From positions 186,001-250,000 of the forward strand of contig JASEIU010000003.1 in the NCBI GenBank assembly GCA_030017715.1: 64,000 nt of DNA. Reading direction: 5' to 3'. Origin of the DNA: Candidatus Saccharicenans sp. Its GTDB lineage: Bacteria; Acidobacteriota; Aminicenantia; Aminicenantales; Saccharicenantaceae. The position numbers and the translations under genes were made by a program. This document shows positions 1 to 64,000 of this stretch, in pieces. Positions within the stretch are counted from its first letter, which is position 1, and the number at the start of each line of letters is the position of its first letter. The notes under the pieces were generated by a model. It ran no database searches. It saw only the letters and a program-made list of their open reading frames with translations, and had not been told where the DNA came from.

Positions 1-732
1 GATAAGGAACCGCTGTTAGAGCTGCTGAATAAAACCATCGGTCAGTGGCCGAAGCCGGCCGCAGCGCCTTTACCAGTGATTATCCCGCCTATTCCAGCTC
101 CAAAGGGTAAGAAGCTGATTCTGGTTGACAAGCCCGATGCCACCCAGAGCTATTTCTCACTCGGTTCGCGCGGCCTGGCCGTGGCTGATCAGATGTCAGC
201 CAGAGCCAGCTTGATGAATATCCTGTTTGGGGGACGGTTTACTTCCTGGCTGAATACTGAGCTTCGCATCAAGAGAGGACTGACCTATGGCGCCAGCAGC
301 AGCTTTCAGTCCTGGAAAAACGGGGGTATTTTCTTAGCCTCGTCCTACACCAAAAACGATAAAATCGGCGAAATGCTCGACATCACCTTTGACCTGCTGA
401 AGAAGGCCAGGGAGAAAGGGTTCAGCGAGGAAGAAGCCGAGAGCGCCCGAAATTACCTGCTCGGGCAATTCCCCCAGACCTTAGAGACCAACAGCAGCAA
501 AGCGGGAGCTTATCTGAGGATTATCTTCTATGACCTCGGATTTGATTATTACGACAGGTACCTGAACGAGATAACCGGCGCCCGGGCTCGCGACCTGAAC
601 CAGGCGGCTGCGAAACTCCTTCCGGATAAAGATTTTGTCCTGGTGGTGGTGGGCAGAGGTGATGAAGTGAAAAAGATTCTCAGCCGTTACGGCCAGTTCC
701 AGGAGAAGAAAATAACCGACCCCGACTTTTAA
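1..732 (+). CDS. M16-family metallopeptidase-like protein, C-terminal part (5' end outside window)
   Basis: The frame is open from the first base of the window and stops at TAA 730-732, so only the last 243 residues are present. The segment carries features of the second (non-catalytic) half of an M16 peptidase: a short proline-rich linker, then a domain opening with LILVDKPDATQSYFSLG, an ELRIKRGLTYGA segment (the conserved R/Y substrate-clamp region of M16 C-terminal halves) and a closing VLVVVGRGDEVKK strand. In this family the HxxEH zinc site sits in the N-terminal half, which would lie upstream. Such proteins are usually periplasmic proteases in Gram-negative bacteria and often come as pairs of tandem genes. 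It is sure that this is an M16-type domain; whether it is the catalytic or the partner subunit cannot be seen. Confidence 0.85.
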   Translation, partial: DKEPLLELLNKTIGQWPKPAAAPLPVIIPPIPAPKGKKLILVDKPDATQSYFSLGSRGLAVADQMSARASLMNILFGGRFTSWLNTELRIKRGLTYGASSSFQSWKNGGIFLASSYTKNDKIGEMLDITFDLLKKAREKGFSEEEAESARNYLLGQFPQTLETNSSKAGAYLRIIFYDLGFDYYDRYLNEITGARARDLNQAAAKLLPDKDFVLVVVGRGDEVKKILSRYGQFQEKKITDPDF

Positions 733-861
733 GAGTTACTCAAGGCATAAATGCCCGAAATAAAACATCAGCCAACAGGGAATTAGATTTATTCCCGAAG
801 TTGCAATTTAGCAAAAAAACTTTCTCTGCGACCCTTTTTTACCAGGCCGACCTATATCCAA

Positions 862-1086
862 TCAGGTTTGACCTGGTACTTCGCTATGCCCAGCACTCCC
901 GCCGCCCCTTCCGAGAGGCCAGATCTTGCCGCGATTATCTCCCCGAATGCTGGCCGCTACTTTTTGCAGCTCAACTACAATTTCTATCTTTTTCTCGAAC
1001 GGCAGCCTGGCCAGCTGGCGCTGGCGCCGGCGCCGGCGTTTCTTCTCAAAAATGTCTGCTGCTAATTTAGCCACATCATTTTTCAT
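862..1086 (-). CDS. small basic protein, partner of the nucleotidyltransferase-like gene
   Basis: This encodes about 74 residues, starting with ATG at 1086-1084 and overlapping the end of the upstream gene (stop 1078-1076) by 11 bases. It opens MKNDVAKLAADIFEKK, continues with a strongly basic stretch (KKRRRRRQRQ), then LPFEKKIEIVVELQKVAASI. I recall this LPFEKKIEI..LQ pattern from small proteins that regularly follow nucleotidyltransferase-like genes of the type seen just upstream. The last 15 or so residues (glycine-rich) do not look like the family, so the 3' end may be altered. Since its partner is frameshifted, the pair may be decaying. A toxin-antitoxin-like role is only a guess. Confidence 0.45.
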   Translation of the reverse strand: MKNDVAKLAADIFEKKRRRRRQRQLARLPFEKKIEIVVELQKVAASIRGDNRGKIWPLGRGGGSAGHSEVPGQT

Positions 1087-1568
1087 CGCCGGTTTCCTCA
1101 ATCTTTTTAAGTCTGTCCAATAGCCCAAATTTTTCAAGAAGCGCCCGGAGTTTCGCCCTCTCAACCACTCCGCTCTCCAGAAGCCGGATAGCTCGCTCCC
1201 GGTCTTTTGCCCTCCAGGTCGGCAAGGCAATCGCCGTCAGATACTCTGCTTTGATTATCTTAACCTCTACATCTTTATACTTCCCTGAATCAGAATTCAA
1301 GACAGCCTCCCGGACGAGTCCGTTGTAGGCAGGGATAAACCGGGCCGGAAATCCTTCTATAACGATAGCTTCTGCATCCGGAGCATAGCCGCGCCGGCGG
1401 GTAAACTCAGAGATTGGCGCCAGTTCCTCCGTCCCCTCTATAACGGGAATGAAAAAAACGTCCAGGTCATAGGTCAGGGTGGGCTCTATATAATATGTGG
1501 CGGCAATACCTCCGCCTGTGGAGCCCCAGATGTATCATCTCATTGATGACCGAGAATGCTCTTTCCAT
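1076..1568 (-). pseudogene. nucleotidyltransferase-like protein, frameshifted
   Basis: Read on the minus strand, 1534-1076 is open and encodes a protein with GGGIAATYYIEP, LTYDLDVFF, EAIVIEGFPARFIPAYNGL, VREAV, VKIIKAEYLTAIAL and RAKDRERAIRLLES. This is the order of motifs in small nucleotidyltransferase-fold proteins where GGxIAA is the glycine motif and DLDVFF carries the metal-binding acids. The expected N-terminus lies in another frame: ATG at 1568-1566 gives MERAFSVINEMIHLG, after which the frame is lost, with TGA at 1537-1535 in the downstream frame. About ten residues between the helix and the glycine motif also seem to be missing. I therefore call it a pseudogene with a small deletion and frameshift; a sequencing error at about 1515-1535 is the alternative. 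It is followed by the overlapping small gene at 862-1086. Confidence 0.6.
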
Positions 1569-2005
1569 TCAACTTAACCCTGTTATATTTTATTTCAATT
1601 TTAAGCAAAATAAAACCCAGTCCTGACCTGCTCTGTTACTCATCCCCAAAAGAATGTGTCCGATTTACGGGCTTAACCGGGTGGAGGTGAAAAGGGCAGA
1701 AATTCTAAATTCTATCCCTCAGTGAGCCACCTGGAGAATTCAGTATCTTTTATCCTGAAACAGCCTCAGCAGAACAAAGCCGGAGTGAAAACGGCAAATA
1801 TCAGCAGGAAGAATGCCAAATTTGCTTGCAGGCTGGCCAGCTTAGATTTTCTATTTCAGGTCTTAACTTATATTCTTGAGAATCGAGCCCATTTATGCCT
1901 GTTAAAACCTTACCAGAACTGAGGCGGATTAAATCTGGAATCCTGATTAGCCTGGCTTTCATAAATGCTTCAGTCGGAATTCGGGAGATGCCCTTCGCCC
2001 GGAGG
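1569..2005. other. intergenic stretch with no recognisable gene
   Basis: These 437 bases separate the nucleotidyltransferase pseudogene from the 3' end of gltS. The first part is AT-rich and could hold the promoter for the minus-strand pair. Possible reading frames here have no family resemblance and no good ribosome-binding site. I see no terminator hairpin after gltS. Confidence 0.5.
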
Positions 2006-3232
2006 TTATTTAAAGATGTTGAGAAAAATGGTGATGATCAGGGCGTTGGTAAAGTCGATGAAAAAGGCGCCAACCAATGGCACCACCAGGAACGCCCGGG
2101 GCGCCCGGCCGTAGCGTTCAACAATGGCTTTCATATTGGCCATGGCGTTGGCAGTGGTTCCCAGAGCAAAACCGCAAAAACCGGCTCCCATTACCGCGGC
2201 ATCATAATCCCTGCCCATCAGTCTGAAGACCAGTTGAGCCACCAGGGCCACCATCACCACCTGGGCGAACAGAATCACCAGCATCGGCAGGAACAACCCG
2301 GCCAGCTCCCAGAGCTTCAGGGTCATCAGGGCAATCACCAGAAAAAGATTCAAAGCCACATGTCCCAGGTCATCAATGACTTTCTGGTCGAGGGCCAGCC
2401 AGCCGGTTAGATCATCAAAGTTTCTTATGATTGCGGCCATCAGCATCGCTCCGATATAAGCAGGCAGAGTAATCCCCAGGCTGGCAAACCATTTGCTGAC
2501 AAACGAACCCACCCACATGGCCACCAGAATAATGACCACACTCTTAAGAAGGAGAAATGAACTTCGCTCCTCCTCAGCCACAGAGCCGGGCTTCCTGCTC
2601 AAGAGTTCTTCCACCACCTGTTCGGCTTCGATCTCAGGAACTTCAAGCTCTTTGACTCTGGCTTTTTTTAGTTTATTTTTCTCAATCAGAACAGTGCCAA
2701 GGGGACCGCCTATCAGTCCCCCGGAAATTATTCCAAAGATGGCCGCAGCCACGGCTGCAGTGGTGGCTGCAGAGACTCCAGCTTCTTCAAAAACTTGACC
2801 GAAAGCCAGGGCTGTGGCCGGGCCTCCTACCTGAGAAACAGAACCGCAAATAACTCCGAGCAGGGGATTTAGCCCGAAAGGCATGGCTAAAATAATACCG
2901 ATAACATTCTGGATAATAACCATTATTGTGGCAATAAAGAAGAACAGAAGCACCTGCGGCCCGCCAACTTTCAGGAGAGACAGGCTGGCGGCAAAACCGA
3001 TGGTGGTGAAAAAGGCTATCATCAGCGGGTCCCGCAGGGTGGTATCAAATTGGACGGGGCTGATCTGGTAATGATGAAAAACCAGGGTAGCCAGGGAAAC
3101 CAGGAGGCCGCCGATGACCGGAGCCGGAAGGTTGAACCGGTCGAGTGGTTTTATCACCCGCCGCAAACCATAACCGGCAAACAACACCACTCCGGCAAAA
3201 GCCACCGTCTGTACCAGGTCAAGCTTCAGCAC
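2006..3232 (-). CDS. gltS: sodium/glutamate symporter (ESS family)
   Basis: This 408-residue inner-membrane protein has about ten to twelve hydrophobic segments in two halves joined by a charged cytoplasmic loop (around residues 190-225, KKARVKELEVPEIEAEQ). GltS imports glutamate with sodium. Signatures seen are LPAPVIGGLL near residue 36, the re-entrant-loop motif GSVSQVGGPATALAFG near 130-145 in the first half, and GAGFCGFALGTTANAMANM near 350 in the second half, which match the paired glycine-rich hairpins of the family. The length fits the family (about 400). The start is GTG at 3232-3230, preceded by AAGGAG six bases upstream. It is transcribed alone, divergent from the hemerythrin gene. 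Membership of the ESS family is firm; glutamate as the true substrate is inferred from the family. Confidence 0.92.
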   Translation of the reverse strand: MLKLDLVQTVAFAGVVLFAGYGLRRVIKPLDRFNLPAPVIGGLLVSLATLVFHHYQISPVQFDTTLRDPLMIAFFTTIGFAASLSLLKVGGPQVLLFFFIATIMVIIQNVIGIILAMPFGLNPLLGVICGSVSQVGGPATALAFGQVFEEAGVSAATTAAVAAAIFGIISGGLIGGPLGTVLIEKNKLKKARVKELEVPEIEAEQVVEELLSRKPGSVAEEERSSFLLLKSVVIILVAMWVGSFVSKWFASLGITLPAYIGAMLMAAIIRNFDDLTGWLALDQKVIDDLGHVALNLFLVIALMTLKLWELAGLFLPMLVILFAQVVMVALVAQLVFRLMGRDYDAAVMGAGFCGFALGTTANAMANMKAIVERYGRAPRAFLVVPLVGAFFIDFTNALIITIFLNIFK

Positions 3233-3500
3233 GAATACTCCTTTTCAAGCTTTTAGATTTATCATTTTTCATTTCAACGCTCAACCTCTTTTTGCAACTT
3301 TTGCCAATCAGTTAACCAAACCAGGAGCCACATCAAAGAGGGGAAATCAGTGGTCCTGTTCAATACAGGCAGCGGCGCCTGATACTCGCAGCTCCGGGAT
3401 TGAACAGCCAGCCCTCAAATTCAAGCGGGTTTTCTACAGTCCTCGTTTATGATATAAACTGATTTAGCACTTAAAACTGAGCATATCAGGGAGGGTAACT

Positions 3501-4043
3501 ATGAAACCGATCGGTCCTTTGATGATTGAACACAGATTGATAGAGAAAATGCTTGCTGCTTTTATGCGTCATATAGATGATGCGGAAAAAAGCCAAAAAG
3601 TCGATCCCAATATAGTTGAGGTGGCTGTTGATTTTTTAAGAATGTACGCTGACCGCACTCATCATGGAAAGGAAGAAGAAATTTTTTTCCGGAGTCTGGC
3701 CAAAAAAGATATGACGCCGGAGCTCAGAGAAATAATGCAGGAACTTATCGATGAGCATGTCTGGGGCAGGAAAACTACGACCGCGCTGGCCGCGGCCAAA
3801 CAAAAGTATTTATCCGGAGATGAGAAAAAATTTTCCGAAATAATATTCCTGGCCCGAAAATTGGGCAATTTCTATCCCAGACATATCAAAAAGGAAGACA
3901 AGCATTTCTTTGTTCCTGCTGAGGAATACCTGAGCAAAGATGAACAGAGTATCATGCTGGCCGAATTCTGGGAATTTGACCGCAAAATGATTCATGAAAA
4001 ATACAACAGAGTGTTTCAAGAATATTCCTTGCTTTACCCCTGA
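3501..4043 (+). CDS. hemerythrin-domain protein
   Basis: This is a 180-residue soluble all-helical protein of the HHE/hemerythrin family, which binds O2, NO or iron through a di-iron site. Candidate ligands are spaced as expected: H11, H24, H54/H55 followed by E58/E59, H86, and H128 with E132 and H135 (PRHIKKEDKHFF). The C-terminal extension after residue 140 is longer than a minimal hemerythrin. A good Shine-Dalgarno (GGGAGGG) precedes ATG 3501. It sits alone between gltS (divergent) and a terminator hairpin at 4088-4114, so it is probably monocistronic. Together with the DUF438/hemerythrin protein near 45 kb and bacterioferritin at 22.5 kb it suggests an anaerobe that must handle oxygen or NO and iron. 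The physiological ligand is not visible in the sequence. Confidence 0.88.
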   Translation: MKPIGPLMIEHRLIEKMLAAFMRHIDDAEKSQKVDPNIVEVAVDFLRMYADRTHHGKEEEIFFRSLAKKDMTPELREIMQELIDEHVWGRKTTTALAAAKQKYLSGDEKKFSEIIFLARKLGNFYPRHIKKEDKHFFVPAEEYLSKDEQSIMLAEFWEFDRKMIHEKYNRVFQEYSLLYP

Positions 4044-4087
4044 GGACTGAGCGCTGGTGACACCTCCGGCCAGAAGCAGCGCTCAAA

Positions 4088-4114
4088 AAAGCCGGCCGGG
4101 CGGCTTTCTCTTTT
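4088..4114 (+). terminator. Rho-independent terminator after the hemerythrin gene
   Basis: The hairpin pairs AAAGCCG (4088-4094) with CGGCTTT (4101-4107) around loop GCCGGG, followed by CTCTTTT. It lies about 45 bases after the stop codon of the hemerythrin gene. Confidence 0.7.
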
Positions 4115-4456
4115 CCTATTCTGGAGGCGAAGCTCTGGCCTGTTCGCTTCAAAGGCTGGAAGGGATGATAAACAGGAGACATGTTACAAATTCTCTGGAA
4201 TTCGGTACGCTTTCCCCTTTTTGGTTTCATCTAAGCGCGGCGGGCAAAAGAGGATTATCTCCTAAATCAGCGACCAGGCCGTGGCAGACAAAATAAGTAA
4301 TCACCTCAACCTGACTTTTGTCGCGGCCAGACTACCAGCCGGATCCGCCGCTTTCTAAATATTCCGCTTAGACTGGAAATGATTTATTAACCCAAAATAT
4401 TAACGCTTGACAGCGCTCTTGCCTTATAAAAAAATTATCTAAAGGTGTTACAAAAC
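4115..4456. other. intergenic stretch, probable promoter end only
   Basis: Nothing coding is recognisable here. Near the right end, TTGACA at 4407-4412 is followed by an AT-rich stretch, but no -10 box lies at 16-18 bases (TATAAA at 4425 is too close), so I do not call a promoter. The region leads into the decayed gene at 4457. Confidence 0.4.
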
Positions 4457-5015
4457 ATGAAAAAGCTTATCTATCATCTTCTGATAGGTGGGCTTTTCAT
4501 TCTGTTACTTCTTTATCCGGCAAGCCTTCCTGCAGAGAGAAGAGGGTCTGACCTTTATAGTCACACTTAAAGACGGAACGACTTGAAGCGGTGAACTGAT
4601 CGCCGTCAAACGCCATTCTCTCCTTTTATTCAATTCGAGCCAGCTCGATATGTGAGTTGCCGTTTCGGGGATTTCCAGAATCAAAGTCACGAAAGAATCA
4701 AAAACACTGAAAGGTCTCGGTACAGGTTTTCTGTCGGGATTTGCCGCGGGAGCAATCATCGGGTACGCTACCAATCTGCGTGATCAAACACACACTGAAT
4801 GTCGACCGATGGCTGCGCTGTTAGTCGGATCAATTGGAGGTCTGGCCTGCGGGCTGGTTGGAGCTCTTTTTGGCCCAGCCGCCGGAACAGACTTAGAATT
4901 CAATGTGGACGGGGTTAGCACAACTGAATTGACGGTGATTCTCATCAAACTTGATGATAACGCCCGCCGCCCTGGCGTCTATTTTCGCCGGGGGATACAA
5001 ACACCGGGAAAATGA
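4457..5015 (+). pseudogene. exported glycine-zipper protein, frameshifted and with two in-frame stops
   Basis: ATG 4457 opens a clear signal peptide (MKKLIYHLLIGGLFILLLL, then PASLPAERRG), but the frame ends at TAA 4568-4570. The coding sense continues in another frame from about 4545: a VTLKDGT segment, GELIAVK, HSLLL, ISRIKV, then KTLKGLGTGFLSGFAAGAIIGYATN and a second glycine-rich membrane hairpin, ALLVGSIGGLACGLVGALFG, then TDLEFNVDGVS, ending at TGA 5013-5015. That frame is broken by TGA at 4584-4586 and TGA at 4653-4655. One frameshift plus two nonsense changes in an otherwise coherent protein is best explained as a dead gene. The intact ancestor would be an exported protein of about 185 residues with an Sm-like N-terminal fold and glycine-zipper segments that could insert in a membrane. 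Confidence 0.7.
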
Positions 5016-5065
5016 TTCCCTTACATTCTTTTATCGTCAGGATGAATAAATAGCGTTCCGGCCGG

Positions 5066-5575
5066 TCAGGCTTTTTTCCGGGCAGCGGCTTTTTCCAGCA
5101 AGAGCTTTCGGGTGTAGGGAATCAGGCCGCCGGCATCAATGATCGCCTGCCTGGCTTTCGGCAAAGGCTCCACCTTAAACTCTTTGCCCGTAGTTTTATT
5201 GATGATCTTATCGGGGAGTATATCTAGCTCGTCGCCTTCCTCAGCTTCAATCTCCGGGCAGACAACCAACTTCAGGCCGAGGTTGATGGCGTTCTGCAGA
5301 AAGATCCGGGCGAAGTTTTTAGCCACGACGATAAGCTCATGCCCTTTAAGTGTCGAAGCTGCCTGTTCTCTTGATGAACCGCAACCGAAATTTTTCCCGG
5401 CCACCACCACGCTTCCGGGCGGAATTTCTCCACCTTTCAACCTGGCATTGAATTCAGGATAGTCGGCAAAGGCATATTGCGGCGTTTCGGATGGAAGGAC
5501 TGTGGCCATGAAACGGCCGGGATAGATTATGTCGGTTGAAATATCATCGCCAAGTTTTAAGACCACTCTGGCCAT
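5066..5575 (-). CDS. aconitase-family hydratase, small subunit (LeuD-like)
   Basis: This 169-residue swivel-domain subunit is of the archaeal/short LeuD type. It opens with GDDISTDIIYPGRFM and has the FGCGSSREQAA motif (near residues 65-75) typical of the substrate-binding swivel subunit. The large subunit ends one base upstream (stop 5579-5577, start here 5575-5573), so the two are certainly co-translated. The substrate-recognition loop after DTD reads IYPGRFM and not the YLRT/YLVY-like loops I associate with isopropylmalate or homoaconitate enzymes. The immediate upstream gene is an isocitrate-lyase-family enzyme and no leuA or leuB is in sight. I therefore do not assign leucine biosynthesis; a hydratase for a methylated malate or citrate-type acid, such as dimethylmaleate hydratase, is an alternative. 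Confidence 0.85.
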   Translation of the reverse strand: MARVVLKLGDDISTDIIYPGRFMATVLPSETPQYAFADYPEFNARLKGGEIPPGSVVVAGKNFGCGSSREQAASTLKGHELIVVAKNFARIFLQNAINLGLKLVVCPEIEAEEGDELDILPDKIINKTTGKEFKVEPLPKARQAIIDAGGLIPYTRKLLLEKAAARKKA

Positions 5576-5576
5576 G

Positions 5577-6869
5577 TTATCTGCCTCCTTTTCTCGGGTC
5601 GGTGATGTAGCCGGTAAGAGCGCTGGCCGCAGCCACCGCCGGAGAACACAGATAGACCTCTGCTTTCGGGTTGCCCATGCGGCCCTTAAAATTGCGGTTG
5701 GTGGTGGAAAGGGCCACTTCCCCGTCCCCCAGGGCTCCCTGATGCACTCCCAGGCAACAGCCGCAGCCCGGGTTCATCACCACCGCTCCGGCTTTCACCA
5801 GGTCGGCAATGTAGCCCAGCTTGAGCGCCTGCTGATAGATGCGGAAGGAAGCCGGGAAGACTAACATCCTGACGCCCCTCGCAATCTTTTTCTCTTTAAG
5901 AATTCTGGCCGCCACAGCTAAATCATCCAGCCGGCCGTTGGTGCAGGAGCCGATGACAATCTGATTGACTTTGACCTTGCCGACCTTACTTACCGGCTTC
6001 ACATTATCCACAGTGTGCGGACAGGCCACCATCGGTTCTAAGTCGGAGACATCTATCTCCACAATACGGGCATATTCGGCCTCCGGGTCGGGACCGAAAA
6101 TATCAATCCTGCCTTTCACTCCGGCCTCTTCCCTTAAATAGCGTAGCGTCTCCCGGTCAGGGGGAACGATACCCGAAGTGGCTCCAGCCTCAACCGACAT
6201 GTTGCAGACGGTCAAACGGCCGGAGATATCCATCTTCTCAATCGCCGGTCCGTGATACTCAAGCACCTTGAAGTTAGCACCTTCGGCTGTAATCAATCCG
6301 ATGAGATAAAGAATAAAATCCTTCGGCAGCACATAGCGCTGGAATTTTCCGGCGGCCACTACTTTAATGGTCTGGGGGACTTCCACATTCAACACCCGGC
6401 CGAGAGTCCAGACTGAAGCCATCTCGGTGGCTCCGATGCCGAAGCTGAATGCTCCGAGAGCTCCGTGCGAAGTCGTATGGCTGTCGGTCCCGACGACCAC
6501 CGTGCCCGGCAGAACGTAACCGTTTTCCGGAAGAATCTGATGGCAGATGCCGCCCTCATCTCCCCTGATGTCGTGGAATTTTTTTATCTTCTGGGCGGCC
6601 ACAAATTCCCGGATTTTCTTCTGGTTGGTGGCGGTTTTCGAGCTTTCGGCCGGAACCCGATGGTCCAAAATTATGGCAATCTTACCCGGGTCCCAGACTT
6701 TCGGCCGCAATCCGGTATCCTTATAGACTTCAAGAAACTGGTTGATTACCAGAGCCGCATTCTCGTGCGACATGGCCAGGCTGACCTTTGGCTCGACCAC
6801 CTCGCCCGCCCTGACTGTTTTCTGACCGGTGGCTCTGGCCAGGATTTTCTCGACCATCGTCAGGCTCAT
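5577..6869 (-). CDS. aconitase-family hydratase, large subunit (LeuC-like)
   Basis: This 430-residue [4Fe-4S] hydro-lyase subunit is of the short archaeal-type LeuC/HacA group. Cluster ligands are visible as C309 in IGSCTNGR and C369/C372 in NPGCGCCLG. Other family marks are FHDIRGDEGGICHQ (about 98-111), GTDSHTTSHGALGAFSFGIG (127-146) and the closing LCSPAVAAASALTG. It starts at ATG 6869-6867 after a strong AGGAGG. It pairs with the small subunit one base downstream and follows the isocitrate-lyase-like gene by 180 bases on the same strand. Family members isomerise or hydrate isopropylmalate, homocitrate, citraconate, methylcitrate or dimethylmaleate; the sequence alone does not choose. The neighbourhood favours a catabolic role. 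Confidence 0.88.
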   Translation of the reverse strand: MSLTMVEKILARATGQKTVRAGEVVEPKVSLAMSHENAALVINQFLEVYKDTGLRPKVWDPGKIAIILDHRVPAESSKTATNQKKIREFVAAQKIKKFHDIRGDEGGICHQILPENGYVLPGTVVVGTDSHTTSHGALGAFSFGIGATEMASVWTLGRVLNVEVPQTIKVVAAGKFQRYVLPKDFILYLIGLITAEGANFKVLEYHGPAIEKMDISGRLTVCNMSVEAGATSGIVPPDRETLRYLREEAGVKGRIDIFGPDPEAEYARIVEIDVSDLEPMVACPHTVDNVKPVSKVGKVKVNQIVIGSCTNGRLDDLAVAARILKEKKIARGVRMLVFPASFRIYQQALKLGYIADLVKAGAVVMNPGCGCCLGVHQGALGDGEVALSTTNRNFKGRMGNPKAEVYLCSPAVAAASALTGYITDPRKGGR

Positions 6870-7049
6870 GGCTTAACCTCCTTTCCGGCAGCCGGACAAT
6901 TGTTTACCGGCCCGCTGTCCCGGAAAAATTTTTTTATCACCAAGGAGACTCTTCTTTCAAGCTCCGCTCTGCCGATTGCCGAAGCCCTAAAGCCTCTGCT
7001 TCCAGACAGCTGGAGTTATTTCCAGGCTTCAGGCCTGTGGCCTGAGCGC

Positions 7050-7961
7050 TTACTTATATTTGCACTCGAGCTTTTCTTTCGGCAGGAATTCTTCTTCCAG
7101 CTTCCGGTAATCCTTGAGGCCGACAAAGGTGGTGTACTCCTCAAAAGGCGTGATCCACCCGGTTGAGCCGGGGAGTATTCCCTGAGGAGCTTTTTTGAGG
7201 GCAGTAAAGAAATCAGTCAGCGCTTTGTGCATGACCATGATCGAAGCCACCGGAATCGATACCCTGCCCACACCCATTCTGGCCAGCTCAGGGATCGGAA
7301 TCAATTCAGTCTTAACGCCGGTGATGGCATCCATCAGGTTGACCGAGAGCGGGCCTTTTATTTCCCTGATGGCTTTTTCGATGTCAGCCCGGCTTCTGAT
7401 GCCGTCGATGAAGGCCAGGTCGGCGCCGGCTTCAAGATACAGGTTGCAGCGCCGGATAGCTTCATCCAGACCGGCCACGGCAAAAACGTCAGTCCGGGCA
7501 TTGATGATAAAATCGGGGTCAAGGCGGTCGCGAACCTGGGCGCAGGCTTTGATTTTGCCGACCATTTCCTCGGCCGGAATTACCTCCTTGCCGGCCATGT
7601 GCCCGCAGCGTTTCGGGAAAACCTGGTCTTCAATGTTCATCCCCGCGGCTCCCATGGTGATAACCCGCTCGGTCACCCAGGCGGCGTTGATGGCGTTTCC
7701 GCCGCCGGTATCGACGTCGGCCATGACCGGGATATTGACCGACTGAACGATATTCCAGGTCAAATCCAGAACGTCCTTCATCTGAACCAGTCCGACATCC
7801 GGTTTGGCCAGAAGCGAGCCGGCCAGCCCGAATCCGGAAACCTGAATGGCTTCAAACCCGCATTTTTCAATTATTTTAGCGCTCAGAGCGTCGTGGCAGC
7901 CGGGCACCACCACCGCCCGCCGTTCCATTATGGCTTTTCTAAGAACCGTGCTTTTTTTCAT
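7050..7961 (-). CDS. isocitrate lyase/PEP mutase superfamily lyase (methylisocitrate or dimethylmalate lyase-like)
   Basis: This 303-residue TIM-barrel enzyme has the catalytic loop KRCGH (K117-H121), whose cysteine marks true C-C lyases and is absent in PEP mutases. ADVDTGGGNA (81-90) holds the Mg-binding aspartates, with NIEDQVFPKRCGH following, and NARTD near residue 155. Such enzymes split methylisocitrate, dimethylmalate or oxaloacetate-like acids into pyruvate plus a second acid. The length fits methylisocitrate lyase (about 295). The start is ATG 7961 after CAAGGAG. It is the first gene of a three-gene minus-strand set with the two hydratase subunits, the same combination of families as dimethylmaleate hydratase plus dimethylmalate lyase in nicotinate-fermenting Eubacterium barkeri. 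No methylcitrate synthase is in the window, so the exact substrate is open. Confidence 0.85.
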   Translation of the reverse strand: MKKSTVLRKAIMERRAVVVPGCHDALSAKIIEKCGFEAIQVSGFGLAGSLLAKPDVGLVQMKDVLDLTWNIVQSVNIPVMADVDTGGGNAINAAWVTERVITMGAAGMNIEDQVFPKRCGHMAGKEVIPAEEMVGKIKACAQVRDRLDPDFIINARTDVFAVAGLDEAIRRCNLYLEAGADLAFIDGIRSRADIEKAIREIKGPLSVNLMDAITGVKTELIPIPELARMGVGRVSIPVASIMVMHKALTDFFTALKKAPQGILPGSTGWITPFEEYTTFVGLKDYRKLEEEFLPKEKLECKYK

Positions 7962-7986
7962 CCGTTTCTCCTTGGGTTGTATAAAG

Positions 7987-8014
7987 TTGTATTAAATTGA
8001 AGAATTATTATAAT
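7987..8014 (+). promoter_or_regulatory. sigma-70-type promoter for the TipAS-domain gene
   Basis: TTGTAT (7987-7992), a 16-base spacer, and a perfect TATAAT (8009-8014) lie upstream of the GTG start at 8051. The divergent minus-strand lyase gene begins at 7961, so this AT-rich 90-base stretch serves both directions. Confidence 0.6.
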
Positions 8015-8050
8015 AGGAAAAACTTAAATTTACCACTGGCAGGAGCGCCC

Positions 8051-8413
8051 GTGTCGAAAAGACGAAAAACTGATTGGCCCGAGAATTTTTACTCCCCCCA
8101 AGAACTGACCGAATTCGCCGAAACAGGAGCAAAATTCACCCCTGCGGAGATGCAGGCTTACCAGAAAAAATGGGTCGCCCTTATCGATGAAATAAAGAGT
8201 AACCTTAATCTTCCGCCCGACAGTCCCGAGGCCAGACGCCTGACCGCCCGCTGGCAGGAACTTCTTGAAGAGGGCTTTGCCGGACATGAAAAATTGCTGG
8301 CGCGCATTGGCCAGGCATACAACGAGGGCGCCATCCCCGGAGAATATTCGATGATGGATCACGAGGCCCTGGCTTTTATCAACAAAGTTCAGGAGGGTTT
8401 GGCCCGGAAATAA
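8051..8413 (+). CDS. stand-alone TipAS-type ligand-binding domain protein
   Basis: This encodes about 120 residues, almost entirely helical. FYSPQELTEFAE, then a KWVALIDEIKSNL helix, the spacer PPDSPEARRLTARWQELLEEG and a closing helix match the antibiotic-recognition domain (TipAS) found at the C-terminus of MerR-family TipA regulators. Here it stands alone, with no helix-turn-helix. I prefer GTG 8051 with AGGAG at 8041-8045 over a TTG further upstream (7997) that lies inside the promoter. It is followed 16 bases later by an MFS carrier, so the pair could be a small-molecule binding or sequestering protein plus a transporter. TipAS domains in tandem with carriers can mean drug response, but nothing here shows which ligand is bound. 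Confidence 0.7.
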   Translation: MSKRRKTDWPENFYSPQELTEFAETGAKFTPAEMQAYQKKWVALIDEIKSNLNLPPDSPEARRLTARWQELLEEGFAGHEKLLARIGQAYNEGAIPGEYSMMDHEALAFINKVQEGLARK

Positions 8414-8429
8414 ATTTCAGGAGATCTCT

Positions 8430-9782
8430 TTGGCTGCTGGGGGCAGAATTTCCGAATATCTTTTCGGCTGGTTCAGAAAATCGCCGGCGCCCGCCCGCCG
8501 GGCCCTTCTGGCTTCCTGCTTCGGCTGGATGCTCGATTCCTTCGACGTCATGCTTTATGCCCTGGTGCTGGCCCACCTGATGCACGACCTGTCGATGTCC
8601 AAACCGACAGCCGGGCTGCTGGGATCGCTGACCCTTCTGGCTTCAGCTTTTGGCGGAATGACCTTCGGAGTGGTGGCCGACCGAATGGGCCGCACGGTGG
8701 CTCTGCGGACGAGCATTCTGATTTACTCGGTTTTCACCTTTATGTGCGGCTTGAGCCAGAATGTCTTCCAGCTCGGACTTTTCCGGGTGTTCCTGGGACT
8801 GGGCATGGGCGGCGAGTGGGCTTCGGGCGCAGCTCTGGTTTCGGAGTATTTTCCCTCCGAACACCGGGGAAAAGCCCTTGGTTTTATGCAGAGCTTCTGG
8901 GCGGTCGGTTATGCCCTGGCGGCTCTGGTGACGGCCATCATCCTGCCAAAGCTCGGCTGGAGAGCGGTATTCTTTGTCGGGATACTGCCGGCCCTGCTGG
9001 TTTTCTGGATCAGGTCCAGGGTTGACGAGCCTGAGCTGTGGAAAAAAGCGAGAAAAAGGGAGCGGAAGATTGAGTATGAAGAAGATCATAACAGAAGCGC
9101 CAATTCCAACCTTCAGGCCGTGGGGAAAAATCCTTCTAAAAAGATAACCGGAGAAGCAACTGATTACAGCCGGCAGAAAACAAAGCCGATCCTTTCTGGA
9201 AGGCTGCTCCGGGTGACCCTGGCCGTAACCCTGATGAACGCCCTGACGATGTTCGCCTGGTGGGGCTTTAACCTCTGGATTCCGGGTTATCTGTCTTTGG
9301 GCGAAACTCAGGGCGGAATGGGGCTCAGCACCCGCCACATGTCCTCTCTGGTCGTTTTCATGCAGCTTGGCATGTGGCTCGGGTATTTGACTTTTGGTTA
9401 CATAAGCGATTCGCTCGGACGAAAAAAGAGCTATGTCTTCTATCTTATTTCAGCCAGTCTTCTGGTCTTTCTTTATTCCATTGCCCGCACTCCCCTTCTT
9501 CTTTTCTTTCTGGGCCCGGTGGTGGCCTTTTTCGGGACCGGATATTTTTCAGGCTTTGGAGCTCTGACGGCCGAACTATATCCCACCCGAATTAGAGCAA
9601 CTCTCCAGGGAATAACCTACAACAGTGGCCGTATTGTCTCGGCCATAGCCCCGCTGGCCATCGGCTCGGTGGCCCAGGATCAGGGCTTCCGGGTGGCCTT
9701 CTGGCTGGTTTCGGCCGCCTTCGTTCTGGCTGCTTCATCCTGGAGCCTGATTCCCGAAACCAGAGGCAAAGAGCTGGAATAA
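8430..9782 (+). CDS. MFS transporter, metabolite:H+ symporter-like
   Basis: This 450-residue inner-membrane carrier has twelve predicted membrane segments in two halves, joined by a long charged loop (about residues 195-250). Major facilitator motifs are clear: DRMGRTVALR after TM2 (motif A), GLGMGGEWASGAALVSEYFP in TM4-5, which is typical of the sugar/aromatic-acid:H+ symporter branch, and DSLGRKKSYV in the second half. The start is TTG 8430 with AGGAGA eight bases upstream. It lies 16 bases after the TipAS gene and is co-oriented. Members of this branch (sialic acid, benzoate, lactate and similar acids) import organic acids, which fits the divergent hydratase/lyase cassette next door. Import of an organic acid is inference; the family is certain. 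Confidence 0.88.
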   Translation: MAAGGRISEYLFGWFRKSPAPARRALLASCFGWMLDSFDVMLYALVLAHLMHDLSMSKPTAGLLGSLTLLASAFGGMTFGVVADRMGRTVALRTSILIYSVFTFMCGLSQNVFQLGLFRVFLGLGMGGEWASGAALVSEYFPSEHRGKALGFMQSFWAVGYALAALVTAIILPKLGWRAVFFVGILPALLVFWIRSRVDEPELWKKARKRERKIEYEEDHNRSANSNLQAVGKNPSKKITGEATDYSRQKTKPILSGRLLRVTLAVTLMNALTMFAWWGFNLWIPGYLSLGETQGGMGLSTRHMSSLVVFMQLGMWLGYLTFGYISDSLGRKKSYVFYLISASLLVFLYSIARTPLLLFFLGPVVAFFGTGYFSGFGALTAELYPTRIRATLQGITYNSGRIVSAIAPLAIGSVAQDQGFRVAFWLVSAAFVLAASSWSLIPETRGKELE

Positions 9783-9899
9783 AGAAAGGTTCAGCTCCGG
9801 ATTGGCCTGACGAAAGAAAATTATTAGGCTTAGTAACTATTAGATTTCGTCCAATTGAGTCCGGACCTTCAAAGCACGACCTCGAAGAAAGAAAGAAGT

Positions 9900-10070
9900 A
9901 TCACCCCGGCTTTTTGACCAGCCCCAACTCCAGCAAAAAGAGAAATCTTTCTGTTTTCGTCTTCGGCGGCAAAAAAAAGATTGAAGGCGGGTGGCGCAGG
10001 CTGTCTCCCGCCGCCGGCTGCGTCAGGGGTTTCCCCGGGGGGACGAGTGGGCAGCGCCGTAAACTGACCA
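9900..10070 (-). repeat. dispersed intergenic repeat, diverged reverse copy
   Basis: Read on the minus strand this contains, in order, a GGTCAG...ACGGCG end, GGGGAAACCCC, GAGACAGCC and GCCACCC, then GCCGCCGAAGACGAAAACAG and GGGGCTGGTCAAAAAG. The same blocks in the same order occur at 31932-32110 on the plus strand (GGGAACCCCTTCC, GAGACAGACC, GCCACCC, GCCGCCGGTCAGGAAAACAG, GGGGCTGATCAAAAGG). It is the most diverged copy found. Confidence 0.6.
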
Positions 10071-10176
10071 TCCAGCCGACCGGAGCCATCACAGAAAAAA
10101 AGAAAAGATCAGAATTGACTTAACCCGCGAATAAATTTATAGGCTGACGTCTTATCCTGTCGCTAACAGCCAAATT

Positions 10177-10193
10177 CCTACTAAACAAGTAGG
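10177..10193. promoter_or_regulatory. near-palindromic CCTACTAA-type site
   Basis: CCTACTAAACAAGTAGG is an imperfect 17-bp inverted repeat that matches the perfect one at 45903-45919. It lies just after the stop codon of the aldehyde oxidoreductase gene (minus strand) and far from any start, so it may be non-functional or a relic. The symmetry resembles Rrf2-family (IscR/CymR/NsrR) operators. Confidence 0.35.
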
Positions 10194-10199
10194 ATTAAA

Positions 10200-12158
10200 T
10201 CATTCCAGGCCGTATTCTTCAAGGAGTTTGGCCGGCACCAGGCCCTCGGCCGACCACTTCCACTGCCGGTAATAGGCATCCAGGATGGCATTGTAATAAA
10301 CAGGGTCTAGGCGCTTTCCGGCCTGGGGGCCGGCGGTCAGCGGCTCGGCAAACTTCGGGGGAATGAAGGCATCATACTCCCGCCTTCTCCCCTGCTGATT
10401 ATTGACGAAGCGCTCGAGAATATAGATCCGCCTTCCACATTCCTTAAGGCTCTCGGCCGTGTATTCAATCCCGGTCAGCGCCCGGTACATCTCGAGAAAA
10501 TCGGGGGAGGCAAAGTCTTCCGTGAAGAAGTCGCACAGCCCGAGTGAGTCAGTCAGAGCCTTGCCGGTCTGGCTTCCGGCCACATAGGAAGCTAAGTTTT
10601 CCGCCCCGCTTAGCCCGCCCTCCTCGGCCTGAATGGTCCAGGCGTAGGTATGGTCTCCCCGGCCGCGGTTTGAGGTCCCGTAAGCCGTAAACATGCCCGG
10701 GAAGACTTTGGGCTCAATGCCGGCATAGCCCAGCCCGGCATAGGCGGTCGTCAGACAGCGGACAATCTCTTCCGGGCTGGCCCCGGCAGTTGATTTAATC
10801 AGCTCGTCGACGACCAGGTCGGTCGGCCTGGCTAACAGCCGCCCGCAGTCGCTTCGGCCGTAAGCGATATCCTCCAGCGCCTTAATCATGCTCGCGGTAT
10901 GGCCAAACTCCGGAGCTCCGGGCAGCGGCCACCAGCCCTTCTCCCTGAGCTCCATGGCTCCGGCCATAACGCTGCCGAAGGTCATGGTATCGACCCCGAG
11001 TTCATTGCAGAGGTGGTTTAAGTAGAAAATTCCGTCGCGGTCGGTAAGACAGCAGTTTATCCACAGGGCAATGGTTTCAAATTCGGGTCGCACTCCCTCG
11101 TGAGCGTACGGCCCGCTGTTTACGGCCGCGCTCCTGGTGCACATGATGTGTCGGCAGCGGTTGCAGACTTTATGCTTCCCGGCAATCTCCAGAAAAGCGG
11201 CCGTTGATACTCTCTTATAAAGCTCCGGGTCAAAATAGCCTTCATCAAAATTATGCCAGGGGAGATATCCGCCCTTCTGGCCCAGATATCCACCGTTAAA
11301 AGCCCGGTCGAGCCACCAGGTGGTCCCGGTTTCCGGACGGAAGGAAGCCGTCCAGTTGGGGTCATGGACGTGGCTGTTGACGGATTCATCTATGGCCCTG
11401 GACTTTTCCAGAAATTTCTCCCGGTCATAGAACTCCGGTAATTGTCGACCGTAAGCGGTAATGGCCACCAGATTCTTTGAGCCGAAGACCGCTCCGGCTC
11501 CGCCCCGACCAAAATTGCGGTGGTAATCGTTGGTCAAACAGGCCAAGGCCACTTGATTCCAGCCAGCCGGCCCGGCACAGACAGTGGAAGAACCGGGATG
11601 CTTCTGGCTCAGGAAATCGGTGGTCTCGGAGGCCCTCCGCAGCACCTTCCGGCCGTTAATTTCTTCAAAGAGTTCCGGTTCCGCTTCAATTATCTGGACC
11701 TTCCCTTCAACCACCAGAAGGCGAACCGGTTTTTCAGCCCGACCGTCTATGATGATCTGGTCAAAACCCGCCCTTTTAAGCATGTTGGGGAAAAGTCCGC
11801 CGCAGCTGGAATGGGTCAGGAGGCCGAAAACCGGAGGCCTGTGCCCCAGCCACTCTTTTTGCGCCGGAGAATAGGTAAAAGGACTGATAAAAGAGCAGGA
11901 GCCGCGCCCGGCTGTCGGCACGGCCGTATCGTTAAGCGAGGAATTCCCGATTACGATCCGGTTGGCCGGAGACAGCGGGTCCTTAAGCCAGCCTCTTTCT
12001 TTAAGATGCTGATAGATGAGATAGGCCTGAACACCACGTCCGCCAAGATACAGGCGGTAAATATGGGGTGGCGCTTCTCTGATTTCGACCCGGCCGCAGC
12101 TCAGGTCGACCAAAGCCCATTTCCCGGTATAGCCGTAGATTTTTTTCTGGTCAGCCAT
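10200..12158 (-). CDS. aldehyde:ferredoxin oxidoreductase (tungsten/molybdopterin family)
   Basis: This 652-residue cytoplasmic enzyme of the AOR family oxidises aldehydes to acids with ferredoxin. The N-terminal AFOR domain begins GYTGKWALVDLSCGRVE (about residue 8) and carries LGGRGVQAYLIY; RGGAGAVFGSKNLVAI lies near 218-233; AYGTSNRGRGDHTYAW (492-507) is the pterin-side motif; LGLCDFF holds C542. Iron-sulfur ligands are C332, C335, C340 and C542. The first three are spaced CX2CX4C (CNRCRHIMC), one residue longer than the CX2CX3C of the characterised archaeal enzyme. The start ATG 12158 follows CAGGAG. The gene is alone, with no MoaD-like or ferredoxin partner beside it. The family is certain; the aldehyde substrate is unknown. 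Confidence 0.9.
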   Translation of the reverse strand: MADQKKIYGYTGKWALVDLSCGRVEIREAPPHIYRLYLGGRGVQAYLIYQHLKERGWLKDPLSPANRIVIGNSSLNDTAVPTAGRGSCSFISPFTYSPAQKEWLGHRPPVFGLLTHSSCGGLFPNMLKRAGFDQIIIDGRAEKPVRLLVVEGKVQIIEAEPELFEEINGRKVLRRASETTDFLSQKHPGSSTVCAGPAGWNQVALACLTNDYHRNFGRGGAGAVFGSKNLVAITAYGRQLPEFYDREKFLEKSRAIDESVNSHVHDPNWTASFRPETGTTWWLDRAFNGGYLGQKGGYLPWHNFDEGYFDPELYKRVSTAAFLEIAGKHKVCNRCRHIMCTRSAAVNSGPYAHEGVRPEFETIALWINCCLTDRDGIFYLNHLCNELGVDTMTFGSVMAGAMELREKGWWPLPGAPEFGHTASMIKALEDIAYGRSDCGRLLARPTDLVVDELIKSTAGASPEEIVRCLTTAYAGLGYAGIEPKVFPGMFTAYGTSNRGRGDHTYAWTIQAEEGGLSGAENLASYVAGSQTGKALTDSLGLCDFFTEDFASPDFLEMYRALTGIEYTAESLKECGRRIYILERFVNNQQGRRREYDAFIPPKFAEPLTAGPQAGKRLDPVYYNAILDAYYRQWKWSAEGLVPAKLLEEYGLE

Positions 12159-12340
12159 ATCAACTCCTGGGAGAAAAATTGGACGGTTTGATTATAAAAG
12201 AACCGGCGCTTGCCGGCAAACCCTTTGTTCAGGCACCATCTCTACTCAGCTCAGATTGCAATTCTGAGGGTCAACCGAAATTAACCTCTTAAAAAGCATC
12301 AGCAATCAAAGAACAAAAGAACCCGGATTGAAGGCCGTTA

Positions 12341-14674
12341 TCAGTTCAGACCGTCCCGGGATCGCCCGGTATAGATGACCGGCCTCGGCAGAAAGATTAT
12401 ATTCAGGCTCTTAATCGTTTCTCCCGGCTTTGTTTCGATCGACATCGGCAGCTCAGTCTGAAGTTTAACCCCTCTCGGGACAGTCTCTTCGTCAACCAAA
12501 AGCTGATAGGCGCCGGGCAGGATGTTCTCAAACACAAAGCGGCCCTGTGGGTCGCTGTAGCAGGTCAATTCTTCAATTCGCCATTGCCTCAGCCCCTCGG
12601 GCAACTTCCCATCCTCGACCGCTTTCAGGATGACCAGAACATCCTTGAGCGGCAGGTCTTCCTCATCAAGCAACCTGTTCTTGTTGACGTCCTGAAAAAC
12701 CGTTCCTCCGATTGTGGCCCCTTCTACCAGCACATATTCCAGCCTGGAAGTCTTCCTCTTTTCCACCACCAGCGCCCGGCGTTCCTGGCCCGACAGGTAG
12801 TACTCGGCCGGAATCCGGCTGATTTCCAGGTTGACCGAATGCAACCCCTCGGACACCCGGCCGAAAACAAACCGGCCCTGGGGGTCGGAACTGACGCTGC
12901 TTCCGTCTTCAAGATAAAAGGGGACGCCGGGGAAAGCCCTGTCCTCCGGGTCAAAAATTCCGTTCAGATTCCGGTCGGAAAAAATCAGACCCTCAACCCG
13001 ACCGAGACCGGTCAGCACCGGTCCGGTAGTCCTTCCCTGATAGGCTGCCGGCTCCCCCCAGTTAAAGCGCCGGTCGATCTTTAAGGTCAGCCAGTAATTG
13101 GCCGGCAGGGCAGATTGAAGCGGCCAGCTGGCCCGAAAATCCAGCCTTAGCTTTAACCCCAGCGGCAGCCACCGGCCCAGGCCCAGGTAGAGCTCGGTTC
13201 TTTGGGAAGACTGACTGGTAAAATACCAGGACCTGAGGTCAAGGTAAGACAGCTCGCCGTAAAAATCGGTGCCGAATAAAAAAGGAGAATAGGTGGCCAG
13301 CCGGAGCCGGGTCAGGTTGGAGAGTTTGTTTTCCAGGTAATCATAATAGCGGCTGTCCTCGGCCTCCAGCAGCAGGTAGGCGCTCTTCAGGTAGCTGTAT
13401 CTGAGCCCCAGATAAAACGAAGGGTAGTTGAAATCGCGCTGGTCGTCGACCCGGTCGTCGTAGTGCTGGAACCTGGCCCGGAGATAGGGGTAAAAACGCC
13501 CCAGATTTTTGGAAAGCTGAAGATAAAAACCAGGGCTTATAAAGCTACGGTAATTTTCCCCCGGGTGACGGGATTCGGCCGCGCTGAGGTCCAGCCTCAG
13601 GGTCAGGTCCGGCCAGGGCGGGGTGACCAGAGAAAATCCGGAATTCATCCGCCAGAAGTCAGTGGTGTTAAGTCCGGAACGCCGGTCGACGTTATCGTGG
13701 TAATAATCCACAGAACCAAAAAGAAAAACCCGTCGCCGGGTCTGATAGCGCCAGGAAGCGAAAAAGCCTTCCTGGTCCCGGTCGTATGCGAACTCGCTGC
13801 TGAGGTTTCGGAAGTCGGCATCCACCCGGCGGTAATTGACCTCAAGCCACCAGCGCTGGCCCTGGAGCAGCGGGCCGAAGCGAATCGAAGTTCCCGGGAC
13901 CCTGGCCTGATCGCTCTCCCCGGTCGACAGGCTGGCCCTGGTATCCATGACAAACCTGGCCCGGTCGTTGAAACGCAGCTCGGATTCCACCAGCAGAATA
14001 TCATTGCTCCTGGTCAGCAACTCGCCGCTCCAGCTTCTTTCATTTTCGCTGTGGAGGAAACCGAAGCCGAGAAAATACTTCTTATCGGGTTCAAAACGGC
14101 CCATAAAACCGGCAGCCGTCTGTTCAGTCAGCGAATAGAAATTGCCCAGCAGGCCGGTCAGCCTGGCCACTTTTCCGCTAAAAACTTGCAGTCCGTACTT
14201 CCTGTGCTCGAAGCCGGCGCTCACTCCCCGCAGATAATTGAAAGCCGGGTAATAATTGGTGAAGCGGTAACCCAGGTTGGTCAACTGCAGGCTGTGGTCG
14301 CCCAGCCTTAAGTTCCAGGATAGACGGCCGACCTGTAAACCCTGCCAGCTCAGGTACCAGTGAGCCGCTTCCAGGCCGGAAGAAGACAGGCGACCGTCAA
14401 ACCAACCGCTCAAAACCCCATAATTGATGAATTTCTGCCGGAGCTCGAGGTGCATAATGTTTTCATATTCATTGGCGTAGAAGGGGCCGACCTGAGAATA
14501 AATGCGGCTTCGGTTCCAGTAAGATAAATTCAGGTACCCTTGCTGGGCGGAAAGTTCAGCGACCGCCGACAGCCCGGAAAGGAATAAGAAAACAAGAAGC
14601 CCGCCGGCAAGATTATCCGGGCGTAAAAAGCCTGGCTTCCGTCCAGCCGTCCGCAATGTCCGCCAGAAGCTCAT
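12341..14674 (-). CDS. outer-membrane usher-like beta-barrel with two C-terminal SdrD_B/carboxypeptidase-regulatory-like domains
   Basis: This encodes 777 residues. A signal peptide (hydrophobic LAGGLLVFLFLSGLSAVAEL, cleaved near residue 43) leads into about 510 residues of alternating, aromatic-rich strands, a typical outer-membrane barrel. LRLGD (122-126) and YLRGV (147-151) are in the order seen near the start of chaperone-usher barrels. From about residue 560 come two related beta-sandwich units, each with a DxNxNxxxDxxD calcium-type motif and an SDPQGRFVF turn, like the plug and C-terminal domains of ushers or SdrD_B repeats. The gene closes a tight minus-strand operon (14 bases after the previous gene) with a PapD-like chaperone and subunit-like genes. 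Function as a pilus or surface-fibre assembly platform is inferred from this context; no canonical usher plug inside the barrel is obvious to me. Confidence 0.6.
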   Translation of the reverse strand: MSFWRTLRTAGRKPGFLRPDNLAGGLLVFLFLSGLSAVAELSAQQGYLNLSYWNRSRIYSQVGPFYANEYENIMHLELRQKFINYGVLSGWFDGRLSSSGLEAAHWYLSWQGLQVGRLSWNLRLGDHSLQLTNLGYRFTNYYPAFNYLRGVSAGFEHRKYGLQVFSGKVARLTGLLGNFYSLTEQTAAGFMGRFEPDKKYFLGFGFLHSENERSWSGELLTRSNDILLVESELRFNDRARFVMDTRASLSTGESDQARVPGTSIRFGPLLQGQRWWLEVNYRRVDADFRNLSSEFAYDRDQEGFFASWRYQTRRRVFLFGSVDYYHDNVDRRSGLNTTDFWRMNSGFSLVTPPWPDLTLRLDLSAAESRHPGENYRSFISPGFYLQLSKNLGRFYPYLRARFQHYDDRVDDQRDFNYPSFYLGLRYSYLKSAYLLLEAEDSRYYDYLENKLSNLTRLRLATYSPFLFGTDFYGELSYLDLRSWYFTSQSSQRTELYLGLGRWLPLGLKLRLDFRASWPLQSALPANYWLTLKIDRRFNWGEPAAYQGRTTGPVLTGLGRVEGLIFSDRNLNGIFDPEDRAFPGVPFYLEDGSSVSSDPQGRFVFGRVSEGLHSVNLEISRIPAEYYLSGQERRALVVEKRKTSRLEYVLVEGATIGGTVFQDVNKNRLLDEEDLPLKDVLVILKAVEDGKLPEGLRQWRIEELTCYSDPQGRFVFENILPGAYQLLVDEETVPRGVKLQTELPMSIETKPGETIKSLNIIFLPRPVIYTGRSRDGLN

Positions 14675-14688
14675 TTGCCTTCCGCCAC

Positions 14689-15195
14689 CTAAATCATAGA
14701 AGCGGTAAAAGTAATGATCTGGGTGTATTCACCGGCAACGTAGTTCCAGGAATTCTGAAAATAAAAAGTGAGTTCGGCCTCCTGAGACCCCCTGTTCCGG
14801 GCCAGCACCAGGCTCTGACCGGCTGCCAGAACCCCATCGCTAAAGGGAGGGTTAGGAGTGGCCCGCCAGGAAATAGCGCTGACGGAAATCACCTGCCCCC
14901 CGGCGCTGACCAGATTGCCCTCAGCTCTGATGGTCAGTTCCCACCTGCGGTTGGGGGGCCAGGTTGCGACCTGAATTCTAACCGGTGTGTCGGCCGCAAC
15001 CGACGGCTCCAGGTCGGGGTCAGCCGGCGGAAAAGTGATGGCCGCGGGATAAATGTTGATGGATACCTCCCAGGATTGCGGATCGCCCCGGGAAGGCAGG
15101 CTGAGGCCGGAAAGAATCAGGAAAAATAAACCCGCGGCGCCGACGGCCAGGATTCTGGCCGGCCAGCCTGATTTGACATAAGTCCCGGATTTCAT
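14689..15195 (-). CDS. exported beta-rich subunit-like protein D
   Basis: This encodes 168 residues with an N-terminal signal sequence (AVGAAGLFFLILSGLSL, cleavage near residue 38). The mature part is a string of beta strands: WEVSINIYPAAITF, VRIQVATWPPN, WELTIRAEG, ISWRATP, ELTFYFQNS and the terminal strand AGEYTQIITFTASM. The closing GEY/GTY...T strand is the same style as in subunits at 15202 and 16707 and recalls pilin subunits of archaic (Csu-type) chaperone-usher systems, which end in a GTYxDTVTVT strand. It lies 6 bases after the previous gene and 14 before the barrel gene. It could be an adhesin-type or minor subunit. I do not recognise a named family with certainty. Confidence 0.6.
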   Translation of the reverse strand: MKSGTYVKSGWPARILAVGAAGLFFLILSGLSLPSRGDPQSWEVSINIYPAAITFPPADPDLEPSVAADTPVRIQVATWPPNRRWELTIRAEGNLVSAGGQVISVSAISWRATPNPPFSDGVLAAGQSLVLARNRGSQEAELTFYFQNSWNYVAGEYTQIITFTASMI

Positions 15196-15201
15196 CTTGG
15201 T

Positions 15202-15747
15202 CTACACACCTTCTACCAAAACGGTGACTGTCGTCCGGTAGGAACCCGGAGCCATACTCGGGTCCTCGGCAAAAAAGAAGTAAAGATAACCGGTAAAACT
15301 CCCCGGACCGGCAAACCGGGCTACCAGAACCGGGGAAGCCTTGCTCAGTTGACCTCCATAAAAGTTGCTGCCTTCCGCCTGCCAGCTTATTCTTTCTGCC
15401 GGTATGGTATACCCGGTCGAGCTATCCAGCAGGTCGGAAGAAACCAGGAACCAGACGTTGGTGCTGGAATTATAATCGTTGTTGGTCTTGACCGTCACTT
15501 CAAACCGGCCTTCGTTGGCCGGAATAGTCTGGGGCACTCCGGTTGAGGAACTCCGGGTAAAAGAGACCTGGCTGGTGTTGAGTTCGAGCCGGAAGCGCCT
15601 GGCCACCAGGACCGTCACTCCCAGGTTAGCCGCGCTCTGGGCCAGCAACTGTCCCAGAGTCAAACCGGCCCAGGCCAGCAGGACGGCCAGGGCCAGCCTC
15701 CGTCCTTGATTTCTTTTATTCCGGATTGCCTGCCCGGTTCTTTCCAT
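15202..15747 (-). CDS. exported beta-rich subunit-like protein C
   Basis: This encodes 181 residues, starting at ATG 15747. A basic N-terminus is followed by a hydrophobic segment ALAVLLAWAGLTLGQLLA, with a likely cleavage site near residue 37. The mature protein has VTVLVARRFRLELNTSQVSF, GRFEVTVKTNND, an ISWQAEG strand, LVARFAGPGSFTGYLYFFF and the closing PGSYRTTVTVLVEGV strand. That last strand is again pilin-like and could be the segment that donates or docks in a neighbour. It sits 16 bases after the chaperone gene and 6 before subunit D in one operon. Assignment as a surface-fibre subunit rests on the operon and on shared architecture with 14689-15195 and 16707-17228, not on a recognised family. 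Confidence 0.6.
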   Translation of the reverse strand: MERTGQAIRNKRNQGRRLALAVLLAWAGLTLGQLLAQSAANLGVTVLVARRFRLELNTSQVSFTRSSSTGVPQTIPANEGRFEVTVKTNNDYNSSTNVWFLVSSDLLDSSTGYTIPAERISWQAEGSNFYGGQLSKASPVLVARFAGPGSFTGYLYFFFAEDPSMAPGSYRTTVTVLVEGV

Positions 15748-15763
15748 TTTCCTGCCTTGGCGA

Positions 15764-16567
15764 CTATTTAAGCGTAATATCTTTTTCCAGGGCCAGCAAC
15801 TCTTCCCGACCGATGTCCAGCTTGACTTCGGCCTTATAGTTCCCGGGCCCCAGCTTTTCTTTGAACGGAATTATTACCCAGCGCTCACTTCCAGGAAGCA
15901 CCGGCTCGTCCGGAACCTCCAGGCTGAGCGCCTTTCGGCCCTCGGCCGCGGTCAATCTGATTTCGCCCTTCAGCCTAAAATGTGTTCGGCCCGGGTTGCT
16001 CAGCTTGAGCCTGATGGCCTGGAAATCGCCGGCGCTGTCGACCACCAGGTCGGTCAGCGAACCCTGTATCTCCACTTTACCCACCAGCACATAGACGGCA
16101 GCCACAATCTTTCCGGTGAAAGCTACCTGCCCCAGCCTTCCGCCGGGCGGAGCCTCTGGCACCTGTTCAAAAGATATTCCGGCGTGGTAGCCTCCCGGTT
16201 GGGTATCGCCGGGCACGGAAACCGTGAACCGGACCGATTTCATCTCCCCCGGCTGCAATCTGAAATCAAACGGATTTACCCTGATCCAATCCCGGCAGGC
16301 AAAAGCCGTTGGCTGATTACCCAGGAAATTCCTGCTGCCGTCCTCCTTGAGCGTCCAGTTCTCGGTATAGACTTTGAGCCTGACCGGTCTGGGGGAATTA
16401 TTCCTGACGTAAATTACTTCCGTCTTCTGACTGCCAGGCCCGACTTTCAGCTCCAGCCTGATGGGCGTGATGCCGAAATAAATCTGGGCCCGAAGCGGCG
16501 GGCACAGCCAGACCGCAAGCACGACAGCCAGCAAAAACCGCGACCAGCCTGTGAACCGGCCTCTCAT
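15764..16567 (-). CDS. PapD-like periplasmic chaperone for fibre subunits
   Basis: This encodes 267 residues from ATG 16567-16565, which has AGGAGG seven bases upstream; an earlier in-frame ATG at 16618 lacks one. The signal peptide (FLLAVVLAVWLCPPLRAQ) is followed by two immunoglobulin-like domains. IYFGITPIRLELKVGPGSQKTEVIYVRNNS is the G/A-strand start of PapD-type domain 1 with its basic cleft residues (R, K); VRLKVYTENW, LQPGEMKSVRFTVSVP and GGYHAGISFEQVP complete domain 1; domain 2 (about 170-267) ends VLPGSERWVIIPFKEKLGPGNYKAEVKL. Such chaperones hold unfolded subunits in the periplasm by strand complementation. It lies between a terminator hairpin and subunit C. Non-pilus DUF916-like Ig proteins are the alternative, but the neighbours favour a chaperone. 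Confidence 0.65.
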   Translation of the reverse strand: MRGRFTGWSRFLLAVVLAVWLCPPLRAQIYFGITPIRLELKVGPGSQKTEVIYVRNNSPRPVRLKVYTENWTLKEDGSRNFLGNQPTAFACRDWIRVNPFDFRLQPGEMKSVRFTVSVPGDTQPGGYHAGISFEQVPEAPPGGRLGQVAFTGKIVAAVYVLVGKVEIQGSLTDLVVDSAGDFQAIRLKLSNPGRTHFRLKGEIRLTAAEGRKALSLEVPDEPVLPGSERWVIIPFKEKLGPGNYKAEVKLDIGREELLALEKDITLK

Positions 16568-16653
16568 CTTCCGGCCTCCTGTTACCAATTTTCCGGTTCT
16601 CCCATTAACCTGAATCAATTCTATGAAAAGCTAAATTTCCGGTCAAATAAGAC

Positions 16654-16685
16654 AAAAGGGAGAGGGGAAAACTCCTCTCCCTTTT
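16654..16685 (-). terminator. strong hairpin between the main subunit gene and the chaperone gene
   Basis: A perfect 12-bp stem (AAAAGGGAGAGG at 16654-16665 with CCTCTCCCTTTT at 16674-16685) with an 8-base loop is followed, on the minus strand, by TTTTGTCTTATTT. It begins about 21 bases after the stop of the subunit gene at 16707. Partial read-through here would give high subunit and low chaperone/barrel expression, as in classical pilus operons. Confidence 0.75.
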
Positions 16686-16706
16686 CAGGCTGCCAGAAAA
16701 CTGAAC

Positions 16707-17228
16707 TCAAATCTTGGAAAGCGTGTAGGTGGCCGTTATGGAATAAGTTCCAGGCTCCTGATTGACATAATCCCTCAGGAAGCTGAAATTGAGCTGCCCT
16801 TCATGCCAGTGGAAAATGCTTCCCGTCCACTGCCCCACCGGGACCGCGTTTCCAGCCAGCAGTGAACCGGCCTGGTAGCCAGAGCCGCTGACCGTCCAGC
16901 TAACCGTGCTGGCGGGAACGGTCGAGTGAAAATCTCCCGCGGCCGTAACGGTCAGGTTCAGAGACGAAGCCGGAACCATGATGGCAAACACTCTGACCGC
17001 CACCGGATTCTCATTGGCCGCAATCTGCACCGTGCCCGGGGTAGCCCCCACGGAGGGAGCTATATCGGTAAAGGTAACAGTATTGGTGCCGATATAAAGG
17101 TCGTACCACTCAGCCAGGGTAACCTGGAAGGTGACCTCCTGCGACTGCTGGGCCGATAAGGGATTGATGGCAACGACCAGCAAGAACACTAACCAGAAAC
17201 CTGACACCCAAAAAGATTTTGCCTTCAC
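16707..17228 (-). CDS. exported beta-rich subunit-like protein B (likely major subunit)
   Basis: This encodes 173 residues from GTG 17228-17226, nine bases after AGGAGG. The signal peptide FWLVFLLVVAINPLSAQQ is cleaved near residue 27. The mature part begins QEVTFQVTLAEWYDLYIG and is made of strands rich in T, V and S (NTVTFTDI, VQIAANENPVAVRVFA, LNLTVTAAGD, STVSWTVSGSGY) with the closing strand EPGTYSITATYTLSKI. This resembles Csu/spore-coat-U-type pilins, which end in a GTYTxT strand. It has its own promoter region (17264-17292) and is followed by a strong terminator, which suggests the most highly expressed member of the cluster. I do not see the conserved cysteine pair of many pilins. The role as structural subunit is inferred. 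Confidence 0.6.
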   Translation of the reverse strand: MKAKSFWVSGFWLVFLLVVAINPLSAQQSQEVTFQVTLAEWYDLYIGTNTVTFTDIAPSVGATPGTVQIAANENPVAVRVFAIMVPASSLNLTVTAAGDFHSTVPASTVSWTVSGSGYQAGSLLAGNAVPVGQWTGSIFHWHEGQLNFSFLRDYVNQEPGTYSITATYTLSKI

Positions 17229-17263
17229 TTCTGATTCCTCCTACATTTATAAAAATTTTAGAT

Positions 17264-17292
17264 TTTATAATACAAGAGTTATGCCAGGTCAA
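17264..17292 (-). promoter_or_regulatory. promoter of the main subunit gene, sigma-70 and sigma-54 readings overlap
   Basis: On the minus strand TTGACC (17292-17287), a 17-base spacer and TATAAA (17269-17264) form a good sigma-70 promoter. Overlapping it, TGGCATAACTCTTGTA (17286-17271) has the exact spacing of a -24/-12 sigma-54 promoter but GT in place of GC at -12. A 20-bp activator-type repeat lies 73 bases upstream of the -24 GG, as at the promoter at 17995-18011, which supports the sigma-54 reading. Confidence 0.5.
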
Positions 17293-17347
17293 GATGGAAA
17301 TGAAAAAAAGTTGTAAGTTATTTATAAGAAAAGATTTATATGACTAA

Positions 17348-17367
17348 GTGTTCGCTTTCATAACACC
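17348..17367. promoter_or_regulatory. activator-site repeat, copy 1
   Basis: GTGTTCGCTTTCATAACACC contains the inverted repeat GTGTT-N9-AACAC. It matches copies at 18071-18090 and 18153-18172 and is centred 73 bases upstream of the -24 GG of the promoter before the subunit B gene. Confidence 0.55.
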
Positions 17368-17443
17368 CCGTGTCCGGGTTTTCGCGCCAAATAATGTCAC
17401 CGGCCTGCGTATTCTGTTCCGAAACTTCTTTTTTTATAAAATT

Positions 17444-17950
17444 TTAAATTGCACTCAGAGTAAATACCGCTTTATAGCGCTGGTTTTGATTATTTTCAGG
17501 ATCCAGGAAAACCAGGCTGCCGGTTTTAAGGCCGCTCCCCTGCCAGACTGCAAAGACGCTTTCCTGTCCGGTCAGAACCAGCCCCTCTCCCTGGAGGTCA
17601 CCCTGGCCCCGCCAGACCAAGGCAGACCGGTCAAAGCGGCCTTCGCCTTCCTTATAAATTATTCCCTTGAGAGCCACCGTCTTTCCCTCGCTCATGGACA
17701 GGAGAACCCGGACCTGAAGCGGCTGGCCGCAAAGGATTTCCGTTTGACCCAGCGCCTGTTCGTTCCCGGTATCTGAAAAACCATCGCTCCCTGATTTTAT
17801 TTCCAGGACCAACCATTCCTTAAGCTCTATGGAAAACGAAGCTCTGGCTGAAGTGTCGGCTCGCAGGAAGGCAATAAGCCCGATCGATAAACAATAAATT
17901 ATGAATAGGAAGAATTTCCACCCTTTGCTATTTTCATTTATTCTCTTCAT
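17444..17950 (-). CDS. exported beta-rich subunit-like protein A
   Basis: This encodes 168 residues from ATG 17950-17948 (AAGGTG about eleven bases upstream), preferred over an earlier in-frame ATG (18040) because the signal peptide WKFFLFIIYCLSIGLIAFL begins near residue 11. The mature part is beta-rich: ASFSIELKEWLVLEI, a GQPLQVRVLLSMSEG strand, ALKGIIYKEGEG, LVWRGQGDL, LVLTGQESVFAVW, SLVFLDPENN and the closing QRYKAVFTLSAI strand, which is like the ends of subunits B to D. It is the first gene of the minus-strand cluster, directly downstream of a sigma-54-type promoter and two activator-type repeats, and 215 bases before subunit B. A minor or tip subunit is possible; I recognise no named family. 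Confidence 0.55.
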   Translation of the reverse strand: MKRINENSKGWKFFLFIIYCLSIGLIAFLRADTSARASFSIELKEWLVLEIKSGSDGFSDTGNEQALGQTEILCGQPLQVRVLLSMSEGKTVALKGIIYKEGEGRFDRSALVWRGQGDLQGEGLVLTGQESVFAVWQGSGLKTGSLVFLDPENNQNQRYKAVFTLSAI

Positions 17951-17994
17951 GTTTATCTTACACCTTGTCATCTCCCATCCGTTGCCTTTAATAA

Positions 17995-18011
17995 AGCAAT
18001 ATTCATACCAG
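17995..18011 (-). promoter_or_regulatory. sigma-54 (-24/-12) promoter of the fibre cluster
   Basis: On the minus strand CTGGTATGAATATTGCT matches the sigma-54 consensus CTGGYAYG-N4-TTGCW at almost every position, with GG (18009-18008) and GC (17997-17996) ten bases apart. Transcription would start near 17984, giving a leader of about 35 bases before ATG 17950. The sigma-54 activator gene lies directly upstream on the same strand. Confidence 0.75.
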
Positions 18012-18070
18012 CCGGGCCACAACCATCTAATTGATATCAAATAAGTTACGGAATAAGCAGTTTTTATTGA

Positions 18071-18090
18071 CTGTCCGCTTTTGTTACATC
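18071..18090. promoter_or_regulatory. activator-site repeat, copy 2
   Basis: CTGTCCGCTTTTGTTACATC matches copy 1 at 14 of 20 positions by hand count and is centred 72 bases upstream of the -24 GG at 18008-18009. Its symmetry is weaker than that of copies 1 and 3. Confidence 0.5.
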
Positions 18091-18152
18091 AGATTGGAGG
18101 GCTTTTTAGATTAATTCTTTAGAAATCAAGCAGATAGCGAATAAATGACCGA

Positions 18153-18172
18153 GTGTTCTTATTTGTTACACC
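18153..18172. promoter_or_regulatory. activator-site repeat, copy 3
   Basis: GTGTTCTTATTTGTTACACC has the inverted repeat GTGTT-N9-TACAC and lies 82 bases (about eight helical turns) upstream of copy 2, on the same face of the DNA. Paired sites 70-160 bases before a -24/-12 promoter are typical for hexamer-forming activators. Confidence 0.55.
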
Positions 18173-18331
18173 GGGGCCAGATAATCAGCTTTGAAGCACT
18201 CAAGATAGATTAAGTAGCACAAAATAAGCGGGAGACTGTAAGCTCTCGGGCAGGTGACAGAAAATGAGGTTCTAATGGCAGGAAAATTTTATATCTTGAA
18301 ACGACAGGAATCACTGTTTACCAGCAGCTGG

Positions 18332-19690
18332 TCAGACGTCGAGCTTGTACTTCTTCAGCTTCCGGTACAGAGCCGGCCTGGTTATGCCAAGTGCCCTGGC
18401 CGCTTTCTGCTTATTAAATCCGTTGGCCCGCAGGACCTCCAGCAAATGTTTCTTCTCGATTTCAGAAAGGGTAAGATTGACATAAGGGTAGGTTTTATCC
18501 CCCACCAGCTCAGTCTCCACCAGGCTGATCATCCCTTCCGGCAGATGCTGAATATCAATAAAATTGTCGGCGGTCAGCATCACTCCCCGCTCAATTACCT
18601 TTTCCAGCTCCCGGATATTTCCGGGCCAATCATATTCGAACAGTATCTTCTTTACCCGGTTGGATAGGCCACGGACCGCTTTCCCGAACCGCTGGTTATA
18701 GCGGTCAATGAAGTGCAGGCAGAGAAGCGGGATATCTTCCTTTCTCTTTCTCAGGGGAGGCAGGTTGACCTCGGCCACGTTAATCCGATGAAACAGGTCT
18801 TCCCGGAAGGTTCCCTTTTTTATCTCTTCTCTCAGGTTCCGGTTGGTGGCGCAGATGACCCTGACATCAACCTTCACCAGCCGGTTGGCTCCCAGCGGCT
18901 TGAAGGTCCTTTCCGACAGAAACCTCAGCAATTTAGCCTGACTGCTCAGAGGAATTTCGCTGATTTCATCAAAAAAAATGGTCCCGCCGTCTGCTTCCTT
19001 CAATAAGCCATTCTTAGCCCGGTCGGCGCCAGTAAAAGCGCCGCGCTCGTAGCCGAAGACTTCGGATTCGAACAGCGATTCGGGCAGGGTGGTGCAGTCA
19101 ACCACCACCAGGGGCCTGTCCTTCCGCGGGCTGAGGCGGTGAAGAGCCCGGGCCGCCAGCTCTTTTCCGGTTCCGGTTTCGCCTGTTACCAGGACTGTGA
19201 TCTGGTGCCTGGCCAGCCTTTCCACCAGAGTGAACAGCTCCAGCATAATCGGGTTGCGGCTGACCATCCCTTCAAAAATATATTTGCTGGCCAGCTCTCT
19301 CTCTAACTGGTAAGTTTCCCGCCGGACGGATATCTTTTCTTCCAGTTTCTTCAGGCTTTCAGCCAGAGCTTCGGGCCTCACCGGCAGACTGAGATAATCG
19401 AGAGCTCCGGCCTTGATCACCTCCGCCACCCTGGCTTCGCTCTCCGGTTGCCCCAGGACAATGACTTCCAGCAGGGGGTCGTAGCTTTTTATCTTCTGAA
19501 GCTGTGAAACGGCTTCAGACAGCCGGCCTTCCCTGACCAGAAGAATTATCCGGGGTTTTTGCCGGTTGATCAGCGAGATAAGGTCTTCTTCAGCCCCGGC
19601 CAGGGTTAGCTGGCAGGCTCCGGGAGGCATGGCCTGAGCTATCTTTCCGGCCACCCCCTCATCGGCAGAAATGATTAATATCTTTAACAT
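18332..19690 (-). CDS. sigma-54-dependent transcriptional activator with pseudo-receiver domain
   Basis: This encodes 452 residues from ATG 19690-19688; an upstream in-frame start (19756) would add an unlikely tail. Domains: receiver-like fold (1-118), AAA+ sigma-54 interaction domain (about 140-370) with Walker A GETGTGKE (170-177), GAFTGA (217-222) and Walker B IFFDE, then a Fis-type helix-turn-helix at the C-terminus (QKAARALGITRPALYRKLKKY). In the receiver domain the acidic pair D10/E11 remains, but the phospho-acceptor position reads IILLVREG (V52 in place of Asp) and the usual KP is LP (L102). So it is unlikely to be controlled by phosphorylation. GAFTGA shows it can contact sigma-54. 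Its position directly upstream of the fibre cluster makes it the likely regulator of that cluster. Confidence 0.9.
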   Translation of the reverse strand: MLKILIISADEGVAGKIAQAMPPGACQLTLAGAEEDLISLINRQKPRIILLVREGRLSEAVSQLQKIKSYDPLLEVIVLGQPESEARVAEVIKAGALDYLSLPVRPEALAESLKKLEEKISVRRETYQLERELASKYIFEGMVSRNPIMLELFTLVERLARHQITVLVTGETGTGKELAARALHRLSPRKDRPLVVVDCTTLPESLFESEVFGYERGAFTGADRAKNGLLKEADGGTIFFDEISEIPLSSQAKLLRFLSERTFKPLGANRLVKVDVRVICATNRNLREEIKKGTFREDLFHRINVAEVNLPPLRKRKEDIPLLCLHFIDRYNQRFGKAVRGLSNRVKKILFEYDWPGNIRELEKVIERGVMLTADNFIDIQHLPEGMISLVETELVGDKTYPYVNLTLSEIEKKHLLEVLRANGFNKQKAARALGITRPALYRKLKKYKLDV

Positions 19691-19827
19691 AACACATCCA
19701 AGGCTAACCGGATATTTGATAATATTATAAGCCCTGCCGTTTCCGGAATAAAGCATCTTTTCTTTAATTCCGGCTTGGGCTATACTTTGCTATCAACTCC
19801 AATTCTGAAAAATCATCGGAGGACAAC

Positions 19828-20421
19828 ATGTCGGAAAATCGCTCGGAACTGATTTTGAATTTATTCAAGGAAAGCCAGGCCCTGCTCAACGGCCATTTCA
19901 AGCTGACCTCGGGCAAACATTCAGGCGTTTATTTTGAAAAAATCAAGCTGATCGAGCGCCCGACGGTTCTGGAGAAAATCATCGACCTGCTGGTAGAAGA
20001 AATAAGGAAGGATAACCCGGATTTTGACTACGTCGTCTCCCCGGCTTACGGCGGCATCGCCATCGGTTTTCTGACGGCTCTTAAGCTGAACAAGCTTTTT
20101 GCTTTCTCTCAGAGAGCGGAAGAAAAAATGACCGTTCGCTCCGGTTTTGCCGGTCTGCCCGGTTCCAGAGCCATCATCGTCGAAGACATATTGACCACCG
20201 GCGGTTCGGTCCAGGAAGTTCTGGAATGCCTGAAATCGATGCAGGTTACAGTTAACGGCATATACTGCCTCGTCGACCGCAGTGCCGGCCAGGTGCTGAT
20301 AGAAGGAAAACCGGTCAGGAGCCTGCTGGCCCTCAAGGTTTCGGCTTACGAGCCCGAGGACTGTCCTCTTTGCCGGCAGGGTCTGCCGCTGGTCAAGCCC
20401 GGAGCCTCTGATAAGAAATGA
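19828..20421 (+). CDS. pyrE: orotate phosphoribosyltransferase
   Basis: This 197-residue enzyme of pyrimidine synthesis forms orotidine 5'-phosphate from orotate and PRPP. The N-terminal LTSGKHSGVYFEKIKL strand-loop is typical of PyrE, as is the PRPP-binding loop AIIVEDILTTGGSVQEV (about 114-130). A conserved catalytic-loop region with SQRAEEKM lies near residue 90. ATG 19828 follows GGAGGA. The stop codon overlaps the start of the Maf-RlmD fusion (ATGA at 20418-20421), so the two genes are translationally coupled. The other pyrimidine gene in the window, pyrB, is 30 kb away. A TATACT box at 19781-19786 may be its -10. Confidence 0.93.
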   Translation: MSENRSELILNLFKESQALLNGHFKLTSGKHSGVYFEKIKLIERPTVLEKIIDLLVEEIRKDNPDFDYVVSPAYGGIAIGFLTALKLNKLFAFSQRAEEKMTVRSGFAGLPGSRAIIVEDILTTGGSVQEVLECLKSMQVTVNGIYCLVDRSAGQVLIEGKPVRSLLALKVSAYEPEDCPLCRQGLPLVKPGASDKK

Positions 20422-22340
20422 AGGTTATCCTGGCCTCGGAATCTCCCCGGAGAATTAAATTACTCAAAAGAATCATCAGGTCTTTTTCTGTCATTCCCAG
20501 CGGCCTGGATGAAAACCGGATTGAAGAAAAGGACCCCCTGGCCTTTGCTCTGAAAGCAGCCGAAGCCAAAGCCCGGGCGGTGGCCGAAAATAATCCGGAA
20601 GCCCTGGTGATTTCTGCCGACACAGTGGTTGCGGTCGACGGCCTGGCCCTGGGAAAACCGGCCGACCGTCAGCAAGCTGAACAGATGCTGACCCGGCTCT
20701 CGGGCCGCACCCACGAGGTAATAACCGCTGTTTCTCTGTATCACAAACTTGAAGACCGTCTGTTGAGCGATTATGAAACCAGCCGGGTGACCTTCAGGCC
20801 CCTGACTCCGGAAGATATAAAGAGTTATCTCGACCGGAATACTTACCGGGATAAAGCCGGGTCTTACGCCATCCAGGAAGTCAGGGACCTTTTCCTGGAA
20901 AAACTGGAGGGTGATTACGATAACGTGGTCGGGCTGCCGGTAAGGCTTGTGCGGCGGCTGATAAATAAATTCCAGGAAAGAAAAGCCCGCGTAGAAATCG
21001 AAGATTTCCTCCTCTCCGAAGCCGCCGGCCTGGCCCGCAATCAGGGGCAGACTTTCGAAGTGCCCGGAGCTTACCCGGGAGACCTAACGGAAATCTCCTA
21101 CCTTCCATCCCGGCAGCCGGTCATCCCCGCCCGGCTGCTGGAGATAATCAAACCGGGTCCGGCCAGACAACAGGCCCCCTGCCCCCACTTCGGTCGCTGC
21201 GGCGGATGCTCCTTCCAGGATTTAAGCTACCCCGAACAACTGCGCCAGAAGGAAAAGTACCTGCTGGAAGTCCTCAAGCCTCATTTCTCTTCCAACTATC
21301 GCTATCTGGAGATTGAAGAAATTCTGCCTTCCCCGACTCAGTATTTTTACCGCAACAAAATGGAGTTCTCTTTCGGGCAGTCGGGCCGAGAAATCATCCT
21401 CGGCTTGAGGGAAAAAACGCTCCCCGGCCGGCGGCCGCAGGGCAAGAAAGTTGTCCCGCTTGAGATTTGCCACCTCAGCACTCCTTTGACTGAAAAGATA
21501 TTCCGCGCCGTCTGCGACCTGGTCTCAAAAACAGGCCTCCCGGCTTTTGACCTGGAAAGCAAAAAGGGGTATTTTCGCCACCTGGTCATCAGAGAGGGGA
21601 AAAGGACAGGTGAGCTTATGCTGCTGCTGGTCACCACCAGCCAGGCTGAAGTGGAGGCGGAAGAATTCACTGGTGCTATCCTGGAAGCGGTCCCGGAGCT
21701 GACCAGTTTCTGGTGGGTGGAAAACGACCGGATTGCCGATGTGGTGGCTCTGGAAAAAACGCGCCTGGTTTACGGCCGGGAAGCCATAGAAGAAAAACTG
21801 CTTAACTTCCGTTTCAGGATTTACCCTGGCTCCTTCTTTCAGACCAATCCTCTGGCGGCCGAAATGGTCTATGCCCGGATTCAGGAAGAAGCCCGTCGGC
21901 TGCGCACCCAGTCGGCCCTGGGCCTATATTGCGGCTCGGGAGCCATAGAAATCTGTCTGTCAAAAGCCGCGGCCGAGGTGGTCGGCATCGATTGGGACCC
22001 GGCCAACATCAGAACGGCCAACGAGAACCTGGCTGGCAACAATGTCAAAAATGTCTGTTTCAAGGAAAGTTCAGTAGAGAATGCCCTGCCGGAAATAAGC
22101 CGAGGCAGCTTCGACCTGCTGCTGATTGACCCGCCCCGGGCCGGTCTCAGCCCGAGGAGTCTCAAACAGATTGTCGGGCTGAAAATTCCGGCCCTGATTT
22201 ACGTGTCCTGCAACCCGGCCACGCTGGCCAGGGACCTCAAAGTGCTGACAGACAGCGGCTATAAAATTAACCGCCTGACGCCGGTTGATTTCTTCCCCCA
22301 CACGCCCCATCTGGAAGTAATTGCCTACCTGAGCCTCTAA
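20418..22340 (+). CDS. fusion of Maf nucleotide pyrophosphatase and RlmD-type rRNA uracil-5-methyltransferase
   Basis: This encodes 640 residues. The first about 190 form a complete Maf domain: LASESPRR (5-12), SADTVVAVDG (66-75), GKPADRQQA and YAIQ near 150; Maf hydrolyses non-canonical or excess NTPs such as dTTP/UTP. After a short stretch that keeps only the end of a TRAM domain (EVPGAYPGDL), residues from about 250 form a TrmA/RlmD-type SAM-dependent m5U methyltransferase. Its [4Fe-4S] site is C255, C261 and C264 (CPHFGRCGGC) plus a later LEICHL cysteine; the catalytic motif YVSCNPATLARDL with the nucleophile cysteine and a DPPRAG motif lie near the end. ATG 20418 overlaps the pyrE stop. 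The frame runs through without a break, so the fusion looks real. Substrate (23S rRNA or tRNA) is not certain. Confidence 0.88.
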   Translation: MKVILASESPRRIKLLKRIIRSFSVIPSGLDENRIEEKDPLAFALKAAEAKARAVAENNPEALVISADTVVAVDGLALGKPADRQQAEQMLTRLSGRTHEVITAVSLYHKLEDRLLSDYETSRVTFRPLTPEDIKSYLDRNTYRDKAGSYAIQEVRDLFLEKLEGDYDNVVGLPVRLVRRLINKFQERKARVEIEDFLLSEAAGLARNQGQTFEVPGAYPGDLTEISYLPSRQPVIPARLLEIIKPGPARQQAPCPHFGRCGGCSFQDLSYPEQLRQKEKYLLEVLKPHFSSNYRYLEIEEILPSPTQYFYRNKMEFSFGQSGREIILGLREKTLPGRRPQGKKVVPLEICHLSTPLTEKIFRAVCDLVSKTGLPAFDLESKKGYFRHLVIREGKRTGELMLLLVTTSQAEVEAEEFTGAILEAVPELTSFWWVENDRIADVVALEKTRLVYGREAIEEKLLNFRFRIYPGSFFQTNPLAAEMVYARIQEEARRLRTQSALGLYCGSGAIEICLSKAAAEVVGIDWDPANIRTANENLAGNNVKNVCFKESSVENALPEISRGSFDLLLIDPPRAGLSPRSLKQIVGLKIPALIYVSCNPATLARDLKVLTDSGYKINRLTPVDFFPHTPHLEVIAYLSL

Positions 22341-22465
22341 GATTGGAGCCGCAGGACCAGAGAGTTATTTCCACTGCCGGAAAAAATTAAAGCCTGTCCT
22401 CTGGCCGTCCGCAGATCATTCCGGGCGAAATTCCGCCCTGTTCGCAGTCAGGCCGGGCCGGTACT

Positions 22466-22936
22466 TTATTCTTTGATCTGGGTGGTCAGGAAAATGGGCA
22501 GGGTCATCTGTTTGACCTGGTCTATCAGTTCTTCAATCTCATCGATATGCTGGTCTTCATCCTGCAGAATCTTTTCCAGCAGTTCTCTGGTGGCGAAATC
22601 TCCGACCTCTCCGGCCAGCTTGATGGCCGCATTGTAGGCCTTGATGGCCTCGAACTCGGCCTTGCGGTCAAACTCCAGCATTTTTGGCACTTCGTCGCCG
22701 ATAAAGATTTTCTTAAGCTCGGAGACAATCGGAATTCCTTCCAGGAATAGAATTCGGCCGATCAGACTTTCGGCATGTTTCATCTCCTGAATGGCCCTTT
22801 TTTCGATGGTCTTGTGGAGTTTTTCATAACCCCAGCTGTCGCACATCTCGGAGTGAACCATGTATTGATTGATGGCCGTCAGTTCGTCAGCCAGCAAAGA
22901 ATTCAGGGTCTCGATAAGTTTCGGGTCGCCTTTCAT
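22466..22936 (-). CDS. bfr: bacterioferritin
   Basis: This encodes 156 residues (ATG 22936-22934 with AAAGGAGG upstream; the preceding in-frame GTG is too close to it). The four-helix ferritin-like fold has ferroxidase ligands in the expected order: E in LADELTAINQY, ExxH in IQEMKHAESL, E in KAEFEAIKAYN and ExxH in ILQDEDQHIDEIEELI. A conserved heme-type methionine (IEKR...MKHAE region) cannot be assigned firmly by eye. It stores and oxidises ferrous iron in the cytoplasm. It is preceded by a good sigma-70 promoter (22964-22992) and is divergent from truD. Length matches Bfr (about 158). DPS-like or rubrerythrin-like proteins are ruled out by the spacing of helices. Confidence 0.9.
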   Translation of the reverse strand: MKGDPKLIETLNSLLADELTAINQYMVHSEMCDSWGYEKLHKTIEKRAIQEMKHAESLIGRILFLEGIPIVSELKKIFIGDEVPKMLEFDRKAEFEAIKAYNAAIKLAGEVGDFATRELLEKILQDEDQHIDEIEELIDQVKQMTLPIFLTTQIKE

Positions 22937-22963
22937 CACAGCCTCCTTTCATTTGATTTTTGT

Positions 22964-22992
22964 ATTTTACCTTATTAAATCTGACAAGTAAA
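22964..22992 (-). promoter_or_regulatory. promoter of bacterioferritin
   Basis: On the minus strand TTTACT (22992-22987), a 17-base spacer and TAAAAT (22969-22964) sit about 28 bases before the start codon. I see no clear Fur box. Confidence 0.5.
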
Positions 22993-23037
22993 CAATTAGA
23001 TTTTCGGCCGCTTTTCATCTAAAATTAAGAATAGCTG

Positions 23038-24225
23038 ATGATCAAGACCATACCGGAAGATTTCATAGTCGAGGAAATCGCCAGCCTTCCTCTGACCGAA
23101 AGCGGGGAATTCCGCGTCTACCGGCTGACCAAGAAGAACTGGACCACTCCCGACCTGATGCGCTTTTTGGCCAAGACCCTGTCCATTTCCCCCAAAGCCC
23201 TGGCCTACGGCGGCAAAAAAGACAAGCACGGCCTGACCACCCAGCACATCACCATCCGCAGCCAGAGGGATTTTAGCCTGGAAGAAAAGAATTTTTTTCT
23301 CCAGGCCATCGGTTTTATGAGAAAACCCATGAGCCCTTCCCTAATCCAGGGCAACAGGTTCCGGATAACCATCCGCAACCTGAAAGCCGTCGAGACGGTT
23401 CTTGACAACCTGGATGAGGTCAAAGTATACGGATTTCCAAATTTCTTCGACGACCAGCGCTTCCGGGGAACGAATCAACAGCTCGGCTTCTTTGCCGACC
23501 GGGTATTGAGGGGACATTATAACGGTGCCCTGCAGATTTTTCTTCAAACCCAGAACGGGGCTGCCGGCAACAAAGAAAATCGAGAGCGGATAGCTAAAAT
23601 CCTGGAAAACTGGCGCGACTGGGAAAAATGCCTGGAGCTGGCTAAAGGCCTGACCGAAAAAAGGATTTTCCGCACGCTGCTTCTGAGGCCGGATGATTTT
23701 CTGGCCGCCCTGGAAAAAATCCCCCGGGAAGAAATCGCCATGGCTTACGCCGCTTTCGGCTCCCACCTGTGGAACGAACTTCTCCGTCGCCTGCTCAGAG
23801 AATTAATTCCCGACCTCAGAGAATACCAGGCTGAATCCGGCGTGTTCTATTTCTGGAAAAAACTGAAGCCTGAAATTTTTAATTATCTTAAAGACCTCAA
23901 GCTTCCCACCCCCGCGGCCAAAATGCAATTTCCCGATGACGGCACCCGCAGTCTGTACCTGAAGCTGCTGGAAGAAAATAATCTGCGCTTTTCTTCCTTC
24001 CGCACCAGGGCCCTCAGCCGGGTGTTTTTCCGTTCCTTCCAGAGAAAGGTCCTGCTGTTTCCGGAGGACTTGGAAATAGTTGAAACCAGAGAGGATGAGA
24101 TTCACCCCGGGAAAAAGGCTCTGGTTCTGTCTTTCAGTTTGCCGCGCGGAGCTTTTGCCACCATGCTGGTAAAAAGAATATTGCTTGAGGAAAAAGGCCT
24201 GGAACCAATTAGAAAAATCGAATGA
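23038..24225 (+). CDS. truD: tRNA pseudouridine(13) synthase
   Basis: This 395-residue enzyme converts U13 of tRNA to pseudouridine. The family marks are the opening IPEDFIVEEI, the catalytic motif GGKKDKHGLTTQ (near residue 60, with the catalytic Asp in KKDKHG), the VYGFPNFFDDQRF segment (near 130-145; usually NYFG/FFGxQRFG) and a C-terminal SFSLPRGAFATMLVKRIL. The insertion (TRUD) domain spans about 150-330 and is shorter than in E. coli. ATG 23038 has only a weak ribosome-binding site and follows the bacterioferritin gene divergently by about 100 bases. It may be co-transcribed with ispD, 21 bases downstream. The family is certain. Confidence 0.92.
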   Translation: MIKTIPEDFIVEEIASLPLTESGEFRVYRLTKKNWTTPDLMRFLAKTLSISPKALAYGGKKDKHGLTTQHITIRSQRDFSLEEKNFFLQAIGFMRKPMSPSLIQGNRFRITIRNLKAVETVLDNLDEVKVYGFPNFFDDQRFRGTNQQLGFFADRVLRGHYNGALQIFLQTQNGAAGNKENRERIAKILENWRDWEKCLELAKGLTEKRIFRTLLLRPDDFLAALEKIPREEIAMAYAAFGSHLWNELLRRLLRELIPDLREYQAESGVFYFWKKLKPEIFNYLKDLKLPTPAAKMQFPDDGTRSLYLKLLEENNLRFSSFRTRALSRVFFRSFQRKVLLFPEDLEIVETREDEIHPGKKALVLSFSLPRGAFATMLVKRILLEEKGLEPIRKIE

Positions 24226-24246
24226 AATAAGGCAGGAAGATTCACC

Positions 24247-24921
24247 ATGAAAACAGCAGCCATAATTCTGGGCGGAGGGCGCGGCACACGGGTCGGCTGG
24301 GTTGCTCCCAAGCAGTTTGCCCGTCTTAAAGACCGGCCTCTATTTGATTATTCGGTGGAAAAATTTGCTGCCCTGAAGGTGGAGGTCATAGTGGCAGTCC
24401 TGGTTGAAGATTACCGGAATTATTACCAGCCTCATCCGGAGATCACCATCATCGCCCCCGGAGGCGCCAGTCGGCAGCAGTCGGTCCTTAACGGCCTGCG
24501 GGCCTGTCCCGAAGATACCGAACTGGTCATTATCCATGATTCGGCCCGGCCTTTTTTCCCGTTGAAAAGCGTCACCGAAGGACTCGGAAAGCTTGCTGAT
24601 CAAGAATACGACGGTCTGGCTCTGGCCATACCCTCAACCGATACCCTGGCCGAAGTCGAAGGCCGGCGGGTGGTAGCCTTTCCCGACCGACAGAAAATTT
24701 ACCGCACCCAGACTCCCCAGCTATTCAGGTTCAGGGAAATAAAACTGGCTTATGAGGAGCAGCAGCAGGCGGCTTTTACCGATGACCTGTCGGTGGCCCT
24801 GGCTGCCGGCCTTGGCTGCGGTTGGGTAGAGGGCAGCCGGATGAATTTCAAGATAACCACGGAACTTGACTGGCTGCTGGCCGAAAAGCTTCTGGCTTCA
24901 GGCGGGCTGGAGCTGGGATGA
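24247..24921 (+). CDS. ispD: 2-C-methyl-D-erythritol 4-phosphate cytidylyltransferase-like protein
   Basis: This 224-residue CTP-dependent nucleotidyltransferase of the IspD family normally makes CDP-methylerythritol in the MEP isoprenoid pathway. Seen are the CTP loop AAIILGGGRGTRVG (4-17) and PKQFARLKDRPLFDYSV, then IIAPGGASRQQSVLNGL, IHDSARPF (the metal-site Asp), the TRTPQLF-like segment (YRTQTPQLF) and the terminal TDDLSVA...EGSRMNFKITTELDW. The first loop has GGGRGTR where IspD usually has GxGxRM. It follows truD by 21 bases and is convergent with the CDP-alcohol transferase cluster, overlapping its 3' end by 24 bases. CDP-ribitol or CDP-polyol synthesis is a possible alternative given those neighbours, but IspD is the simpler call. 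Confidence 0.8.
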   Translation: MKTAAIILGGGRGTRVGWVAPKQFARLKDRPLFDYSVEKFAALKVEVIVAVLVEDYRNYYQPHPEITIIAPGGASRQQSVLNGLRACPEDTELVIIHDSARPFFPLKSVTEGLGKLADQEYDGLALAIPSTDTLAEVEGRRVVAFPDRQKIYRTQTPQLFRFREIKLAYEEQQQAAFTDDLSVALAAGLGCGWVEGSRMNFKITTELDWLLAEKLLASGGLELG

Positions 24922-26211
24922 GGATTTCTTTTTAAGCTGCCGTCGCGACCAGCTACCGAAATAGACGGCCTCCAGGAAGGCAAAACCGGAAACCATGACC
25001 GCCAGCACTCCTGCTCCTCCCAGGACGATCAAAACAAAGGCTAAGGTGGTGAAGAAGTCCCGGCGATAAATAAAAGCGATTTTTGAGGCTATCCGGTCAG
25101 CCCAGTTCTGGAAATCCGGGTCCAGAATACTGGCCTCGATTTCCAGGGCAATCGGATGGATATGAAATCCTATATCCGCCCGTCTGGCAAAGTAAATGAT
25201 CTGAAGATAGAAGGCAACCATCGACAGCAAACCGAATGCCCCAATATACAGCCAGAGCTGGTCGCCGAACTGGCGGTGGAGTCCGAGCGGCAGAGCGGTA
25301 AAAAAGGTGACGAAAAGAAAGGCGTCGGCCGAAACATCAAAAATGGTGCCGAAACGAGATACCCGGCAGGTCAGCCTGGCGTTTTCCCCGTCGCAGCAGT
25401 CGACGATAGAAGACAGTTGAAAAAGAAGACCCCCCAGCGCCATCTTGAGGTAGGTCCCCTGAAGAATCAGGTAAACACTGACCAGTTCCATAGCCAGGAC
25501 AATCAGGCTGATCTGATTTGGAGTCAGGCCCAGGTTGATAAGATTTCTGGTCAACTTCAGCGAGATCGGCCGGAAAAAAACCCTGGTAATGTAGCTGTCG
25601 ACCGGTTTGCGACCGGTCTCCAGGAGAAGCTTTTCGGCTTCGCGGGCAGCTTCAGGGCTGTCCACCCTGATGAAAAAAGGACAATCGACCGTTACCTGGC
25701 CGGTTGAAAAGGAGCCTTCCTGCCTGTCTCCCTTTCCGGGATATTCACTCTTCAGCCCGGCCGGAGGCGGGAGAAGTTCGCCGATTCTTTCCCGCTTGGC
25801 CAAAAAAACGCCCCGGCAGTCTGAGTGCTCGGGGGAAGAAAGGCCGTTTCGGTTAAACAGGATGAGGTCGGCCGCCGGCTCCCGGCTGCTGGCCAGAAGC
25901 GACGGGAAAAATTCGGGATGGACAGCCAGGTTGTCCTCCATAACCAGGAGGTGAGAACTGGCGTTCCTTTCGGCCGCTACCTTTCGCTTGTTATCCGGGC
26001 AGAAAACGGTCAGCTCCATCTTTTCCGGGCTGAACCTCCGGTCCGCCCGGAGTTCTTCCACTGTCTGACGGGCTCGCCCGTCTTCTTCCGAATACAACCA
26101 GAATTTTTTCAGCCCGGCCTTCCAGCCATAGAGAATCAGTCTTTCCAGCAGGCTCAGGCCCAGGATTCTGGTCTGACCTTCCCGGCTGAGAAGGATAACG
26201 GCTTCTTCCAT
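24898..26211 (-). CDS. CDP-alcohol phosphotransferase with degenerate nucleotidyltransferase-like N-terminal domain (copy 2)
   Basis: This encodes 437 residues. The C-terminal half (from about 215) has six or so membrane segments and the complete CDP-alcohol phosphatidyltransferase signature: DCCDGENAR, then G and D at the fixed spacing to FDVSAD. The N-terminal 200 residues look like a nucleotidyltransferase fold (AVILLSREGQTRILG, LLVMEDNLAVHP) but the glycine/arginine loop is changed (SREGQTR), so it may be inactive. The layout recalls bifunctional inositol-1-phosphate cytidylyltransferase/DIPP synthases, where the head makes CDP-inositol and the tail transfers it. It is the last gene of a minus-strand group with two intact cytidylyltransferases and a paralogue at 27618. 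Product (phospholipid head group or soluble phosphodiester) is unknown. Confidence 0.75.
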   Translation of the reverse strand: MEEAVILLSREGQTRILGLSLLERLILYGWKAGLKKFWLYSEEDGRARQTVEELRADRRFSPEKMELTVFCPDNKRKVAAERNASSHLLVMEDNLAVHPEFFPSLLASSREPAADLILFNRNGLSSPEHSDCRGVFLAKRERIGELLPPPAGLKSEYPGKGDRQEGSFSTGQVTVDCPFFIRVDSPEAAREAEKLLLETGRKPVDSYITRVFFRPISLKLTRNLINLGLTPNQISLIVLAMELVSVYLILQGTYLKMALGGLLFQLSSIVDCCDGENARLTCRVSRFGTIFDVSADAFLFVTFFTALPLGLHRQFGDQLWLYIGAFGLLSMVAFYLQIIYFARRADIGFHIHPIALEIEASILDPDFQNWADRIASKIAFIYRRDFFTTLAFVLIVLGGAGVLAVMVSGFAFLEAVYFGSWSRRQLKKKSSSQLQPA

Positions 26212-26401
26212 GAGTATTCCGATGTCTAATGTCTTCCCGCTTAAAATAAGCTTATTCTTCTATCACAGCCGACGACAAAATTCAACCACTGGCAATTTTT
26301 CCCGTACCTGTAATAGCCCTTACTGTGAAGAGGGGCCCGTCGCAGAGCGCCGCCTTCTCGAAATCAGTGCTCACTGTATCTTAAAAGCCACTCTACTTTA
26401 A

Positions 26402-26503
26402 GAGGGTCCTGTCGCGGCGCGCTTCCTCCCGTCCTCGCTCACCGATCTCCCCGGCGGAGAACCCCTTCCGCTACGGGCAGTTCGGAGACACGCCGCCACC
26501 CTC
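26402..26503 (+). repeat. dispersed intergenic repeat core, copy A
   Basis: It begins GGGTCCTGTCGCGGCGCGC and ends in CGCCGCCACCCT, with CCTCCCGTCCTCGCTC, GAACCCCTTCCGCTACGGG and GTTCGGAGACA in between. The same blocks in the same order occur at 31932-32032 and 53791-53889. Confidence 0.7.
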
Positions 26504-26603
26504 AGAAAAACTTGCCTCTCCGATCCAATATTGGCCCGGATTGGAAAGAGTGGCCTGTTGAAAGGCATAAACCTTCAGGTATCAAATCCTCGCCTTATCT
26601 TTG

Positions 26604-26655
26604 CTGCCTGAAATCGTATGGTGGGTCCTGTCACGCTGCGCCTCCTCATTTTGCC
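26604..26655 (+). repeat. dispersed repeat, short 5' fragment (copy E)
   Basis: CTGCCTGAAATCGTATGG followed by GGGTCCTGTCACG matches the junction of the left arm and core in the copy at 31910-31945 (GGCTGAAATTGTAATTGTG, GGGTCCTGTCACG). The match fades after about 26655. Confidence 0.5.
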
Positions 26656-26937
26656 ATTTCCAGAATTTGCAGAAAAAGATTTGTCTTTTGGGGCTCCGGT
26701 TTAATTCATAGCTAAAACTTAAAAACAGTCTCTGTTACCGCGTCTCTTCGACCGTCCGCGCTCTGCTTGAAACCGGCGGATTTATCAACCTGGCCCGCGC
26801 TAAGAGGGAGACGTCGCGCTTCCGCGCTCTCCTGCTTCAGGTGAAGAAACAGGAAGTTTTTGGTCAGGCTCGGGAAATTCTTGCGGTTGAATCTAAGCCG
26901 GAAGTCCGCTCCCGAATCCGGGGTAATCAAACCTTTT

Positions 26938-27621
26938 TTATCTATCGTTCGCCAGGTAAGCCCTGACCCGCTTTAGGTCTTCCGGAAAGTCGACTTCATG
27001 GCAAAAGAGGCCGCCGGCCGGGACGGCCAGAAACCGGCCTTTATCCTGGATGATGTAATTTTCTATGGCTTTTTCAAAATAGTCGTTATCCCCTACCAGC
27101 TCCAGGTGCTTTCGCAGAGATTCCAGGTCATCCCGGGCCACCAGGTTCAGGCCCAGAGCTTCGCCCTCGGCCGCCTCCACCTGCTTGGAGATTTCGGTTA
27201 TAAAGCCCCCTCCGTCCGTCCTGTACTTTACCTCTTCCAGACCGCACTTCTTGTCGTCAACCAGGACGCAGGAGCAGCCGACGGAGAGAATCTTCGGAAT
27301 CAGCGCCCGGTCAAAGATCACGTCCCCGTTCAGCCAGAGGACATCTTCATCCATCTGACTGAGGCCCTTGAGAAGGCTTTTGCTGGTGTTGGTGACGGCA
27401 AACCTTTCGTTAAAAGTATAATTCAGCTCGGGATGACTGGCCACAATTAACTCTTTTTTGAAACCCACCACCACCAGGATATTTTCCGGGGGGATAAAAG
27501 CCTTAAGGTTTTCAACCTGATAATCGATGATGGCCCGACGGCTGTCTACCCGGACCATGGCCTTGGGCAGGTCCAGCCCCAGCCTGGTCCCCCTGCCGGC
27601 AGCCAGAATGACCGCTTTCAA
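26938..27621 (-). CDS. sugar/alcohol-phosphate nucleotidyltransferase (LicC/PntC-like cytidylyltransferase)
   Basis: This 227-residue single-domain nucleotidyltransferase has an intact signature AVILAAGRGTRLG (3-15) and PKAMVRV, a metal-site LWLNGDVIFD near residue 100, and FNERFAVTNTSKSLLKGL near 72-89. The last has the character of choline-phosphate or aminoethylphosphonate cytidylyltransferases (LicC/PntC), where an asparagine-rich segment precedes SxxxA. The start is TTG 27621-27619, six bases after AAGGAG, and it overlaps the stop of the upstream CDP-alcohol transferase by four bases (TTGA), so the two proteins are made together. It probably supplies the CDP-alcohol that the neighbour uses. 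Which alcohol phosphate is loaded cannot be read from sequence. Confidence 0.78.
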   Translation of the reverse strand: MKAVILAAGRGTRLGLDLPKAMVRVDSRRAIIDYQVENLKAFIPPENILVVVGFKKELIVASHPELNYTFNERFAVTNTSKSLLKGLSQMDEDVLWLNGDVIFDRALIPKILSVGCSCVLVDDKKCGLEEVKYRTDGGGFITEISKQVEAAEGEALGLNLVARDDLESLRKHLELVGDNDYFEKAIENYIIQDKGRFLAVPAGGLFCHEVDFPEDLKRVRAYLANDR

Positions 27622-28925
27622 AGAAAGTCTCCTTTTTCTCGCGACTCAAGCTTCTTTTTCCTCAGCGAATAAATAAAGAAATAAACCGCCTCCAGAAAAG
27701 CCAGCAGGCCCACCAGGACCATGGCCTGCCTGGCCAGCCCGGCCACAATCATGATAAAAGCGGCCGTGGAGAAAAAATCACGGCGGTAAACAAAAGCCAT
27801 ACCGGCTGCCAGCCGGTCAAAAATTGTCTGAAACTCAGGCCACTTCTGGCTGGCCTCAACCTCTTTGACCACGGCCACGATATTATGGCCAAGCCCTTTT
27901 TCCCGGGCATATTTGATAAGCTGAAGGTAAAAGGCTGTCATTGACAGCAGGGCAAAGGCTCCGACATACAGCCAGAATTTTTCCCCGTAGGTCCGATAAA
28001 GACCAACCGGCAGGGCTGAAAAAAAAGAGACAAAGGTTATAGCGTCGGCGGTAATATCCAGAGTTCCCCCTGCCCTGGTTATCCGGTAGGTCAGTCTGGC
28101 GTTCTCCCCGTCACAGCCGTCAATTATCGAAGCCAGCTCAAAGAGTATTCCCCCGGGCACCAGCCACTCACGGCCGTAGCCCACACAAACCACGCTCAGC
28201 AGTCCAACGGCCAGGGTGATAAGGCTCTGAAATATCGGATGGATATTTAAATAAAGAAAATATTTCGTCAGAAACAGCGAAATCCGGCGGTTTATCAACC
28301 TGGCCACGATACCGTCCTGAGGCTTGCGGCCGGTCTGGAGCATCAGTTTACTTGCCAGATTAAAGCTTTTCCTGTCGTCGACAACCACTACAAATCCGCC
28401 CGAAGGCGCCAGCGAAGCGACTGCCTCTTTTGCCCCGGACCTGATTTCGTCAAGGCCTTTTCCGGACTTAATCTGGCTCAGAACCATGTCCAGCCCGGCT
28501 CCGGCCCGAACGGCCAGCAATCCGCGACAGGGCTGTTTCTGGCTGTCTTTGACCTGGAGTTCCAGCCCGGCCAGAGGAAAACTCAGGCCTTCGAGTTTTT
28601 CCGCCAGCCAGGAAAAGATTGCCGGGTCGATCGCCAGATTATCCTCCATGAACAGCAGATAATCATCCGGCGAGGATGGGGACAAATCGTTCTCCGGGGT
28701 TTCCGGACCAAGAATTTTAAGGCGGATATCCCGGTTCAGTATCCTCCGGTCGGAGAAAAGCTCAAAGACAGCCTTTTGGGCCTCAGCCTTATCCGGGTGA
28801 AAAAGCCAGAACTCGGTCCAGCCAGCCGCCCCGGCACTAAGAATCAGTCGCAGCCTGAGGGTAAGCCCCAGCAGTCTTTTCCGACCGGACCCACTCAGAA
28901 TCACTACCGCTTTCCTGCCTGTCAT
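27618..28925 (-). CDS. CDP-alcohol phosphotransferase with degenerate nucleotidyltransferase-like N-terminal domain (copy 1)
   Basis: This 435-residue paralogue of the protein at 24898-26211 has the same order: a nucleotidyltransferase-like head (AVVILSGSGRKRLLG, LLFMEDNLAIDP) and a membrane tail with the CDP-alcohol motif DGCDGENARLTYR...G...D and LDITAD. Conserved shared segments (TGRKP, YRRDFFSTAAF, FLEAVYF) show gene duplication. The head has GSGRKR where active enzymes have GxGxRxxPK, and no PK is seen, so catalysis there is doubtful. ATG 28925 follows AAGGAA. It overlaps the LicC/PntC-like gene by four bases and follows the inositol-phosphate-type cytidylyltransferase by 63 bases. The tail likely joins an activated polar alcohol to a second alcohol in or at the membrane. 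Confidence 0.78.
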   Translation of the reverse strand: MTGRKAVVILSGSGRKRLLGLTLRLRLILSAGAAGWTEFWLFHPDKAEAQKAVFELFSDRRILNRDIRLKILGPETPENDLSPSSPDDYLLFMEDNLAIDPAIFSWLAEKLEGLSFPLAGLELQVKDSQKQPCRGLLAVRAGAGLDMVLSQIKSGKGLDEIRSGAKEAVASLAPSGGFVVVVDDRKSFNLASKLMLQTGRKPQDGIVARLINRRISLFLTKYFLYLNIHPIFQSLITLAVGLLSVVCVGYGREWLVPGGILFELASIIDGCDGENARLTYRITRAGGTLDITADAITFVSFFSALPVGLYRTYGEKFWLYVGAFALLSMTAFYLQLIKYAREKGLGHNIVAVVKEVEASQKWPEFQTIFDRLAAGMAFVYRRDFFSTAAFIMIVAGLARQAMVLVGLLAFLEAVYFFIYSLRKKKLESREKGDFL

Positions 28926-28988
28926 CTTTCTGTTCCTTTCCGGCCAATAACTCCCGACAGCCGGCCGGCCGCCGGTAATAGCGGGTTT

Positions 28989-29717
28989 TCAGTACCAGCT
29001 AACTCCCGTCTTCAGGTAATTTTCCGCTCTTTCCACGGCTTTCCGGTCATCGATATCTATCCAGAATCGGTCGCCGATCTCAACCGCCCCGGCCTGACCC
29101 CTGGAGGCCAGCAGCCTGACGCCCCCGGACAGGCTGAAATCGCCGACCCTGCTCTGACTTTCTTCCAGCGCCTGAAAGAGCGCCGGACGGCAGAGAAAAA
29201 GGCCGGTGTCAAAAGCATTGTAATTAACAAGCCCTTTGCCGATATCCTTAATCTTTCCGTCTTCCACCCGGACCCGGGTTACATCATCCAGGTCAACGCA
29301 GGGATGATTCTGAATCCTGGAATCAACGGCCAGAACCAGTTCGTTTTTTCCCAACCCCGACTGCCGCAGCAGCTCCAGGATGGCCGGGTCGAAGATGTGG
29401 TCGGACATCAGGAGGAAGAAAGCCTCCTCCAGCAGCGGCCGGGCCTTGCAAACAGACAGGCCATTCTCCTTCTGCCACTCTTCGTTATAAACCAGGGTCA
29501 GCTTAATCTCTCCCGAAGAATATTTTGCTCTGAGATGTTCCTCCAGCCCGGTCCGGTTATAACCGGTAACCACCACCACCTCCCTGATCCCGGCCTTCCG
29601 CACCCCGTTCAAGACCCAGTCGATGAGCGGCCGCCGGCAGAGCGGAAGAAGCGGCTTGGAGGAAATAAGGCCCGACAGCCTTTTACCCTGTCCGGCAGCG
29701 ATGATCAGGGCTTTCAA
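28989..29717 (-). CDS. inositol-1-phosphate cytidylyltransferase-like enzyme
   Basis: This 242-residue nucleotidyltransferase has an intact ALIIAAGQGKRL loop (3-14), SKPLLPL, then NEEWQKENGLSVCKA and FFLLMSDHIFDP (about 80-110). The pair NEEW..ENG.S and L.MSDH resembles inositol-1-phosphate cytidylyltransferases, the head domain of archaeal and bacterial DIPP synthases. The end has RFWIDIDDRKAVERAENYL. It starts with TTG 29717-29715 after AGGAGA. First gene of the minus-strand group with two CDP-alcohol phosphotransferases, it would provide CDP-inositol (or a similar CDP-polyol). There is no inositol-1-phosphate synthase in the window, so the substrate is inferred from motif likeness only. 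Glucose-1-phosphate-type nucleotidyltransferases are the alternative. Confidence 0.75.
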   Translation of the reverse strand: MKALIIAAGQGKRLSGLISSKPLLPLCRRPLIDWVLNGVRKAGIREVVVVTGYNRTGLEEHLRAKYSSGEIKLTLVYNEEWQKENGLSVCKARPLLEEAFFLLMSDHIFDPAILELLRQSGLGKNELVLAVDSRIQNHPCVDLDDVTRVRVEDGKIKDIGKGLVNYNAFDTGLFLCRPALFQALEESQSRVGDFSLSGGVRLLASRGQAGAVEIGDRFWIDIDDRKAVERAENYLKTGVSWY

Positions 29718-29839
29718 AACACTCTCCTTAAATTAGACCTGGGTCAATAGAAACGATCATAAGTTTGCTAATTTTAAATTAACGGAGGCTCCTTGTCCAG
29801 AAGAATATAGTCGGCCGGGCCTGTCAAGCGCCGAAAGCT

Positions 29840-30640
29840 TCAGTCCAGCGGCCGGTATTCGAGATAATCTTCATCAATTATCCTTCGAACCGACTTAAAA
29901 AGAAAATGACCGTATATTTTTATTTTTACCTTTCTCATAACCAACCTTTCCTGCCAGAGCTCCAGGTCCACCTCCATCAGAAATTCCCGGACAAAGGCCG
30001 GAGTCCTGACCGGCGTCATTTCAACCCGCCGCAGGTCGTAGGAGTCCCGGCTGATAAAAAAAAGGCCCTCAAAAAGAAAATCCTTTTTTTCTTTAGCCCT
30101 GGCCTCCACCAGAAAAACTCTCTGGCCGTTGATTTCTGATTCTCCCCTCAACCTGAAATTATAGCGACTCCGGTTCTTGTCGCTGAAAGGAATCAGGTCT
30201 TCCAGACTGAGCGTAAGCCCGTCTGCCGGCTGGCGGCCCGAAGCCCTTTCCTTTTCTCTTTCTTCCCTGATTCTATTTAACCTTTGCTGTCTCTGCCGAC
30301 GATACTCCTCGGTGATGTCCCTGGCCCGTCCCTTTTCAATTTCAATGGTTTCCAGGATTTCCTCCCCCAGCAATCCTCCGTCAAACTTCATCCATTTGGT
30401 AACCCGCCTGACCTTCTCCGGCTGCCAGTGGCGGTCGGCATTGGTCTGGGAAGAAACCACCAGCGCCTGCCAGCGGCCGAAGTCCCGGTAGGAAGTCAAT
30501 CTCTGATAAGCTCTGTCTACAATCAGGTCAACAGGCGTATCGGCAACAGGTTGGGCTTTCAAGATCAAGGCCGGGCTAAAGAATAGAAAGAGGAAGGTCA
30601 ACTCTCTCCTGAGTCCGGCAATCGGCTTATTTCTGGACAT
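29840..30640 (-). CDS. exported LolA-like outer-membrane lipoprotein-sorting fold protein
   Basis: This encodes 266 residues from ATG 30640-30638 with GGAGG six bases upstream; the upstream in-frame extension is not supported. The signal peptide ELTFLFLFFSPALILKAQP is cleaved near residue 30. The remainder alternates beta strands and a charged helical insert (DITEEYRRQRQQRLNRIREE, about 125-150). The final part RVFLVEARAKEKK, GLFFISRDSYDLRRVEMTP and VDLELWQERLVMRKVKIKIYG is like the half-barrel of LolA/LolB or DUF4292-type proteins that carry lipids or lipoproteins through the periplasm. It stands alone. Assignment to the fold is by eye and moderate; the function is unknown. Confidence 0.6.
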   Translation of the reverse strand: MSRNKPIAGLRRELTFLFLFFSPALILKAQPVADTPVDLIVDRAYQRLTSYRDFGRWQALVVSSQTNADRHWQPEKVRRVTKWMKFDGGLLGEEILETIEIEKGRARDITEEYRRQRQQRLNRIREEREKERASGRQPADGLTLSLEDLIPFSDKNRSRYNFRLRGESEINGQRVFLVEARAKEKKDFLFEGLFFISRDSYDLRRVEMTPVRTPAFVREFLMEVDLELWQERLVMRKVKIKIYGHFLFKSVRRIIDEDYLEYRPLD

Positions 30641-30904
30641 CAGCCTCCGCCTGGCAATAAGTGCCAACCGGTTAGAGTTCCGGCACAGCGGCCCTATTAT
30701 ACCAGAGAGACCAATAGCCCCGAAACGACAGGCCGGGCCGAGAGCAGAAGCCGGATCACTGTTGAATAAAACCTGAATCCGGCCCGGGTTACTCTGTCTT
30801 GCCGGGTCAGATTTGCCTTTGCGCAGGACCGGTTTTTTTTGGGAAAATAGCCTCACCCCGGGACACAGATACAGGGGCAAAGACTGCCCGACCTGTCTGA
30901 GCTA
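30641..30904. other. divergent intergenic stretch
   Basis: Non-coding region between the LolA-like gene (minus) and the PorT-like gene (plus). Apart from the promoter at 30905-30933 and the ribosome-binding site of the LolA-like gene I see no feature. Confidence 0.4.
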
Positions 30905-30933
30905 TTGCTTTTAAAGTTGAATTAAAGTATTAA
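30905..30933 (+). promoter_or_regulatory. promoter of the PorT-like barrel gene
   Basis: TTGCTT (30905-30910), a 17-base spacer and TATTAA (30928-30933) lie 50 bases before the start codon at 30983. Confidence 0.5.
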
Positions 30934-30982
30934 TTACTCAGGCAATGTCACCCGAGCCGATGAAAAAAGGAGGGTAAACCCC

Positions 30983-31636
30983 ATGAAAAAGAACCGGCGC
31001 TGGCTCAGTTATGCCATTATTTTTCTTCTGATCGGCGGACTGGCGGCATCACCTTCCCGGGCCCAATTTCATTTTGGAGTCAAGGGCGGTCTGGCTCTGG
31101 GCAATCTGAAATCATTGCCCGAGGTATTTCTTGAGGGTTTTCCCTGGAAGGACAAGAGAGGTTGGGCCGGCGGGGTCTTTACCAGCTTTGAGTTCCTGCC
31201 GGGAATTTCCATCCAGCCGGAAGTGCTTTACATCCAGAAAGGAGCCCGCCTGGTTGACCCCGAATACGATTTTGAGGCCCGATTCAATTTTGACTACATT
31301 GAGCTTCCGGTTCTGCTGAAAATTGACCTGCCCATCGAAGGGCTGGCCGCGATGCCTTCCGTTTTATTCGGCCCTTTTTTTGGCTTCAACCAGAAAGCCA
31401 GCATTGTCATGGTCGACCCGTTCAGCAGGGAAACAGAAGACATTAAGGCTGATGTTCAGAAAGCTGAATACGGAATCATTTTAGGACTGTTCATAAGCCA
31501 GAAGTGGGGCCCCGGCCATTTTTCGGTTGATGCTCGCTATGACCTGGGTTTGACCAACATTCTGAAGCCGGGGGTGGAGTGGATGGAAACCATCAAGACC
31601 AGAACCTGGGTCTTTATGATCGGCTATTCCTTCTGA
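30983..31636 (+). CDS. outer-membrane beta-barrel protein (PorT/OMP_b-brl family)
   Basis: This encodes 217 residues. The signal peptide (LSYAIIFLLIGGLAASPSRAQ) is followed by an eight-stranded barrel: FHFGVKGGLALGNL, WAGGVFTSFEFL, ISIQPEVLYIQKGA, FNFDYIELPVLLKIDL, MPSVLFGPFFGFN, EYGIILGLFIS, HFSVDARYDLGLTNI and the final aromatic strand TWVFMIGYSF ending in Phe, as needed for BAM-dependent insertion. The segment IQPEVLYxxKG...YIELPVLLK is the signature of PorT-like barrels common in Bacteroidetes and Acidobacteriota-like groups. A good AGGAGG-type site precedes ATG 30983. It seems monocistronic. No specific transport function is visible. Confidence 0.82.
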   Translation: MKKNRRWLSYAIIFLLIGGLAASPSRAQFHFGVKGGLALGNLKSLPEVFLEGFPWKDKRGWAGGVFTSFEFLPGISIQPEVLYIQKGARLVDPEYDFEARFNFDYIELPVLLKIDLPIEGLAAMPSVLFGPFFGFNQKASIVMVDPFSRETEDIKADVQKAEYGIILGLFISQKWGPGHFSVDARYDLGLTNILKPGVEWMETIKTRTWVFMIGYSF

Positions 31637-31808
31637 CCGCTACCCGGCGGCGCCCCTGAACAGAACAATCTTTTATTTTTCTAAAATTGCCAATATTTAC
31701 CCGGCTTGAATCCGGTCCCGCGCCAAACCTCGATTGTTGTTCCGCCTCTTTCTCAGAACTTCCCGGCCCATCCCTGGTGGAAACACTGAATGTCAGTAAA
31801 AATTAAAA

Positions 31809-32232
31809 AGTGGATCTTCTCCCACTTAGTTGACAGAATACGATATCTATTAAATGAGAGAAAACTAATAAATCCTTCTTTTTGTGATAGCCTCTCTGTA
31901 TCTTTTTTGGCTGAAATTGTAATTGTGTGGAGGGTCCTGTCACGGCCCGCCCCCTCCCGTCCTCGCTCCACCCATCCCCCCGCAGGGAACCCCTTCCGCT
32001 GCGGGCGGTTCGGAGACAGACCGTGCCACCCTCCTGCCTTTATTGCCGCCGGTCAGGAAAACAGAGAGGCTTCCTCGTTTGGTTGGAGCCGGGGCTGATC
32101 AAAAGGCTGCGAAGACACCTCTTTTAATCTCTCTTTGAGGCTTTGCTTCTAAAGGCCGCTCCCGGTCCAGTGAAATCTTATAGTCATTCGACCAGGTATT
32201 TTTCTTTTGATCAACTAATCGGGAGATGAACC
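31809..32232 (+). repeat. dispersed intergenic repeat, longest copy (B)
   Basis: This 424-base element is nearly identical to 47850-48209 over both arms. The left arm starts AGTGGATCTTCTCC and includes TTAGTTGACAGAATAC and GTGATAGCCTCTC; the core (31932-32032) is the same as copies A and D; the right arm has GCCGCCGGTCAGGAAAACAG, GGCTTCCTCGTTTGGTTGG, GGCTGATCAAAAGGCTGCGA and ends ACTAATCGGGAGATGAACC. The core can fold: CCTGTC pairs with GACAGA/GACAGG and CCCGCAG with CTGCGGG. No intact protein is shared by all copies. It lies between the PorT-like gene and the thiM riboswitch. Confidence 0.8.
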
Positions 32233-32344
32233 TGAAAAGTAGACAGATATAATGTTAAAAAATGGATCCCTGGAAAAGCTGTTTAAGGGAAGACTACTCT
32301 CTGGACTGTTTGGTTTTGCCGCCAAATTCGGAAGAAACAGTGAA

Positions 32345-32373
32345 TTGACAGGCCCCGGCGTTTATAGTAGATA
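32345..32373 (+). promoter_or_regulatory. promoter upstream of the TPP riboswitch
   Basis: A perfect TTGACA (32345-32350), 17 bases, then TAGATA (32368-32373) place the transcription start at about 32380, exactly at the first base of the riboswitch stem. Confidence 0.55.
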
Positions 32374-32380
32374 GAATATG

Positions 32381-32473
32381 TTCTGTCAGGGGTGCCTTCG
32401 GCATCTTCCGGACGAAGGCTGAGAGCAAACCCTTTGAACCTGAACTGGGTAATGCCAGCGTAGGAAGACAGAG
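32381..32473 (+). promoter_or_regulatory. TPP riboswitch (THI element)
   Basis: The conserved thi-box is clear: GGGGTGC (about 32389-32395), the GCTGAGA box after a variable CTTCG hairpin, then ACCCTTTGAACCTGAACTGG and GTAATGCCAGCGTAGGAA. Helix P1 pairs CTGTC (32383-32387) with GACAG (32467-32471). It lies 65 bases before thiM. The ribosome-binding site AGGAGG just before the start suggests control of translation or termination in the intervening 60 bases; I see no strong T-run terminator, so translational control is the better guess. Confidence 0.93.
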
Positions 32474-32537
32474 TCGTTCGGGGGAAAGAGCTCAGCCTCA
32501 GCGGACAGAACCAGCCTGGCACAGGAGGTATGAGGCC

Positions 32538-33338
32538 ATGTTTTCAGCTCAGACCGTCATCCGGGACCTGGAGAACATCCGCGCCAGGGGCCCGCTCATT
32601 CACAATATCACCAATTTCGTGGTAATGAATCTCACCGCCAACGCTCTGCTATCGATTGGAGCTTCGCCTGTTATGGCTCACGCAGAGGAAGAGGTGGAGG
32701 ACATGGTTAGCCTGGCCTCAGCCGTGGTTATTAACATCGGAACGCTCAGCCGATACTGGGTCGAAGCTATGAAAAAAGCCGTCCGGGCGGCCCAAGATAA
32801 CAACATCCCTGTTATCCTCGACCCGGTCGGGGCCGGAGCCACCTCCTACCGGACGGCCACTGCCCGCCGTTTGCTGGAGATTGGCCCGGTGGCCATCATC
32901 CGCGGCAACGGCTCGGAAATCCGGGCTCTGGTGGATTCAGGCGCCAGAACCAAAGGCGTCGACAGCCTCGAAACACCGGAAGCCGCAGTGGAAGCCGGCC
33001 GACTGCTGTCTGAGAAGTACGGCTGCGCGGTCAGCATCAGCGGGCCGGAGGACATTATCGTCCGAGGCGAGGAAACCATCCGCCTCGGTAACGGTCATCC
33101 TATGATGCCAAGGGTAACCGGACTCGGCTGTACGGCCTCCGCTCTAACCGGAGCTTTCGCCGCTGTTAATCCGAAATATTTGGAAGCCGCCGCCGGAGCT
33201 ATGGCCGTCATGGGCATTTGCGGAGAACTGGCGGCTGAACAAGCCAGGGGCCCGGCCAGCTTTGAGCTTCATTTCCTTGACTGGTTGCACCTGATCGGAA
33301 CACGGGAGATAGCCGACCGGCTGAAGATTACCACCTGA
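32538..33338 (+). CDS. thiM: hydroxyethylthiazole kinase
   Basis: This 266-residue enzyme phosphorylates 4-methyl-5-hydroxyethylthiazole for thiamine salvage. It has family marks PLIHNITNFVVMNLTANALL (with the GASPVMAH substrate loop after it), NIGTLS, ILDPVGAGAT and the ATP/catalytic GLGCTASALTGAF motif, whose cysteine is the usual catalytic-side residue. The ATG at 32538 has AGGAGG ten bases upstream, whereas an ATG at 32530 is only two bases from it. It is directly controlled by the TPP riboswitch and is followed by thiE and thiL, so the three make one thiamine-phosphate pathway operon. Length and motifs agree with ThiM (about 265). Confidence 0.95.
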   Translation: MFSAQTVIRDLENIRARGPLIHNITNFVVMNLTANALLSIGASPVMAHAEEEVEDMVSLASAVVINIGTLSRYWVEAMKKAVRAAQDNNIPVILDPVGAGATSYRTATARRLLEIGPVAIIRGNGSEIRALVDSGARTKGVDSLETPEAAVEAGRLLSEKYGCAVSISGPEDIIVRGEETIRLGNGHPMMPRVTGLGCTASALTGAFAAVNPKYLEAAAGAMAVMGICGELAAEQARGPASFELHFLDWLHLIGTREIADRLKITT

Positions 33339-33456
33339 GAGGCTCCAGCCCCCGGATGGTCAGAAAAACCCATGGAAACAGGAAAAAATGGTTGCGGCGC
33401 CGGCCGCTACAATGGCCGGAGGCAATATTTCTGGCCGCCCTCGATAGAAGGACCGC

Positions 33457-34143
33457 ATGACAACAACCAGAAAATCCGATAAACTTCTCCCCGGGGCGGG
33501 GTTCATCGACCTGAGTCTTTACCTGGTCACCGACCGCCGCCTGGCCGGAGACCGCCCCCTGACCGAGGTGGCAAGAAAGGCCGTAGCCGGCGGAGTAACC
33601 ATCGTCCAGCTCAGAGAAAAAGAATGTTCTTCGCGCCAATACTTAGAGCTGGCTCGGTCGATAAAAAAAATCCTGCCGCCTGAAGTTCCTCTTATTATTA
33701 ACGACCGCCTGGATGTGGCCCTGGCCGCTCAAGCCGATGGAGTTCATCTCGGGCAGAATGACCTTCCGGCAGAAGTAGCCCGAAAATATCTCGGGTCTCA
33801 AGCTATTGTCGGTCTGTCGGTTGAAAATCTCGAACAGCTGGCGCAGGCGATTAATCTGCCGGTTGATTACCTGGCCCTGAGCCCCGTCTTCGCCACGCCC
33901 ACCAAGACCGATACCGGGCCGGCCTGGGGGCTGGAAGGACTGACCAGGGCGCGCCGCATGACCGCCCTGCCGCTGGTGGCCATCGGCGGAATAAACGAGA
34001 GCAACGCAGCGGAGGTCATAAAGGCCGGGGCCGACGGCCTGGCCGTTGTCTCAGCCATCTGCGCCGCACCCGACCCGGAGCAAGCCGCCCGGAGATTGCG
34101 CCGTCTGATTGATGAAACCAGGAGGACGATGAAGCAGCGCTGA
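33457..34143 (+). CDS. thiE: thiamine-phosphate synthase
   Basis: This 228-residue TIM-barrel enzyme joins hydroxymethylpyrimidine pyrophosphate and thiazole phosphate. Conserved segments seen are LYLVTDRRL, GGVTIVQLREK, LIINDRLDVALAAQADGVHLGQNDLP (the phosphate and Mg region), IVGLSVEN, YLALSPVFATPTKTD and ALPLVAIGGINESNAAEVIKAG. The first 20 residues before the first strand are an unusual but not surprising extension. ATG 33457 follows AAGGAC. It lies 118 bases after thiM and 139 before thiL, in the same direction under the TPP riboswitch. No thiC or thiD is in the window, so this group can act in salvage or with genes elsewhere. Confidence 0.95.
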   Translation: MTTTRKSDKLLPGAGFIDLSLYLVTDRRLAGDRPLTEVARKAVAGGVTIVQLREKECSSRQYLELARSIKKILPPEVPLIINDRLDVALAAQADGVHLGQNDLPAEVARKYLGSQAIVGLSVENLEQLAQAINLPVDYLALSPVFATPTKTDTGPAWGLEGLTRARRMTALPLVAIGGINESNAAEVIKAGADGLAVVSAICAAPDPEQAARRLRRLIDETRRTMKQR

Positions 34144-34282
34144 GGCGGGCATGGGCGGAGCGAGGTCTGTTCTTATGGAAGCAATACCGGAGAACTCCCT
34201 GCGACTTGACCAAAAGCAAAAATAGAAAAGTTAAAACCGGATCGCTGTATTCAGGCCCCGGAGCCTGGAGCAGGAGAATAAT

Positions 34283-35314
34283 ATGAAGAAAAGAAAAGCA
34301 CTTACAATCGAAGACCTGGGAGAGTTCGGGTTCATAGCCCGTTTTTCGACCGATTTTTTGAAAAATCTGCCCCCGACCGTGCTGGGAATAGGCGACGACT
34401 GCGCTGTTCTGCCGTGGAAAGGCCGGAAAAAACTGTTGATTACCACCGATTTGCTGGTCGAGGAGGTCCATTTCCTCAGGGATAAAATTTCTGCCGCCGA
34501 CCTCGGCCACAAGGCTCTTGCCGTTAACCTCAGCGATATCGCGGCCATGGGGGGACGTCCGCGCTGGGCCTTCCTGTCAATCGCCATTCCGACGGGCACG
34601 CCCATCGCCTGGTTCGATGATTTCTTCCGGGGCTGGAAACGGCTCGGCCGGCGGACCGGAGTTCATCTCCTGGGTGGCGACACCACCGCTTCAAAAGGGG
34701 GCCTGGTCATCAACGTGGTGGTGGCCGGCGAGACCGACCAAAGATACCTGAAATACCGGTCGGCCGCCCGGCCGGGAGATGTGGTGGCAGTGACCGGCGA
34801 CCTGGGTGACTCAGAAGGCGGCCTGAGGCTGATCCTGAAAAAAACGTCGCCGGCCGGACTCCCTCCTGATGAGAGGTACCTGATAAGGCGCCATTGCCGG
34901 CCGCGCCCCCACCTGGAAGAAGGCCGATTTCTGGCCAGGCAGCCTGAAGTCCGGGCCATGATGGACGTGTCCGACGGGATTGACTCCGACCTGCGGAGAA
35001 TAATGGAACGCTCCGGCTGCGGAGTGAAAATCTATCTGGAAAATCTTCCTCTCTCCCCGGCCCTGAAAAGATGCGCCCGCCGGCTGGGCTGGAACCTGGA
35101 CGAGGTGGCTGCCGCAGGGGGAGAAGATTATTGTCTGCTGCTGACGGTTGCCCGAAATGATTTCCCGGCTCTGGCCAGGAGATTTTACCGCCGCTTCCGG
35201 CGCCCGCTCGCCGCCATTGGACTGATAACCGACGAAAAGAATCGCCTGCGCTATTTCCGGAATCAGCTTCCGGTCATTCTGGGAAAATCCGGCTTCGACC
35301 ATTTTAAGGTCTGA
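34283..35314 (+). CDS. thiL: thiamine-monophosphate kinase
   Basis: This 343-residue ATP-dependent kinase makes thiamine diphosphate, the ligand that shuts the riboswitch upstream. Motifs are GIGDDCAVL (Mg-binding aspartates near residue 35), LLITTDLLVEEVHFL, GHKALAVNLSDIAAMGG, LLGGDTTASK, VAVTGDLGDSEGG, MMDVSDGIDSDLRRI and AAAGGEDYCLLLTV. It matches ThiL in length and order of motifs. ATG 34283 follows CAGGAGA. It is the last gene of the thiamine group; after it comes 167 bases and then a histidine kinase that is probably transcribed separately. Confidence 0.95.
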   Translation: MKKRKALTIEDLGEFGFIARFSTDFLKNLPPTVLGIGDDCAVLPWKGRKKLLITTDLLVEEVHFLRDKISAADLGHKALAVNLSDIAAMGGRPRWAFLSIAIPTGTPIAWFDDFFRGWKRLGRRTGVHLLGGDTTASKGGLVINVVVAGETDQRYLKYRSAARPGDVVAVTGDLGDSEGGLRLILKKTSPAGLPPDERYLIRRHCRPRPHLEEGRFLARQPEVRAMMDVSDGIDSDLRRIMERSGCGVKIYLENLPLSPALKRCARRLGWNLDEVAAAGGEDYCLLLTVARNDFPALARRFYRRFRRPLAAIGLITDEKNRLRYFRNQLPVILGKSGFDHFKV

Positions 35315-35481
35315 AGAATGGCGGTCGAATCGATAACGGCATTTTCGGCCCGATAAGCAAGGCCATGGCCGGCCCCATGGCCGGCCAATAACACTTCCCG
35401 GTCTGGACAAATAGCAACCCCTCAGCTAAAATAAAATCTAACCTTCAAGTCGATATTTTTTGAAAACGTTCCGGCCTTAAA

Positions 35482-36873
35482 ATGAAACCGAGAATTTCCG
35501 AAAAGACGAAAAATTGTTCTTTTAATGAACTGCTGGTTAAGCAGGCTCCTTTCGGCCTGGCGTTGATAGAGGCTTCAGGCCGCTGGCTTCTGGTCAACCC
35601 GGCCTTCACCAGAATAACAGGTTATTCGGCGGAAGATATACCGGACGGAAAAGCCTGGTTTGAGAAAGCTTTCGCCGACCCCGAAAAAAGGGCAGAATTT
35701 CTCTCCCTCTGGCTGCTCGACCGGAAGAAAGGGGAAGCCATGGACCGGGTCCTGGAAATCGTTGGCCGGGATGGTCAGAAGAAATGGGTGCAGGCCACCA
35801 GCGCCTTTTTGCCCGACGGGCTCACCGTATTCAGTGTTCATGACATCAGCGATAAAAAACTGATCGAAAGTGCCAGAGAAGAAGCTGAGAATTATTACCG
35901 GGCGTTGCTTGAGGCCACCCCCGACATGGTGGTGGTCACTGATTCCGGAGGATTCATAACCTATGCCTCGGAAAGCGCGACCAGATTCTTAGGATATGAT
36001 TCCTCCGAAGAACTGATCGGCCGGAACAACCAGGATCTTTTTGCGCCCGAAGACCTGGAGAAAATTCGGCAGCTCGGACCGCTGCTCGCACAACAAGGTT
36101 TTCTGGGGCCGTTCATAGCCAAAGTACTGAAGAAGACCGGCGAGCAGAGGATAGTCGAAATCAATTCCTCTCTTGTCAGAATTTCGGGCGAGGCAGTATC
36201 TTACATCGGTATCATGATAGACATCACCGACAGATTAAAACTGGAAAACGAACTCCGTCAGGCTCTGATCGAAAAGGAGATTCTGATAAGAGAAGTCCAT
36301 CACCGGGTTAAAAATAACCTGCAACTGATCCAGAGTCTATTGAGATTGCAGTCTCAATATCACACTTCGCCCGAGGTCAGAGCAGCCTTAAAAGACTCCC
36401 TGAGCCGGGTAAAGTCCATCGCCCTGATTTATGAGGGCCTGCTAAGGTCCAATCGAGTGGACAGAATCAATCTTGACCGGTACCTGGAAAGAATTGTCTC
36501 TCAGGCCGGCTCTCTTTACCGACAGGAAGGAAGAGAAATTCAGATTGTGACTGACCTGGATGAGGTTCAGGTTGACCTGGCTGAAGCTCATCCCTGCGGT
36601 CTTATTGCCTCAGAGCTCGTTTCTAATTCAATAAAACACGCTTTTAAGGAACGTCGGCAGGGAACAATCAGAGTCAGCCTGAAGAAAACCAACGGCCGGC
36701 AAGTGGTCCTGTCGGTAAGCGACGACGGTCAGGGACTCCCGGAAAATTTAGACCCGACAGTTTCAACTTCCTTTGGCTGGCAGATAGTCAATGACCTGAC
36801 AAAGCAGCTCAGGGGAACTCTGTCCTGGAAATCCGACCGCGGAACCGAGGTTACGGTTACGTTTACTCCCTGA
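35482..36873 (+). CDS. PAS-PAS sensor histidine kinase (HisKA_2 type)
   Basis: This encodes 463 residues with no membrane segment, so it is cytoplasmic. The PAS domains are at about 15-125 (FGLALIEASGRWLLVNPAFTRITGY) and 135-255 (ATPDMVVVTDSGGFITYASE, ending DITDRLKLE). The HisKA_2 dimer/phospho-acceptor motif EVHHRVKNNLQLI has the acceptor H273, and the ATPase domain follows with ELVSNSIKHAF (N box) and SDDGQGLPENL plus GTEVTVTF at the end. The first residues contain few membrane or cofactor-specific signs, so the signal is unknown. No response regulator lies beside it. Its stop overlaps by 11 bases the convergent PhoD-like gene. Confidence 0.9.
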   Translation: MKPRISEKTKNCSFNELLVKQAPFGLALIEASGRWLLVNPAFTRITGYSAEDIPDGKAWFEKAFADPEKRAEFLSLWLLDRKKGEAMDRVLEIVGRDGQKKWVQATSAFLPDGLTVFSVHDISDKKLIESAREEAENYYRALLEATPDMVVVTDSGGFITYASESATRFLGYDSSEELIGRNNQDLFAPEDLEKIRQLGPLLAQQGFLGPFIAKVLKKTGEQRIVEINSSLVRISGEAVSYIGIMIDITDRLKLENELRQALIEKEILIREVHHRVKNNLQLIQSLLRLQSQYHTSPEVRAALKDSLSRVKSIALIYEGLLRSNRVDRINLDRYLERIVSQAGSLYRQEGREIQIVTDLDEVQVDLAEAHPCGLIASELVSNSIKHAFKERRQGTIRVSLKKTNGRQVVLSVSDDGQGLPENLDPTVSTSFGWQIVNDLTKQLRGTLSWKSDRGTEVTVTFTP

Positions 36874-39568
36874 CCTGCTGCCCTCCGCTTCTCAGGTCTA
36901 TCACCAGACTTTTCCTGGCGCCGGCTGGAAGCGAAGGAATGCCCTTGATTTCTTTCCAGGCGGAAGTGCCGGGCTCTCCACCACGAATGGTATAGCTGCC
37001 GCTCCTGAAGACCTTGGGCCGAATCTCGGTCCCTTTAATTCTTAAGGTATAGACCGTTTCTCCTGATTTCTCGTCAACCACCTGGACCACCGGGTCTGAA
37101 ATTCCCTTGAACTGAAGCAGCGGGAGATAGGCGGCCGGTTTCCGACTGTCGTTATCGAGCTGACTGAACGCAATCGGCCAGCCCGGAAAAGACTCATAAT
37201 GAGCATCTAACGCATTTTCGGGCCGCACCAGGCAATCCAGCATAATTCGCCTCTCGGCCCGGTTGATGATAACGAGTCCGTAGCCGGACGAGCCCCGCCC
37301 CGCCTGGCCAGTTTTTCCTTCCAGCGGGTTGGTCACGACTTCGAGACTGAACTTATTTCCGAAAGCATCCTCAAAATTGCCGGGACCTCCGCCTGCCCCG
37401 GAGACCGCAGACCTGGCGGCCGGTTCGGGCATCCAGCGCACGGCCTGACCGGCTACAATCGGCGGCGGGACAAAGGCCCAGACCGCATCGCCTGGTCTTT
37501 GCAATCCGTACCGGAGCGCCGCCGGAGGGCCGCCGGATCCGCACAGGTGGACAGCAAAAGCCTGTCTGAGTATGCCGATAGCTTCATCCCGGGCCGGCTG
37601 AGGCCAGCCGCCGCTCATAAAATCGGCCACCGGACGGTCATCCGGCGGAATTTCTCCCGATTTCAGAGGCTGAAGCTGCCAGAGCGCTTCCTCCCCCGAC
37701 TGCCCTTCCGGAAGGGTCAGCAGCGACACCCAGAGAGACTGAGAAAGCAGCGCCTTCATCCAGATTCCGTCCGACCAGTCTTCAGCCCAGCGTTTCAGAA
37801 GTTTCAACTGGGCCTGACTCAACAGCCGGGCCGAGTTCAGCCTGGCCTGTTTCTTCAGGTCAAAATTCCGGTTTGAGGCCCAGCCGTTTCGAATCTGAGC
37901 TTCTGGCAGCAGCGGGGCCGGAGCCGACTTGAAAGCCCGGTCGCAAACAGCGGCCAGGCTCAAGCCGGCATAACGTATTTCTCTGAAATTTGGATCTGCC
38001 TCCGTCTCAGAAGCCGCCTGACCAACATTCTCCGGCCAGTGGGAAAACTGGGTGGTCAGAACCAGGTCGATGAATTCCGGAGGCATCAGGAAACCGCCGC
38101 TGTCCTGGGCCACCACCGGGTCAGAATACTCCTCTGCTTTTACCTGCCGGCAGTTTTCGCCCCATAGTTTATTCTGGAAAAAATCCCGGACGTCAGGCAT
38201 GACCGCCGACGGGCGGTCTTTGATCAGGCCCGAAAAGGCCCAGCCGAAAAGCAACCACTGCCTGAGGTATTCCCGGCGGGCTTCTTCCAGGCTAAATTTT
38301 TCCCTCCAGAAGGAGGCCGGCCGACCGAAGACCTGGTTGCCGGCAAAGATCACCAGGTCCGGGTCCTGCTTTTTCAGGGCCGAGACCAGTCCGTTGTGAG
38401 GATAGCCTTCCTCCCGGTGGTTGCTCAGAACCGCCAGCGCCAGCCGGTCCCTGTCAGCTGGCTCTTTTCTTATTATTCCTATAGGATAATGGGCAATTTC
38501 CGGCCCGAATTCGAGCCCCTCCAGCCTCACCCGGAATTCATGGTCGCGGCTGGCATCCCAGCCGGCCACCCTGAACCTGGCCAACCAGGAATTCAGGTCC
38601 ACCCGGCTCCTGGCCGCCGGCACCCAATCCCCGTCCTGTTTTGTTTCCAGCAGGGCCTCAGTCTCAGAATTCAAGCAGCCCGGAATGAGCTGGGCGGTCA
38701 GGGTCAGGTGGCCACGGCTAAGAATATACAGAGTAAAGGCAACCGGGCCCAGGGCTCTTTCCGGATGTTCCTGAATCAGGTCGCCATCAATATTCAGTTC
38801 CTTCCAGCAACTGACAGCCGCCCCGGGTTCGGGTTGGACTTCCGGCAGGCTCGAGACCAGGGCCAGCCCGCCCGCAGTCCGGTCGGCTGCCCGGTCAGTT
38901 TCTTCCAGCTCATCAAGTATCGCACCGCTTTCGGGTTCTGTGACCGTCAACCTGAGATAAGATTGATTTTCGGTCGTTTCCAGGCTGAGTCGCAGCTCGA
39001 CTCCTTTCTTTAGAGCCTTCTTGAGAGCTTCGAGCTTTTCCTCCGAGCTGACGCTCTCCAGCTCGCCTATGAACAGCAAACCGTCGGTCGTCAGGCCGGC
39101 TTCGAGCCCCTGAGCCTCGACTGCGGCCAGACGGTAATCTCCGCCGGGGCTTTTTATTCCCAGCCTGAGCCCGACATAATTCCTGGTCCTGGCCCGGGTC
39201 GGAAACTCCGGGACCGAAACTTTAACAGAAATTTCCATTCCCCCGGCGCCGGCGACCGCTTCCCGGGTCAGCAGATAAAGGTAACGGTTGGCTTTTGCTC
39301 CCAGGCACTCAATCGCTCCCCGGTTCAGTCTCCAGTCTTCGAGACGCTGAGCATAGAAGTCCGGCCCTACCCACTGTCGGGAGGCCAGGGCCCCAAACCC
39401 CATTTGAAGCTTTCCGCTGGAACCCGTCTGACCGGCCGCGGGCAAGAGCATTCCAAACAGAAGCCCGGCCAGAATCCCGTTTTGGGCCAGAAGGAACCAG
39501 CACCGCCGCTTCAATCGAGGGCGTGAATTTTGGCTTTTCTGGACCGGTCTGTTGTTAATAATCTTCAT
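36863..39568 (-). CDS. exported PhoD-like metallophosphatase-fold protein with changed metal ligands
   Basis: This encodes about 901 residues from ATG 39568-39566 (a GTG at 39604 is possible). A basic N-terminus and hydrophobic NGILAGLLFGMLLPAAG form a signal peptide. Residues after about 370 are PhoD-like in layout: DPDLVIFAGNQVF, RPSAVMPDVRDFFQNKLWGE, FLMPPEFIDLVLTTQFSHWPEN, CDRAFKS, and LKRWAEDWSDGIWMKALLSQSLW. In active PhoD-like enzymes these read SGDQIY and PDDHDVxxGNxWG. Here the first Asp is Asn and the D-x-H pair is V-x-D/R, so metal binding is probably lost. The N-terminal 350 residues are a beta-rich, LamG-like domain. Enzymatic function is doubtful; a binding role is possible. Confidence 0.65.
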   Translation of the reverse strand: MKIINNRPVQKSQNSRPRLKRRCWFLLAQNGILAGLLFGMLLPAAGQTGSSGKLQMGFGALASRQWVGPDFYAQRLEDWRLNRGAIECLGAKANRYLYLLTREAVAGAGGMEISVKVSVPEFPTRARTRNYVGLRLGIKSPGGDYRLAAVEAQGLEAGLTTDGLLFIGELESVSSEEKLEALKKALKKGVELRLSLETTENQSYLRLTVTEPESGAILDELEETDRAADRTAGGLALVSSLPEVQPEPGAAVSCWKELNIDGDLIQEHPERALGPVAFTLYILSRGHLTLTAQLIPGCLNSETEALLETKQDGDWVPAARSRVDLNSWLARFRVAGWDASRDHEFRVRLEGLEFGPEIAHYPIGIIRKEPADRDRLALAVLSNHREEGYPHNGLVSALKKQDPDLVIFAGNQVFGRPASFWREKFSLEEARREYLRQWLLFGWAFSGLIKDRPSAVMPDVRDFFQNKLWGENCRQVKAEEYSDPVVAQDSGGFLMPPEFIDLVLTTQFSHWPENVGQAASETEADPNFREIRYAGLSLAAVCDRAFKSAPAPLLPEAQIRNGWASNRNFDLKKQARLNSARLLSQAQLKLLKRWAEDWSDGIWMKALLSQSLWVSLLTLPEGQSGEEALWQLQPLKSGEIPPDDRPVADFMSGGWPQPARDEAIGILRQAFAVHLCGSGGPPAALRYGLQRPGDAVWAFVPPPIVAGQAVRWMPEPAARSAVSGAGGGPGNFEDAFGNKFSLEVVTNPLEGKTGQAGRGSSGYGLVIINRAERRIMLDCLVRPENALDAHYESFPGWPIAFSQLDNDSRKPAAYLPLLQFKGISDPVVQVVDEKSGETVYTLRIKGTEIRPKVFRSGSYTIRGGEPGTSAWKEIKGIPSLPAGARKSLVIDLRSGGQQVRE

Positions 39569-39772
39569 ATCAGTTTTCCAATTTTTTTTATTTTTATCGG
39601 CCACTTAAGGCCGCCGGTTAAATCCACTGTTTACGACATCCGGAGCTGAATCATTGAATCGCGGTCATTCACGCTGCCGGTTTCCCAGAGCCGAAACAAA
39701 ACTCCTGCGCTCCGACCCTAAAATAAAACCGCCGCAGCCGGACGTCCAGGACCGCAATCTCAGGCCCGAATA

Positions 39773-40711
39773 TCAGCTGACCCCGGCCAGGGCGATCAGG
39801 GCCCGCATCAGCTTGAAACCTTCCAGGTAATCCTGCGAGGCAAAGGTTAGCGTCCTGGGATACGGTCGCCTGACCCCCGGAATCAGCGCTCCCAGCTCAG
39901 CCTGCTGGCTGTTATGCAGGTTGATTTCGAATTGATAGGGCGGCGAAAGCTTATAAGGCTGGCAACTTTTCAGAGAACTTAAGGCTTTCCTGGCTCCTTC
40001 CCTTAAATCGGTCAGAACCTTATCGCGGGCAAAATTCCTGGCCGCCAGCCGGTTGACCGCCTCCTTAACCGGGACGGCCAGCAGCGACTGTCCCAGCAGC
40101 TCCTGTGCCTGGCGGCAGGTCTCGGTGTCGCCAGTAATCATGACCACCGGAACGTTGAAATAACCGGCAATAGCCGCATTGATCCCCAGCTCCGGCATTT
40201 CCAGACCGTTTATCCTGATGGAATAGATGGCCGCGCCCGAGATGGTGTGGTCAAGTATGGCCGGGGCCGAACCGGCCCGGGCATGATAGCCAACAAACAG
40301 GCAGGCGGAAAAGCTGGAATCAAGGCCTTCCATCATGGACATCGGCTTGGGCGAACCTGAAATCAAAATCGCTCGAGGGTCCAGCTCACCGGCAATGATA
40401 TTTCGCATGGAGCCGTGAGAATCGTTGACCACCACTTCGGTGGCCCCGCCGTCAAACAGGCCCTGGATGACGGCATTGGTATCCTGAGCCATCCACTTCC
40501 GGGCAATCTGGTACTCCGGCGATTCAGCCGAACACTGGTTGCCGTGTACCACCCCCCAGATGCCTTCCATATCCACTGATATGTAGACTTTGAGGGGCTG
40601 TCGGGAAACAACCGCCGCCGTCCTGCCCTGTCCGGAAGATTGACCCGAAAAGAGCATTATTGCCGGCAATAGACACGCTGTCAGAAAAAGCCACCTTGCT
40701 CTTATCTTCAT
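39773..40711 (-). CDS. exported M55-family D-aminopeptidase (DppA-like)
   Basis: This encodes 312 residues with a signal peptide (WLFLTACLLPAIMLFSGQ). The M55 zinc site is complete: D47 and E49 in ISVDMEGIWG, H99 in NDSHGS, H143 in GYHARAG and E175 in MPELGINA, in the order of Bacillus DppA. Such enzymes release N-terminal D-amino acids from small peptides, for example from cell-wall turnover, here in the periplasm. ATG 40711 is followed by three lysine/arginine residues, typical of Sec signals. It seems to be alone, 60 bases or more from neighbours. The family is certain, the substrate inferred. Confidence 0.9.
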   Translation of the reverse strand: MKIRARWLFLTACLLPAIMLFSGQSSGQGRTAAVVSRQPLKVYISVDMEGIWGVVHGNQCSAESPEYQIARKWMAQDTNAVIQGLFDGGATEVVVNDSHGSMRNIIAGELDPRAILISGSPKPMSMMEGLDSSFSACLFVGYHARAGSAPAILDHTISGAAIYSIRINGLEMPELGINAAIAGYFNVPVVMITGDTETCRQAQELLGQSLLAVPVKEAVNRLAARNFARDKVLTDLREGARKALSSLKSCQPYKLSPPYQFEINLHNSQQAELGALIPGVRRPYPRTLTFASQDYLEGFKLMRALIALAGVS

Positions 40712-41028
40712 TCTCTCCTCCTGTTTCCTTAGGCCTTAAATATTTTCTTCGAACTTCCAGGCGCTTGGGCCTTTACTCTTATTATTATCCAATATTTCAA
40801 CCTCAAATAAAATTGCAGAAAGCTGGAGGTTCTGAATAAACTCGGCCAGCGGTCAGCTTCCTGTTAGAGCCAAGCTGGAGCCTCGGCCGTAAAAATTTTT
40901 CGGCCGCCGGCTGATTCTGCCGATCCCGCCCGGCCAGAACCGCAGCCGGAACCCGTCAGCCGGCAGAAGAATTTCCGGGGCGCAAACGCTGCCCGATAAT
41001 CGGCCGCCGACCACTCTTTGAAAACCTT
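40712..41028. other. intergenic stretch with no recognisable gene
   Basis: GC-rich in its right half with several CGGCC repeats, but I see no coding pattern. It ends in the promoter at 41029-41057. Confidence 0.4.
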
Positions 41029-41057
41029 TTAGACCCAGGGGGGTATTCTGCTATAAT
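41029..41057 (+). promoter_or_regulatory. extended -10 promoter of the small membrane protein/glycosyltransferase pair
   Basis: TTAGAC (41029-41034), 17 bases, and TGCTATAAT (the -10 at 41052-41057 with an extended TGn) lie about 36 bases before the start at 41093. Confidence 0.65.
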
Positions 41058-41092
41058 CTTATCGGCTAAACTCAGGATAAAGGAATTCCATA

Positions 41093-41308
41093 ATGAGCGG
41101 ACTGGCCATAATCCTGGCCTTAGTTTTTTCTCCCCTGGCCGCCCTGTCCGCTTATCTCATAACTTACGCGGAATACAAAAAGCATTTTCCCGACGACCTG
41201 AAAAGAGCCAGAAAGCTGTCACTGCATTTCGCCCTCAGCACCCTGGCCTTTTTCATCATCCTGATCATTCTGGCCTTCCTGGTAATCGGCAATCTGCCGC
41301 CAAAATAA
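41093..41308 (+). CDS. small two-helix inner-membrane protein
   Basis: This encodes 71 residues: a first hydrophobic helix (LAIILALVFSPLAALSAYLI), a charged loop (YAEYKKHFPDDLKRARKL) and a second helix (STLAFFIILIILAFLVIGN). AAGGA precedes ATG 41093. It stops two bases before the start of the glycosyltransferase gene, so both are translated from one message and may work together, for example as a membrane anchor or helper. I recognise no named family. Confidence 0.7.
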   Translation: MSGLAIILALVFSPLAALSAYLITYAEYKKHFPDDLKRARKLSLHFALSTLAFFIILIILAFLVIGNLPPK

Positions 41309-41310
41309 AG

Positions 41311-42033
41311 ATGTCCAATAATATTTACCTTACGGTGGTGGTGCCCGCCTACAACGAAGAAAAAAGAATCGGTTTCAGTCTGTTCCGCATTAAAGACTAC
41401 CTGCAGAGCAGGCATCTGAGCGCCGAAATCATCCTGGTTGATGACGGCAGCACCGACCGGACAGCCGAAGTGGCCCTGGAAATCATGGAGGATTACCCCG
41501 ACTTCAGAGTAATCACCCTTCCCCTGAACCGGGGCAAGGGAGCTGCGGTCCGGGCCGGCATGCTCCAGGCCAGGGGCGAGCTGGTCCTCTTTACCGACGC
41601 CGACCTGTCCACTCCGATTGAAGAGCTGGAAAAATTCCTGCCCCTGATCAGGGAAGGCTACGACCTGGTCATTGGCTGCCGGGCGCTGCCGGAGTCCATA
41701 ATCAAAGAAAGGCAGAGCTGGCTGCGGGAGCACCTGGGAAAGTGTTTCAACCTGCTGGTCAGACTGCTGGTCATGAGGGGATTCAGAGACACTCAGTGCG
41801 GCTTCAAGCTTTTCCGGAAGGAGGCGGCCAGGGAAATTTTTTTCCGGCTGGAGACCGAAGGTTTCGCCTTCGATGTCGAAGTTCTCCTGCTGGCTCGCCG
41901 TCTTGGCTACCGGATTGCCCAGTTGCCGGTGGTCTGGATAAACCATCCCCAATCCCGGGTCCGGCTTTTCAGGACTTCCCTCAGCATGCTGGTTGAGCTT
42001 CTAAAAATAAGGAATTTGAAAAAATTTAATTAA
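41311..42033 (+). CDS. family-2 glycosyltransferase, dolichyl-phosphate glucosyltransferase (Alg5)-like
   Basis: This 240-residue GT-A fold enzyme transfers a sugar from a nucleotide sugar to a polyprenyl phosphate. Motifs are VVVPAYNEEKRIG (start), EIILVDDGSTDRT, LNRGKGAAVRAGM, LVLFTDADLSTPIEE (the DxD metal site) and RDTQCGFKLFRKEAA, then FDVEVLLLARRLGYRI. There are no C-terminal membrane helices, unlike some GtrB-like relatives; the small membrane protein encoded two bases upstream may supply the membrane contact. The end (42033) overlaps by four bases the convergent C_GCAxxG_C_C gene. A role in glycan or lipid-linked sugar synthesis is expected from the family. Confidence 0.88.
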   Translation: MSNNIYLTVVVPAYNEEKRIGFSLFRIKDYLQSRHLSAEIILVDDGSTDRTAEVALEIMEDYPDFRVITLPLNRGKGAAVRAGMLQARGELVLFTDADLSTPIEELEKFLPLIREGYDLVIGCRALPESIIKERQSWLREHLGKCFNLLVRLLVMRGFRDTQCGFKLFRKEAAREIFFRLETEGFAFDVEVLLLARRLGYRIAQLPVVWINHPQSRVRLFRTSLSMLVELLKIRNLKKFN

Positions 42034-42467
42034 ATCAGCTGCTCCAGCAACAGGCAGGCTTCTTCCACGTAGCGGCTGCAGTATTTTTCGAACAGATTTT
42101 TCTCGCTGGCCAGAGCCAGGCCATGGGCTGTTTTCAGGCTGCAACCGATAAGGTCGGTGCAGTTAATGGACCCGAATTTTTCCGTAAATTGCCGGCAGAA
42201 TTTTTGCGCCAGCTCGTAAGTCCGTTCCCTGGAGGCTTTATCTTCGGCCCGGGTTCGGCCGAAATGCAGACTTATCACCAGCAGGGCTCCCGTTACCGCG
42301 CCGCAGGTCAAACCCATATGGGATATCCCCCCGCCGAACACCTGAGAGAGCCTGAGGGCGGTCTCCTCATCCAGGCCGGCTTCAACCGCATAGGGCGTGA
42401 AGACCGCCTGGGAACAGCTGAATCCCTGCTGAAACAATTTCCCGGCTCGGGCGATTTTCTCCGACAT
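42030..42467 (-). CDS. C_GCAxxG_C_C-family redox-type protein
   Basis: This 145-residue soluble protein of the C_GCAxxG_C_C family has C18 (GFSCSQAV), C55 in LTCGAVTGA, the family's central motif, and C91, C103 and C109 toward the end (INCTDLIGC). Conserved glycine-rich FGGGISHMG lies before the central cysteine. The function of the family is not established, but cysteines arranged like this suggest metal or redox centres; relatives are often near redox enzymes in anaerobes. The start codon ATG 42467 follows AGGAGG-like bases (GGAGGAATC). Convergent with the glycosyltransferase. Confidence 0.82.
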   Translation of the reverse strand: MSEKIARAGKLFQQGFSCSQAVFTPYAVEAGLDEETALRLSQVFGGGISHMGLTCGAVTGALLVISLHFGRTRAEDKASRERTYELAQKFCRQFTEKFGSINCTDLIGCSLKTAHGLALASEKNLFEKYCSRYVEEACLLLEQLI

Positions 42468-42719
42468 CTGATTCCTCCTGATCTTCGGGCAGGATAGAAT
42501 TCAAGCAACCTGCATTTTTCCGTAGTGAAAAATAATATGCTATTTCTGGCGGAGCCGTCAACCGGGGGTTCTTTCCGGTTTAGACATGGTATCCAGGGTA
42601 AGGGAAGTATCTGGAGGCGGTGTGGCGGTCAACCAGTGCTCTGGCCTTCAGGAACCGATAATCAGGCCTGTTGCCTGATGAGAAAATCTATATGAAAGTC
42701 TGATCATTGCTTGAGGTAA

Positions 42720-43320
42720 GAATCAATACGAAAAATTGTGCAGTTTTTCTTAATTTTTGGCAGGCTCCAGAGTCTATCTTTGAGCTTGTCTATCCCGGCT
42801 TATATCTCCCCAGGATGAGCTCCTGATAGATTTTGCGGAGCTGGTTCTTCTGCTCCGGAGTGATGGCTGACGATTCCAATAATCTCTGGTACTGTAGCCC
42901 GGAAGTTCCCATAACCAGAACAGCACCTGTCTGAACTCCTCATCATAGACCCTCCGCCTTATCTTCCTGACCTCGCCCCTCAACGCCACCTGCTCTCCTC
43001 CTTTCCCAGCTAACACCACCCCGCCACCACAGCCGCGCAACAGCCAGCTGGCATAACTGCGATTATAACCGGTTAAACCTATAAACTCCTCTCTCACCCG
43101 ACTCTTCTCCCTCTTCCTGCCCCTCTGGTGGCTTAAACCCAGCTCCCTTAAGACCGCCCGCTTAACTCGCCTCTCTAACCCCATAGCCTTGCCCCCTGGC
43201 TAATCTCAGGCCAATATCTATCCCCCGGACCGGCCATAAGACAACCGCTTTTCGCCTAGATTTTCTCGTCAGGCAACGAATCATTTTCGCGTAGATTTTA
43301 AGTGAGGCAATTCGTCAGGT
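42720..43320 (-). mobile_element. remnant of an insertion sequence with internal deletion
   Basis: It holds the transposase remnant at 42790-43184 and, on the 5' side, two direct repeats TTTTCGC[C/G]TAGATTTT at about 43248-43263 and 43286-43301, each followed after a short gap by AGGCAA. Such double sites fit transposase-binding sites at an IS end. The other end is not clear; I put it near the AT-rich 42720-42770 by guess. The mobile element can no longer move by itself. Its end abuts the phosphatase gene at 43377. Confidence 0.5.
42790..43184 (-). pseudogene. transposase (ISNCY/integrase-type), internally deleted
   Basis: ATG 43184 opens about 93 residues of transposase N-terminus: a basic helix-turn-helix region (RGRKREKSRVREEFIGLTGYNR with SYASWLLR) and RRRVYDEEFRQVLFWLWEL. 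The frame is then lost, and a second frame, ending with TAG at 42792-42790, has LQYQRLLESSAITPEQKNQL and RKIYQELILG, which is like the C-terminus of the same transposases. The middle part with the DDE residues is missing, so an internal deletion joined the two ends. It has no activity. Confidence 0.6.
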
Positions 43321-43376
43321 TGACAGCCGGCCGTCGGGAGTATATTTTAGAGCCAAAACCAGAAGATGAGGTTTTG

Positions 43377-44069
43377 ATGGTTGAAATGAATCACCGCTTT
43401 TTCCCCGCCAGGAATAAAGAAAAATTTCTGACCCCGGTCTTTGCTCTGCTGCTTGTTTTTCTGGCCGGTGGCAATACCGACTGTCGGCAGCAGCAACTGC
43501 CCCGCCCCGAGAACTGGGCACCCCCGGTCCAGGTTGAGGGCGTTCCCAACCTGCATAAGGTTTCTGACCTCCTCTACCGCTGCGCCCAGCCGACAGCTTC
43601 CGGATTCAAGGAACTGGAAAAAATGGGCATCAAAACGGTCATCAATCTTCGCAGCGAGCACTCGGACCGGAACCTGCTGGCCGGCACCAATCTCAAGTAT
43701 TACGAAATCCCCTCCAAAGCCACCCAGGTGGTTGAAGGCGACCTGCTGAAATTCCTGAAAATTGCCACCAACCCGGAAGAAGGGCCCTATCTGATTCACT
43801 GCCATCACGGTGCAGACCGCACCGGCCTGTTCGTAGCCGTCTACCGAATTGTGGTTCAGGGCTGGTCAAAGGATGAGGCCATCAGAGAGATGCAGAGGGG
43901 CGGTTTCGGTTTCCATAACACCTACACCAACATCGTCAGGTATCTTCAGTCCTTCGACCCGGAAAAATTCCGCCGGGCTCTCAATAACGAGGCCGGGGAC
44001 CGGCAATTTTCCCGTTATTCAGGAATCCTTCAGGCCGATAAATCCATTGCCGAACCCGCGGCCATTTAA
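43377..44069 (+). CDS. exported tyrosine/dual-specificity phosphatase-like protein
   Basis: This encodes about 230 residues from ATG 43377 (GAGG seven bases before); an earlier in-frame start (43302) lies in the IS end. A signal peptide or anchor (FLTPVFALLLVFLAGG) is followed by a cysteine-phosphatase domain: KVSDLLYRCAQPTASGFKEL, GIKTVINLRSE, and the active-site loop HCHHGADRTG (142-150; nucleophile C142, R148, a full CX5R). Residues after 150 give VYRIVVQGWSKDEAIREM. In Gram-negative cells the enzyme would be outside the cytoplasm. Possible substrates include phosphoproteins, phosphoinositides or inositol phosphates; the inositol-phosphate gene group at 25-29 kb is suggestive but distant. 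Confidence 0.85.
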   Translation: MVEMNHRFFPARNKEKFLTPVFALLLVFLAGGNTDCRQQQLPRPENWAPPVQVEGVPNLHKVSDLLYRCAQPTASGFKELEKMGIKTVINLRSEHSDRNLLAGTNLKYYEIPSKATQVVEGDLLKFLKIATNPEEGPYLIHCHHGADRTGLFVAVYRIVVQGWSKDEAIREMQRGGFGFHNTYTNIVRYLQSFDPEKFRRALNNEAGDRQFSRYSGILQADKSIAEPAAI

Positions 44070-44245
44070 TAACAGAAGCCAAAGACTGACCGCCCGTTTG
44101 ACCTTTTGCCTGTTTTCCGGCCAAATCGTCCCGGGAATCGACCCGGAGCTTATCTTCTGAGGCACAAATTTTAAGCCCCTCGCCGCCCCCCTGAATCAAT
44201 AAACGGTTCCATCCGGGGCCGGTCAACAGGCCGGCCGGCAACATT

Positions 44246-45838
44246 TTATTCCCAGTCGAGCAGGCGTTTCTGCCCCTGCAACTTCCTGATGGCCGTAACG
44301 TCCTGACTGACTTCAAGACAGCCGCAATACCGGCCGTCGTCATCGCGAACGGCAAAATAACGTATGTGAATAAAACGGCCCTGCCTTTCGATCCAGAACT
44401 CGGCCACATCCTTTTCGCCTTTCTTGAAAGCCTCCAGGATGCGGTTGACGATATGGACGCTTTTGGGCGGATGGCAGTTCTGGACCTTACGGCCGATTAC
44501 TCCCGGGCTCCGGGGAAAGATCCGATCGGCCGTATCGGAATAATAGATAACAGTGTCGTTCTCATCAACCAGGCTGATATCCACCGGCAGATGGGTCAGC
44601 ATCAGGTCGACCTGTTCGGCGCTCAGCCGCCCGGTCCTCAAATCCAGCAGAGTCTGAACCCGCCTCGGCTGAAGACCCGAAACATCGGCCGCCGCCCGGG
44701 CTGATTCCGGCCCGGCCCCGCCGGTCGCCTCCGGCCGGCCGTAGGCCGCATAACCTCCGCTGCCGGCAGCCGTCTCTCCGGAGGGTTCGGCCGCAGGCCT
44801 CCAGCCGGTTCCCGGCTTTATCCAGGCATAGCCGATCTCTTCTTCACCGCGCTTGACCCGGCCCCAGTCTTCCTCTCGCAGCACTTCCAGGCTCATCGGG
44901 AAAAGAATTTTTTCCTCCTTGTAAATCATGTCCTGGATTATCTGCAGCACCTGACCGGTTCTGGCCGTCAATCGGCCGGCCGCCTCGGCCCCGGCCGATT
45001 TCAGACCGAGCTCCCGCCTCAAGTCTTTCAATTCTTTCCTGATATCGTCATGGAGAGCCCACATGACCTTGGTCGGCCCGCTCACCCCTCGCGCTTCCAG
45101 CAACGGAAACAGTTGATTTTCTTTTTTTAAGTAGTGTTTCTCTATTTCTGCCAGGCCCTTCAGCCTCTTATCCAGCTCTTCCAGATTACTCTCGATTTCC
45201 GCTTCGGCAGTTTCCCTGGGAATCCTTTCCAGCAACAGTCTAATCTCGGCCATCAGTTTTTCCAGGGCCCGGTTTTCAGCCATCAGGGTGTGGAGCGGAT
45301 GCCCCGGCGGCATCTCGGGGGAGGATTGAACTTCCAGGGCTTCTTCAAAAATCTTAACATGAAGGTCGCACAGCTTCTTGACCTCTTCTTCCGGGATTCC
45401 CTCCTCGATCACCTGCTGTTCCAGCCGGGCAATCTCCTCCGGACCGACATCCTTGACCAGGTCAGCAAATTGCCGCTTGAGCTCATCAACCTGACGGCCG
45501 CGATGCAGGTCCCTGATGATTTCTTTGAGCCTGTCCAGCTTTTCCTGACTGAAGTGCCGGCTGCCGTTCAATTCGGCCTTCGTGGTCCCGGAGGCGGTCT
45601 TTTGTTCTTCGCGGCTGTCTCTGGCCTCTATTTCTTTTTTTATCCGGCTGATCAGCTCCTCCACGGTCAGACCGCCTTCGGCCGCCACCTCCTTCAGTCT
45701 GGCCACTCTGGCCACCGTCCGGCGAAGAATCGGATTCTTCAAGTTCTTATAGGCCGGCGAAAGATTGGCCAGAAAATCCAGCAAAAACGGGTATTGTTTG
45801 AGCAACTGATAAAGGCTGGTTCTGTCGTTGAGTTCCAT
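44246..45838 (-). CDS. DUF1858-DUF438-hemerythrin-PAS protein
   Basis: This encodes 530 residues. Domains in order: DUF1858-like (1-70: YQLLKQYPFLLDFLANLSP), DUF438 (about 95-165: LKEIIRDLHRG, EEEVKKLCDLHVKIFEEAL), a hemerythrin-like four-helix domain (175-320: GHPLHTLMAENRAL, HYLKKENQLFPLLE, ALHDDIRKELKD, KEEKILFPMSLE) and a PAS domain at the end (from about 395, LPVDISLVDENDTVIYYSD, KVQNCHPPKSVHIV). A probably disordered, glycine- and alanine-rich linker lies before the PAS. Such proteins are probably sensors for O2, NO or redox, perhaps working with iron-sulfur repair. It has a good ribosome-binding site (GGAGG) and a strong palindromic operator just upstream. Confidence 0.88.
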   Translation of the reverse strand: MELNDRTSLYQLLKQYPFLLDFLANLSPAYKNLKNPILRRTVARVARLKEVAAEGGLTVEELISRIKKEIEARDSREEQKTASGTTKAELNGSRHFSQEKLDRLKEIIRDLHRGRQVDELKRQFADLVKDVGPEEIARLEQQVIEEGIPEEEVKKLCDLHVKIFEEALEVQSSPEMPPGHPLHTLMAENRALEKLMAEIRLLLERIPRETAEAEIESNLEELDKRLKGLAEIEKHYLKKENQLFPLLEARGVSGPTKVMWALHDDIRKELKDLRRELGLKSAGAEAAGRLTARTGQVLQIIQDMIYKEEKILFPMSLEVLREEDWGRVKRGEEEIGYAWIKPGTGWRPAAEPSGETAAGSGGYAAYGRPEATGGAGPESARAAADVSGLQPRRVQTLLDLRTGRLSAEQVDLMLTHLPVDISLVDENDTVIYYSDTADRIFPRSPGVIGRKVQNCHPPKSVHIVNRILEAFKKGEKDVAEFWIERQGRFIHIRYFAVRDDDGRYCGCLEVSQDVTAIRKLQGQKRLLDWE

Positions 45839-45902
45839 CGTTTCTCCTCCCTGACCCCTCCGGCCGGGTCGTTCCCTTCCCGGGTTCGGGGCGCGCTTAA
45901 TT

Positions 45903-45919
45903 CCTACTAAATTAGTAGG
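45903..45919. promoter_or_regulatory. perfect palindromic operator, Rrf2-like
   Basis: CCTACTAA-A-TTAGTAGG is a perfect 17-bp palindrome (19 bp with flanking T and A). It lies just downstream of the -10 of the DUF438 gene promoter and 65 bases before its start codon, where a repressor would block transcription. A diverged twin is at 10177-10193. The shape resembles Rrf2-family sites; no such regulator gene is in this window. Confidence 0.6.
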
Positions 45920-45923
45920 ATTT

Positions 45924-45953
45924 ATGATAACATAAAAAAGGCACTGTCCACAA
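45924..45953 (-). promoter_or_regulatory. promoter of the DUF438/hemerythrin gene
   Basis: On the minus strand TTGTGG (45953-45948), 18 bases, then TATCAT (45929-45924). The palindrome begins five bases after the -10 box, so it covers the likely transcription start. Confidence 0.45.
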
Positions 45954-46327
45954 CCGGCTGTTAAGGCAGAAAGCTTTCACCACTCCTTTCACCTCCCTTC
46001 CCGACTGGCCCGGTTTTAGCTTCGCCTTCGGCCAGGCTGAATCCCGGCCCCCGCTATCTGGCGACTCCCGAAGGCTGTTATCATTATACCATCAAGCCCC
46101 TGGCCGACCTGGTTTAATTGCTCTCTGAGGTCCGCGGTTTCTGGAAATCGACTATCTCCGGCCGGAAAGCAAGCCGGTCAAAGTGACTTTTGGTCCGGAG
46201 CAAAAAAGCCTGAAGGACGGGCTCTCCGGGCGAAGAGAAAGATTGGAAAAGCTGACCCTGACTCCGTCGGTTGACTTCAGACCCGGTTTTTAAGTAAAGA
46301 TAAAGTCGGTCAAGAAAGGAGCAGACC
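45954..46327. other. intergenic stretch with a possible decayed coding remnant
   Basis: From about 46132 to 46293 one plus-strand frame reads a coherent segment (LEIDYLRPESKPVKVTFGPE, then SLKDGLSG and LTPSVDFRPGF) ending in TAA at 46291-46293, but TGA occurs 8 bases before it starts and no start codon or ribosome-binding site fits. It could be the last 50 residues of a lost gene. The rest is featureless. Confidence 0.3.
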
Positions 46328-46825
46328 ATGAAATCATCCCGTCTGGTTGTTATCGCCATTCTGGTCCTGGCCGGATTTTTTCTTTTCTCGACCGCCTGGC
46401 TGAAATCAGCCGTTAAGTCATTCGAACAGAAAACTGGCCGGCAGAAAACTCAGGTTGAGTACCTGACTTCCCCGGAGCGCGCCACCGCTCCCTTCTCGGA
46501 GGCCGTCCGGGTGGGCAATCTGTTGTTTCTCTCAGGGCAGCTCGGTCGCGACCCCGCGACCGGCAAACTGGCCGAGGGCGGAATCGAGGCCGAAACCAGG
46601 CAGTGCCTGGAAAACATTAAAAAGACGCTCGAAAAACACGGCTCCTCGCTGGACAGAGTTGTCAAGGCCACGGTCATGCTGGCCGACATCGGCGAGTGGG
46701 CTAAGATGAACTCGGTTTACACCGCCTATTTCGCCACCAACAAGCCGGCCCGCAGCGCTTTCGGAGTGAGCGGTCTGGCCGGCGGAGCCAGGGTGGAGAT
46801 TGAAGTGGTGGCCGTGCTCGACTGA
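46328..46825 (+). CDS. RidA/YjgF-family enamine/imine deaminase-like protein with N-terminal membrane anchor
   Basis: This encodes 165 residues. Residues 1-25 (SSRLVVIAILVLAGFFLFSTAW) form a signal peptide or anchor, followed by a charged linker and a full RidA domain: PFSEAVRVGNLLFLSGQLG, GGIEAETRQCLENI, VVKATVMLAD, MNSVYTAYF and the catalytic-side PARSAFGV with R142. RidA proteins normally work in the cytoplasm and hydrolyse reactive enamines made by PLP enzymes. An exported or membrane-tethered version is unusual. AAGGAGC precedes ATG 46328. It appears to be alone. Confidence 0.88.
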   Translation: MKSSRLVVIAILVLAGFFLFSTAWLKSAVKSFEQKTGRQKTQVEYLTSPERATAPFSEAVRVGNLLFLSGQLGRDPATGKLAEGGIEAETRQCLENIKKTLEKHGSSLDRVVKATVMLADIGEWAKMNSVYTAYFATNKPARSAFGVSGLAGGARVEIEVVAVLD

Positions 46826-47394
46826 CCCTGAGCGGGCCGGGACCGACGAGCGGCCAATCTGATTAATCCCCCGGCTTCGTCTCCTCCCGCCCCGGCAGCC
46901 GGTTCAATCTGCACTGCCGTCATATGCTGCCTTAAGACCTGGTGCCAGACCTGAACCTGACTGCATATCAATATTGATAACGGTATTATTTCCTAAGACA
47001 GGCCGGAAGGCGGCCTGGAGTGAGGGCGATTCTTGAGCGAGTTTCTAAGACCGACGGAAGAAACTCGGATTTCCTTTTCCGGGAAAGAAGCCGTGTTCTT
47101 CTGTAAATAAGAGGCCGGTTAGGCCGCACCTTAAAGGCTGCTTCCAGCCCCGGCCGATTAATTCAGCCTGATAGAAGCCCGCCGGCTCCCGTAAATCAAT
47201 AAGCCCATAAACCCGTGCCGGTTCAGGTTGCCAGATCCGACTGCCATGCGGGGGCGGAAAAACCTGTTCGCCAAAATAAAAAAGCCAGGCAACTTGTCCC
47301 GGCCGGCTCCGGGTGACTGGCACCCGCCTCCGACCTCCAACTCGCTACCTGGCTTCTGGTTGCGCTAAGCTACTAACTTATCTTGAAGACTCGA
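46826..47394. other. intergenic stretch with a small palindrome
   Basis: No gene is convincing. The only marked pattern is the 14-bp palindrome at 46966-46979. A minus-strand frame at 47045-47323 has no family resemblance. No tRNA-like cloverleaf was found. Confidence 0.4.
46966..46979. promoter_or_regulatory. perfect 14-bp palindrome TATCAATATTGATA
   Basis: TATCAAT-ATTGATA is fully symmetrical and AT-rich, in the style of ArsR-family or other winged-helix operators. No promoter or start codon is close to it, so its role is unclear. Confidence 0.25.
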
Positions 47395-47703
47395 TTAATA
47401 GCGGCGTCCACCGGCCGGTCCGCGGCCACGTCCGCCACCAAAACCGGTGCGGGGCTTGTCAGTCCGCGGTCTGGCTTCGTTGACGGTTGCGGTGCGGCCC
47501 TTCAGGCTCTTGCCGTTCAGGCTGTTGATAGCGGCCTGGGCTTCTTCCTGATTGGGCATTTCCACGAAGCCGAAGCCCCGTGATTCACCGGTGTAGCGAT
47601 CCTTGATAATGGAAGCGCTGTTGACCGTTCCAAAAGTTTCAAAAGCTTCCTTCAGTTCGCCTTCGGTGAGGTCTCTGGAAAGGTTTCCTACGTAGATGTT
47701 CAT
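47395..47703 (-). CDS. RRM-type RNA-binding protein with RGG tail
   Basis: This encodes 102 residues: one RNA-recognition motif with RNP2 IYVGNL (residues 3-8) and RNP1 RGFGFVEM (about 42-49), then a glycine/arginine-rich tail (GFGGGRGRGPAGGRR). Bacterial proteins of this type (Rbp) bind single-stranded RNA and are often induced by cold. The start ATG 47703-47701 and its Shine-Dalgarno AGGAGAG are both inside a long hairpin (47701-47750), so translation is probably regulated by RNA structure. An extended -10 promoter lies at 47796-47804. It is monocistronic. The length agrees with bacterial RRM proteins (80-110). Confidence 0.92.
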   Translation of the reverse strand: MNIYVGNLSRDLTEGELKEAFETFGTVNSASIIKDRYTGESRGFGFVEMPNQEEAQAAINSLNGKSLKGRTATVNEARPRTDKPRTGFGGGRGRGPAGGRRY

Positions 47704-47750
47704 AACATCTCTCCTTTAATAAAATTTCCGTTATAAAGGAGAGAGTTATG
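47701..47750 (-). promoter_or_regulatory. hairpin that hides the RBS and start codon of the RRM gene
   Basis: CATAAC (47701-47706) pairs with GTTATG (47745-47750), and CTCTCCTTTA (47709-47718) with TAAAGGAGAG (47734-47743), around a 15-base AT-rich loop. In the transcript the AGGAGAG Shine-Dalgarno and the AUG itself are in the 3' arm. A 16-pair stem of this kind would block initiation unless melted or bound. Confidence 0.75.
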
Positions 47751-47795
47751 ACCGATAAGGGCCCGTGCCCTCGTCCTTTATAATCGAGCAAAAGT

Positions 47796-47804
47796 ATTAT
47801 AGCA
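47796..47804 (-). promoter_or_regulatory. extended -10 promoter of the RRM gene
   Basis: On the minus strand TGCTATAAT (47804-47796) is a consensus extended -10. No good -35 is present at 17 bases. The start of transcription near 47789 gives a leader of about 86 bases, containing the RBS hairpin. Confidence 0.6.
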
Positions 47805-47849
47805 CACAAATCAAGGGAAATCCTGTTTTTCTAAAAAATATTTAAAAAT

Positions 47850-48209
47850 AGTGGATCTTCTCCAAATTAGTTGACAGAATACCATATCTATTAAATGAGA
47901 GAAAATTAATAAATTCTTCTTTTTGTGATAGCCTCTCCGTTTCTTTTTTGGCTGAAATTCGGGGAACCCCTTCCGCTGCGGGCGGTTCGGAGACACGCCG
48001 GGCCGGCCCACTGCCTTTATTGCCGCCGGTCAGGGAAACAGAGAGGCTTCCTCGTTTGGTTGGAGCCGGGGCTGATCAAAAGGCTGCGAAGACACCTCTT
48101 TTAACCTCTCTTTGAGGCTGTGCCTCTAAACCCCTCCCTCAGTCCAATGAAATCTTATAGTCATTCGACCAGATATTTTTCTTTTGATCAACTAATCGCG
48201 AGATGAACC
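47850..48209 (+). repeat. dispersed intergenic repeat, long copy with core deletion (C)
   Basis: This 360-base element matches copy B (31809-32232) closely over both arms, from AGTGGATCTTCTCC to AGATGAACC. It lacks about 67 bases of the core: CTGAAATT is joined directly to CGGGGAACCCCTTCC. It lies between the RRM and Memo-like genes. The deletion lets one see that the left and right arms exist without a complete core. Confidence 0.8.
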
Positions 48210-48414
48210 AAAATGGTTTAGAGACATAATAACTGGCTAAAAAACCGCCCGAGGCCTTCCCGACCTCCCGGAGCCCGGTGAAAAGGGCCTCGCTTTTCCG
48301 GTCGGGATTTGCCGTGGCCGCAGCAAAAGTTTATGCTATTAATACCCCGGCGGTCGGAAGAACCTTCCGTCGCCGGCAGGAAATCCGGGTCTGAAAGGAG
48401 AACAGGTCAGAGCC

Positions 48415-49551
48415 ATGGCAAAAAATAAACCTCAGGCCTTAATCCCCATCGCGCTGCTGATCACAGTCTTGACCTCCCTGGCTGTTCTTTCCGGATTCCG
48501 GCTCGACTGCCGGTCGCTTCCCGGGCAGAATCAGGCCGAAGAACAGCTCCAGGCCAGAATTCGCCCCATCCGGGACGACGTTGGCTTTTGCTGGAACCCC
48601 GACAGCATGAAAATTCTGGTGGACTACTTATCCGCTCAGGAAAAAGACAGATTCGAGGCCCGGGGACTGGTGGCGGCCATTTCCCCGCACGATGATTATC
48701 TTTATGCCGGTCGGCTTTATTACCCTCTTTTTAATTTGATACAGGCAAAAGAGGCAGTAATTTTCGGCGTAACCCACGGCGCCGTCCGCAACGAAATCAA
48801 AGGACTGGATAGCGTTCTGATTCTTGATGATTATCAACTCTGGCCGGGCGTCCTGAAGCCGGTTGAAATTTCTCCGCTCAGGTCATATCTAAAAGCGCAT
48901 CTTAAAAAAGAACATTTCATCGTCAACAACCGGGCCCACCAGCTGGAACACTCGATCGAGGCTCTGATTCCCTTTCTTCAGTATTTTAATCCGGAAATAA
49001 AAATCATGCCCATCATGGTAGCGCCGGCGCCCCTGGAAAAAATGAAGGAAATATCCGAAGCCCTGAGCCTGGCGCTGGCCTCTTATATGAAGGAAAAAAA
49101 TCTCAAGCCGGGAAGCGATATCTTCTTTCTTATTTCAGCCGACGGCAACCACTACGGAAAAGATTTTAATAATCTGGCTTTTGGCGAGGGACAGGAAGCC
49201 TGGGAAAAAGCCCTGGACTTTGACCGGAGCCTGATAAAGAATTACCTCACCGGCCGGGTAACGGAGAAAAAAGTTGCCGGCCTTACCGGAGAACTCTGGG
49301 GACAGACCTATCTGGATTACAGGAATTCTTACTGGTGCGGCAAGTATTCCATTCCTTTCGGGCTGCTGACCGTGGAGAAGGTCATAAAGAAAACCGCCGG
49401 AAAAAACATCGACGGCCGGCTGATCAGGTTTTCAGACACCTATAGCGAAGGGGTGCTGCCGCTGAAAAAAATCGGGCTGGGGACAACCGCTCCCTTCTCC
49501 CTGCGCCACTGGGTCAGCTTCTGTTCGGTCGGTTATTACCTTGAATATTGA
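48415..49551 (+). CDS. exported Memo-like (AmmeMemoRadiSam system protein B) protein
   Basis: This encodes 378 residues with an N-terminal hydrophobic segment (ALIPIALLITVLTSLAVLSG) that looks like a signal peptide or anchor. The rest is Memo-like: AISPHDDYLYAGRLYYPLF (Memo usually has PHAGYxYSG), FGVTHGAVRN, RAHQLEHSIEALIPFLQYF (the HSxExxLPFLQ motif) and a later SADGNHYG (usually SSDFSHYG). Metal ligands His in PHDDY, His in HQLEHSIE and His in GNHYG are kept. It is normally one of three genes (AMMECR1, Memo, radical SAM), but here neither partner is nearby. Function of the family in bacteria is unknown. ATG 48415 lies 13 bases after AAGGAGA, a rather long spacing. Confidence 0.78.
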   Translation: MAKNKPQALIPIALLITVLTSLAVLSGFRLDCRSLPGQNQAEEQLQARIRPIRDDVGFCWNPDSMKILVDYLSAQEKDRFEARGLVAAISPHDDYLYAGRLYYPLFNLIQAKEAVIFGVTHGAVRNEIKGLDSVLILDDYQLWPGVLKPVEISPLRSYLKAHLKKEHFIVNNRAHQLEHSIEALIPFLQYFNPEIKIMPIMVAPAPLEKMKEISEALSLALASYMKEKNLKPGSDIFFLISADGNHYGKDFNNLAFGEGQEAWEKALDFDRSLIKNYLTGRVTEKKVAGLTGELWGQTYLDYRNSYWCGKYSIPFGLLTVEKVIKKTAGKNIDGRLIRFSDTYSEGVLPLKKIGLGTTAPFSLRHWVSFCSVGYYLEY

Positions 49552-49703
49552 ACAATACTGATAAAATCGAATTGAGCCCTGGGCAGGGCCTGACTCTTAT
49601 CGGCCCTTAAATTGGTCCGGCTGACTTTAACTCTGGAGCCCGGCAAAAATTAATCAGATTGAAACCGGAAAAATCCGGAAATATAGATTGCCTCCCCGGT
49701 TTT

Positions 49704-50684
49704 TCAGGCTTTGCCCAGGACCATGGCCAGCAGGGCCATCCTGACATACAACCCGTATTCCATCTGCCGGAAATAGGCGGCCCGCGGGTCCCGGTCGACT
49801 TCCATTGCTATCTCGTTGACCCTGGGCAGCGGGTGCATGATTATCATCCTTTCTTTAGCCTTCTCCAGAGTCCTGGCCGTGATCACATAGGCGTCCTTGA
49901 CTTTCTCGTACTCTTCCAGGTTTTCGAATCTTTCCCGCTGCACCCTGGTCACGTAAAGGACATCGGTCTCGGGCAGAGCCTTCTCGAGGGAAGTGTATTC
50001 CTTCTGGGGAATACCTTTCTCATCGACTTCTTCAATCACCTCCCGGGGCATGCGCAGCACCTCGGGCGAGACGTAATTAAGCTTTATGTTCTTGAATCTG
50101 GTCAGCAGCCTGGCCAGCGAGTGCACTGTCCGGCCGTATTTCAGGTCGCCCAGCATGGTTACGTTCAGGTCGTCCAGCCGGCCGAGTTCTTCCCGGATGG
50201 TGAAAACATCCAGCAGGGCCTGGGTCGGGTGTTCCCCCACTCCGTCGCCGGCGTTGATCACCGGTTTTCCGGCATACTGAGCGGCCAGGGCGGCCGAACC
50301 GACTTCCGGGTGCCTGATGACGATGACATCGGCGTAGGCGGCCAGGGTCCTGACCGTATCGGGCAGGCTTTCACCCTTGGCCACCGATGAATATCTCACC
50401 TCGCTGATCGGAATGACCGCTCCGCCCAGCCGCTGCATGGCGGCCATGAAGGAAGCGAAGGTCCTGGTCGAAGGTTCATAGAACAGGTTGGCCAGGATTT
50501 TTCCTTTCAGCAGGTCAAAGGTGCCGATTCTTTCGACCATCACCCGCATTTCGTGAGCCACGCTGAAGATGTATTCCAGGTCGGTCCGGGTAAATTGTTT
50601 AACCGACAGAATATCCTTGCCGTACCAGGGGGCGTTTTGCTGATCCCCAAACGGCAGGTAGGGACTTTTTGGTTTGGTAGGCAT
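49704..50684 (-). CDS. pyrB: aspartate carbamoyltransferase catalytic subunit
   Basis: This 326-residue enzyme of pyrimidine synthesis has the carbamoyl-phosphate motif [12 protein letters not shown] (about 68-79), the [13 protein letters not shown] motif, [18 protein letters not shown] (the aspartate/carbamoyl-P region), [14 protein letters not shown] and [10 protein letters not shown]. Length is slightly larger than usual (about 305) because of about 20 residues before the first domain ([18 protein letters not shown]). It has a strong promoter (50723-50751) and an AAGGAG ribosome-binding site. No pyrI regulatory gene is adjacent. The enzyme acts in the cytoplasm with pyrE (19.8 kb) in the same pathway. 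Confidence 0.95.
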
Positions 50685-50722
50685 AATGACTCCTTTTATA
50701 TTATCTCCGGATTTTTTTCTTT

Positions 50723-50751
50723 AATATATTATCAGGTCTGCCGGGTGTCAA
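50723..50751 (-). promoter_or_regulatory. strong sigma-70 promoter of pyrB
   Basis: On the minus strand a perfect TTGACA (50751-50746), 17 bases, and TATATT (50728-50723) lie 38 bases before the start codon. Confidence 0.75.
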
Positions 50752-50773
50752 CAGAAAAACCGGCCTTTAGCTG

Positions 50774-52033
50774 TTATGGCTTGGACGGCAGATATTTTTC
50801 CCAGTCGGCTTTCTCAAATTCCAGCCTGAAAATTTTTCCGGGCCGGATGATTGCGGCCGCGGCTCGCCCCAGATGCCGGGCCCGGCTGTAACGGATGACC
50901 AGAAGGCAGGCTTCCCTGATGGCCGGATTTTTTAAGACCCAAACCTCTTCCGCTCCGGTTCCGGCTGCCTCCGGGTTCAGTCGGCCTTCCTGAATCCGGG
51001 TCACCAGAGCCCGGAGTTCTCGGCAGCGGACCTTTTCCGGCTCGGCTCCGGCGCCGCTCTCAACCGGTTCCGGTTCTGTCTGATTTCCTGCTTCCGCTGC
51101 CTCCGAAACAGCCTCCCGGAAAATCGTTTCAAGCCGGAGCTCTATTCCTGCTTTCTGGCCGTCATCTGAGCCCTGCTCTGCTTTCAGTCTGACCACTGCC
51201 AGCGGCCCCTTTATTCCCGCAGTGGTTATGAGAACGTCGGTTTCTCTGGCCGTCTGGAGGAGATGGTCGTTTTCCCGTTCATCCCGGCCGACGACTATCA
51301 TTGCTCCGGCTTCAAGAAAGGCTCGACCGGCTCTGACCAGCTCAATGTCTTCCGGCCACAGCGCTCCTCTCCATCGTCTTAGCTGACGGGCCCGGGCCGC
51401 AAAGCCGGGGTCGGTCAGCAGACATCCGCCGGCCGGCGTCAGATATTCCTTAAGCTGATACCGGTCGGCCAGTTCCAGCTGTCTCTTTCTCGAGCGGCCG
51501 CGGATATCCAGCAACTTATCGCGTTCGACCAGGCCTTTCTCTTCCGGCAGCGTTGGCGCCAGCAATTTGGCCGACAGCGGCCTCAACACCAACCCTTTTA
51601 TCCCCGAAAGCTTTTCCACCAGCCCCAGAGCCTGGAGGTTCTGGGATTTTGGTCTTTCCCCGAGCACCTCTCCGGTGGCCACAAAATCAGCCTGGTATCG
51701 TTGAAGCAGCTCGGCGGCTAATCTGGCCATCTGTCCGTGGCAATCGATACAGGGATTAAGCTGCCGTCCATAGCCGTACCTCGGGTTTTCCACGATCCTG
51801 ATCTGCTCGCGGGTAATATCGGCCACAATCAGCGGCCAGCCCTGCTCAGCGGCCGCTTTTATGGCCTCCCGGGCTCCAAAAAATGAACTGCGGAAAGTAA
51901 GACAGACAATTTCCACTCCCTGTTCTTCCAGCACTTTTCCCGCCAGGACACTGTCCAGCCCGCCGGAGAAAAGAAGAAGAGCCCTGGCTTTTTTCTTCTT
52001 CTCTCCCGGTTCTCGAATTTCGAAAATTTTCAT
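50774..52033 (-). CDS. PP-loop ATPase, tRNA-thiolation-like, with C-terminal DUF814-like domain
   Basis: This encodes 419 residues from ATG 52033-52031 (GAGGT eight bases before). The N-terminal PP-loop motif LLLFSGGLDSVLAG (about 20-32), CIDCHG (C95, C98) and PAGGCLLTDP (C204) are the pattern of ThiI/MnmA-like sulfur transferases. The CxxC and the later Cys could hold an iron-sulfur cluster or persulfide. The C-terminal half (from about 235) has the ...DIELVRAGRAFLEAGAMIVVGRDERENDHLL... type sequence of DUF814/NFACT-R-like proteins. It probably thiolates or modifies tRNA in the cytoplasm. The gene lies 89 bases upstream of pyrB on the same strand and may be transcribed from its own promoter. 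Substrate not known. Confidence 0.75.
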   Translation of the reverse strand: MKIFEIREPGEKKKKARALLLFSGGLDSVLAGKVLEEQGVEIVCLTFRSSFFGAREAIKAAAEQGWPLIVADITREQIRIVENPRYGYGRQLNPCIDCHGQMARLAAELLQRYQADFVATGEVLGERPKSQNLQALGLVEKLSGIKGLVLRPLSAKLLAPTLPEEKGLVERDKLLDIRGRSRKRQLELADRYQLKEYLTPAGGCLLTDPGFAARARQLRRWRGALWPEDIELVRAGRAFLEAGAMIVVGRDERENDHLLQTARETDVLITTAGIKGPLAVVRLKAEQGSDDGQKAGIELRLETIFREAVSEAAEAGNQTEPEPVESGAGAEPEKVRCRELRALVTRIQEGRLNPEAAGTGAEEVWVLKNPAIREACLLVIRYSRARHLGRAAAAIIRPGKIFRLEFEKADWEKYLPSKP

Positions 52034-52643
52034 ATCAATTACCTCGGGCACCCTGCGGTGATAGGGTGGCTTACTGACTTCAGTTTTGCTCAGGCCCGGG
52101 TCTCTTTAATCATAGCAGAAAGCCCGGAGGGTAATAAGTCGGTCGAGGTATGAATTCCCGGCTCCCTGTCCGTATTTTTAATTTTCCCGTTTATTTATTC
52201 TGAGCCAAAAACTCCCGCTGATTCTTTCCGTCGCTGCCCGTTTGAGCAGCAGCCCAACCAGTTGACCGGGCCGGGGGAAGAAAATTCTTATATCCTGCGG
52301 CTTTGCGCCCGGTTTCCGAAATATCAACTAATTAAGATAGCATTTAGGATATTTTAAGGGGTAACCCTGAGGGATGATTTCTCTCCGGGATTATATGAAT
52401 TATATGAACAGCTATTGGATAAAATTCCTCGAAGAAAAGTTTTGCTGGCCAACTCTGTAGCCTGTTGATATTTCAAAAAATACTCTTACTGACTCTGGAG
52501 CAAATTATATTCGACTCGGCTCAGGATGCCGCGGCTGTCTCATATTAACCCACAGGAATGCCGAAAGAGTCTTAAAAATTCTCAGGTACGAGAAGCGCGG
52601 CCCGGGCCCGGCGTCTGAAAAAGGCCTCAGCTCTTACCTGCCC
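52034..52643. other. intergenic stretch with no recognisable gene
   Basis: About 600 bases separate the SDR gene (ending at 52644) from the PP-loop gene. Both are on the minus strand. The stretch is AT-rich in the middle. A short ATG-to-TAG frame near 52374-52460 has no family resemblance. No repeat copy or hairpin was seen. Confidence 0.4.
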
Positions 52644-53447
52644 TCATTGTTTCATTGCGGCCATCTTCCTGACCTTGCTTCGCCTGGACAGCCACTGCAC
52701 CAGATTAAATGTCAAGGGGTGGCGCATCAGGAATGAAATTATTCTGTTCCGGCAACCGGGGATGACAATTACCTTTGTACCCCTGAGAGCTCGCAGGGAG
52801 ATCCTGACCACACGGTCAGCCCTCATCCATAAAAACTCTGGAATGGTTTCTTTATTCATTCCAGCCGCCTGATGAAACTCGGTATGGGTCAGGCCCGGGC
52901 AAAGAGCCTGAATCTTAATTCCCTGGCCGAGCAGTTCATTCTGGAGATTAACAGAAAGCATTACCAGGAAGGCCTTGGTCGAACTGTACATGGCTCCAGA
53001 AAACGGGCTGAAGGCAGCCACCGAAGCCACATTGATTATTGCTCCCCGGTTCCTTTTGAGCATGGCCGGAAGGGCGGCCCGGGTCAGAAGCACTGTGGCT
53101 ATTACATGAACCTTAATCATTTGCTCGGCTTCCCCGGTTTCATCCCTGTAAAATTTACTCTTCCCCGCGAAGCCGGCATTGTTGATAAGCAGGTCCAGGT
53201 CTTCGGTCTGCCTGATTTTTTCCACCAGAGAACTTAAATCATAATCCCGGCTCAGGTCGGCGGTGAAAATCTCGACTGAAACTCCATACTTCTGGCTCAG
53301 CTCCAGAGCCAGTTTTTCCAGACGGTCTTTCCTTCTGGCCACCAGAATCAGATTGGTCCCGGCATCCGCCAGTTGACGGGCGTATTCTTCGCCCAGCCCG
53401 GCCGAAGCCCCGGTTATCAGCGCCTTTTGATAAAACTGCTTTTTCAT
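52644..53447 (-). CDS. short-chain dehydrogenase/reductase
   Basis: This encodes 267 residues, classical SDR fold: NAD(P) motif ALITGASAGLGEEYA (about 9-22), LINNAGFAG (86-94), catalytic Ser in INVASVAAFSP, and YSSTKAF with the YxxxK pair. The GASAGLGxxYA opening and RKDRLEKLALEL are of the DltE/YqjQ group of SDRs. The C-terminus has a hydrophobic and basic tail (LMRHPLTFNLVQWLSRRSKVRK), which could bind membranes. It reduces or oxidises a lipid or polyol-like substrate by family analogy. It seems to be monocistronic. Confidence 0.9.
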   Translation of the reverse strand: MKKQFYQKALITGASAGLGEEYARQLADAGTNLILVARRKDRLEKLALELSQKYGVSVEIFTADLSRDYDLSSLVEKIRQTEDLDLLINNAGFAGKSKFYRDETGEAEQMIKVHVIATVLLTRAALPAMLKRNRGAIINVASVAAFSPFSGAMYSSTKAFLVMLSVNLQNELLGQGIKIQALCPGLTHTEFHQAAGMNKETIPEFLWMRADRVVRISLRALRGTKVIVIPGCRNRIISFLMRHPLTFNLVQWLSRRSKVRKMAAMKQ

Positions 53448-54308
53448 CTGTATCTCAACCTCAATCGGTAAAAGAATTTTTTTTTATAATAGCAGAACTT
53501 AAAAAAAATTCGGTATAGTTTTCAGGTCAAATAAAGAAAAGGCAGATTCTGTCCTGCGCTGATTGATAATAGAGCCAGGCCCGCGCGCTTCCTGCCATTC
53601 CCTCTTAGCTCTTTCCTCTTCTTGAAATCCCTCAAGTTGCAGGTGATGAGACCTGCCGCACCACTCTCCTTAAAGACATTGAGCTCCATTCCCTTACAGG
53701 CTCGGGCTGTGAGCAACAGACTGTCGCGGCGGGCAGGACTGCAGGTGTCATCTTCCCTTTGCTTCATTGGTGGCTATTTTTTTGAGAGAGGGGTCCTGTC
53801 AGACCGCGCTTCCTGCCGCCCTCGCTCTCCGGCCCCCTGCGGGGAACTCTTTCCGCTGCGGAAGGTTTGGAGACAGGCCGTGCCACCCTTATCCTGTCCT
53901 CCTATGACTCGGAAATGAAATTCTGGCCGGGAAGAACTTTTGCTGGCGGTTGATTTGATTTCGTAAATCGGTAAAACGGCCCTGTCGCGGGGCATAAACC
54001 CTGAGGGGTCATGCCCTCTCTGTTTCTTGAGCGGCCCTTGTCCTGGAGAACCTCCTGTCTCGGGGGGTCTTCAGTCTTCGCTCCATCCTCCCACGACCGG
54101 CCCCCTTGCACGGCAAGCTACAGCAGGCTGAAGCCGATTCCTCCTGCCGACAATGCCGCCAATCACGGACAGACTGATGCGGCTCTCACAAATTCCCGGG
54201 GAACCAGAATCGGCCCAACCCGGGAAAGCCCGATTCGACTTTTCAGCAGGAGCTTTCATCAGTTTCAGTCAGACAGACTTTTCTTTTAATAACCTGTTTT
54301 TTTGCCTA
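53448..54308. other. intergenic stretch with repeat copy D and possible gene debris
   Basis: Besides the repeat copy at 53791-53889, a minus-strand segment at about 53690-53625 reads AAGLITCNLRDFKK, like the end of a PIN-domain toxin, but without the rest of the domain. Loose echoes of the repeat (CGGCCCTGTCGCGGGGCA near 53980, CAGTCTTCGCTCCATCC near 54070) continue to the right. No intact gene was seen. Confidence 0.4.
53791..53889 (+). repeat. dispersed intergenic repeat core, copy D
   Basis: It begins GGGTCCTGTCAGACCGCGC and ends GGCCGTGCCACCCT, with CTTCCTGCCGCCCTCGCTC, CCCTGCGGGGAACTCTTTCC, GCTGCGGAAGG and GGAGACAGG between. CCTGTC near the start and GACAGG near the end can pair, and CCGCAG-type inner arms form a second stem. 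The long right arm of copies B and C is absent or strongly changed. Confidence 0.7.
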
Positions 54309-54695
54309 TCAACCATTTTTCCTCAGGGTTTCCAGGATTTCAGCCAGCAGCTTGACTTCGGCCGAAGGCTCGGGAGCCGGAGCGGCGGCCGCTTCCTGGG
54401 CTTTTTTCCTGTCCCTCAATTCCTGGATCTTTTTCATCGGCACAACGATGGCAAAATAGATGACTGCGGCCACAATCAGGAAATTGACCACGGCGTTGAT
54501 GAACTTGCCCAGGGCTACCGGGCCCAGGAAGATTCCGGAAAAATCAGGTTGGCCAAAAATGGCTCCGATCAGGGGAGTCAGCACATCCCCGACCATGGAG
54601 TTGACGATCTGACTGAAAGCGGCTCCGATGATGACCGCCACAGCCAGGTCAACCACGTTGCCGCGCCTGATGAATTCCTTGAACCCTTTGAGCAT
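54309..54695 (-). CDS. mscL: large-conductance mechanosensitive channel
   Basis: This 128-residue inner-membrane protein opens under high membrane tension to release solutes after osmotic downshock. It has the MLKGFKEFIRRGNVVDLAVAVIIGAAF opening with the pore-lining TM1, the periplasmic loop (PDFSGIFLGPVALG), TM2 (FINAVVNFLIVAAVIYFAIVVPM) and a cytoplasmic helix ending in an acidic-basic bundle. The length is close to E. coli MscL (136). A GGAGG ribosome-binding site precedes ATG 54695. It appears to be monocistronic. Confidence 0.95.
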   Translation of the reverse strand: MLKGFKEFIRRGNVVDLAVAVIIGAAFSQIVNSMVGDVLTPLIGAIFGQPDFSGIFLGPVALGKFINAVVNFLIVAAVIYFAIVVPMKKIQELRDRKKAQEAAAAPAPEPSAEVKLLAEILETLRKNG

Positions 54696-54938
54696 GACGG
54701 CCTCCTTTCTGCCAGTCAGATTATACTAAAATGATTGAGAGAAAAACAATTTCAAGGATTTTCCTCAATTCTCCGAGGGTGGGTTTCCCCCGAAGGTCAG
54801 CGGTCTGATGGTTACAGGGTTTCCCCGCAGACTCAAGAAACCGGGTTCGCCCCGAAGCCAAATTCTTTTTGACAGTCAATCATAGAGTGTTTAATCCAAT
54901 CGGGCACTTACCGGAAAGCCCGGCTAACTCCGTTTACC

Positions 54939-54967
54939 TTGACAGCCCGAGTTCATGATGTTAACTT
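54939..54967 (+). promoter_or_regulatory. possible promoter of the YfiR-like gene group
   Basis: TTGACA (54939-54944), 17 bases, then TAACTT (54962-54967). A second TTGACA at 54869-54874 with TAATCC at 17 bases is also possible. The start codon is at 54986, so the nearer one would give a very short leader. Confidence 0.35.
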
Positions 54968-54985
54968 GAAGCCGGAAATAAAAGA

Positions 54986-55639
54986 ATGGGCTGTCTCAGG
55001 CGGAACAAATTCTTCTTATTTTCAAGCCTGTTAAGCTTCTGGCTGCTTTTTTTGGTTATCCTGTTTGTTTATTCGCCGGCCAGGGGTCAGTCGCGACTGA
55101 AGTTGCAGCAATATAATCTTAATCCAGCCCGGGAGCTGGAGCTGCTAAAAAAAATCCTGGTCTTTGAACGAAGCTGGAAAGAAAGCCGGGCTGACACCCT
55201 GATTATCGGGCTTCTTTATCAAAAATCATACCCCGTCTCTGCCTGGACCGTGGAAGACTGGTTGAACCTTGAGCCATCGCCGGCAGAGGACAATTTCCTG
55301 GGAAAGGTCAGGCTGATATTAAAGCCCTTGGACCTTGACTCGGAAGAGTCTACCGAAACCCTGCTCCTTGCCGCCGGCGTTAAATTCATCTATCTCCCTC
55401 CCCTGGAGCTCTCCAGCAGGCCGCCCTTGCTGCCTGAACTTTTAAGGAACTGCGAAAAATTAAAAGTGGGCACCTTCACCGCCGTCCCCGGATACGCAGA
55501 AGCCGGAGCCGCGGTGGCCTTTATATTCGAAGGAGAAAAGCCTCAGATCGTCATCAACCTGGAGGCGGCCAGGGCTCAGGGGATGAATTTTTCTTCCCAG
55601 TTCTTAAAACTGGCCACCGTAAGGAAAAAGAATGACTGA
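54986..55639 (+). CDS. YfiR-like periplasmic protein (DUF4154)
   Basis: This encodes 217 residues with a signal peptide (FSSLLSFWLLFLVILFVYSPARG). The mature protein has the features of DUF4154/YfiR: LLKKILVFERSW near the start, LIIGLLYQKSYP, LLAAGVKFIYLPPLE, LLRNCEKLKVGTFT and the end strand AGAAVAFIFEGEKPQIVINLEAARAQGMNFSSQFLKLA, the last being the family's best mark. In Pseudomonas, YfiR binds and inhibits the diguanylate cyclase YfiN from the periplasmic side. Here the next gene, overlapping by 8 bases, is a YfiN-like cyclase, which supports the same pairing. Confidence 0.82.
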   Translation: MGCLRRNKFFLFSSLLSFWLLFLVILFVYSPARGQSRLKLQQYNLNPARELELLKKILVFERSWKESRADTLIIGLLYQKSYPVSAWTVEDWLNLEPSPAEDNFLGKVRLILKPLDLDSEESTETLLLAAGVKFIYLPPLELSSRPPLLPELLRNCEKLKVGTFTAVPGYAEAGAAVAFIFEGEKPQIVINLEAARAQGMNFSSQFLKLATVRKKND

Positions 55640-57926
55640 ACAGGAAGTCCGGAGCTTGTTGGCCCGCCTGTCTTCCCTGAAAAATAGAATAGTCTTTAAG
55701 TTCATGCTGATTTCAACTCCCTTCCTTCTCCTGATCAGCATTCTCCTTCTCACCGTTACTCCCTACTGGTACCGCCAGCAGGCCATCCAGGCTCTGGATG
55801 ATAAAGCTCGGTCCATCAGCCTGATTGCCGCTCATAGCCTGTCGCCGGCCGTAGTTTTTGAGGACCGAAACGCCATCGAAGAAGTGTTTGCCAGTCTCCG
55901 CCAGAGCCCCTCTGTCGATTATGTCCTGGTCTTTGATGGACAGGGAAAGGAAGTGGCCAGGTACCTGAGAAATCCCGGCCTGAAAATTTACCCTGATCAT
56001 ATCAGAAAGAACGGTCTGCTTCCGTCGGGACAGCACCTCAATCAGTACCAGCCTATCCTGATTGAAGGTCGTCCGGCCGGCTATGTGGCTGTCGGGCTGT
56101 CGCTCAGCGAGCTGGATAATCAACTGCGCCATATGAAGCAGGTACTCTGGATTTCGGCTGCGGTCATTTTTCTGGTCGGGCTGGCGATTATCTATTTCAT
56201 CAGCCGGTTGATCAGCCGACCACTGCGCCATATGGCCAGGACAGCCAGAGAAATAGCCGGCGGCGATTATTCAAAAAGAGCCCCGGTTGCCGGCGGCGAC
56301 GAAATCGGAGTGCTGGCTCAGAGCTTCAACACCATGTTGGATGTACTCCAATCCTCACTCCAGAAGCTGGGCGAAGCCAGGGAAACCCTGGAAATCAAAG
56401 TGGAGGAACGAACCAGGGAATTAAAAGAACAAATAGACCAGAAAGAAGCCATAGCTCAGAAATTGAAGGAAAGCGAAGAACTTTTCCGCAACATGGTTGA
56501 AACCCTCGGGGAAGGGGTGGTCATCGTCGACGCCGACGAGAATATCATCTTTGCCAACCCGGCTGCGCACCTGATTTTCAATATATACGGGGGGAAACTT
56601 GAAGGTCGAAACATGAGGGAATTTACTGACCGGAAGCAGATGGAGCTGATCAGACAGCAGACTCTCAGGAGGAAACAGGGATACCGCGATATCTACGACC
56701 TGGAATTAAGCCTGCCCGACGGAAACACCAAGACGGTTATCGTCAACGCCGCTCCCCGGTTCGACCCTAACGGCGGCTACGTTTCCACCCTGGCGGTCAT
56801 GACCGAGATCACCGAAAGGAAAAAACAGGAGCTGGCCCTGGCTGAAGCCAAACAAAAACTGGAGGAGGTCGTTACCGAGCTGGAAAAAAGAAATGAACAG
56901 AATCGGCTGCTGATAGAAATGGGCGACCATTTCCAGATTGCCGCCTCCGATGAAGAAGCCATTGAAGTAATCAAAAAATTTGCCAGCAAACTCTTTCCGA
57001 ACGAAGGCTGGCTGCTTTACCTGCGCCGGGCCGGGGGACGATTTCTGCAGCTAACAAGTTTTCTTGAACCGCCATCCGAGCCGGCAGAAATTCTGGACAT
57101 CGAAGATTGCTGGGCTCTAAGGAAATCCGTGCCAAATTTCTTCTGTGACCCAGAAAAAGACCTGCTCTGCCCGCATCTTAAAAGTTACCTGCCCCCTGAG
57201 TTGCCGGCCAGCTGTTTCCCTCTCTCGACGGCCGGAGAAACCTTCGGATTGCTTGTGTTTTTTTGCTGTCCTGAAGAAAAGTCACGGGTCAAGAGCCAGG
57301 ACCAGGAAAGAAGGGCCAGACAGAAAAAAGACCTCCTGCTGAGCTTTTCCCAGAGGGTGGCCATGAGTCTGGCCAACATCCAGCTCCGGCAATCGCTCAA
57401 AGAACAATCGATCCGCGACCCGCTGACCGGCCTTTACAACCGGCGTTATCTTGAAGAAACTCTGGAAAGGGAGCTGGCCAGGGCCAGACGGGCCGGACAG
57501 CCGGTTTCAGTCATTATGGTTGACTTAGACCGCTTCAAGAGAATCAATGATTCTTACGGGCACGAAGCCGGAGACTACCTGTTGCAGATGATGGCCAGAA
57601 CGCTCCAGAGGTCGGTTCGGGCGGAAGACATTGTCTGCCGCTACGGGGGAGAAGAATTCACCATAATTCTGCCCGGGCTCAGCCTGGAAAAAGCCGTCTC
57701 CAGAGCTCAACTGACACTCGACTCCGTCCGGCACTTAGAGCTTAATTATGGAGGGTTGATAATAAAGAATATTTCGATTTCGGCCGGGGTGGCTTCCTGC
57801 CCGGAACATGGCCTCAACTGGCCGGAAGTCATTCAGGCTGCGGACCTGGCTTTACTCCGGGCCAAGCAGGAAGGACGAGACCGGGTAGTGATGGCAGGAA
57901 AACCCGGGAATGAACAGGGCGGCTGA
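55632..57926 (+). CDS. membrane diguanylate cyclase, YfiN-like, with PAS and GAF domains
   Basis: This encodes 764 residues. Order: TM1 (about 25-45, FMLISTPFLLLISILLLTVT), periplasmic CHASE8-like domain with QQAIQALDDKARSISLIAAHSL, TM2 (about 175-195), HAMP (IDEIGVL-like: DEIGVLAQSFNTML), a PAS domain (about 285-400, GEGVVIVDADENIIFANP), a GAF-like domain (about 420-580) and the GGDEF domain at the end (from about 600, DPLTGLYNRRYLEE). The active-site motif is GGEEF (672-676), and the inhibitory I-site RAED lies about five residues before it, so it should make c-di-GMP and be product-inhibited. It overlaps the YfiR-like gene by 8 bases. Confidence 0.9.
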   Translation: MTEQEVRSLLARLSSLKNRIVFKFMLISTPFLLLISILLLTVTPYWYRQQAIQALDDKARSISLIAAHSLSPAVVFEDRNAIEEVFASLRQSPSVDYVLVFDGQGKEVARYLRNPGLKIYPDHIRKNGLLPSGQHLNQYQPILIEGRPAGYVAVGLSLSELDNQLRHMKQVLWISAAVIFLVGLAIIYFISRLISRPLRHMARTAREIAGGDYSKRAPVAGGDEIGVLAQSFNTMLDVLQSSLQKLGEARETLEIKVEERTRELKEQIDQKEAIAQKLKESEELFRNMVETLGEGVVIVDADENIIFANPAAHLIFNIYGGKLEGRNMREFTDRKQMELIRQQTLRRKQGYRDIYDLELSLPDGNTKTVIVNAAPRFDPNGGYVSTLAVMTEITERKKQELALAEAKQKLEEVVTELEKRNEQNRLLIEMGDHFQIAASDEEAIEVIKKFASKLFPNEGWLLYLRRAGGRFLQLTSFLEPPSEPAEILDIEDCWALRKSVPNFFCDPEKDLLCPHLKSYLPPELPASCFPLSTAGETFGLLVFFCCPEEKSRVKSQDQERRARQKKDLLLSFSQRVAMSLANIQLRQSLKEQSIRDPLTGLYNRRYLEETLERELARARRAGQPVSVIMVDLDRFKRINDSYGHEAGDYLLQMMARTLQRSVRAEDIVCRYGGEEFTIILPGLSLEKAVSRAQLTLDSVRHLELNYGGLIIKNISISAGVASCPEHGLNWPEVIQAADLALLRAKQEGRDRVVMAGKPGNEQGG

Positions 57927-58008
57927 TAATGACAGAAAGCCACCTCCCTTCCAAAGATAAGAGCATGCTTAGCATTTATTGTTTCAACGAAAATAAAGCG
58001 AGGTCAAA

Positions 58009-61000
58009 ATGAGAAGCCTGAGGGTTTTATGGCCAAAATGGAAAGCCAGGCTTAAAAGCCCACTTTATCTGGTCTCTTTTCTGCTGATTATCCTCATAAT
58101 CGGGGCCGGCCTTTCCTGGCGCCACAATCAGAAGAAACAGGTAAAAAATATCACCTATCAGCAGCTTTCCCACATAGCCGAAACTAAAGCCAGAGAAATA
58201 CGGCAGTGGCTGGACGAGAGGAAGGGGGATGCCCGGATTATGACTGAAAGTCCTTTCTATGCCGCAGGCCTTCTCGAATTTCTAAAACATCCGGAACCTG
58301 AAGGATTCGAAAGAGTAAAAGCCAGGCTGGAGCTGACAGCGAAAATTTACGGCTTTAAGAGAATTATGATTCTTGACGCAGACATAAAACCGGTAATGAC
58401 CTATGGGGCTGAACCGCCTGGGCATCTGAGCCAAATCCTTCTTCAGGAATTGAACCGGGCTGAAAGATACGCCTCTGTAATCAACACCGACCTGCATACC
58501 CATGAGGAAGAGGGAGTAATCCACATTGACTTTATAGCTCCAATCTTCCATCCGGATGATCCTGAGAGAAGAGCTGGAGCCTTTACTGTCCTGACCGTTG
58601 ACGCCAGCGATTATCTATTTCCTCTGATCCAGAGCTGGCCCTTTGCTTCTAAAACAGCCGAAACCCTGCTGGTCAAAAGGGACGGAGAAGAGGTGCTTTT
58701 TTTAAACGAGCTCAGACACCGGAAAGATACCGCCTTAAAGTTGCGCTTCCCGCTCACCCGTAGGGATATACCGGCAGTCAAAGCAGCCCTGGGTGAATAC
58801 GGAGAATTTGAGGGGCGGGATTACCGGGGCCATGAAGTGATGGCCTACCTGACCCCGGTTCCCAACACCTGCTGGTCAATCGTCTCGAAGATTGATAGAG
58901 CCGAAGCCCTTTCCAGCTGGTTCAAACGCTCAACTTTCATGACCCTTTTTATGATTTCGCTCGTAATCATTCAGTTAATATTCACTGAGCTGATCTGGCA
59001 GCGGCGGGAGAAGATGAGTTTTCAGCGGCTTTACGAAGCTGAAGCCCGGGCCCGGGAAACCGAACAGCTTTTCCAGGTGTTGAGCGACTCGGCCATGACC
59101 GGAGTTTACCTCATCCAGGACGGCGTTTTTAAGTATGTTAACAGGGCCCTGGCCGACATGTTTGGCTATGAGACCGGAGAACTGATAGGAAAACTCGGAA
59201 ACCTCGACCTCACCCACCCCGACGACCGGCCAAAGGTCAGGGAATACAACCGCCGGCGGCTGAACGGGGAAGTTTCTTCATTAAGATTCGAATTTCGCGG
59301 AGTGCGCAAAGACGGCTCGAGTTTCTACTGCGAAGCTCACGGCAGCACCATCGAATATAAGGGGCGTAAAGCCATCATCGGCACCCTGATAGACGTCACC
59401 GATCGGGTAGAACTGATTCAGGAACTGCTGGCCCGGGAAGCAGAAATCAGAGCCACTCTTTACAGCATCGGCGATGCGGTGATCTCCACCGACCTCAACG
59501 GGAAAGTGCTGATGATGAATCCGGTGGCCGAAAAACTCACTGGCTGGAAGGAAAGCGAGGCCGGGGGATGTTCGATTCAGGAAATTTTCAAGATAGTGGA
59601 CGAATTCACCCGGGAACCGGCGGAAAACCCGGTGGAACGGGTGCTCAGAGAGGGCACCGTGGTCGGGCTGGCCAATCATACCGTGCTGATATCAAAGGAT
59701 GGGAAAGAGTACCCGATAGCCGATTCTGGAGCGCCGATTGCCGATTCCGGCGGGGAGAAATTCGGAGTTATCTTAGTGTTTCGAGACCAGACGGCCGAGA
59801 GAGCCACCCAGAATGAGATTCTGAGAACCAGGGAAGAACTCCGGGAAAAGAGCCGCTTCTTAGAGACTCTGGTGGCCAACCTTCCGGGAATGGTTTACCG
59901 CTGCCGCAACGACCGCGACTGGACGATGGAATACATAGCCGGAACCTGCAAAGAGATCACCGGCTACGAACCAGAAGACCTGATAGGCAACAGAAAGATA
60001 TCCTACAAGGAACTTATCATCCCGGAACACAGAGAGTATTTATGGAATAAGTGGCAGAGAATCCTCGCAGTAAGGAGTGTGTTTGAGGAAGAATATCAGA
60101 TCAGAACAGCTTGCGGGCGGATTAAATGGGTCTGGGAAAGAGGCTCGGGTGTTTTTGACGAGCAGGGAAACCTGACCTGCCTTGAAGGGTTTATATCTGA
60201 CATCACCGAGAAGAAAAAAGCCGAAGAAGAACTGGCCAGGAGCGAGCGGGAAAAATCGGCCATTTTTGCTAACATCTCTGAGCTTGTGCTCTACCAGGCT
60301 TCTAACCATACAATAATCTGGGCCAACCGGGCAGCTGCTGAATCGCTGGGATTAAGGCCCGAGGATATAATAGACAAAAAATGTTACACCCTCTGGCACG
60401 GACGGGAAGTGCCCTGCGAACCCTGTCCGGTGGCCAGGGCCAGGGAGACGGGCCAGCCTCAGCGGATGGAAATCAAAACGCCGGACGGCCGCTGGTGGGA
60501 TATCAGCGGTTATCCGATGAAAGATGAAGAAGGCCGGATAATCGGCCTGATTGAAGTAACCTCGGAAATCACCGCCAGGAAAAAAGCGGAGCTCGCCCTG
60601 ATAGAAAGCGAAGCCAAATACCGGGCGCTTTTTGAGGCGGCCAACGACGCCATCTTCATAATGGATAGAGATATTTTTATCGACTGCAATCCAAAGACTG
60701 AAGAGATTTTCGGCTGCGACCGGACGAAGATTATTGGACAGTCGCCTTATAAATTCTCTCCAGAAAAACAGCCGGACGGCCGGGATTCCAGAGAAAAAGC
60801 GCTGGAGAAAATAGAAGCGGCCCTCGAAGGGCAGCCTCAGTTTTTCGAATGGGTGCACTGCCGTTTCGATGGGCGGTGCTTCTACGCAGAGGTCAGCCTG
60901 AATTTGATAGAGCTCGGGGGCAAAAAAATGATTCAGGCAATAGTCAGGGATATTGACGATCGGAAAAAAGCTGAAAGCGCCTTAAGAGAAAGTGAAGCCC

Positions 61001-61986
61001 GATTCAGACGGCTGGCTGAAAATGCTAAGGATCTGATTTATAGATATCGGTTTATTCCGGAAAGGGGCTTCGAATATGTCAGTCCGGCCGCCACTTTGAT
61101 CACCGGATTTACACCGGAGGACCATTATGCCGACCCTGACCTTGGATTTAAGATCGTTCTGGAAGAGGACCGACCGCTTCTGGAGCCGCTAAGTGCCGGA
61201 AAATTTGATAACCCGGTTGTCCTCCGGTGGAGGAAAAAGGACGGCTCGATAATCTGGACGGAACAGATCAACGTGCCGGTCTATGACCGGGCCGGAAATT
61301 TAGTGGCCATTGAAGGCATTGCCAGGGATATAACCGAAAGGAAGCTGGCCGAAGAAGCCCTGGTGCAGTCGCTGCGGGAGAAGGAAATTCTAGTCCGGGA
61401 GATCCACCACCGGGTGAAGAACAACATGCAGGTCATAAGCAGCATCCTGAACCTTCAGTCGGCACTGCTCGATGACCCCAGGGCTAAGGCAGCTTTCAAG
61501 GAATGTCAGTACCGCATCAGGTCAATGGCCATGGTCCACGAGCGTCTGTACCGCTCAAAAGATTTGAGCCATGTAGACTTCGGGGACTATTTGAGCACAA
61601 TCGCCCATCATATTTTCCTCGACCACCGGATCAGCCAGGAGCAGGTTCAACTCCATCTGGAAATCAAGCCCGTAAATCTCAGCATCAATACGGCTGTTCC
61701 CCTCGGTCTGATAATAAACGAGATGATAACCAACGCCTTCAAACACGCCTTTCCGGCCGGGAGGCGAGGCAATCTCTGGCTCAACTTGCGGAAGATAAAT
61801 GAAGGAAGAGCGGAGCTTGTGGTCAGAGACGACGGAGTGGGATTGCCGGATGGTCTGGACACAAAGAAGGTCGAATCTCTGGGGATGGTTATCATCAACA
61901 CTCTTGTAGAACAGATCGACGGGAAGTTGAAGGTGATATCGGGAAAAAATAAAGGGGCCGAATTCCGGCTGACTTTCCCCTGTTGA
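58009..61986 (+). CDS. very large multi-PAS membrane histidine kinase (HisKA_2 type)
   Basis: This encodes 1325 residues. TM1 at about 18-38, a periplasmic Cache-like domain (about 40-305; [30 protein letters not shown]), TM2 near 310-331 ([17 protein letters not shown]), then five or six PAS domains in series with DITERKxAE-type ends, and a kinase core: [17 protein letters not shown] with the acceptor His, [12 protein letters not shown] (N box) and [13 protein letters not shown]. The C-terminus [10 protein letters not shown] follows. It may be fed by the ligand of the Cache domain and by several cofactors. No response regulator is adjacent. It lies 82 bases after the YfiN-like gene and is co-oriented. 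Confidence 0.88.
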
Positions 61987-62624
61987 GGAGAAGCACCGGG
62001 CCGGAGCAGACGGCGGGGCGTCGCGATCTTCGCGTCCGAAAAAAATCGGATATTTTGATGGGTTGAAAAAGGCGGTGTTTTCTCCGAAATATCCAGGACC
62101 GAGGCCTGGCCGGCAAATCCCACTTGAGCAACAGGACTTTCTATTCTTATCATTATCAGGCTTATTGCCTGCAGGCCAATGTTTTATTGACGTCGGAACA
62201 ATGAGCCTCTCCGGTGCAGCCGGGCCAGCAGAGAGAATAAGAATGGTTAAATTACCCTGGCCCAGCTCAATTTACGAAGAACTTCCGGGGAAACCAAACG
62301 TATATAAAAAGATAAGAACATTTTTGAAGCCTATTATGGCTGTAGAAGAAAGGGCCGGACGGACACGAGGGCCAGTGCAGACAACCGCCTCGGACTCAGG
62401 CTCAACAGAAGCGGAAAGGTTATTGAGGTCGCTGGCCATTATTCATCAACTCCCGGAAAATTAAAAGATATCCGGGAGATAAGAGAGGTCTCCACTTTGC
62501 TGGAAGAAATTAGCTCCGGTTGCGTCATATTTAATGATGAGTATTTTCCTGTTATTTTCAAATTTTCCACCTGGCCAGGCAATGAGTCTTTCCTTGAAAA
62601 TACTATAAATAACTGGAGGTTTAA
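61987..62624. other. intergenic stretch with no convincing gene
   Basis: About 640 bases between the large kinase and the last gene. An ATG frame at 62063-62464 (about 133 residues) has no known family and no clear ribosome-binding site. A TATAAATA at about 62604 just before the ribosome-binding site of the M28 gene is too close to the start to serve as promoter with a normal leader. No repeat copy was seen. Confidence 0.4.
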
Positions 62625-64000
62625 ATGAAAAAGCGCCTGTTACCTGTTTTCTTGGTGGCAGCGGTTCTTATGGCTTTTTCCCTCTCCCTGGCTCAGATGC
62701 CGCCCCAGCAGCAGATGAAGCCGGAAGAGGTCAAAAGAGCCCTGAACCTGGTTTCCAAGCCTGAACCTGTTCCCGAAAAGTACAAGGCCGGTTTTGAGTC
62801 CATAACCGCCCGGGATACTCTGTCCATGCTCAACTATCTGGCCTCTGACTGGATGGAAGGCCGGGATACCGGCAGCCGGGGTTATGCTGTGGCCGCCGAT
62901 TACGTGGTTTCCCTGTTTAAGATGTGGGGAGTTAAGCCGGGCGGGGATGTCCCAAGAGCGGATATCAACATCGCTCGGGCTATGGCCGGTCAGACATCAA
63001 GGCAGGCTATGTCCATGGAGCGGAGCTATTTCCAGGAATTCACCCTGAAAGAAATCACCGACAGCCAGACTTCTCTCCGGGTGGAAATTTCCCGCGGCGG
63101 CTTCAATAAATCCAGGACTTTTGAAAGCGGAGTCGACTTCATGAACACCCTGTCTTCCGACGAAGACGTCAGCGGGCCGGTGGTCTTTGCCGGTTATGGA
63201 ATCAAGGAACCGTCGATCGGCTGGGACGAACTTAAGGGACTGAGCCTGAAGGATAAGATCGTCCTGGTCCTGAGCGACGCCCCTGGTAAAGATGACCCGA
63301 ATTCTCCTTTCAATAAGAATAAAGAACTCAAAGAAAAGTTTTTTCCTCAGGGTCCCCAGGCCATGCAGGCTCTGATGAGGAGAATGGGCCGGGGTGGTTT
63401 CAATAAACTGGAAGAAATTTACAAGCAGCAACCGGCGGCGGTGTTAATGGTTCAGAATACCGGAAAGGATTCCGACATTTACAACATGCTGACTGCGGCT
63501 CAGAACCGTCAGCCTGACGATTCCCGGCCGATCATCAAGAGGCCCAGAACAAGAATGGTCATCCCGGGAGGGCGCGATTCGATGGAAGGAATGATGGGGC
63601 TGAGCCGGGTGCCCACCCTGACCATCACCAGGGAAATGGCCAATTTAATCTTAGAAAACAGCGGCCAAACGATCGACGAACTGAAGAAAGCTATCGAGAG
63701 CACCTACAAACCTGCTTCAAGAGAGATTCCGGGCGCTCGGGTCAGCATCAATTCCACCGTTAAGGCCAATCTGATCAGGACGATGAATGTCATCGGCTAT
63801 ATTGAAGGTTCCGACCCGAAGCTCAAGGACGAATATTTTGTGGTCGGTGCGCATTTTGACCATACCGGAAAATGGGAAGATTACATATTCAACGGCTCCG
63901 ACGATAACGCCTCGGGCTCAGTTGGAGTTATGGCTATTGCCAGAGCAATGGCTCTCAATCCGGTTAAGCCCAGAAGAAGCGTCGTCTTCTGCCTGTGGAC
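62625..64000 (+). CDS. exported M28-family zinc peptidase, 3' end outside window
   Basis: ATG 62625, with TGGAGG six bases before, opens a signal peptide (LLPVFLVAAVLMAFSLSLAQ). The frame stays open to the end of the window (458 residues). A long N-terminal region with a PA-type insert (about 150-370; VVFAGYGIKE, LKDKIVLVLSD) leads into the M28 catalytic domain: VVGAHFDHTG (first His and Asp ligands) and NGSDDNASGSVGVMAIA (bridging Asp). The remaining ligands (Glu-Glu, Asp, His) lie beyond the window. It would be a periplasmic or secreted aminopeptidase, in keeping with a peptide-fermenting life style. Confidence 0.9.
   Translation, partial: MKKRLLPVFLVAAVLMAFSLSLAQMPPQQQMKPEEVKRALNLVSKPEPVPEKYKAGFESITARDTLSMLNYLASDWMEGRDTGSRGYAVAADYVVSLFKMWGVKPGGDVPRADINIARAMAGQTSRQAMSMERSYFQEFTLKEITDSQTSLRVEISRGGFNKSRTFESGVDFMNTLSSDEDVSGPVVFAGYGIKEPSIGWDELKGLSLKDKIVLVLSDAPGKDDPNSPFNKNKELKEKFFPQGPQAMQALMRRMGRGGFNKLEEIYKQQPAAVLMVQNTGKDSDIYNMLTAAQNRQPDDSRPIIKRPRTRMVIPGGRDSMEGMMGLSRVPTLTITREMANLILENSGQTIDELKKAIESTYKPASREIPGARVSINSTVKANLIRTMNVIGYIEGSDPKLKDEYFVVGAHFDHTGKWEDYIFNGSDDNASGSVGVMAIARAMALNPVKPRRSVVFCLW

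Follow-up and report, generated by a model that had tools for sequence, protein, structure and literature searches.

The usher of chaperone-usher (CU) pili is a 24-strand barrel with a plug, an N-terminal and two C-terminal periplasmic domains. To our knowledge, neither archaeal threads nor Pyrodictium cannulae come with a chaperone or barrel gene. Donor-strand fibres that form without ushers do exist (PMC9715654). In archaic chaperones, a super-conserved arginine (CsuC Arg89) anchors the subunit carboxylate (PMC4654587). We found no description of fimbriae of Aminicenantia in the open literature.

The locus analysed here lies in a 64,000-nt window of Candidatus Saccharicenans (Aminicenantia), where the ORF list placed six of its genes on the minus strand. 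Like archaic (sigma) CU operons such as Csu of Acinetobacter, it encodes several small subunits, one chaperone and one outer-membrane protein. The chaperone is homologous to its archaic counterparts over the full length of both domains, and the SCPU-like subunits are likewise predicted to carry a free N-terminal strand. Unlike archaic systems, however, the locus has a barrel outside the Usher family, no evident two-domain tip adhesin, and mature B, C and D subunits without cysteine; in the window and close relatives, the hallmark chaperone arginine is also absent. Gram-positive WxL/WxLIP clusters offer a second comparison, as both Ig domains of the chaperone have homologous counterparts in WxLIP, and a tree places the two proteins together. 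The locus differs from those clusters in having no WxL domain and in encoding an outer-membrane barrel. We consider it likely, with a probability of about 0.72, that the operon encodes a chaperone-assisted donor-strand surface fibre with a non-canonical outer-membrane platform.

Gene content and conservation of the locus

The six ORFs of the first-pass annotation were all present on the minus strand in the order and sizes it had given (Table 1), and the N-terminus of each protein carries a signal-peptide-like segment. While those six genes stand, the cluster extends further than the annotation had it, as the upstream gene for an NtrC-type activator also belongs to it. The minus-strand order is therefore activator, A, B, chaperone, C, D and, last, the barrel of 777 residues. 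Positions 17995-18010 hold a conserved sigma-54 promoter, and gene A therefore probably starts not at TTG 18040 but downstream, at ATG 17950 or 17971; homologues of A in Aminicenantia loci begin near the equivalent ATG. The chaperone gene probably starts at ATG 16567.

Table 1. Features of the locus, in window coordinates
Feature	Positions	Strand	Basis or remark
Sigma-54 activator (NtrC family)	18332..19756	-	Pfam
Sigma-54 promoter TGGTATGAATATTGCT	17995..18010	-	Precedes gene A; 12/12 match to TGGYAYRNNNNTTGCW
Subunit A, exported, pilin-like	17444..17950	-	Longest ORF from 18040; ATG 17950 more likely
Second sigma-54-like promoter TGGCATAACTCTTGTA	17271..17286	-	Precedes gene B; 11/12 match
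Subunit B, exported, probable major pilin-like subunit	16707..17228	-	Structure model, conservation, promoter and hairpin
Stem-loop (12 pairs) and T-run, 3' of B	16654..16685	-	Probable attenuator
Periplasmic chaperone, two Ig-like domains	15764..16567	-	ORF reaches TTG 16618
Subunit C, exported, pilin-like	15202..15747	-	Family comparison
Subunit D, exported, pilin-like	14689..15195	-	Family comparison
Outer-membrane barrel, proposed assembly/secretion platform	12341..14674	-	SdrD_B; adjoins chaperone gene

All genes and their order are kept in independent genomes at 53-88% identity, and A-D form a single family, for which we found 60 members; the cluster is therefore real and not a product of chance. 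The annotation had proposed looking for the gene order in related genomes, and we found it conserved across the class Aminicenantia. In all 21 Acidobacteriota genomes in which both occur, the chaperone and barrel genes were neighbours; the two also adjoin in a similar gene set on Deinococcus plasmids.

The chaperone and the small exported proteins

The chaperone had been described as PapD-like, and hhalign bore this out: the protein has two domains and is homologous to PapD-type (archaic) chaperones. It aligned with the archaic CU chaperones of Acidobacteriota at 99.0-99.3% over 229-235 columns (reversed decoys, 0.5%), and with WxLIP (DUF916-DUF3324) at 98.9-99.0%. As judged from sequence profiles, it is homologous in both domains to archaic CU chaperones and equally to WxLIP. 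With archaic rows excluded, the family profile retrieved an archaic chaperone (G168:C75:110104; E 1.5e-18) that sits between the SCPU genes of its genome. The invariant proline of CsuC (Pro59) is present as Pro116 and is invariant in the genus alignment, whereas the window chaperone and close relatives have a histidine (His145) where CsuC has Arg89; an arginine occupies this position in two other relatives (L110 and L113). PF00345 matched only 4 of 23 relatives and not the window chaperone. WxLIP_PGBD was the commonest Pfam match in the family (20 of 23 members), with the window chaperone below its cut-off (19.5 versus 27.3 bits); EfmWxLIP1 (E 1e-5) was the only solid sequence-profile match in the PDB, and in a tree the family grouped with WxLIP and apart from the archaic chaperones (support 87/94).

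These WxLIP affinities would suit a diderm relative of the WxL/WxLIP system, in which the chaperone-like protein permanently stabilises A-D, the barrel serves only as an anchor, and no polymer forms. We regard that arrangement as unlikely, as the chaperone does not have the C-terminal transmembrane helix of WxLIP (it ends ...REELLALEKDITLK), and the subunits themselves point elsewhere. By hhalign, A-D matched SCPU pilins at 95-96% in both local and global mode (reversed decoys, 0.3%), a match that takes in signal-peptide columns, versus 0.3-0.4% for WxL domains, which are thereby ruled out as their nearest relatives; A-D had no match in Pfam, and the SCPU domain (PF05229) had no match anywhere in the genome. 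WxL chains were absent among the fold-search matches listed for B, which excludes nothing.

Of the similar C-terminal GTY/GEY strands first reported for all four proteins, B (GTY) and D (GEY) retain the motif as described, C has GSY, and A is degenerate (QRY). B is the most conserved subunit. An AlphaFold2 model of its mature form predicts a pilin-like Ig fold (pLDDT 84.9), in agreement with the Ig-like folds anticipated for the small proteins; residues 1-14 form no strand and lie outside the predicted fold, as in donor-strand pilins, and this free extension also argues against a permanent WxLIP-type partnership. In a VIA-align comparison, chaperone-usher pilins made up 22 of the best 50 structural rows, including FimG, FimF, FimA, PapK, CsuE and CsuA/B; the top row, the CfaE pilin domain, reached Z 7.2, within the range near 7 where a merely shared general arrangement is possible. 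CanA of the usher-free Pyrodictium cannulae was also among the structural neighbours (Z 6.8), although we saw no sequence relation between the window proteins and either cannulae or archaeal threads. Foldseek returned no match to the model at E < 0.001.

Because the chaperone is a PapD-type homologue and the predicted fold of B is pilin-like with a free N-terminal segment, a strand-complementation fibre, which the first-pass annotation had listed among its options, is the best reading. The computations show the gene set and its conservation, the homology of the chaperone, the pilin-like predicted fold of B, the promoters and the hairpin; from these we infer that strands are complemented, that the subunits polymerise in some order and leave through the barrel, and that the fibre is adhesive. 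Subunits A-D would reach the periplasm via their Sec signals, each as an incomplete Ig-like fold with a free N-terminal strand of alternating hydrophobic residues, and the two-domain chaperone would complete and hold each one until handover to the barrel. There, the N-terminal strand of the next subunit would displace the chaperone strand, and the chain would be exported.

The outer-membrane barrel

The barrel protein combines a barrel of ~500 residues with two transthyretin/SdrD_B-like C-terminal domains (SdrD_B, 5.7e-10); single-protein searches of Pfam, NCBIfam and PDB sequences yielded only these SdrD_B-type domains and sub-threshold Ig matches. The Usher family (PF00577) had no match in the barrel, in 18 relatives or in the whole genome, whereas the same test gave 1e-26 to 1e-34 for canonical Acidobacteriota ushers. 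On sequence grounds, the barrel cannot be recognised as an usher. The LRLGD (residues 122-126) and RGV (149-151) motifs once called usher-like are present, with G125 and G150 almost invariant across the 18 relatives, but we set such short motifs aside as evidence of an usher. With no Usher match and a chaperone that groups with WxLIP, the suggestion that the system is a diverged branch of archaic chaperone-usher pili was not upheld.

A related possibility, to which we give somewhat less than an even chance, is that the barrel is a genuine usher that has diverged strongly, which would make the donor-strand fibre system a distant branch within the chaperone-usher superfamily. The partners are the same as in archaic systems, and two periplasmic beta-sandwich domains follow the barrel. 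Those C-terminal domains matched ushers at 58-91%, compared with 34% for unrelated SdrD_B domains, and reached 95% against the archaic usher by hhalign with a phylum-wide profile; we rejected the hhalign match of the barrel protein to ushers (77-95%) as proof of homology, as unrelated SdrD_B domains did nearly as well and the match is thus not specific. The barrel-only profile gave 0.2-6% against the archaic usher, but the archaic usher profile also missed the known usher EcpC (12.9%), so the test is too weak to exclude an usher. Weighing against homology, neither a plug nor an usher N-terminal domain is recognisable in the Aminicenantia proteins, and the N-terminal domains of relatives vary (Cu_amine_oxidN1, T2SS-T3SS_pil_N and NEW3-like); the Cu_amine_oxidN1-like domain of two relatives matched the archaic usher N-terminal domain at 1.9%. 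A crude strand count did not separate ushers from the barrel, and an AlphaFold2 run with five close relatives was unusable (pLDDT 30).

The absence of usher homology, together with the existence of usher-free donor-strand fibres (PMC9715654), would also accommodate an unrelated porin or transporter beside the fibre operon, with usher-less assembly as proposed for archaeal threads. We find this quite improbable given the constant pairing of barrel and chaperone over two phyla. In the favoured donor-strand fibre with a barrel platform, the barrel C-terminal domains would probably provide periplasmic docking, the role of usher C-terminal domains; two barrel relatives end in a SPOR domain, which places the barrel C-terminus in the periplasm. 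More tentatively, and as less likely than not, we consider a separate, unnamed fibre pathway of Acidobacteriota and Deinococcota, with a chaperone between PapD-type and WxLIP and a platform that evolved independently of ushers; CU and WxL systems would then be linked by descent from a single chaperone-subunit pair.

Regulation and implications

The activator gene, which adjoins the cluster in most Aminicenantia loci, encodes a degenerate receiver, an AAA+ domain and a Fis-type HTH (Pfam: Response_reg, only 4e-4; Sigma54_activat, 2e-65; HTH_8, 2e-15), and is probably the local regulator of the cluster. RpoN is encoded in the genome. The promoter of gene A was matched at 12/12 positions and a similar location in 14 of 16 loci (background, 1.5%), and that of gene B at 11-12 of 12 positions in 9 of 14. 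A strong hairpin recurs at the same site behind B in 12 of 14 loci although its sequence diverges; the window's stem-loop and T-run are probably an attenuator. The two promoters and the conserved hairpin suggest a regulated fibre whose major subunit is probably B, and the adjacent activator together with sigma-54 would switch the operon on.

If this reading is correct, chaperone-assisted donor-strand fibres extend to operons of two phyla which present-day family models overlook, and an outer-membrane platform built unlike the usher would offer a natural comparison for what is essential in ushers. Since the chaperone is related to WxLIP, it becomes testable whether chaperone-usher pili have an ancestor in common with the WxL system of Gram-positive bacteria. 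For Aminicenantia, the locus would provide a surface appendage together with its sigma-54 switch.

Gene order and distribution of the cluster

The cluster is best explained as building a chaperone-assisted fibre of the donor-strand type, exported by way of a non-canonical platform; its chaperone and subunits would function as in archaic chaperone-usher pili. The minus strand carries, in order of transcription, genes for an NtrC-type activator, the exported subunits A and B, a chaperone, two further subunits (C and D) and a barrel protein of 777 residues. The first-pass annotation had proposed a chaperone/usher-like surface fibre here, and its gene order, sizes and motifs all proved correct when we checked the ORFs on the window. 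The genome is 2.9 Mb in size and 93% complete, and Candidatus Saccharicenans (class Aminicenantia, phylum Acidobacteriota) contains its closest relatives with a name.

The same order recurred in five independent relatives at 53-88% identity (tblastn; one contig stops inside D), with B the best-conserved subunit (81-88%). The chaperone was present in 13 of 19 genomes of the genus and 24 of 142 of the class, and the whole set, with the activator in front, was also found in other families of the class. In two other Aminicenantia genera, D and the barrel are separated by an additional, diverged chaperone gene. Comparing the tables from phylum-wide barrel and chaperone searches identified 21 genomes matched by both, on the same contig within ~3 kb in every case; beyond the class, these matches to the barrel mostly depend on C-terminal domains, homology of the barrel region being confirmed for two loci (L109 and L110). 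Subunit-chaperone-barrel sets were seen in many families among the fetched loci. Three Deinococcus plasmids encode a chaperone (hhalign 100% against the family), two small exported proteins, the second weakly matching the subunits (67%), and a protein of 1,013-1,090 residues that shares the barrel's C-terminal domains; almost all of these genes are annotated as hypothetical. We found no description of the system in the open library searched, which omits most subscription journals.

Some neighbouring features were also noted. Nearly all Saccharicenans loci have an aldehyde:ferredoxin oxidoreductase gene immediately downstream, with no known functional link, and in one genus member an IS110-type transposase and a TonB-like gene lie between activator and subunit A. 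In one genome, G168, a cluster of the new type lies ~10 kb from a canonical archaic SCPU chaperone-usher cluster on the same contig (L078, L118).

Coordinates of features in the window and in related or compared sequences
Feature	Sequence	Position	Strand	Remark
NtrC-type activator	window	18332-19756	-	first gene in transcription order
Aldehyde:ferredoxin oxidoreductase	window	10200-12158	-	directly behind operon, same strand
Second chaperone gene	L051	10472-11248
Second chaperone gene	L052	2077-2868
Second chaperone gene	L054	8186-8803
Transposase and TonB-like gene	L016	7914-9819
Barrel relative	L113	5255-8413
Barrel relative	L115	5872-8778
WxLIP-like protein (H1)	CP069367.1	101758-102471

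Control of expression

Of 16 loci, 14 have a perfect sigma-54 element (TGGYAYRNNNNTTGCW) ahead of A, against 1.5% of random stretches that contain one; ahead of B, 9 of 14 have a good element (11 or 12 of 12). RpoN is encoded in the genome. Exterior structures are often under sigma-54 control (PMC3162934). The activator's receiver looks degenerate (Response_reg 4e-4, under the Pfam cut-off), and judging from its sequence the protein may be switched on otherwise than by phosphorylation. Between B and the chaperone, 12 of 14 loci have a strong hairpin with a T-run despite differing sequences. In classical pilin operons, such hairpins give more major pilin than chaperone. Together, the sigma-54 elements and the hairpin suggest that B is the major subunit.

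Relationships of the chaperone and subunits

WxLIP_PGBD was the commonest Pfam match among 23 chaperone relatives (20 of 23, best 7.9e-8); PapD_N matched in four. Against the PDB, the 23-relative profile solidly matched only Enterococcus faecium EfmWxLIP1 (9i1y, 9i25; E 1e-5), over both domains. In profile-profile comparison the chaperone reached 99.0-99.3% with archaic chaperones and 98.9-99.0% with WxLIP, these two reaching 92% with each other and reversed decoys less than 4%. A family profile lacking archaic rows recovered the archaic chaperone of the G168 SCPU cluster at 1.5e-18. Aligned to CsuC, the invariant Pro59 corresponds to Pro116, and the Arg89 position, where Arg marks non-classical chaperones (PMC4654587), is His145 here and Arg in the L110 and L113 relatives. 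A maximum-likelihood tree set this family and WxLIP apart from archaic and classical chaperones on a branch of only moderate support (87/94), with long rows unsure. A hairpin strand of WxLIP is predicted to enter the WxL domain (PMC10599100); donor-strand complementation is an act of the same kind. Separately, a protein 74.5% identical to the E. faecium WxLIP query appeared on a plasmid record labelled Klebsiella pneumoniae (CP069367.1), possibly a mixed or mislabelled assembly.

An iterated profile united 60 subunits as one family, and A-D are therefore paralogues; none matched Pfam, NCBIfam or PDB. Against SCPU pilins drawn from genuine archaic chaperone-usher clusters in other Acidobacteriota, they reached 86.6-88% (class-level profile) and 95-96% (phylum-level; profile-profile, global mode, 154-155 columns), a match mainly in the N-terminal strand region to which signal-peptide columns contribute; controls gave 0.3% (reversed profiles) and 0.3-0.4% (WxL domains). 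Given mature B together with 23 paralogues and orthologues, also in mature form, AlphaFold2 modelled B as nine strands (pLDDT 84.9, pTM 0.77), leaving residues 1-14, which hold most of an alternating V-F-V-L pattern, outside every strand. In VIA-align the CfaE pilin domain ranked first, at Z 7.2; chaperone-usher pilins made up 22 of the 50 entries shown (FimG, FimF, FimA, PapK, PapG, CsuA/B, CsuE, CS17, CS20 and others), the rest including CanA cannulae and clathrin-adaptor mu domains. Because a Z near 7 is middling and Foldseek alone gave no match with an E-value <0.001, the pilin-like fold of the B model is probable, not proven.

The barrel as a proposed export platform

Judged solely by sequence pattern, residues ~45-545 look like a beta-barrel; residues 546-770 hold two transthyretin-like domains (SdrD_B 5.7e-10). 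The Usher family had no match in the barrel, 18 relatives or the whole genome; Acidobacteriota archaic ushers reach 1e-26 or better. We do not claim membership in the chaperone-usher pathway, since tests for the usher that defines it were negative. The barrel could be a remote usher, at somewhat less than even odds. Its C-terminal domains reached 58-91% with usher C-domains, but SdrD_B domains of unrelated giant proteins reached 34% there, with a score nearly that of the class-level profile. The barrel part alone reached 0.2-6%. The test is weak both ways, since EcpC, a real usher, is likewise missed by the profile of archaic ushers. Barrel relatives in other Acidobacteriota have varied N-terminal domains, and two have a C-terminal SPOR domain. 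SPOR binds peptidoglycan, and the barrel C-terminus is therefore periplasmic, as in ushers. Relatives in L113 and L115 end in SPOR and start with Cu_amine_oxidN1-like or T2SS-T3SS_pil_N domains, unusual combinations for an outer-membrane barrel.

To the other reading, that the barrel is an independent platform, we give about one chance in three. Which of these two holds, for a donor-strand fibre exported as proposed here, would decide how new the system is.

Follow-up and report, generated by a model that had tools for sequence, protein, structure and literature searches.

A predicted sigma-54-switched operon for a chaperone-usher-like pilus in Candidatus Saccharicenans, with paired activator sites and a composite subunit promoter

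The window analyzed here, a stretch of 64,000 nucleotides from the 2.9 Mb genome of a Candidatus Saccharicenans (Aminicenantes), which belongs to an uncultivated lineage of Acidobacteriota, is best explained, with a probability of about four in five, as carrying a sigma-54-switched operon for a chaperone-usher-like pilus: its components would be an adjacent activator, two upstream activator sites (UAS1 and UAS2), an IHF-type bend, and a composite promoter before the second subunit gene. All the features studied are on the minus strand, where the genes are ordered as follows.

18332..19690, minus strand: NtrC-type sigma-54 activator (bEBP), with a degenerate receiver, a GAFTGA-containing AAA+ domain and a Fis-type HTH, as identified by Pfam
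17444..17950, minus strand: pA, pilin-like surface subunit carrying a signal peptide (inferred start codon); an ortholog is present in all loci
16707..17228, minus strand: pB, probable major pilin subunit with Ig-like fold (AlphaFold model, pLDDT 86.6)
15764..16618, minus strand: periplasmic chaperone-like protein, conserved family A1
15202..15747, minus strand: pC, pilin-like paralogue, 28-29% identical to pB (tblastn)
14689..15195, minus strand: pD, pilin-like subunit (pD rows 21-27% identical to pB in alignment A3)
12341..14674, minus strand: usher-like outer-membrane beta-barrel with C-terminal SdrD_B-like domains (fold search with the model; SdrD_B 5.7e-10)

The nature of the locus was judged mainly from two structural models. 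The pB model is an Ig-like sandwich, with CfaE, FimG and CsuA/B among its best structural matches, at modest Z values of 5-7 (below 8); for the barrel, whose model is of middling quality (mean pLDDT 71.6), the top fold matches are the FimD and PapC ushers (E 1.6e-16). On the basis of these fold matches, the locus would encode a divergent chaperone-usher-like pilus. Periplasmic chaperone, FimD/PapC-like barrel, Ig-like subunits and a terminator following the probable major subunit are all shared with the Fim, Pap, Csu and CFA/I systems. Unlike these, the subunits match no pilin family in Pfam, and the barrel, which matches no usher family in Pfam or NCBIfam, ends in SdrD_B-like domains. It features about 26 predicted strands and two such domains, and is possibly a new usher family in Acidobacteriota. 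The chaperone-like protein is PapD-like by motif, in our own reading: the window protein has a weak WxLIP_PGBD match below cut-off, one remote homologue passes the cut-off, and comparison of the family profile with solved structures gave no useful match. pA and pB share about 24% identity (tblastn).

Pilus genes are found in 13 of 19 members of the genus (window counted), in two genomes of family f5, and in the G052 and G078/G079 genomes; a fourteenth genus member, G009, has the activator and pA but only the beginning of pB, where its contig ends. A second chaperone-like gene lies between pD and usher in G052 and G078/G079 (loci L052, L074 and L075). Just after the pA stop codon, most genus members (L038-L045) contain a conserved GGAGTTTAATGACA, followed by a reading frame of 6-7 codons, which may represent a very small ORF or belong to a regulatory site; both are absent from the window.

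The region between the activator gene and pA contains four elements, whose positions, spacing and conservation can be read directly from the aligned sequences.

17995..18011, minus strand: promoter A, sigma-54 -24/-12, CTGGTATGAATATTGCT, present in the orthologous loci and perfect in most
18025..18044, minus strand: AT-rich, IHF-like element that separates UAS1 from promoter A and fits the consensus at 8-9 of 9 positions in each of the 17 genomes
18071..18090, minus strand: UAS1, proximal candidate activator site, GATGTAACAAAAGCGGACAG, a 17/17 consensus match, present in 17/17 loci
18153..18172, minus strand: UAS2, distal candidate activator site, GGTGTAACAAATAAGAACAC, conserved in 17/17 orthologous loci

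Promoter A, described as near-perfect in an earlier note on this DNA, indeed fits 15 of 16 positions in the window and 16 of 16 in most relatives (context YTGGCACR-N4-TTGCW, core GG-N10-GC). It occupies the same place, between activator and pA, in 17 orthologous loci, where it is usually perfect, the weakest copies being those of the window and of f5, and it is retained in essentially every related locus fetched. A -24/-12 site beside an orthologous activator is also present in G078, from the same order, and in G153 and G394, from other orders of the same class. Because of this conservation, over 17 orthologous loci and three more divergent ones, there is strong support at the sequence level for reading it as a sigma-54 promoter that depends on an activator and has paired upstream sites. 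Scanning the 2.9 Mb genome, as the earlier note had proposed, yields ten CTGGYAYRN4TTGCW sites, against 0 for the reversed pattern.

The candidate activator sites share a 17-bp inverted repeat, TGTAACRAAARCGRACA, found in two copies upstream of promoter A in 17/17 orthologous loci. The copies are usually 82 bp apart, and in most genomes they begin at positions -159 and -77 relative to the -24 element; in f5 the spacing is 52-53 bp. In 16 of 17 genomes the best UAS scores above all 200 shuffled versions of its upstream region, and in G052 above 199 of 200; together with the ten promoter sites against none, this bears out the claim that the arrangement goes beyond chance. The three motif copies originally proposed are found, at 17348-17367, 18071-18090 and 18153-18172, but the motif as written, having 19 letters, matches none of them: its corrected 20-letter form, STGTYCNNWTTYRTWACAYC, matches exactly three times in the genome, always at this locus. 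Distances from motif center to the GG of the -24 element are exactly as claimed: 72 bp at A, 73 bp at B, and 154 bp (72+82) for the distal copy. A location on the same helical face, in contrast, holds only approximately, as 82 bp correspond to 7.8 turns at 10.5 bp; helical phasing of the UAS spacing is not significant over nine lineages (p about 0.14-0.37).

Outside these loci, the paired arrangement can be followed in part. In G153 and G394 an activator 50-54% identical lies next to the -24/-12 site: G394 features two UAS copies (16/17 and 14/17 matches) separated by 80 bp, while G153 features one recognizable copy (13/17) and a perfect dyad, GTGTCCGATTTCGGACAC. In G078 the -24/-12 site is kept with one weak copy (12/17). 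Over 60 genomes, UAS copies with zero mismatches are only found at the pilus locus; matches with two mismatches are scattered, about one per genome outside the locus.

The IHF-like element at A is enriched at its position: its summed score over the 17 genomes is 143, whereas shuffled sequences average 116 and reach at most 123, a difference inflated by the relatedness of the genomes, and therefore counted as support rather than proof. IHF identity was judged by the consensus WATCAANNNNTTR alone, in AT-rich DNA. One sigma-54 gene and two HU/IHF-family genes, of either HU or IHF type, are present in the genome.

The product of 18332-19690 has the features of a sigma-54 activator: an AAA+ domain (Sigma54_activat, 1.8e-65) with Walker A and a GAFTGA loop, the latter intact in 20/20 orthologues, and a C-terminal Fis-type HTH (HTH_8, 1.9e-15). 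Its receiver, with a Response_reg match of just 21 bits, under the cut-off, is degenerate: the phospho-acceptor Asp is replaced by Val and the conserved Lys by Leu. Among the 20 activators, window included, Asp is replaced (V/K/E/R) in 17 and Lys in 18; only G153 and G394 keep both residues and G078 keeps Asp, these being the most distant loci. Since Asp is lost while GAFTGA is intact, the protein works like an enhancer-binding protein, though probably not through phosphorylation. The window protein, where Asp and Lys are both replaced, does not fit group I, comprising bEBPs that act as phosphorylated response regulators. The nearest named family is PrsR (TIGR02915), to which the protein cannot be assigned, scoring 355.6 bits against a cut-off of 502.6. 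A search of a viral collection found no relatives of the activator. In G007 the activator gene (L053:1593-2938) is split into two reading frames, by a frameshift or an assembly error. In the activator tree, f5 falls in with the Saccharicenans genus and a separate group is made up of f2, f6 and f10, which suggests horizontal transfer or old paralogy.

Being of NtrC type and always adjacent to the pilus locus (50-88% identity among relatives), this protein is the best candidate to bind UAS1 and UAS2. The genome encodes ten or so similar bEBP proteins, so that the sites might be bound by another of them, or by a regulator of a different kind, the adjacent gene being a mere neighbor. This is very improbable: activator and twin sites are found side by side in different families and orders of the class, and no exact UAS is found elsewhere in 60 genomes. 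Besides, a 17-bp dyad is what is expected for a Fis-type HTH dimer.

According to the preferred reading, the adjacent activator would bind UAS1 and UAS2 as oligomers, an IHF/HU-type protein would bend the DNA between UAS and promoter A, and the AAA+ domain would remodel sigma-54 RNA polymerase on promoter A, leading to transcription of pA. With the phospho-acceptor gone from the receiver, the regulatory signal would probably be the level of the activator, a ligand or a partner, and not a histidine kinase. Control of PEP-CTERM surface genes by PrsK/PrsR and RpoN (PMC9850573) is similar in the AtoC/PrsR-type bEBP, in having a surface protein as target, and in the -24/-12 promoter with a predicted enhancer; it differs in that the target here is a pilus operon, and no kinase gene is seen beside the activator.

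A more complex situation is found before pB, where the following elements are located.

17264..17292, minus strand: sigma-70-like promoter TTGACC-17-TATAAA around promoter B, in aligned genus loci
17271..17287, minus strand: promoter B, sigma-54 -24/-12, CTGGCATAACTCTTGTA; CTGGCATAACTCCTGCA or close in most relatives
17314..17326, minus strand: IHF-like element, TATAAATAACTTA, fitting 8/9 IHF consensus positions, in a conserved region
17348..17367, minus strand: UAS3, third candidate activator-site copy, a 15/17 match, only in the window genome
17384..17399, minus strand: conserved element TGACATTATTTGGCGC, in genus loci keeping the B sigma-54 site

The weaker -24/-12 site that had been proposed before subunit B is found in its place, with GT for GC at -12 in the window. 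Most of the genus carries CTGGCATAACTCCTGCA; f5, G052 and G078 carry a -24/-12 site of another sequence. The sigma-70 promoter TTGACC/TATAAA, considered earlier as the alternative, turns out to be conserved in the genus, while the sigma-54 site is also kept in most relatives: in the aligned loci, the -35 TTGAC is invariant, the -10 is conserved, and the -24/-12 lies inside TTGAC-17-TATAAA. Promoter B may thus be described as composite, a -24/-12 within a sigma-70 promoter, before the gene for the probable major pilin.

That a common activator serves A and B, as originally proposed, is plausible in the window genome, through UAS3; it is supported only there, since the site at B is absent from every other relative. 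Searching both strands over 500 bp near B in the relatives found no UAS, the best match being at most 13/17. UAS3, with its two mismatches to the consensus, its absence from all relatives and the degraded -12 it would serve, might be a chance resemblance, leaving B outside the control of this activator in the window genome as well. This is unlikely: as matches with up to two mismatches occur about once per genome outside the locus, one at the working distance (73 vs 72 bp) has, by our own estimate, a chance of at most 1e-4 per genome. As the reference copy of a 31-nt repeat family, UAS3 moreover shares 71% with UAS2. In the preferred reading, B too would be reached by this activator in the window genome, through UAS3.

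For B in the other genomes, the options left are another input, action at a distance from UAS1/UAS2, or a sigma-70 promoter with sigma-54 as competitor. The other input might be read at the element TGACAtaatTTGGCGC (a TGACA element, at 17384-17399 in the window), which has essentially one match per genome, at B (also in L038, L040 and L041), and is possibly the site of a second regulator. In relatives, a second TGACA is found about 21 bp further upstream.

The competitor hypothesis was weighed separately: sigma-54 polymerase parked at the -24/-12 would occlude the sigma-70 promoter, which makes the pB mRNA. It would account for a -24/-12 conserved inside TTGAC-17-TATAAA where most genomes have no UAS, and similar occlusion has been documented for overlapping E. 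coli promoters (PMC4551910) and was suggested for Neisseria pilE (PMC6755734). Yet, the IHF-like and TGACA elements are kept where the -24/-12 is kept and absent where it is lost, which fits an active, enhancer-dependent promoter, and in the window genome UAS3 arose at working distance. Occlusion is regarded as a possibility with clearly less than even chances. With the E. coli overlapping promoters, B shares a -24/-12 inside the sigma-70 footprint (PMC4551910); it differs in being conserved across species, some relatives having lost the sigma-54 half.

Such loss is seen in G012, G013 and G018, while in G003 the site is degraded or weak. All four fit 10-11 of 12 sigma-70 positions at B, and have neither the IHF-like element nor TGACAtaatTTGGCGC there; in these relatives sigma-70 appears to have replaced sigma-54. 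In the activator tree, the loci that have both elements at B, ten in number, form one clade (90/89), and the four sigma-70-only loci arose by either one loss or two.

Downstream of pB, two further elements would set the assembly genes apart.

16654..16685, minus strand: intrinsic terminator after pB, with a 12-bp stem and a T-rich tail
16618..16646, minus strand: sigma-70-like promoter TTGACC-17-TAGAAT before the chaperone gene, recurring in orthologous gaps

A strong hairpin is present at the same place after pB in 13 of 14 loci, followed in most by a T-rich tract; no comparable hairpin was found after pA in nine loci tested. Terminator and separate promoter complete a layout resembling that of Neisseria pilE. 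The latter gene depends on RpoN, IHF and Nps/Npa in commensals and on sigma-70 in pathogens (PMC6528607, PMC6755734); pilE alone is under RpoN, and sigma-70 serves those other Tfp biogenesis genes that were tested (PMC6528607). Common to the two systems are a sigma-54 pilin gene with an upstream UAS and an IHF site between, assembly genes on sigma-70, and relatives that show sigma-54 alone, the two elements together, or use of sigma-70. They differ in several respects: the Neisseria pilus is of type IV, while the one described here would be of chaperone-usher-like type; Npa is phosphorylated by Nps, while this activator lacks the Asp; and here there are two tandem UAS and two subunit promoters, with the evolutionary series at B only.

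The series at B may be arranged in stages: other families have the sigma-54 site without this overlap, ten genus members combine both elements, and four have sigma-70 alone or almost alone. We infer its direction, from sigma-54 to sigma-70. Whether sigma-54 was replaced through an overlapping, dual stage, in parallel to and independently of Neisseria pilE and alongside an activator freed from phosphorylation, is an evenly balanced question.

All the parts described are of known kinds: what is new is their combination and the evolutionary series. For an uncultivated phylum, the locus yields predictions of an activator, of its DNA site and of the promoters it targets, together with an activator family in which some receivers have the phospho-acceptor and others lack it, although their loci are otherwise alike. 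Promoter B would be a second case, beside Neisseria pilE, of a pilin gene moving from an activator-dependent sigma factor to the housekeeping one.
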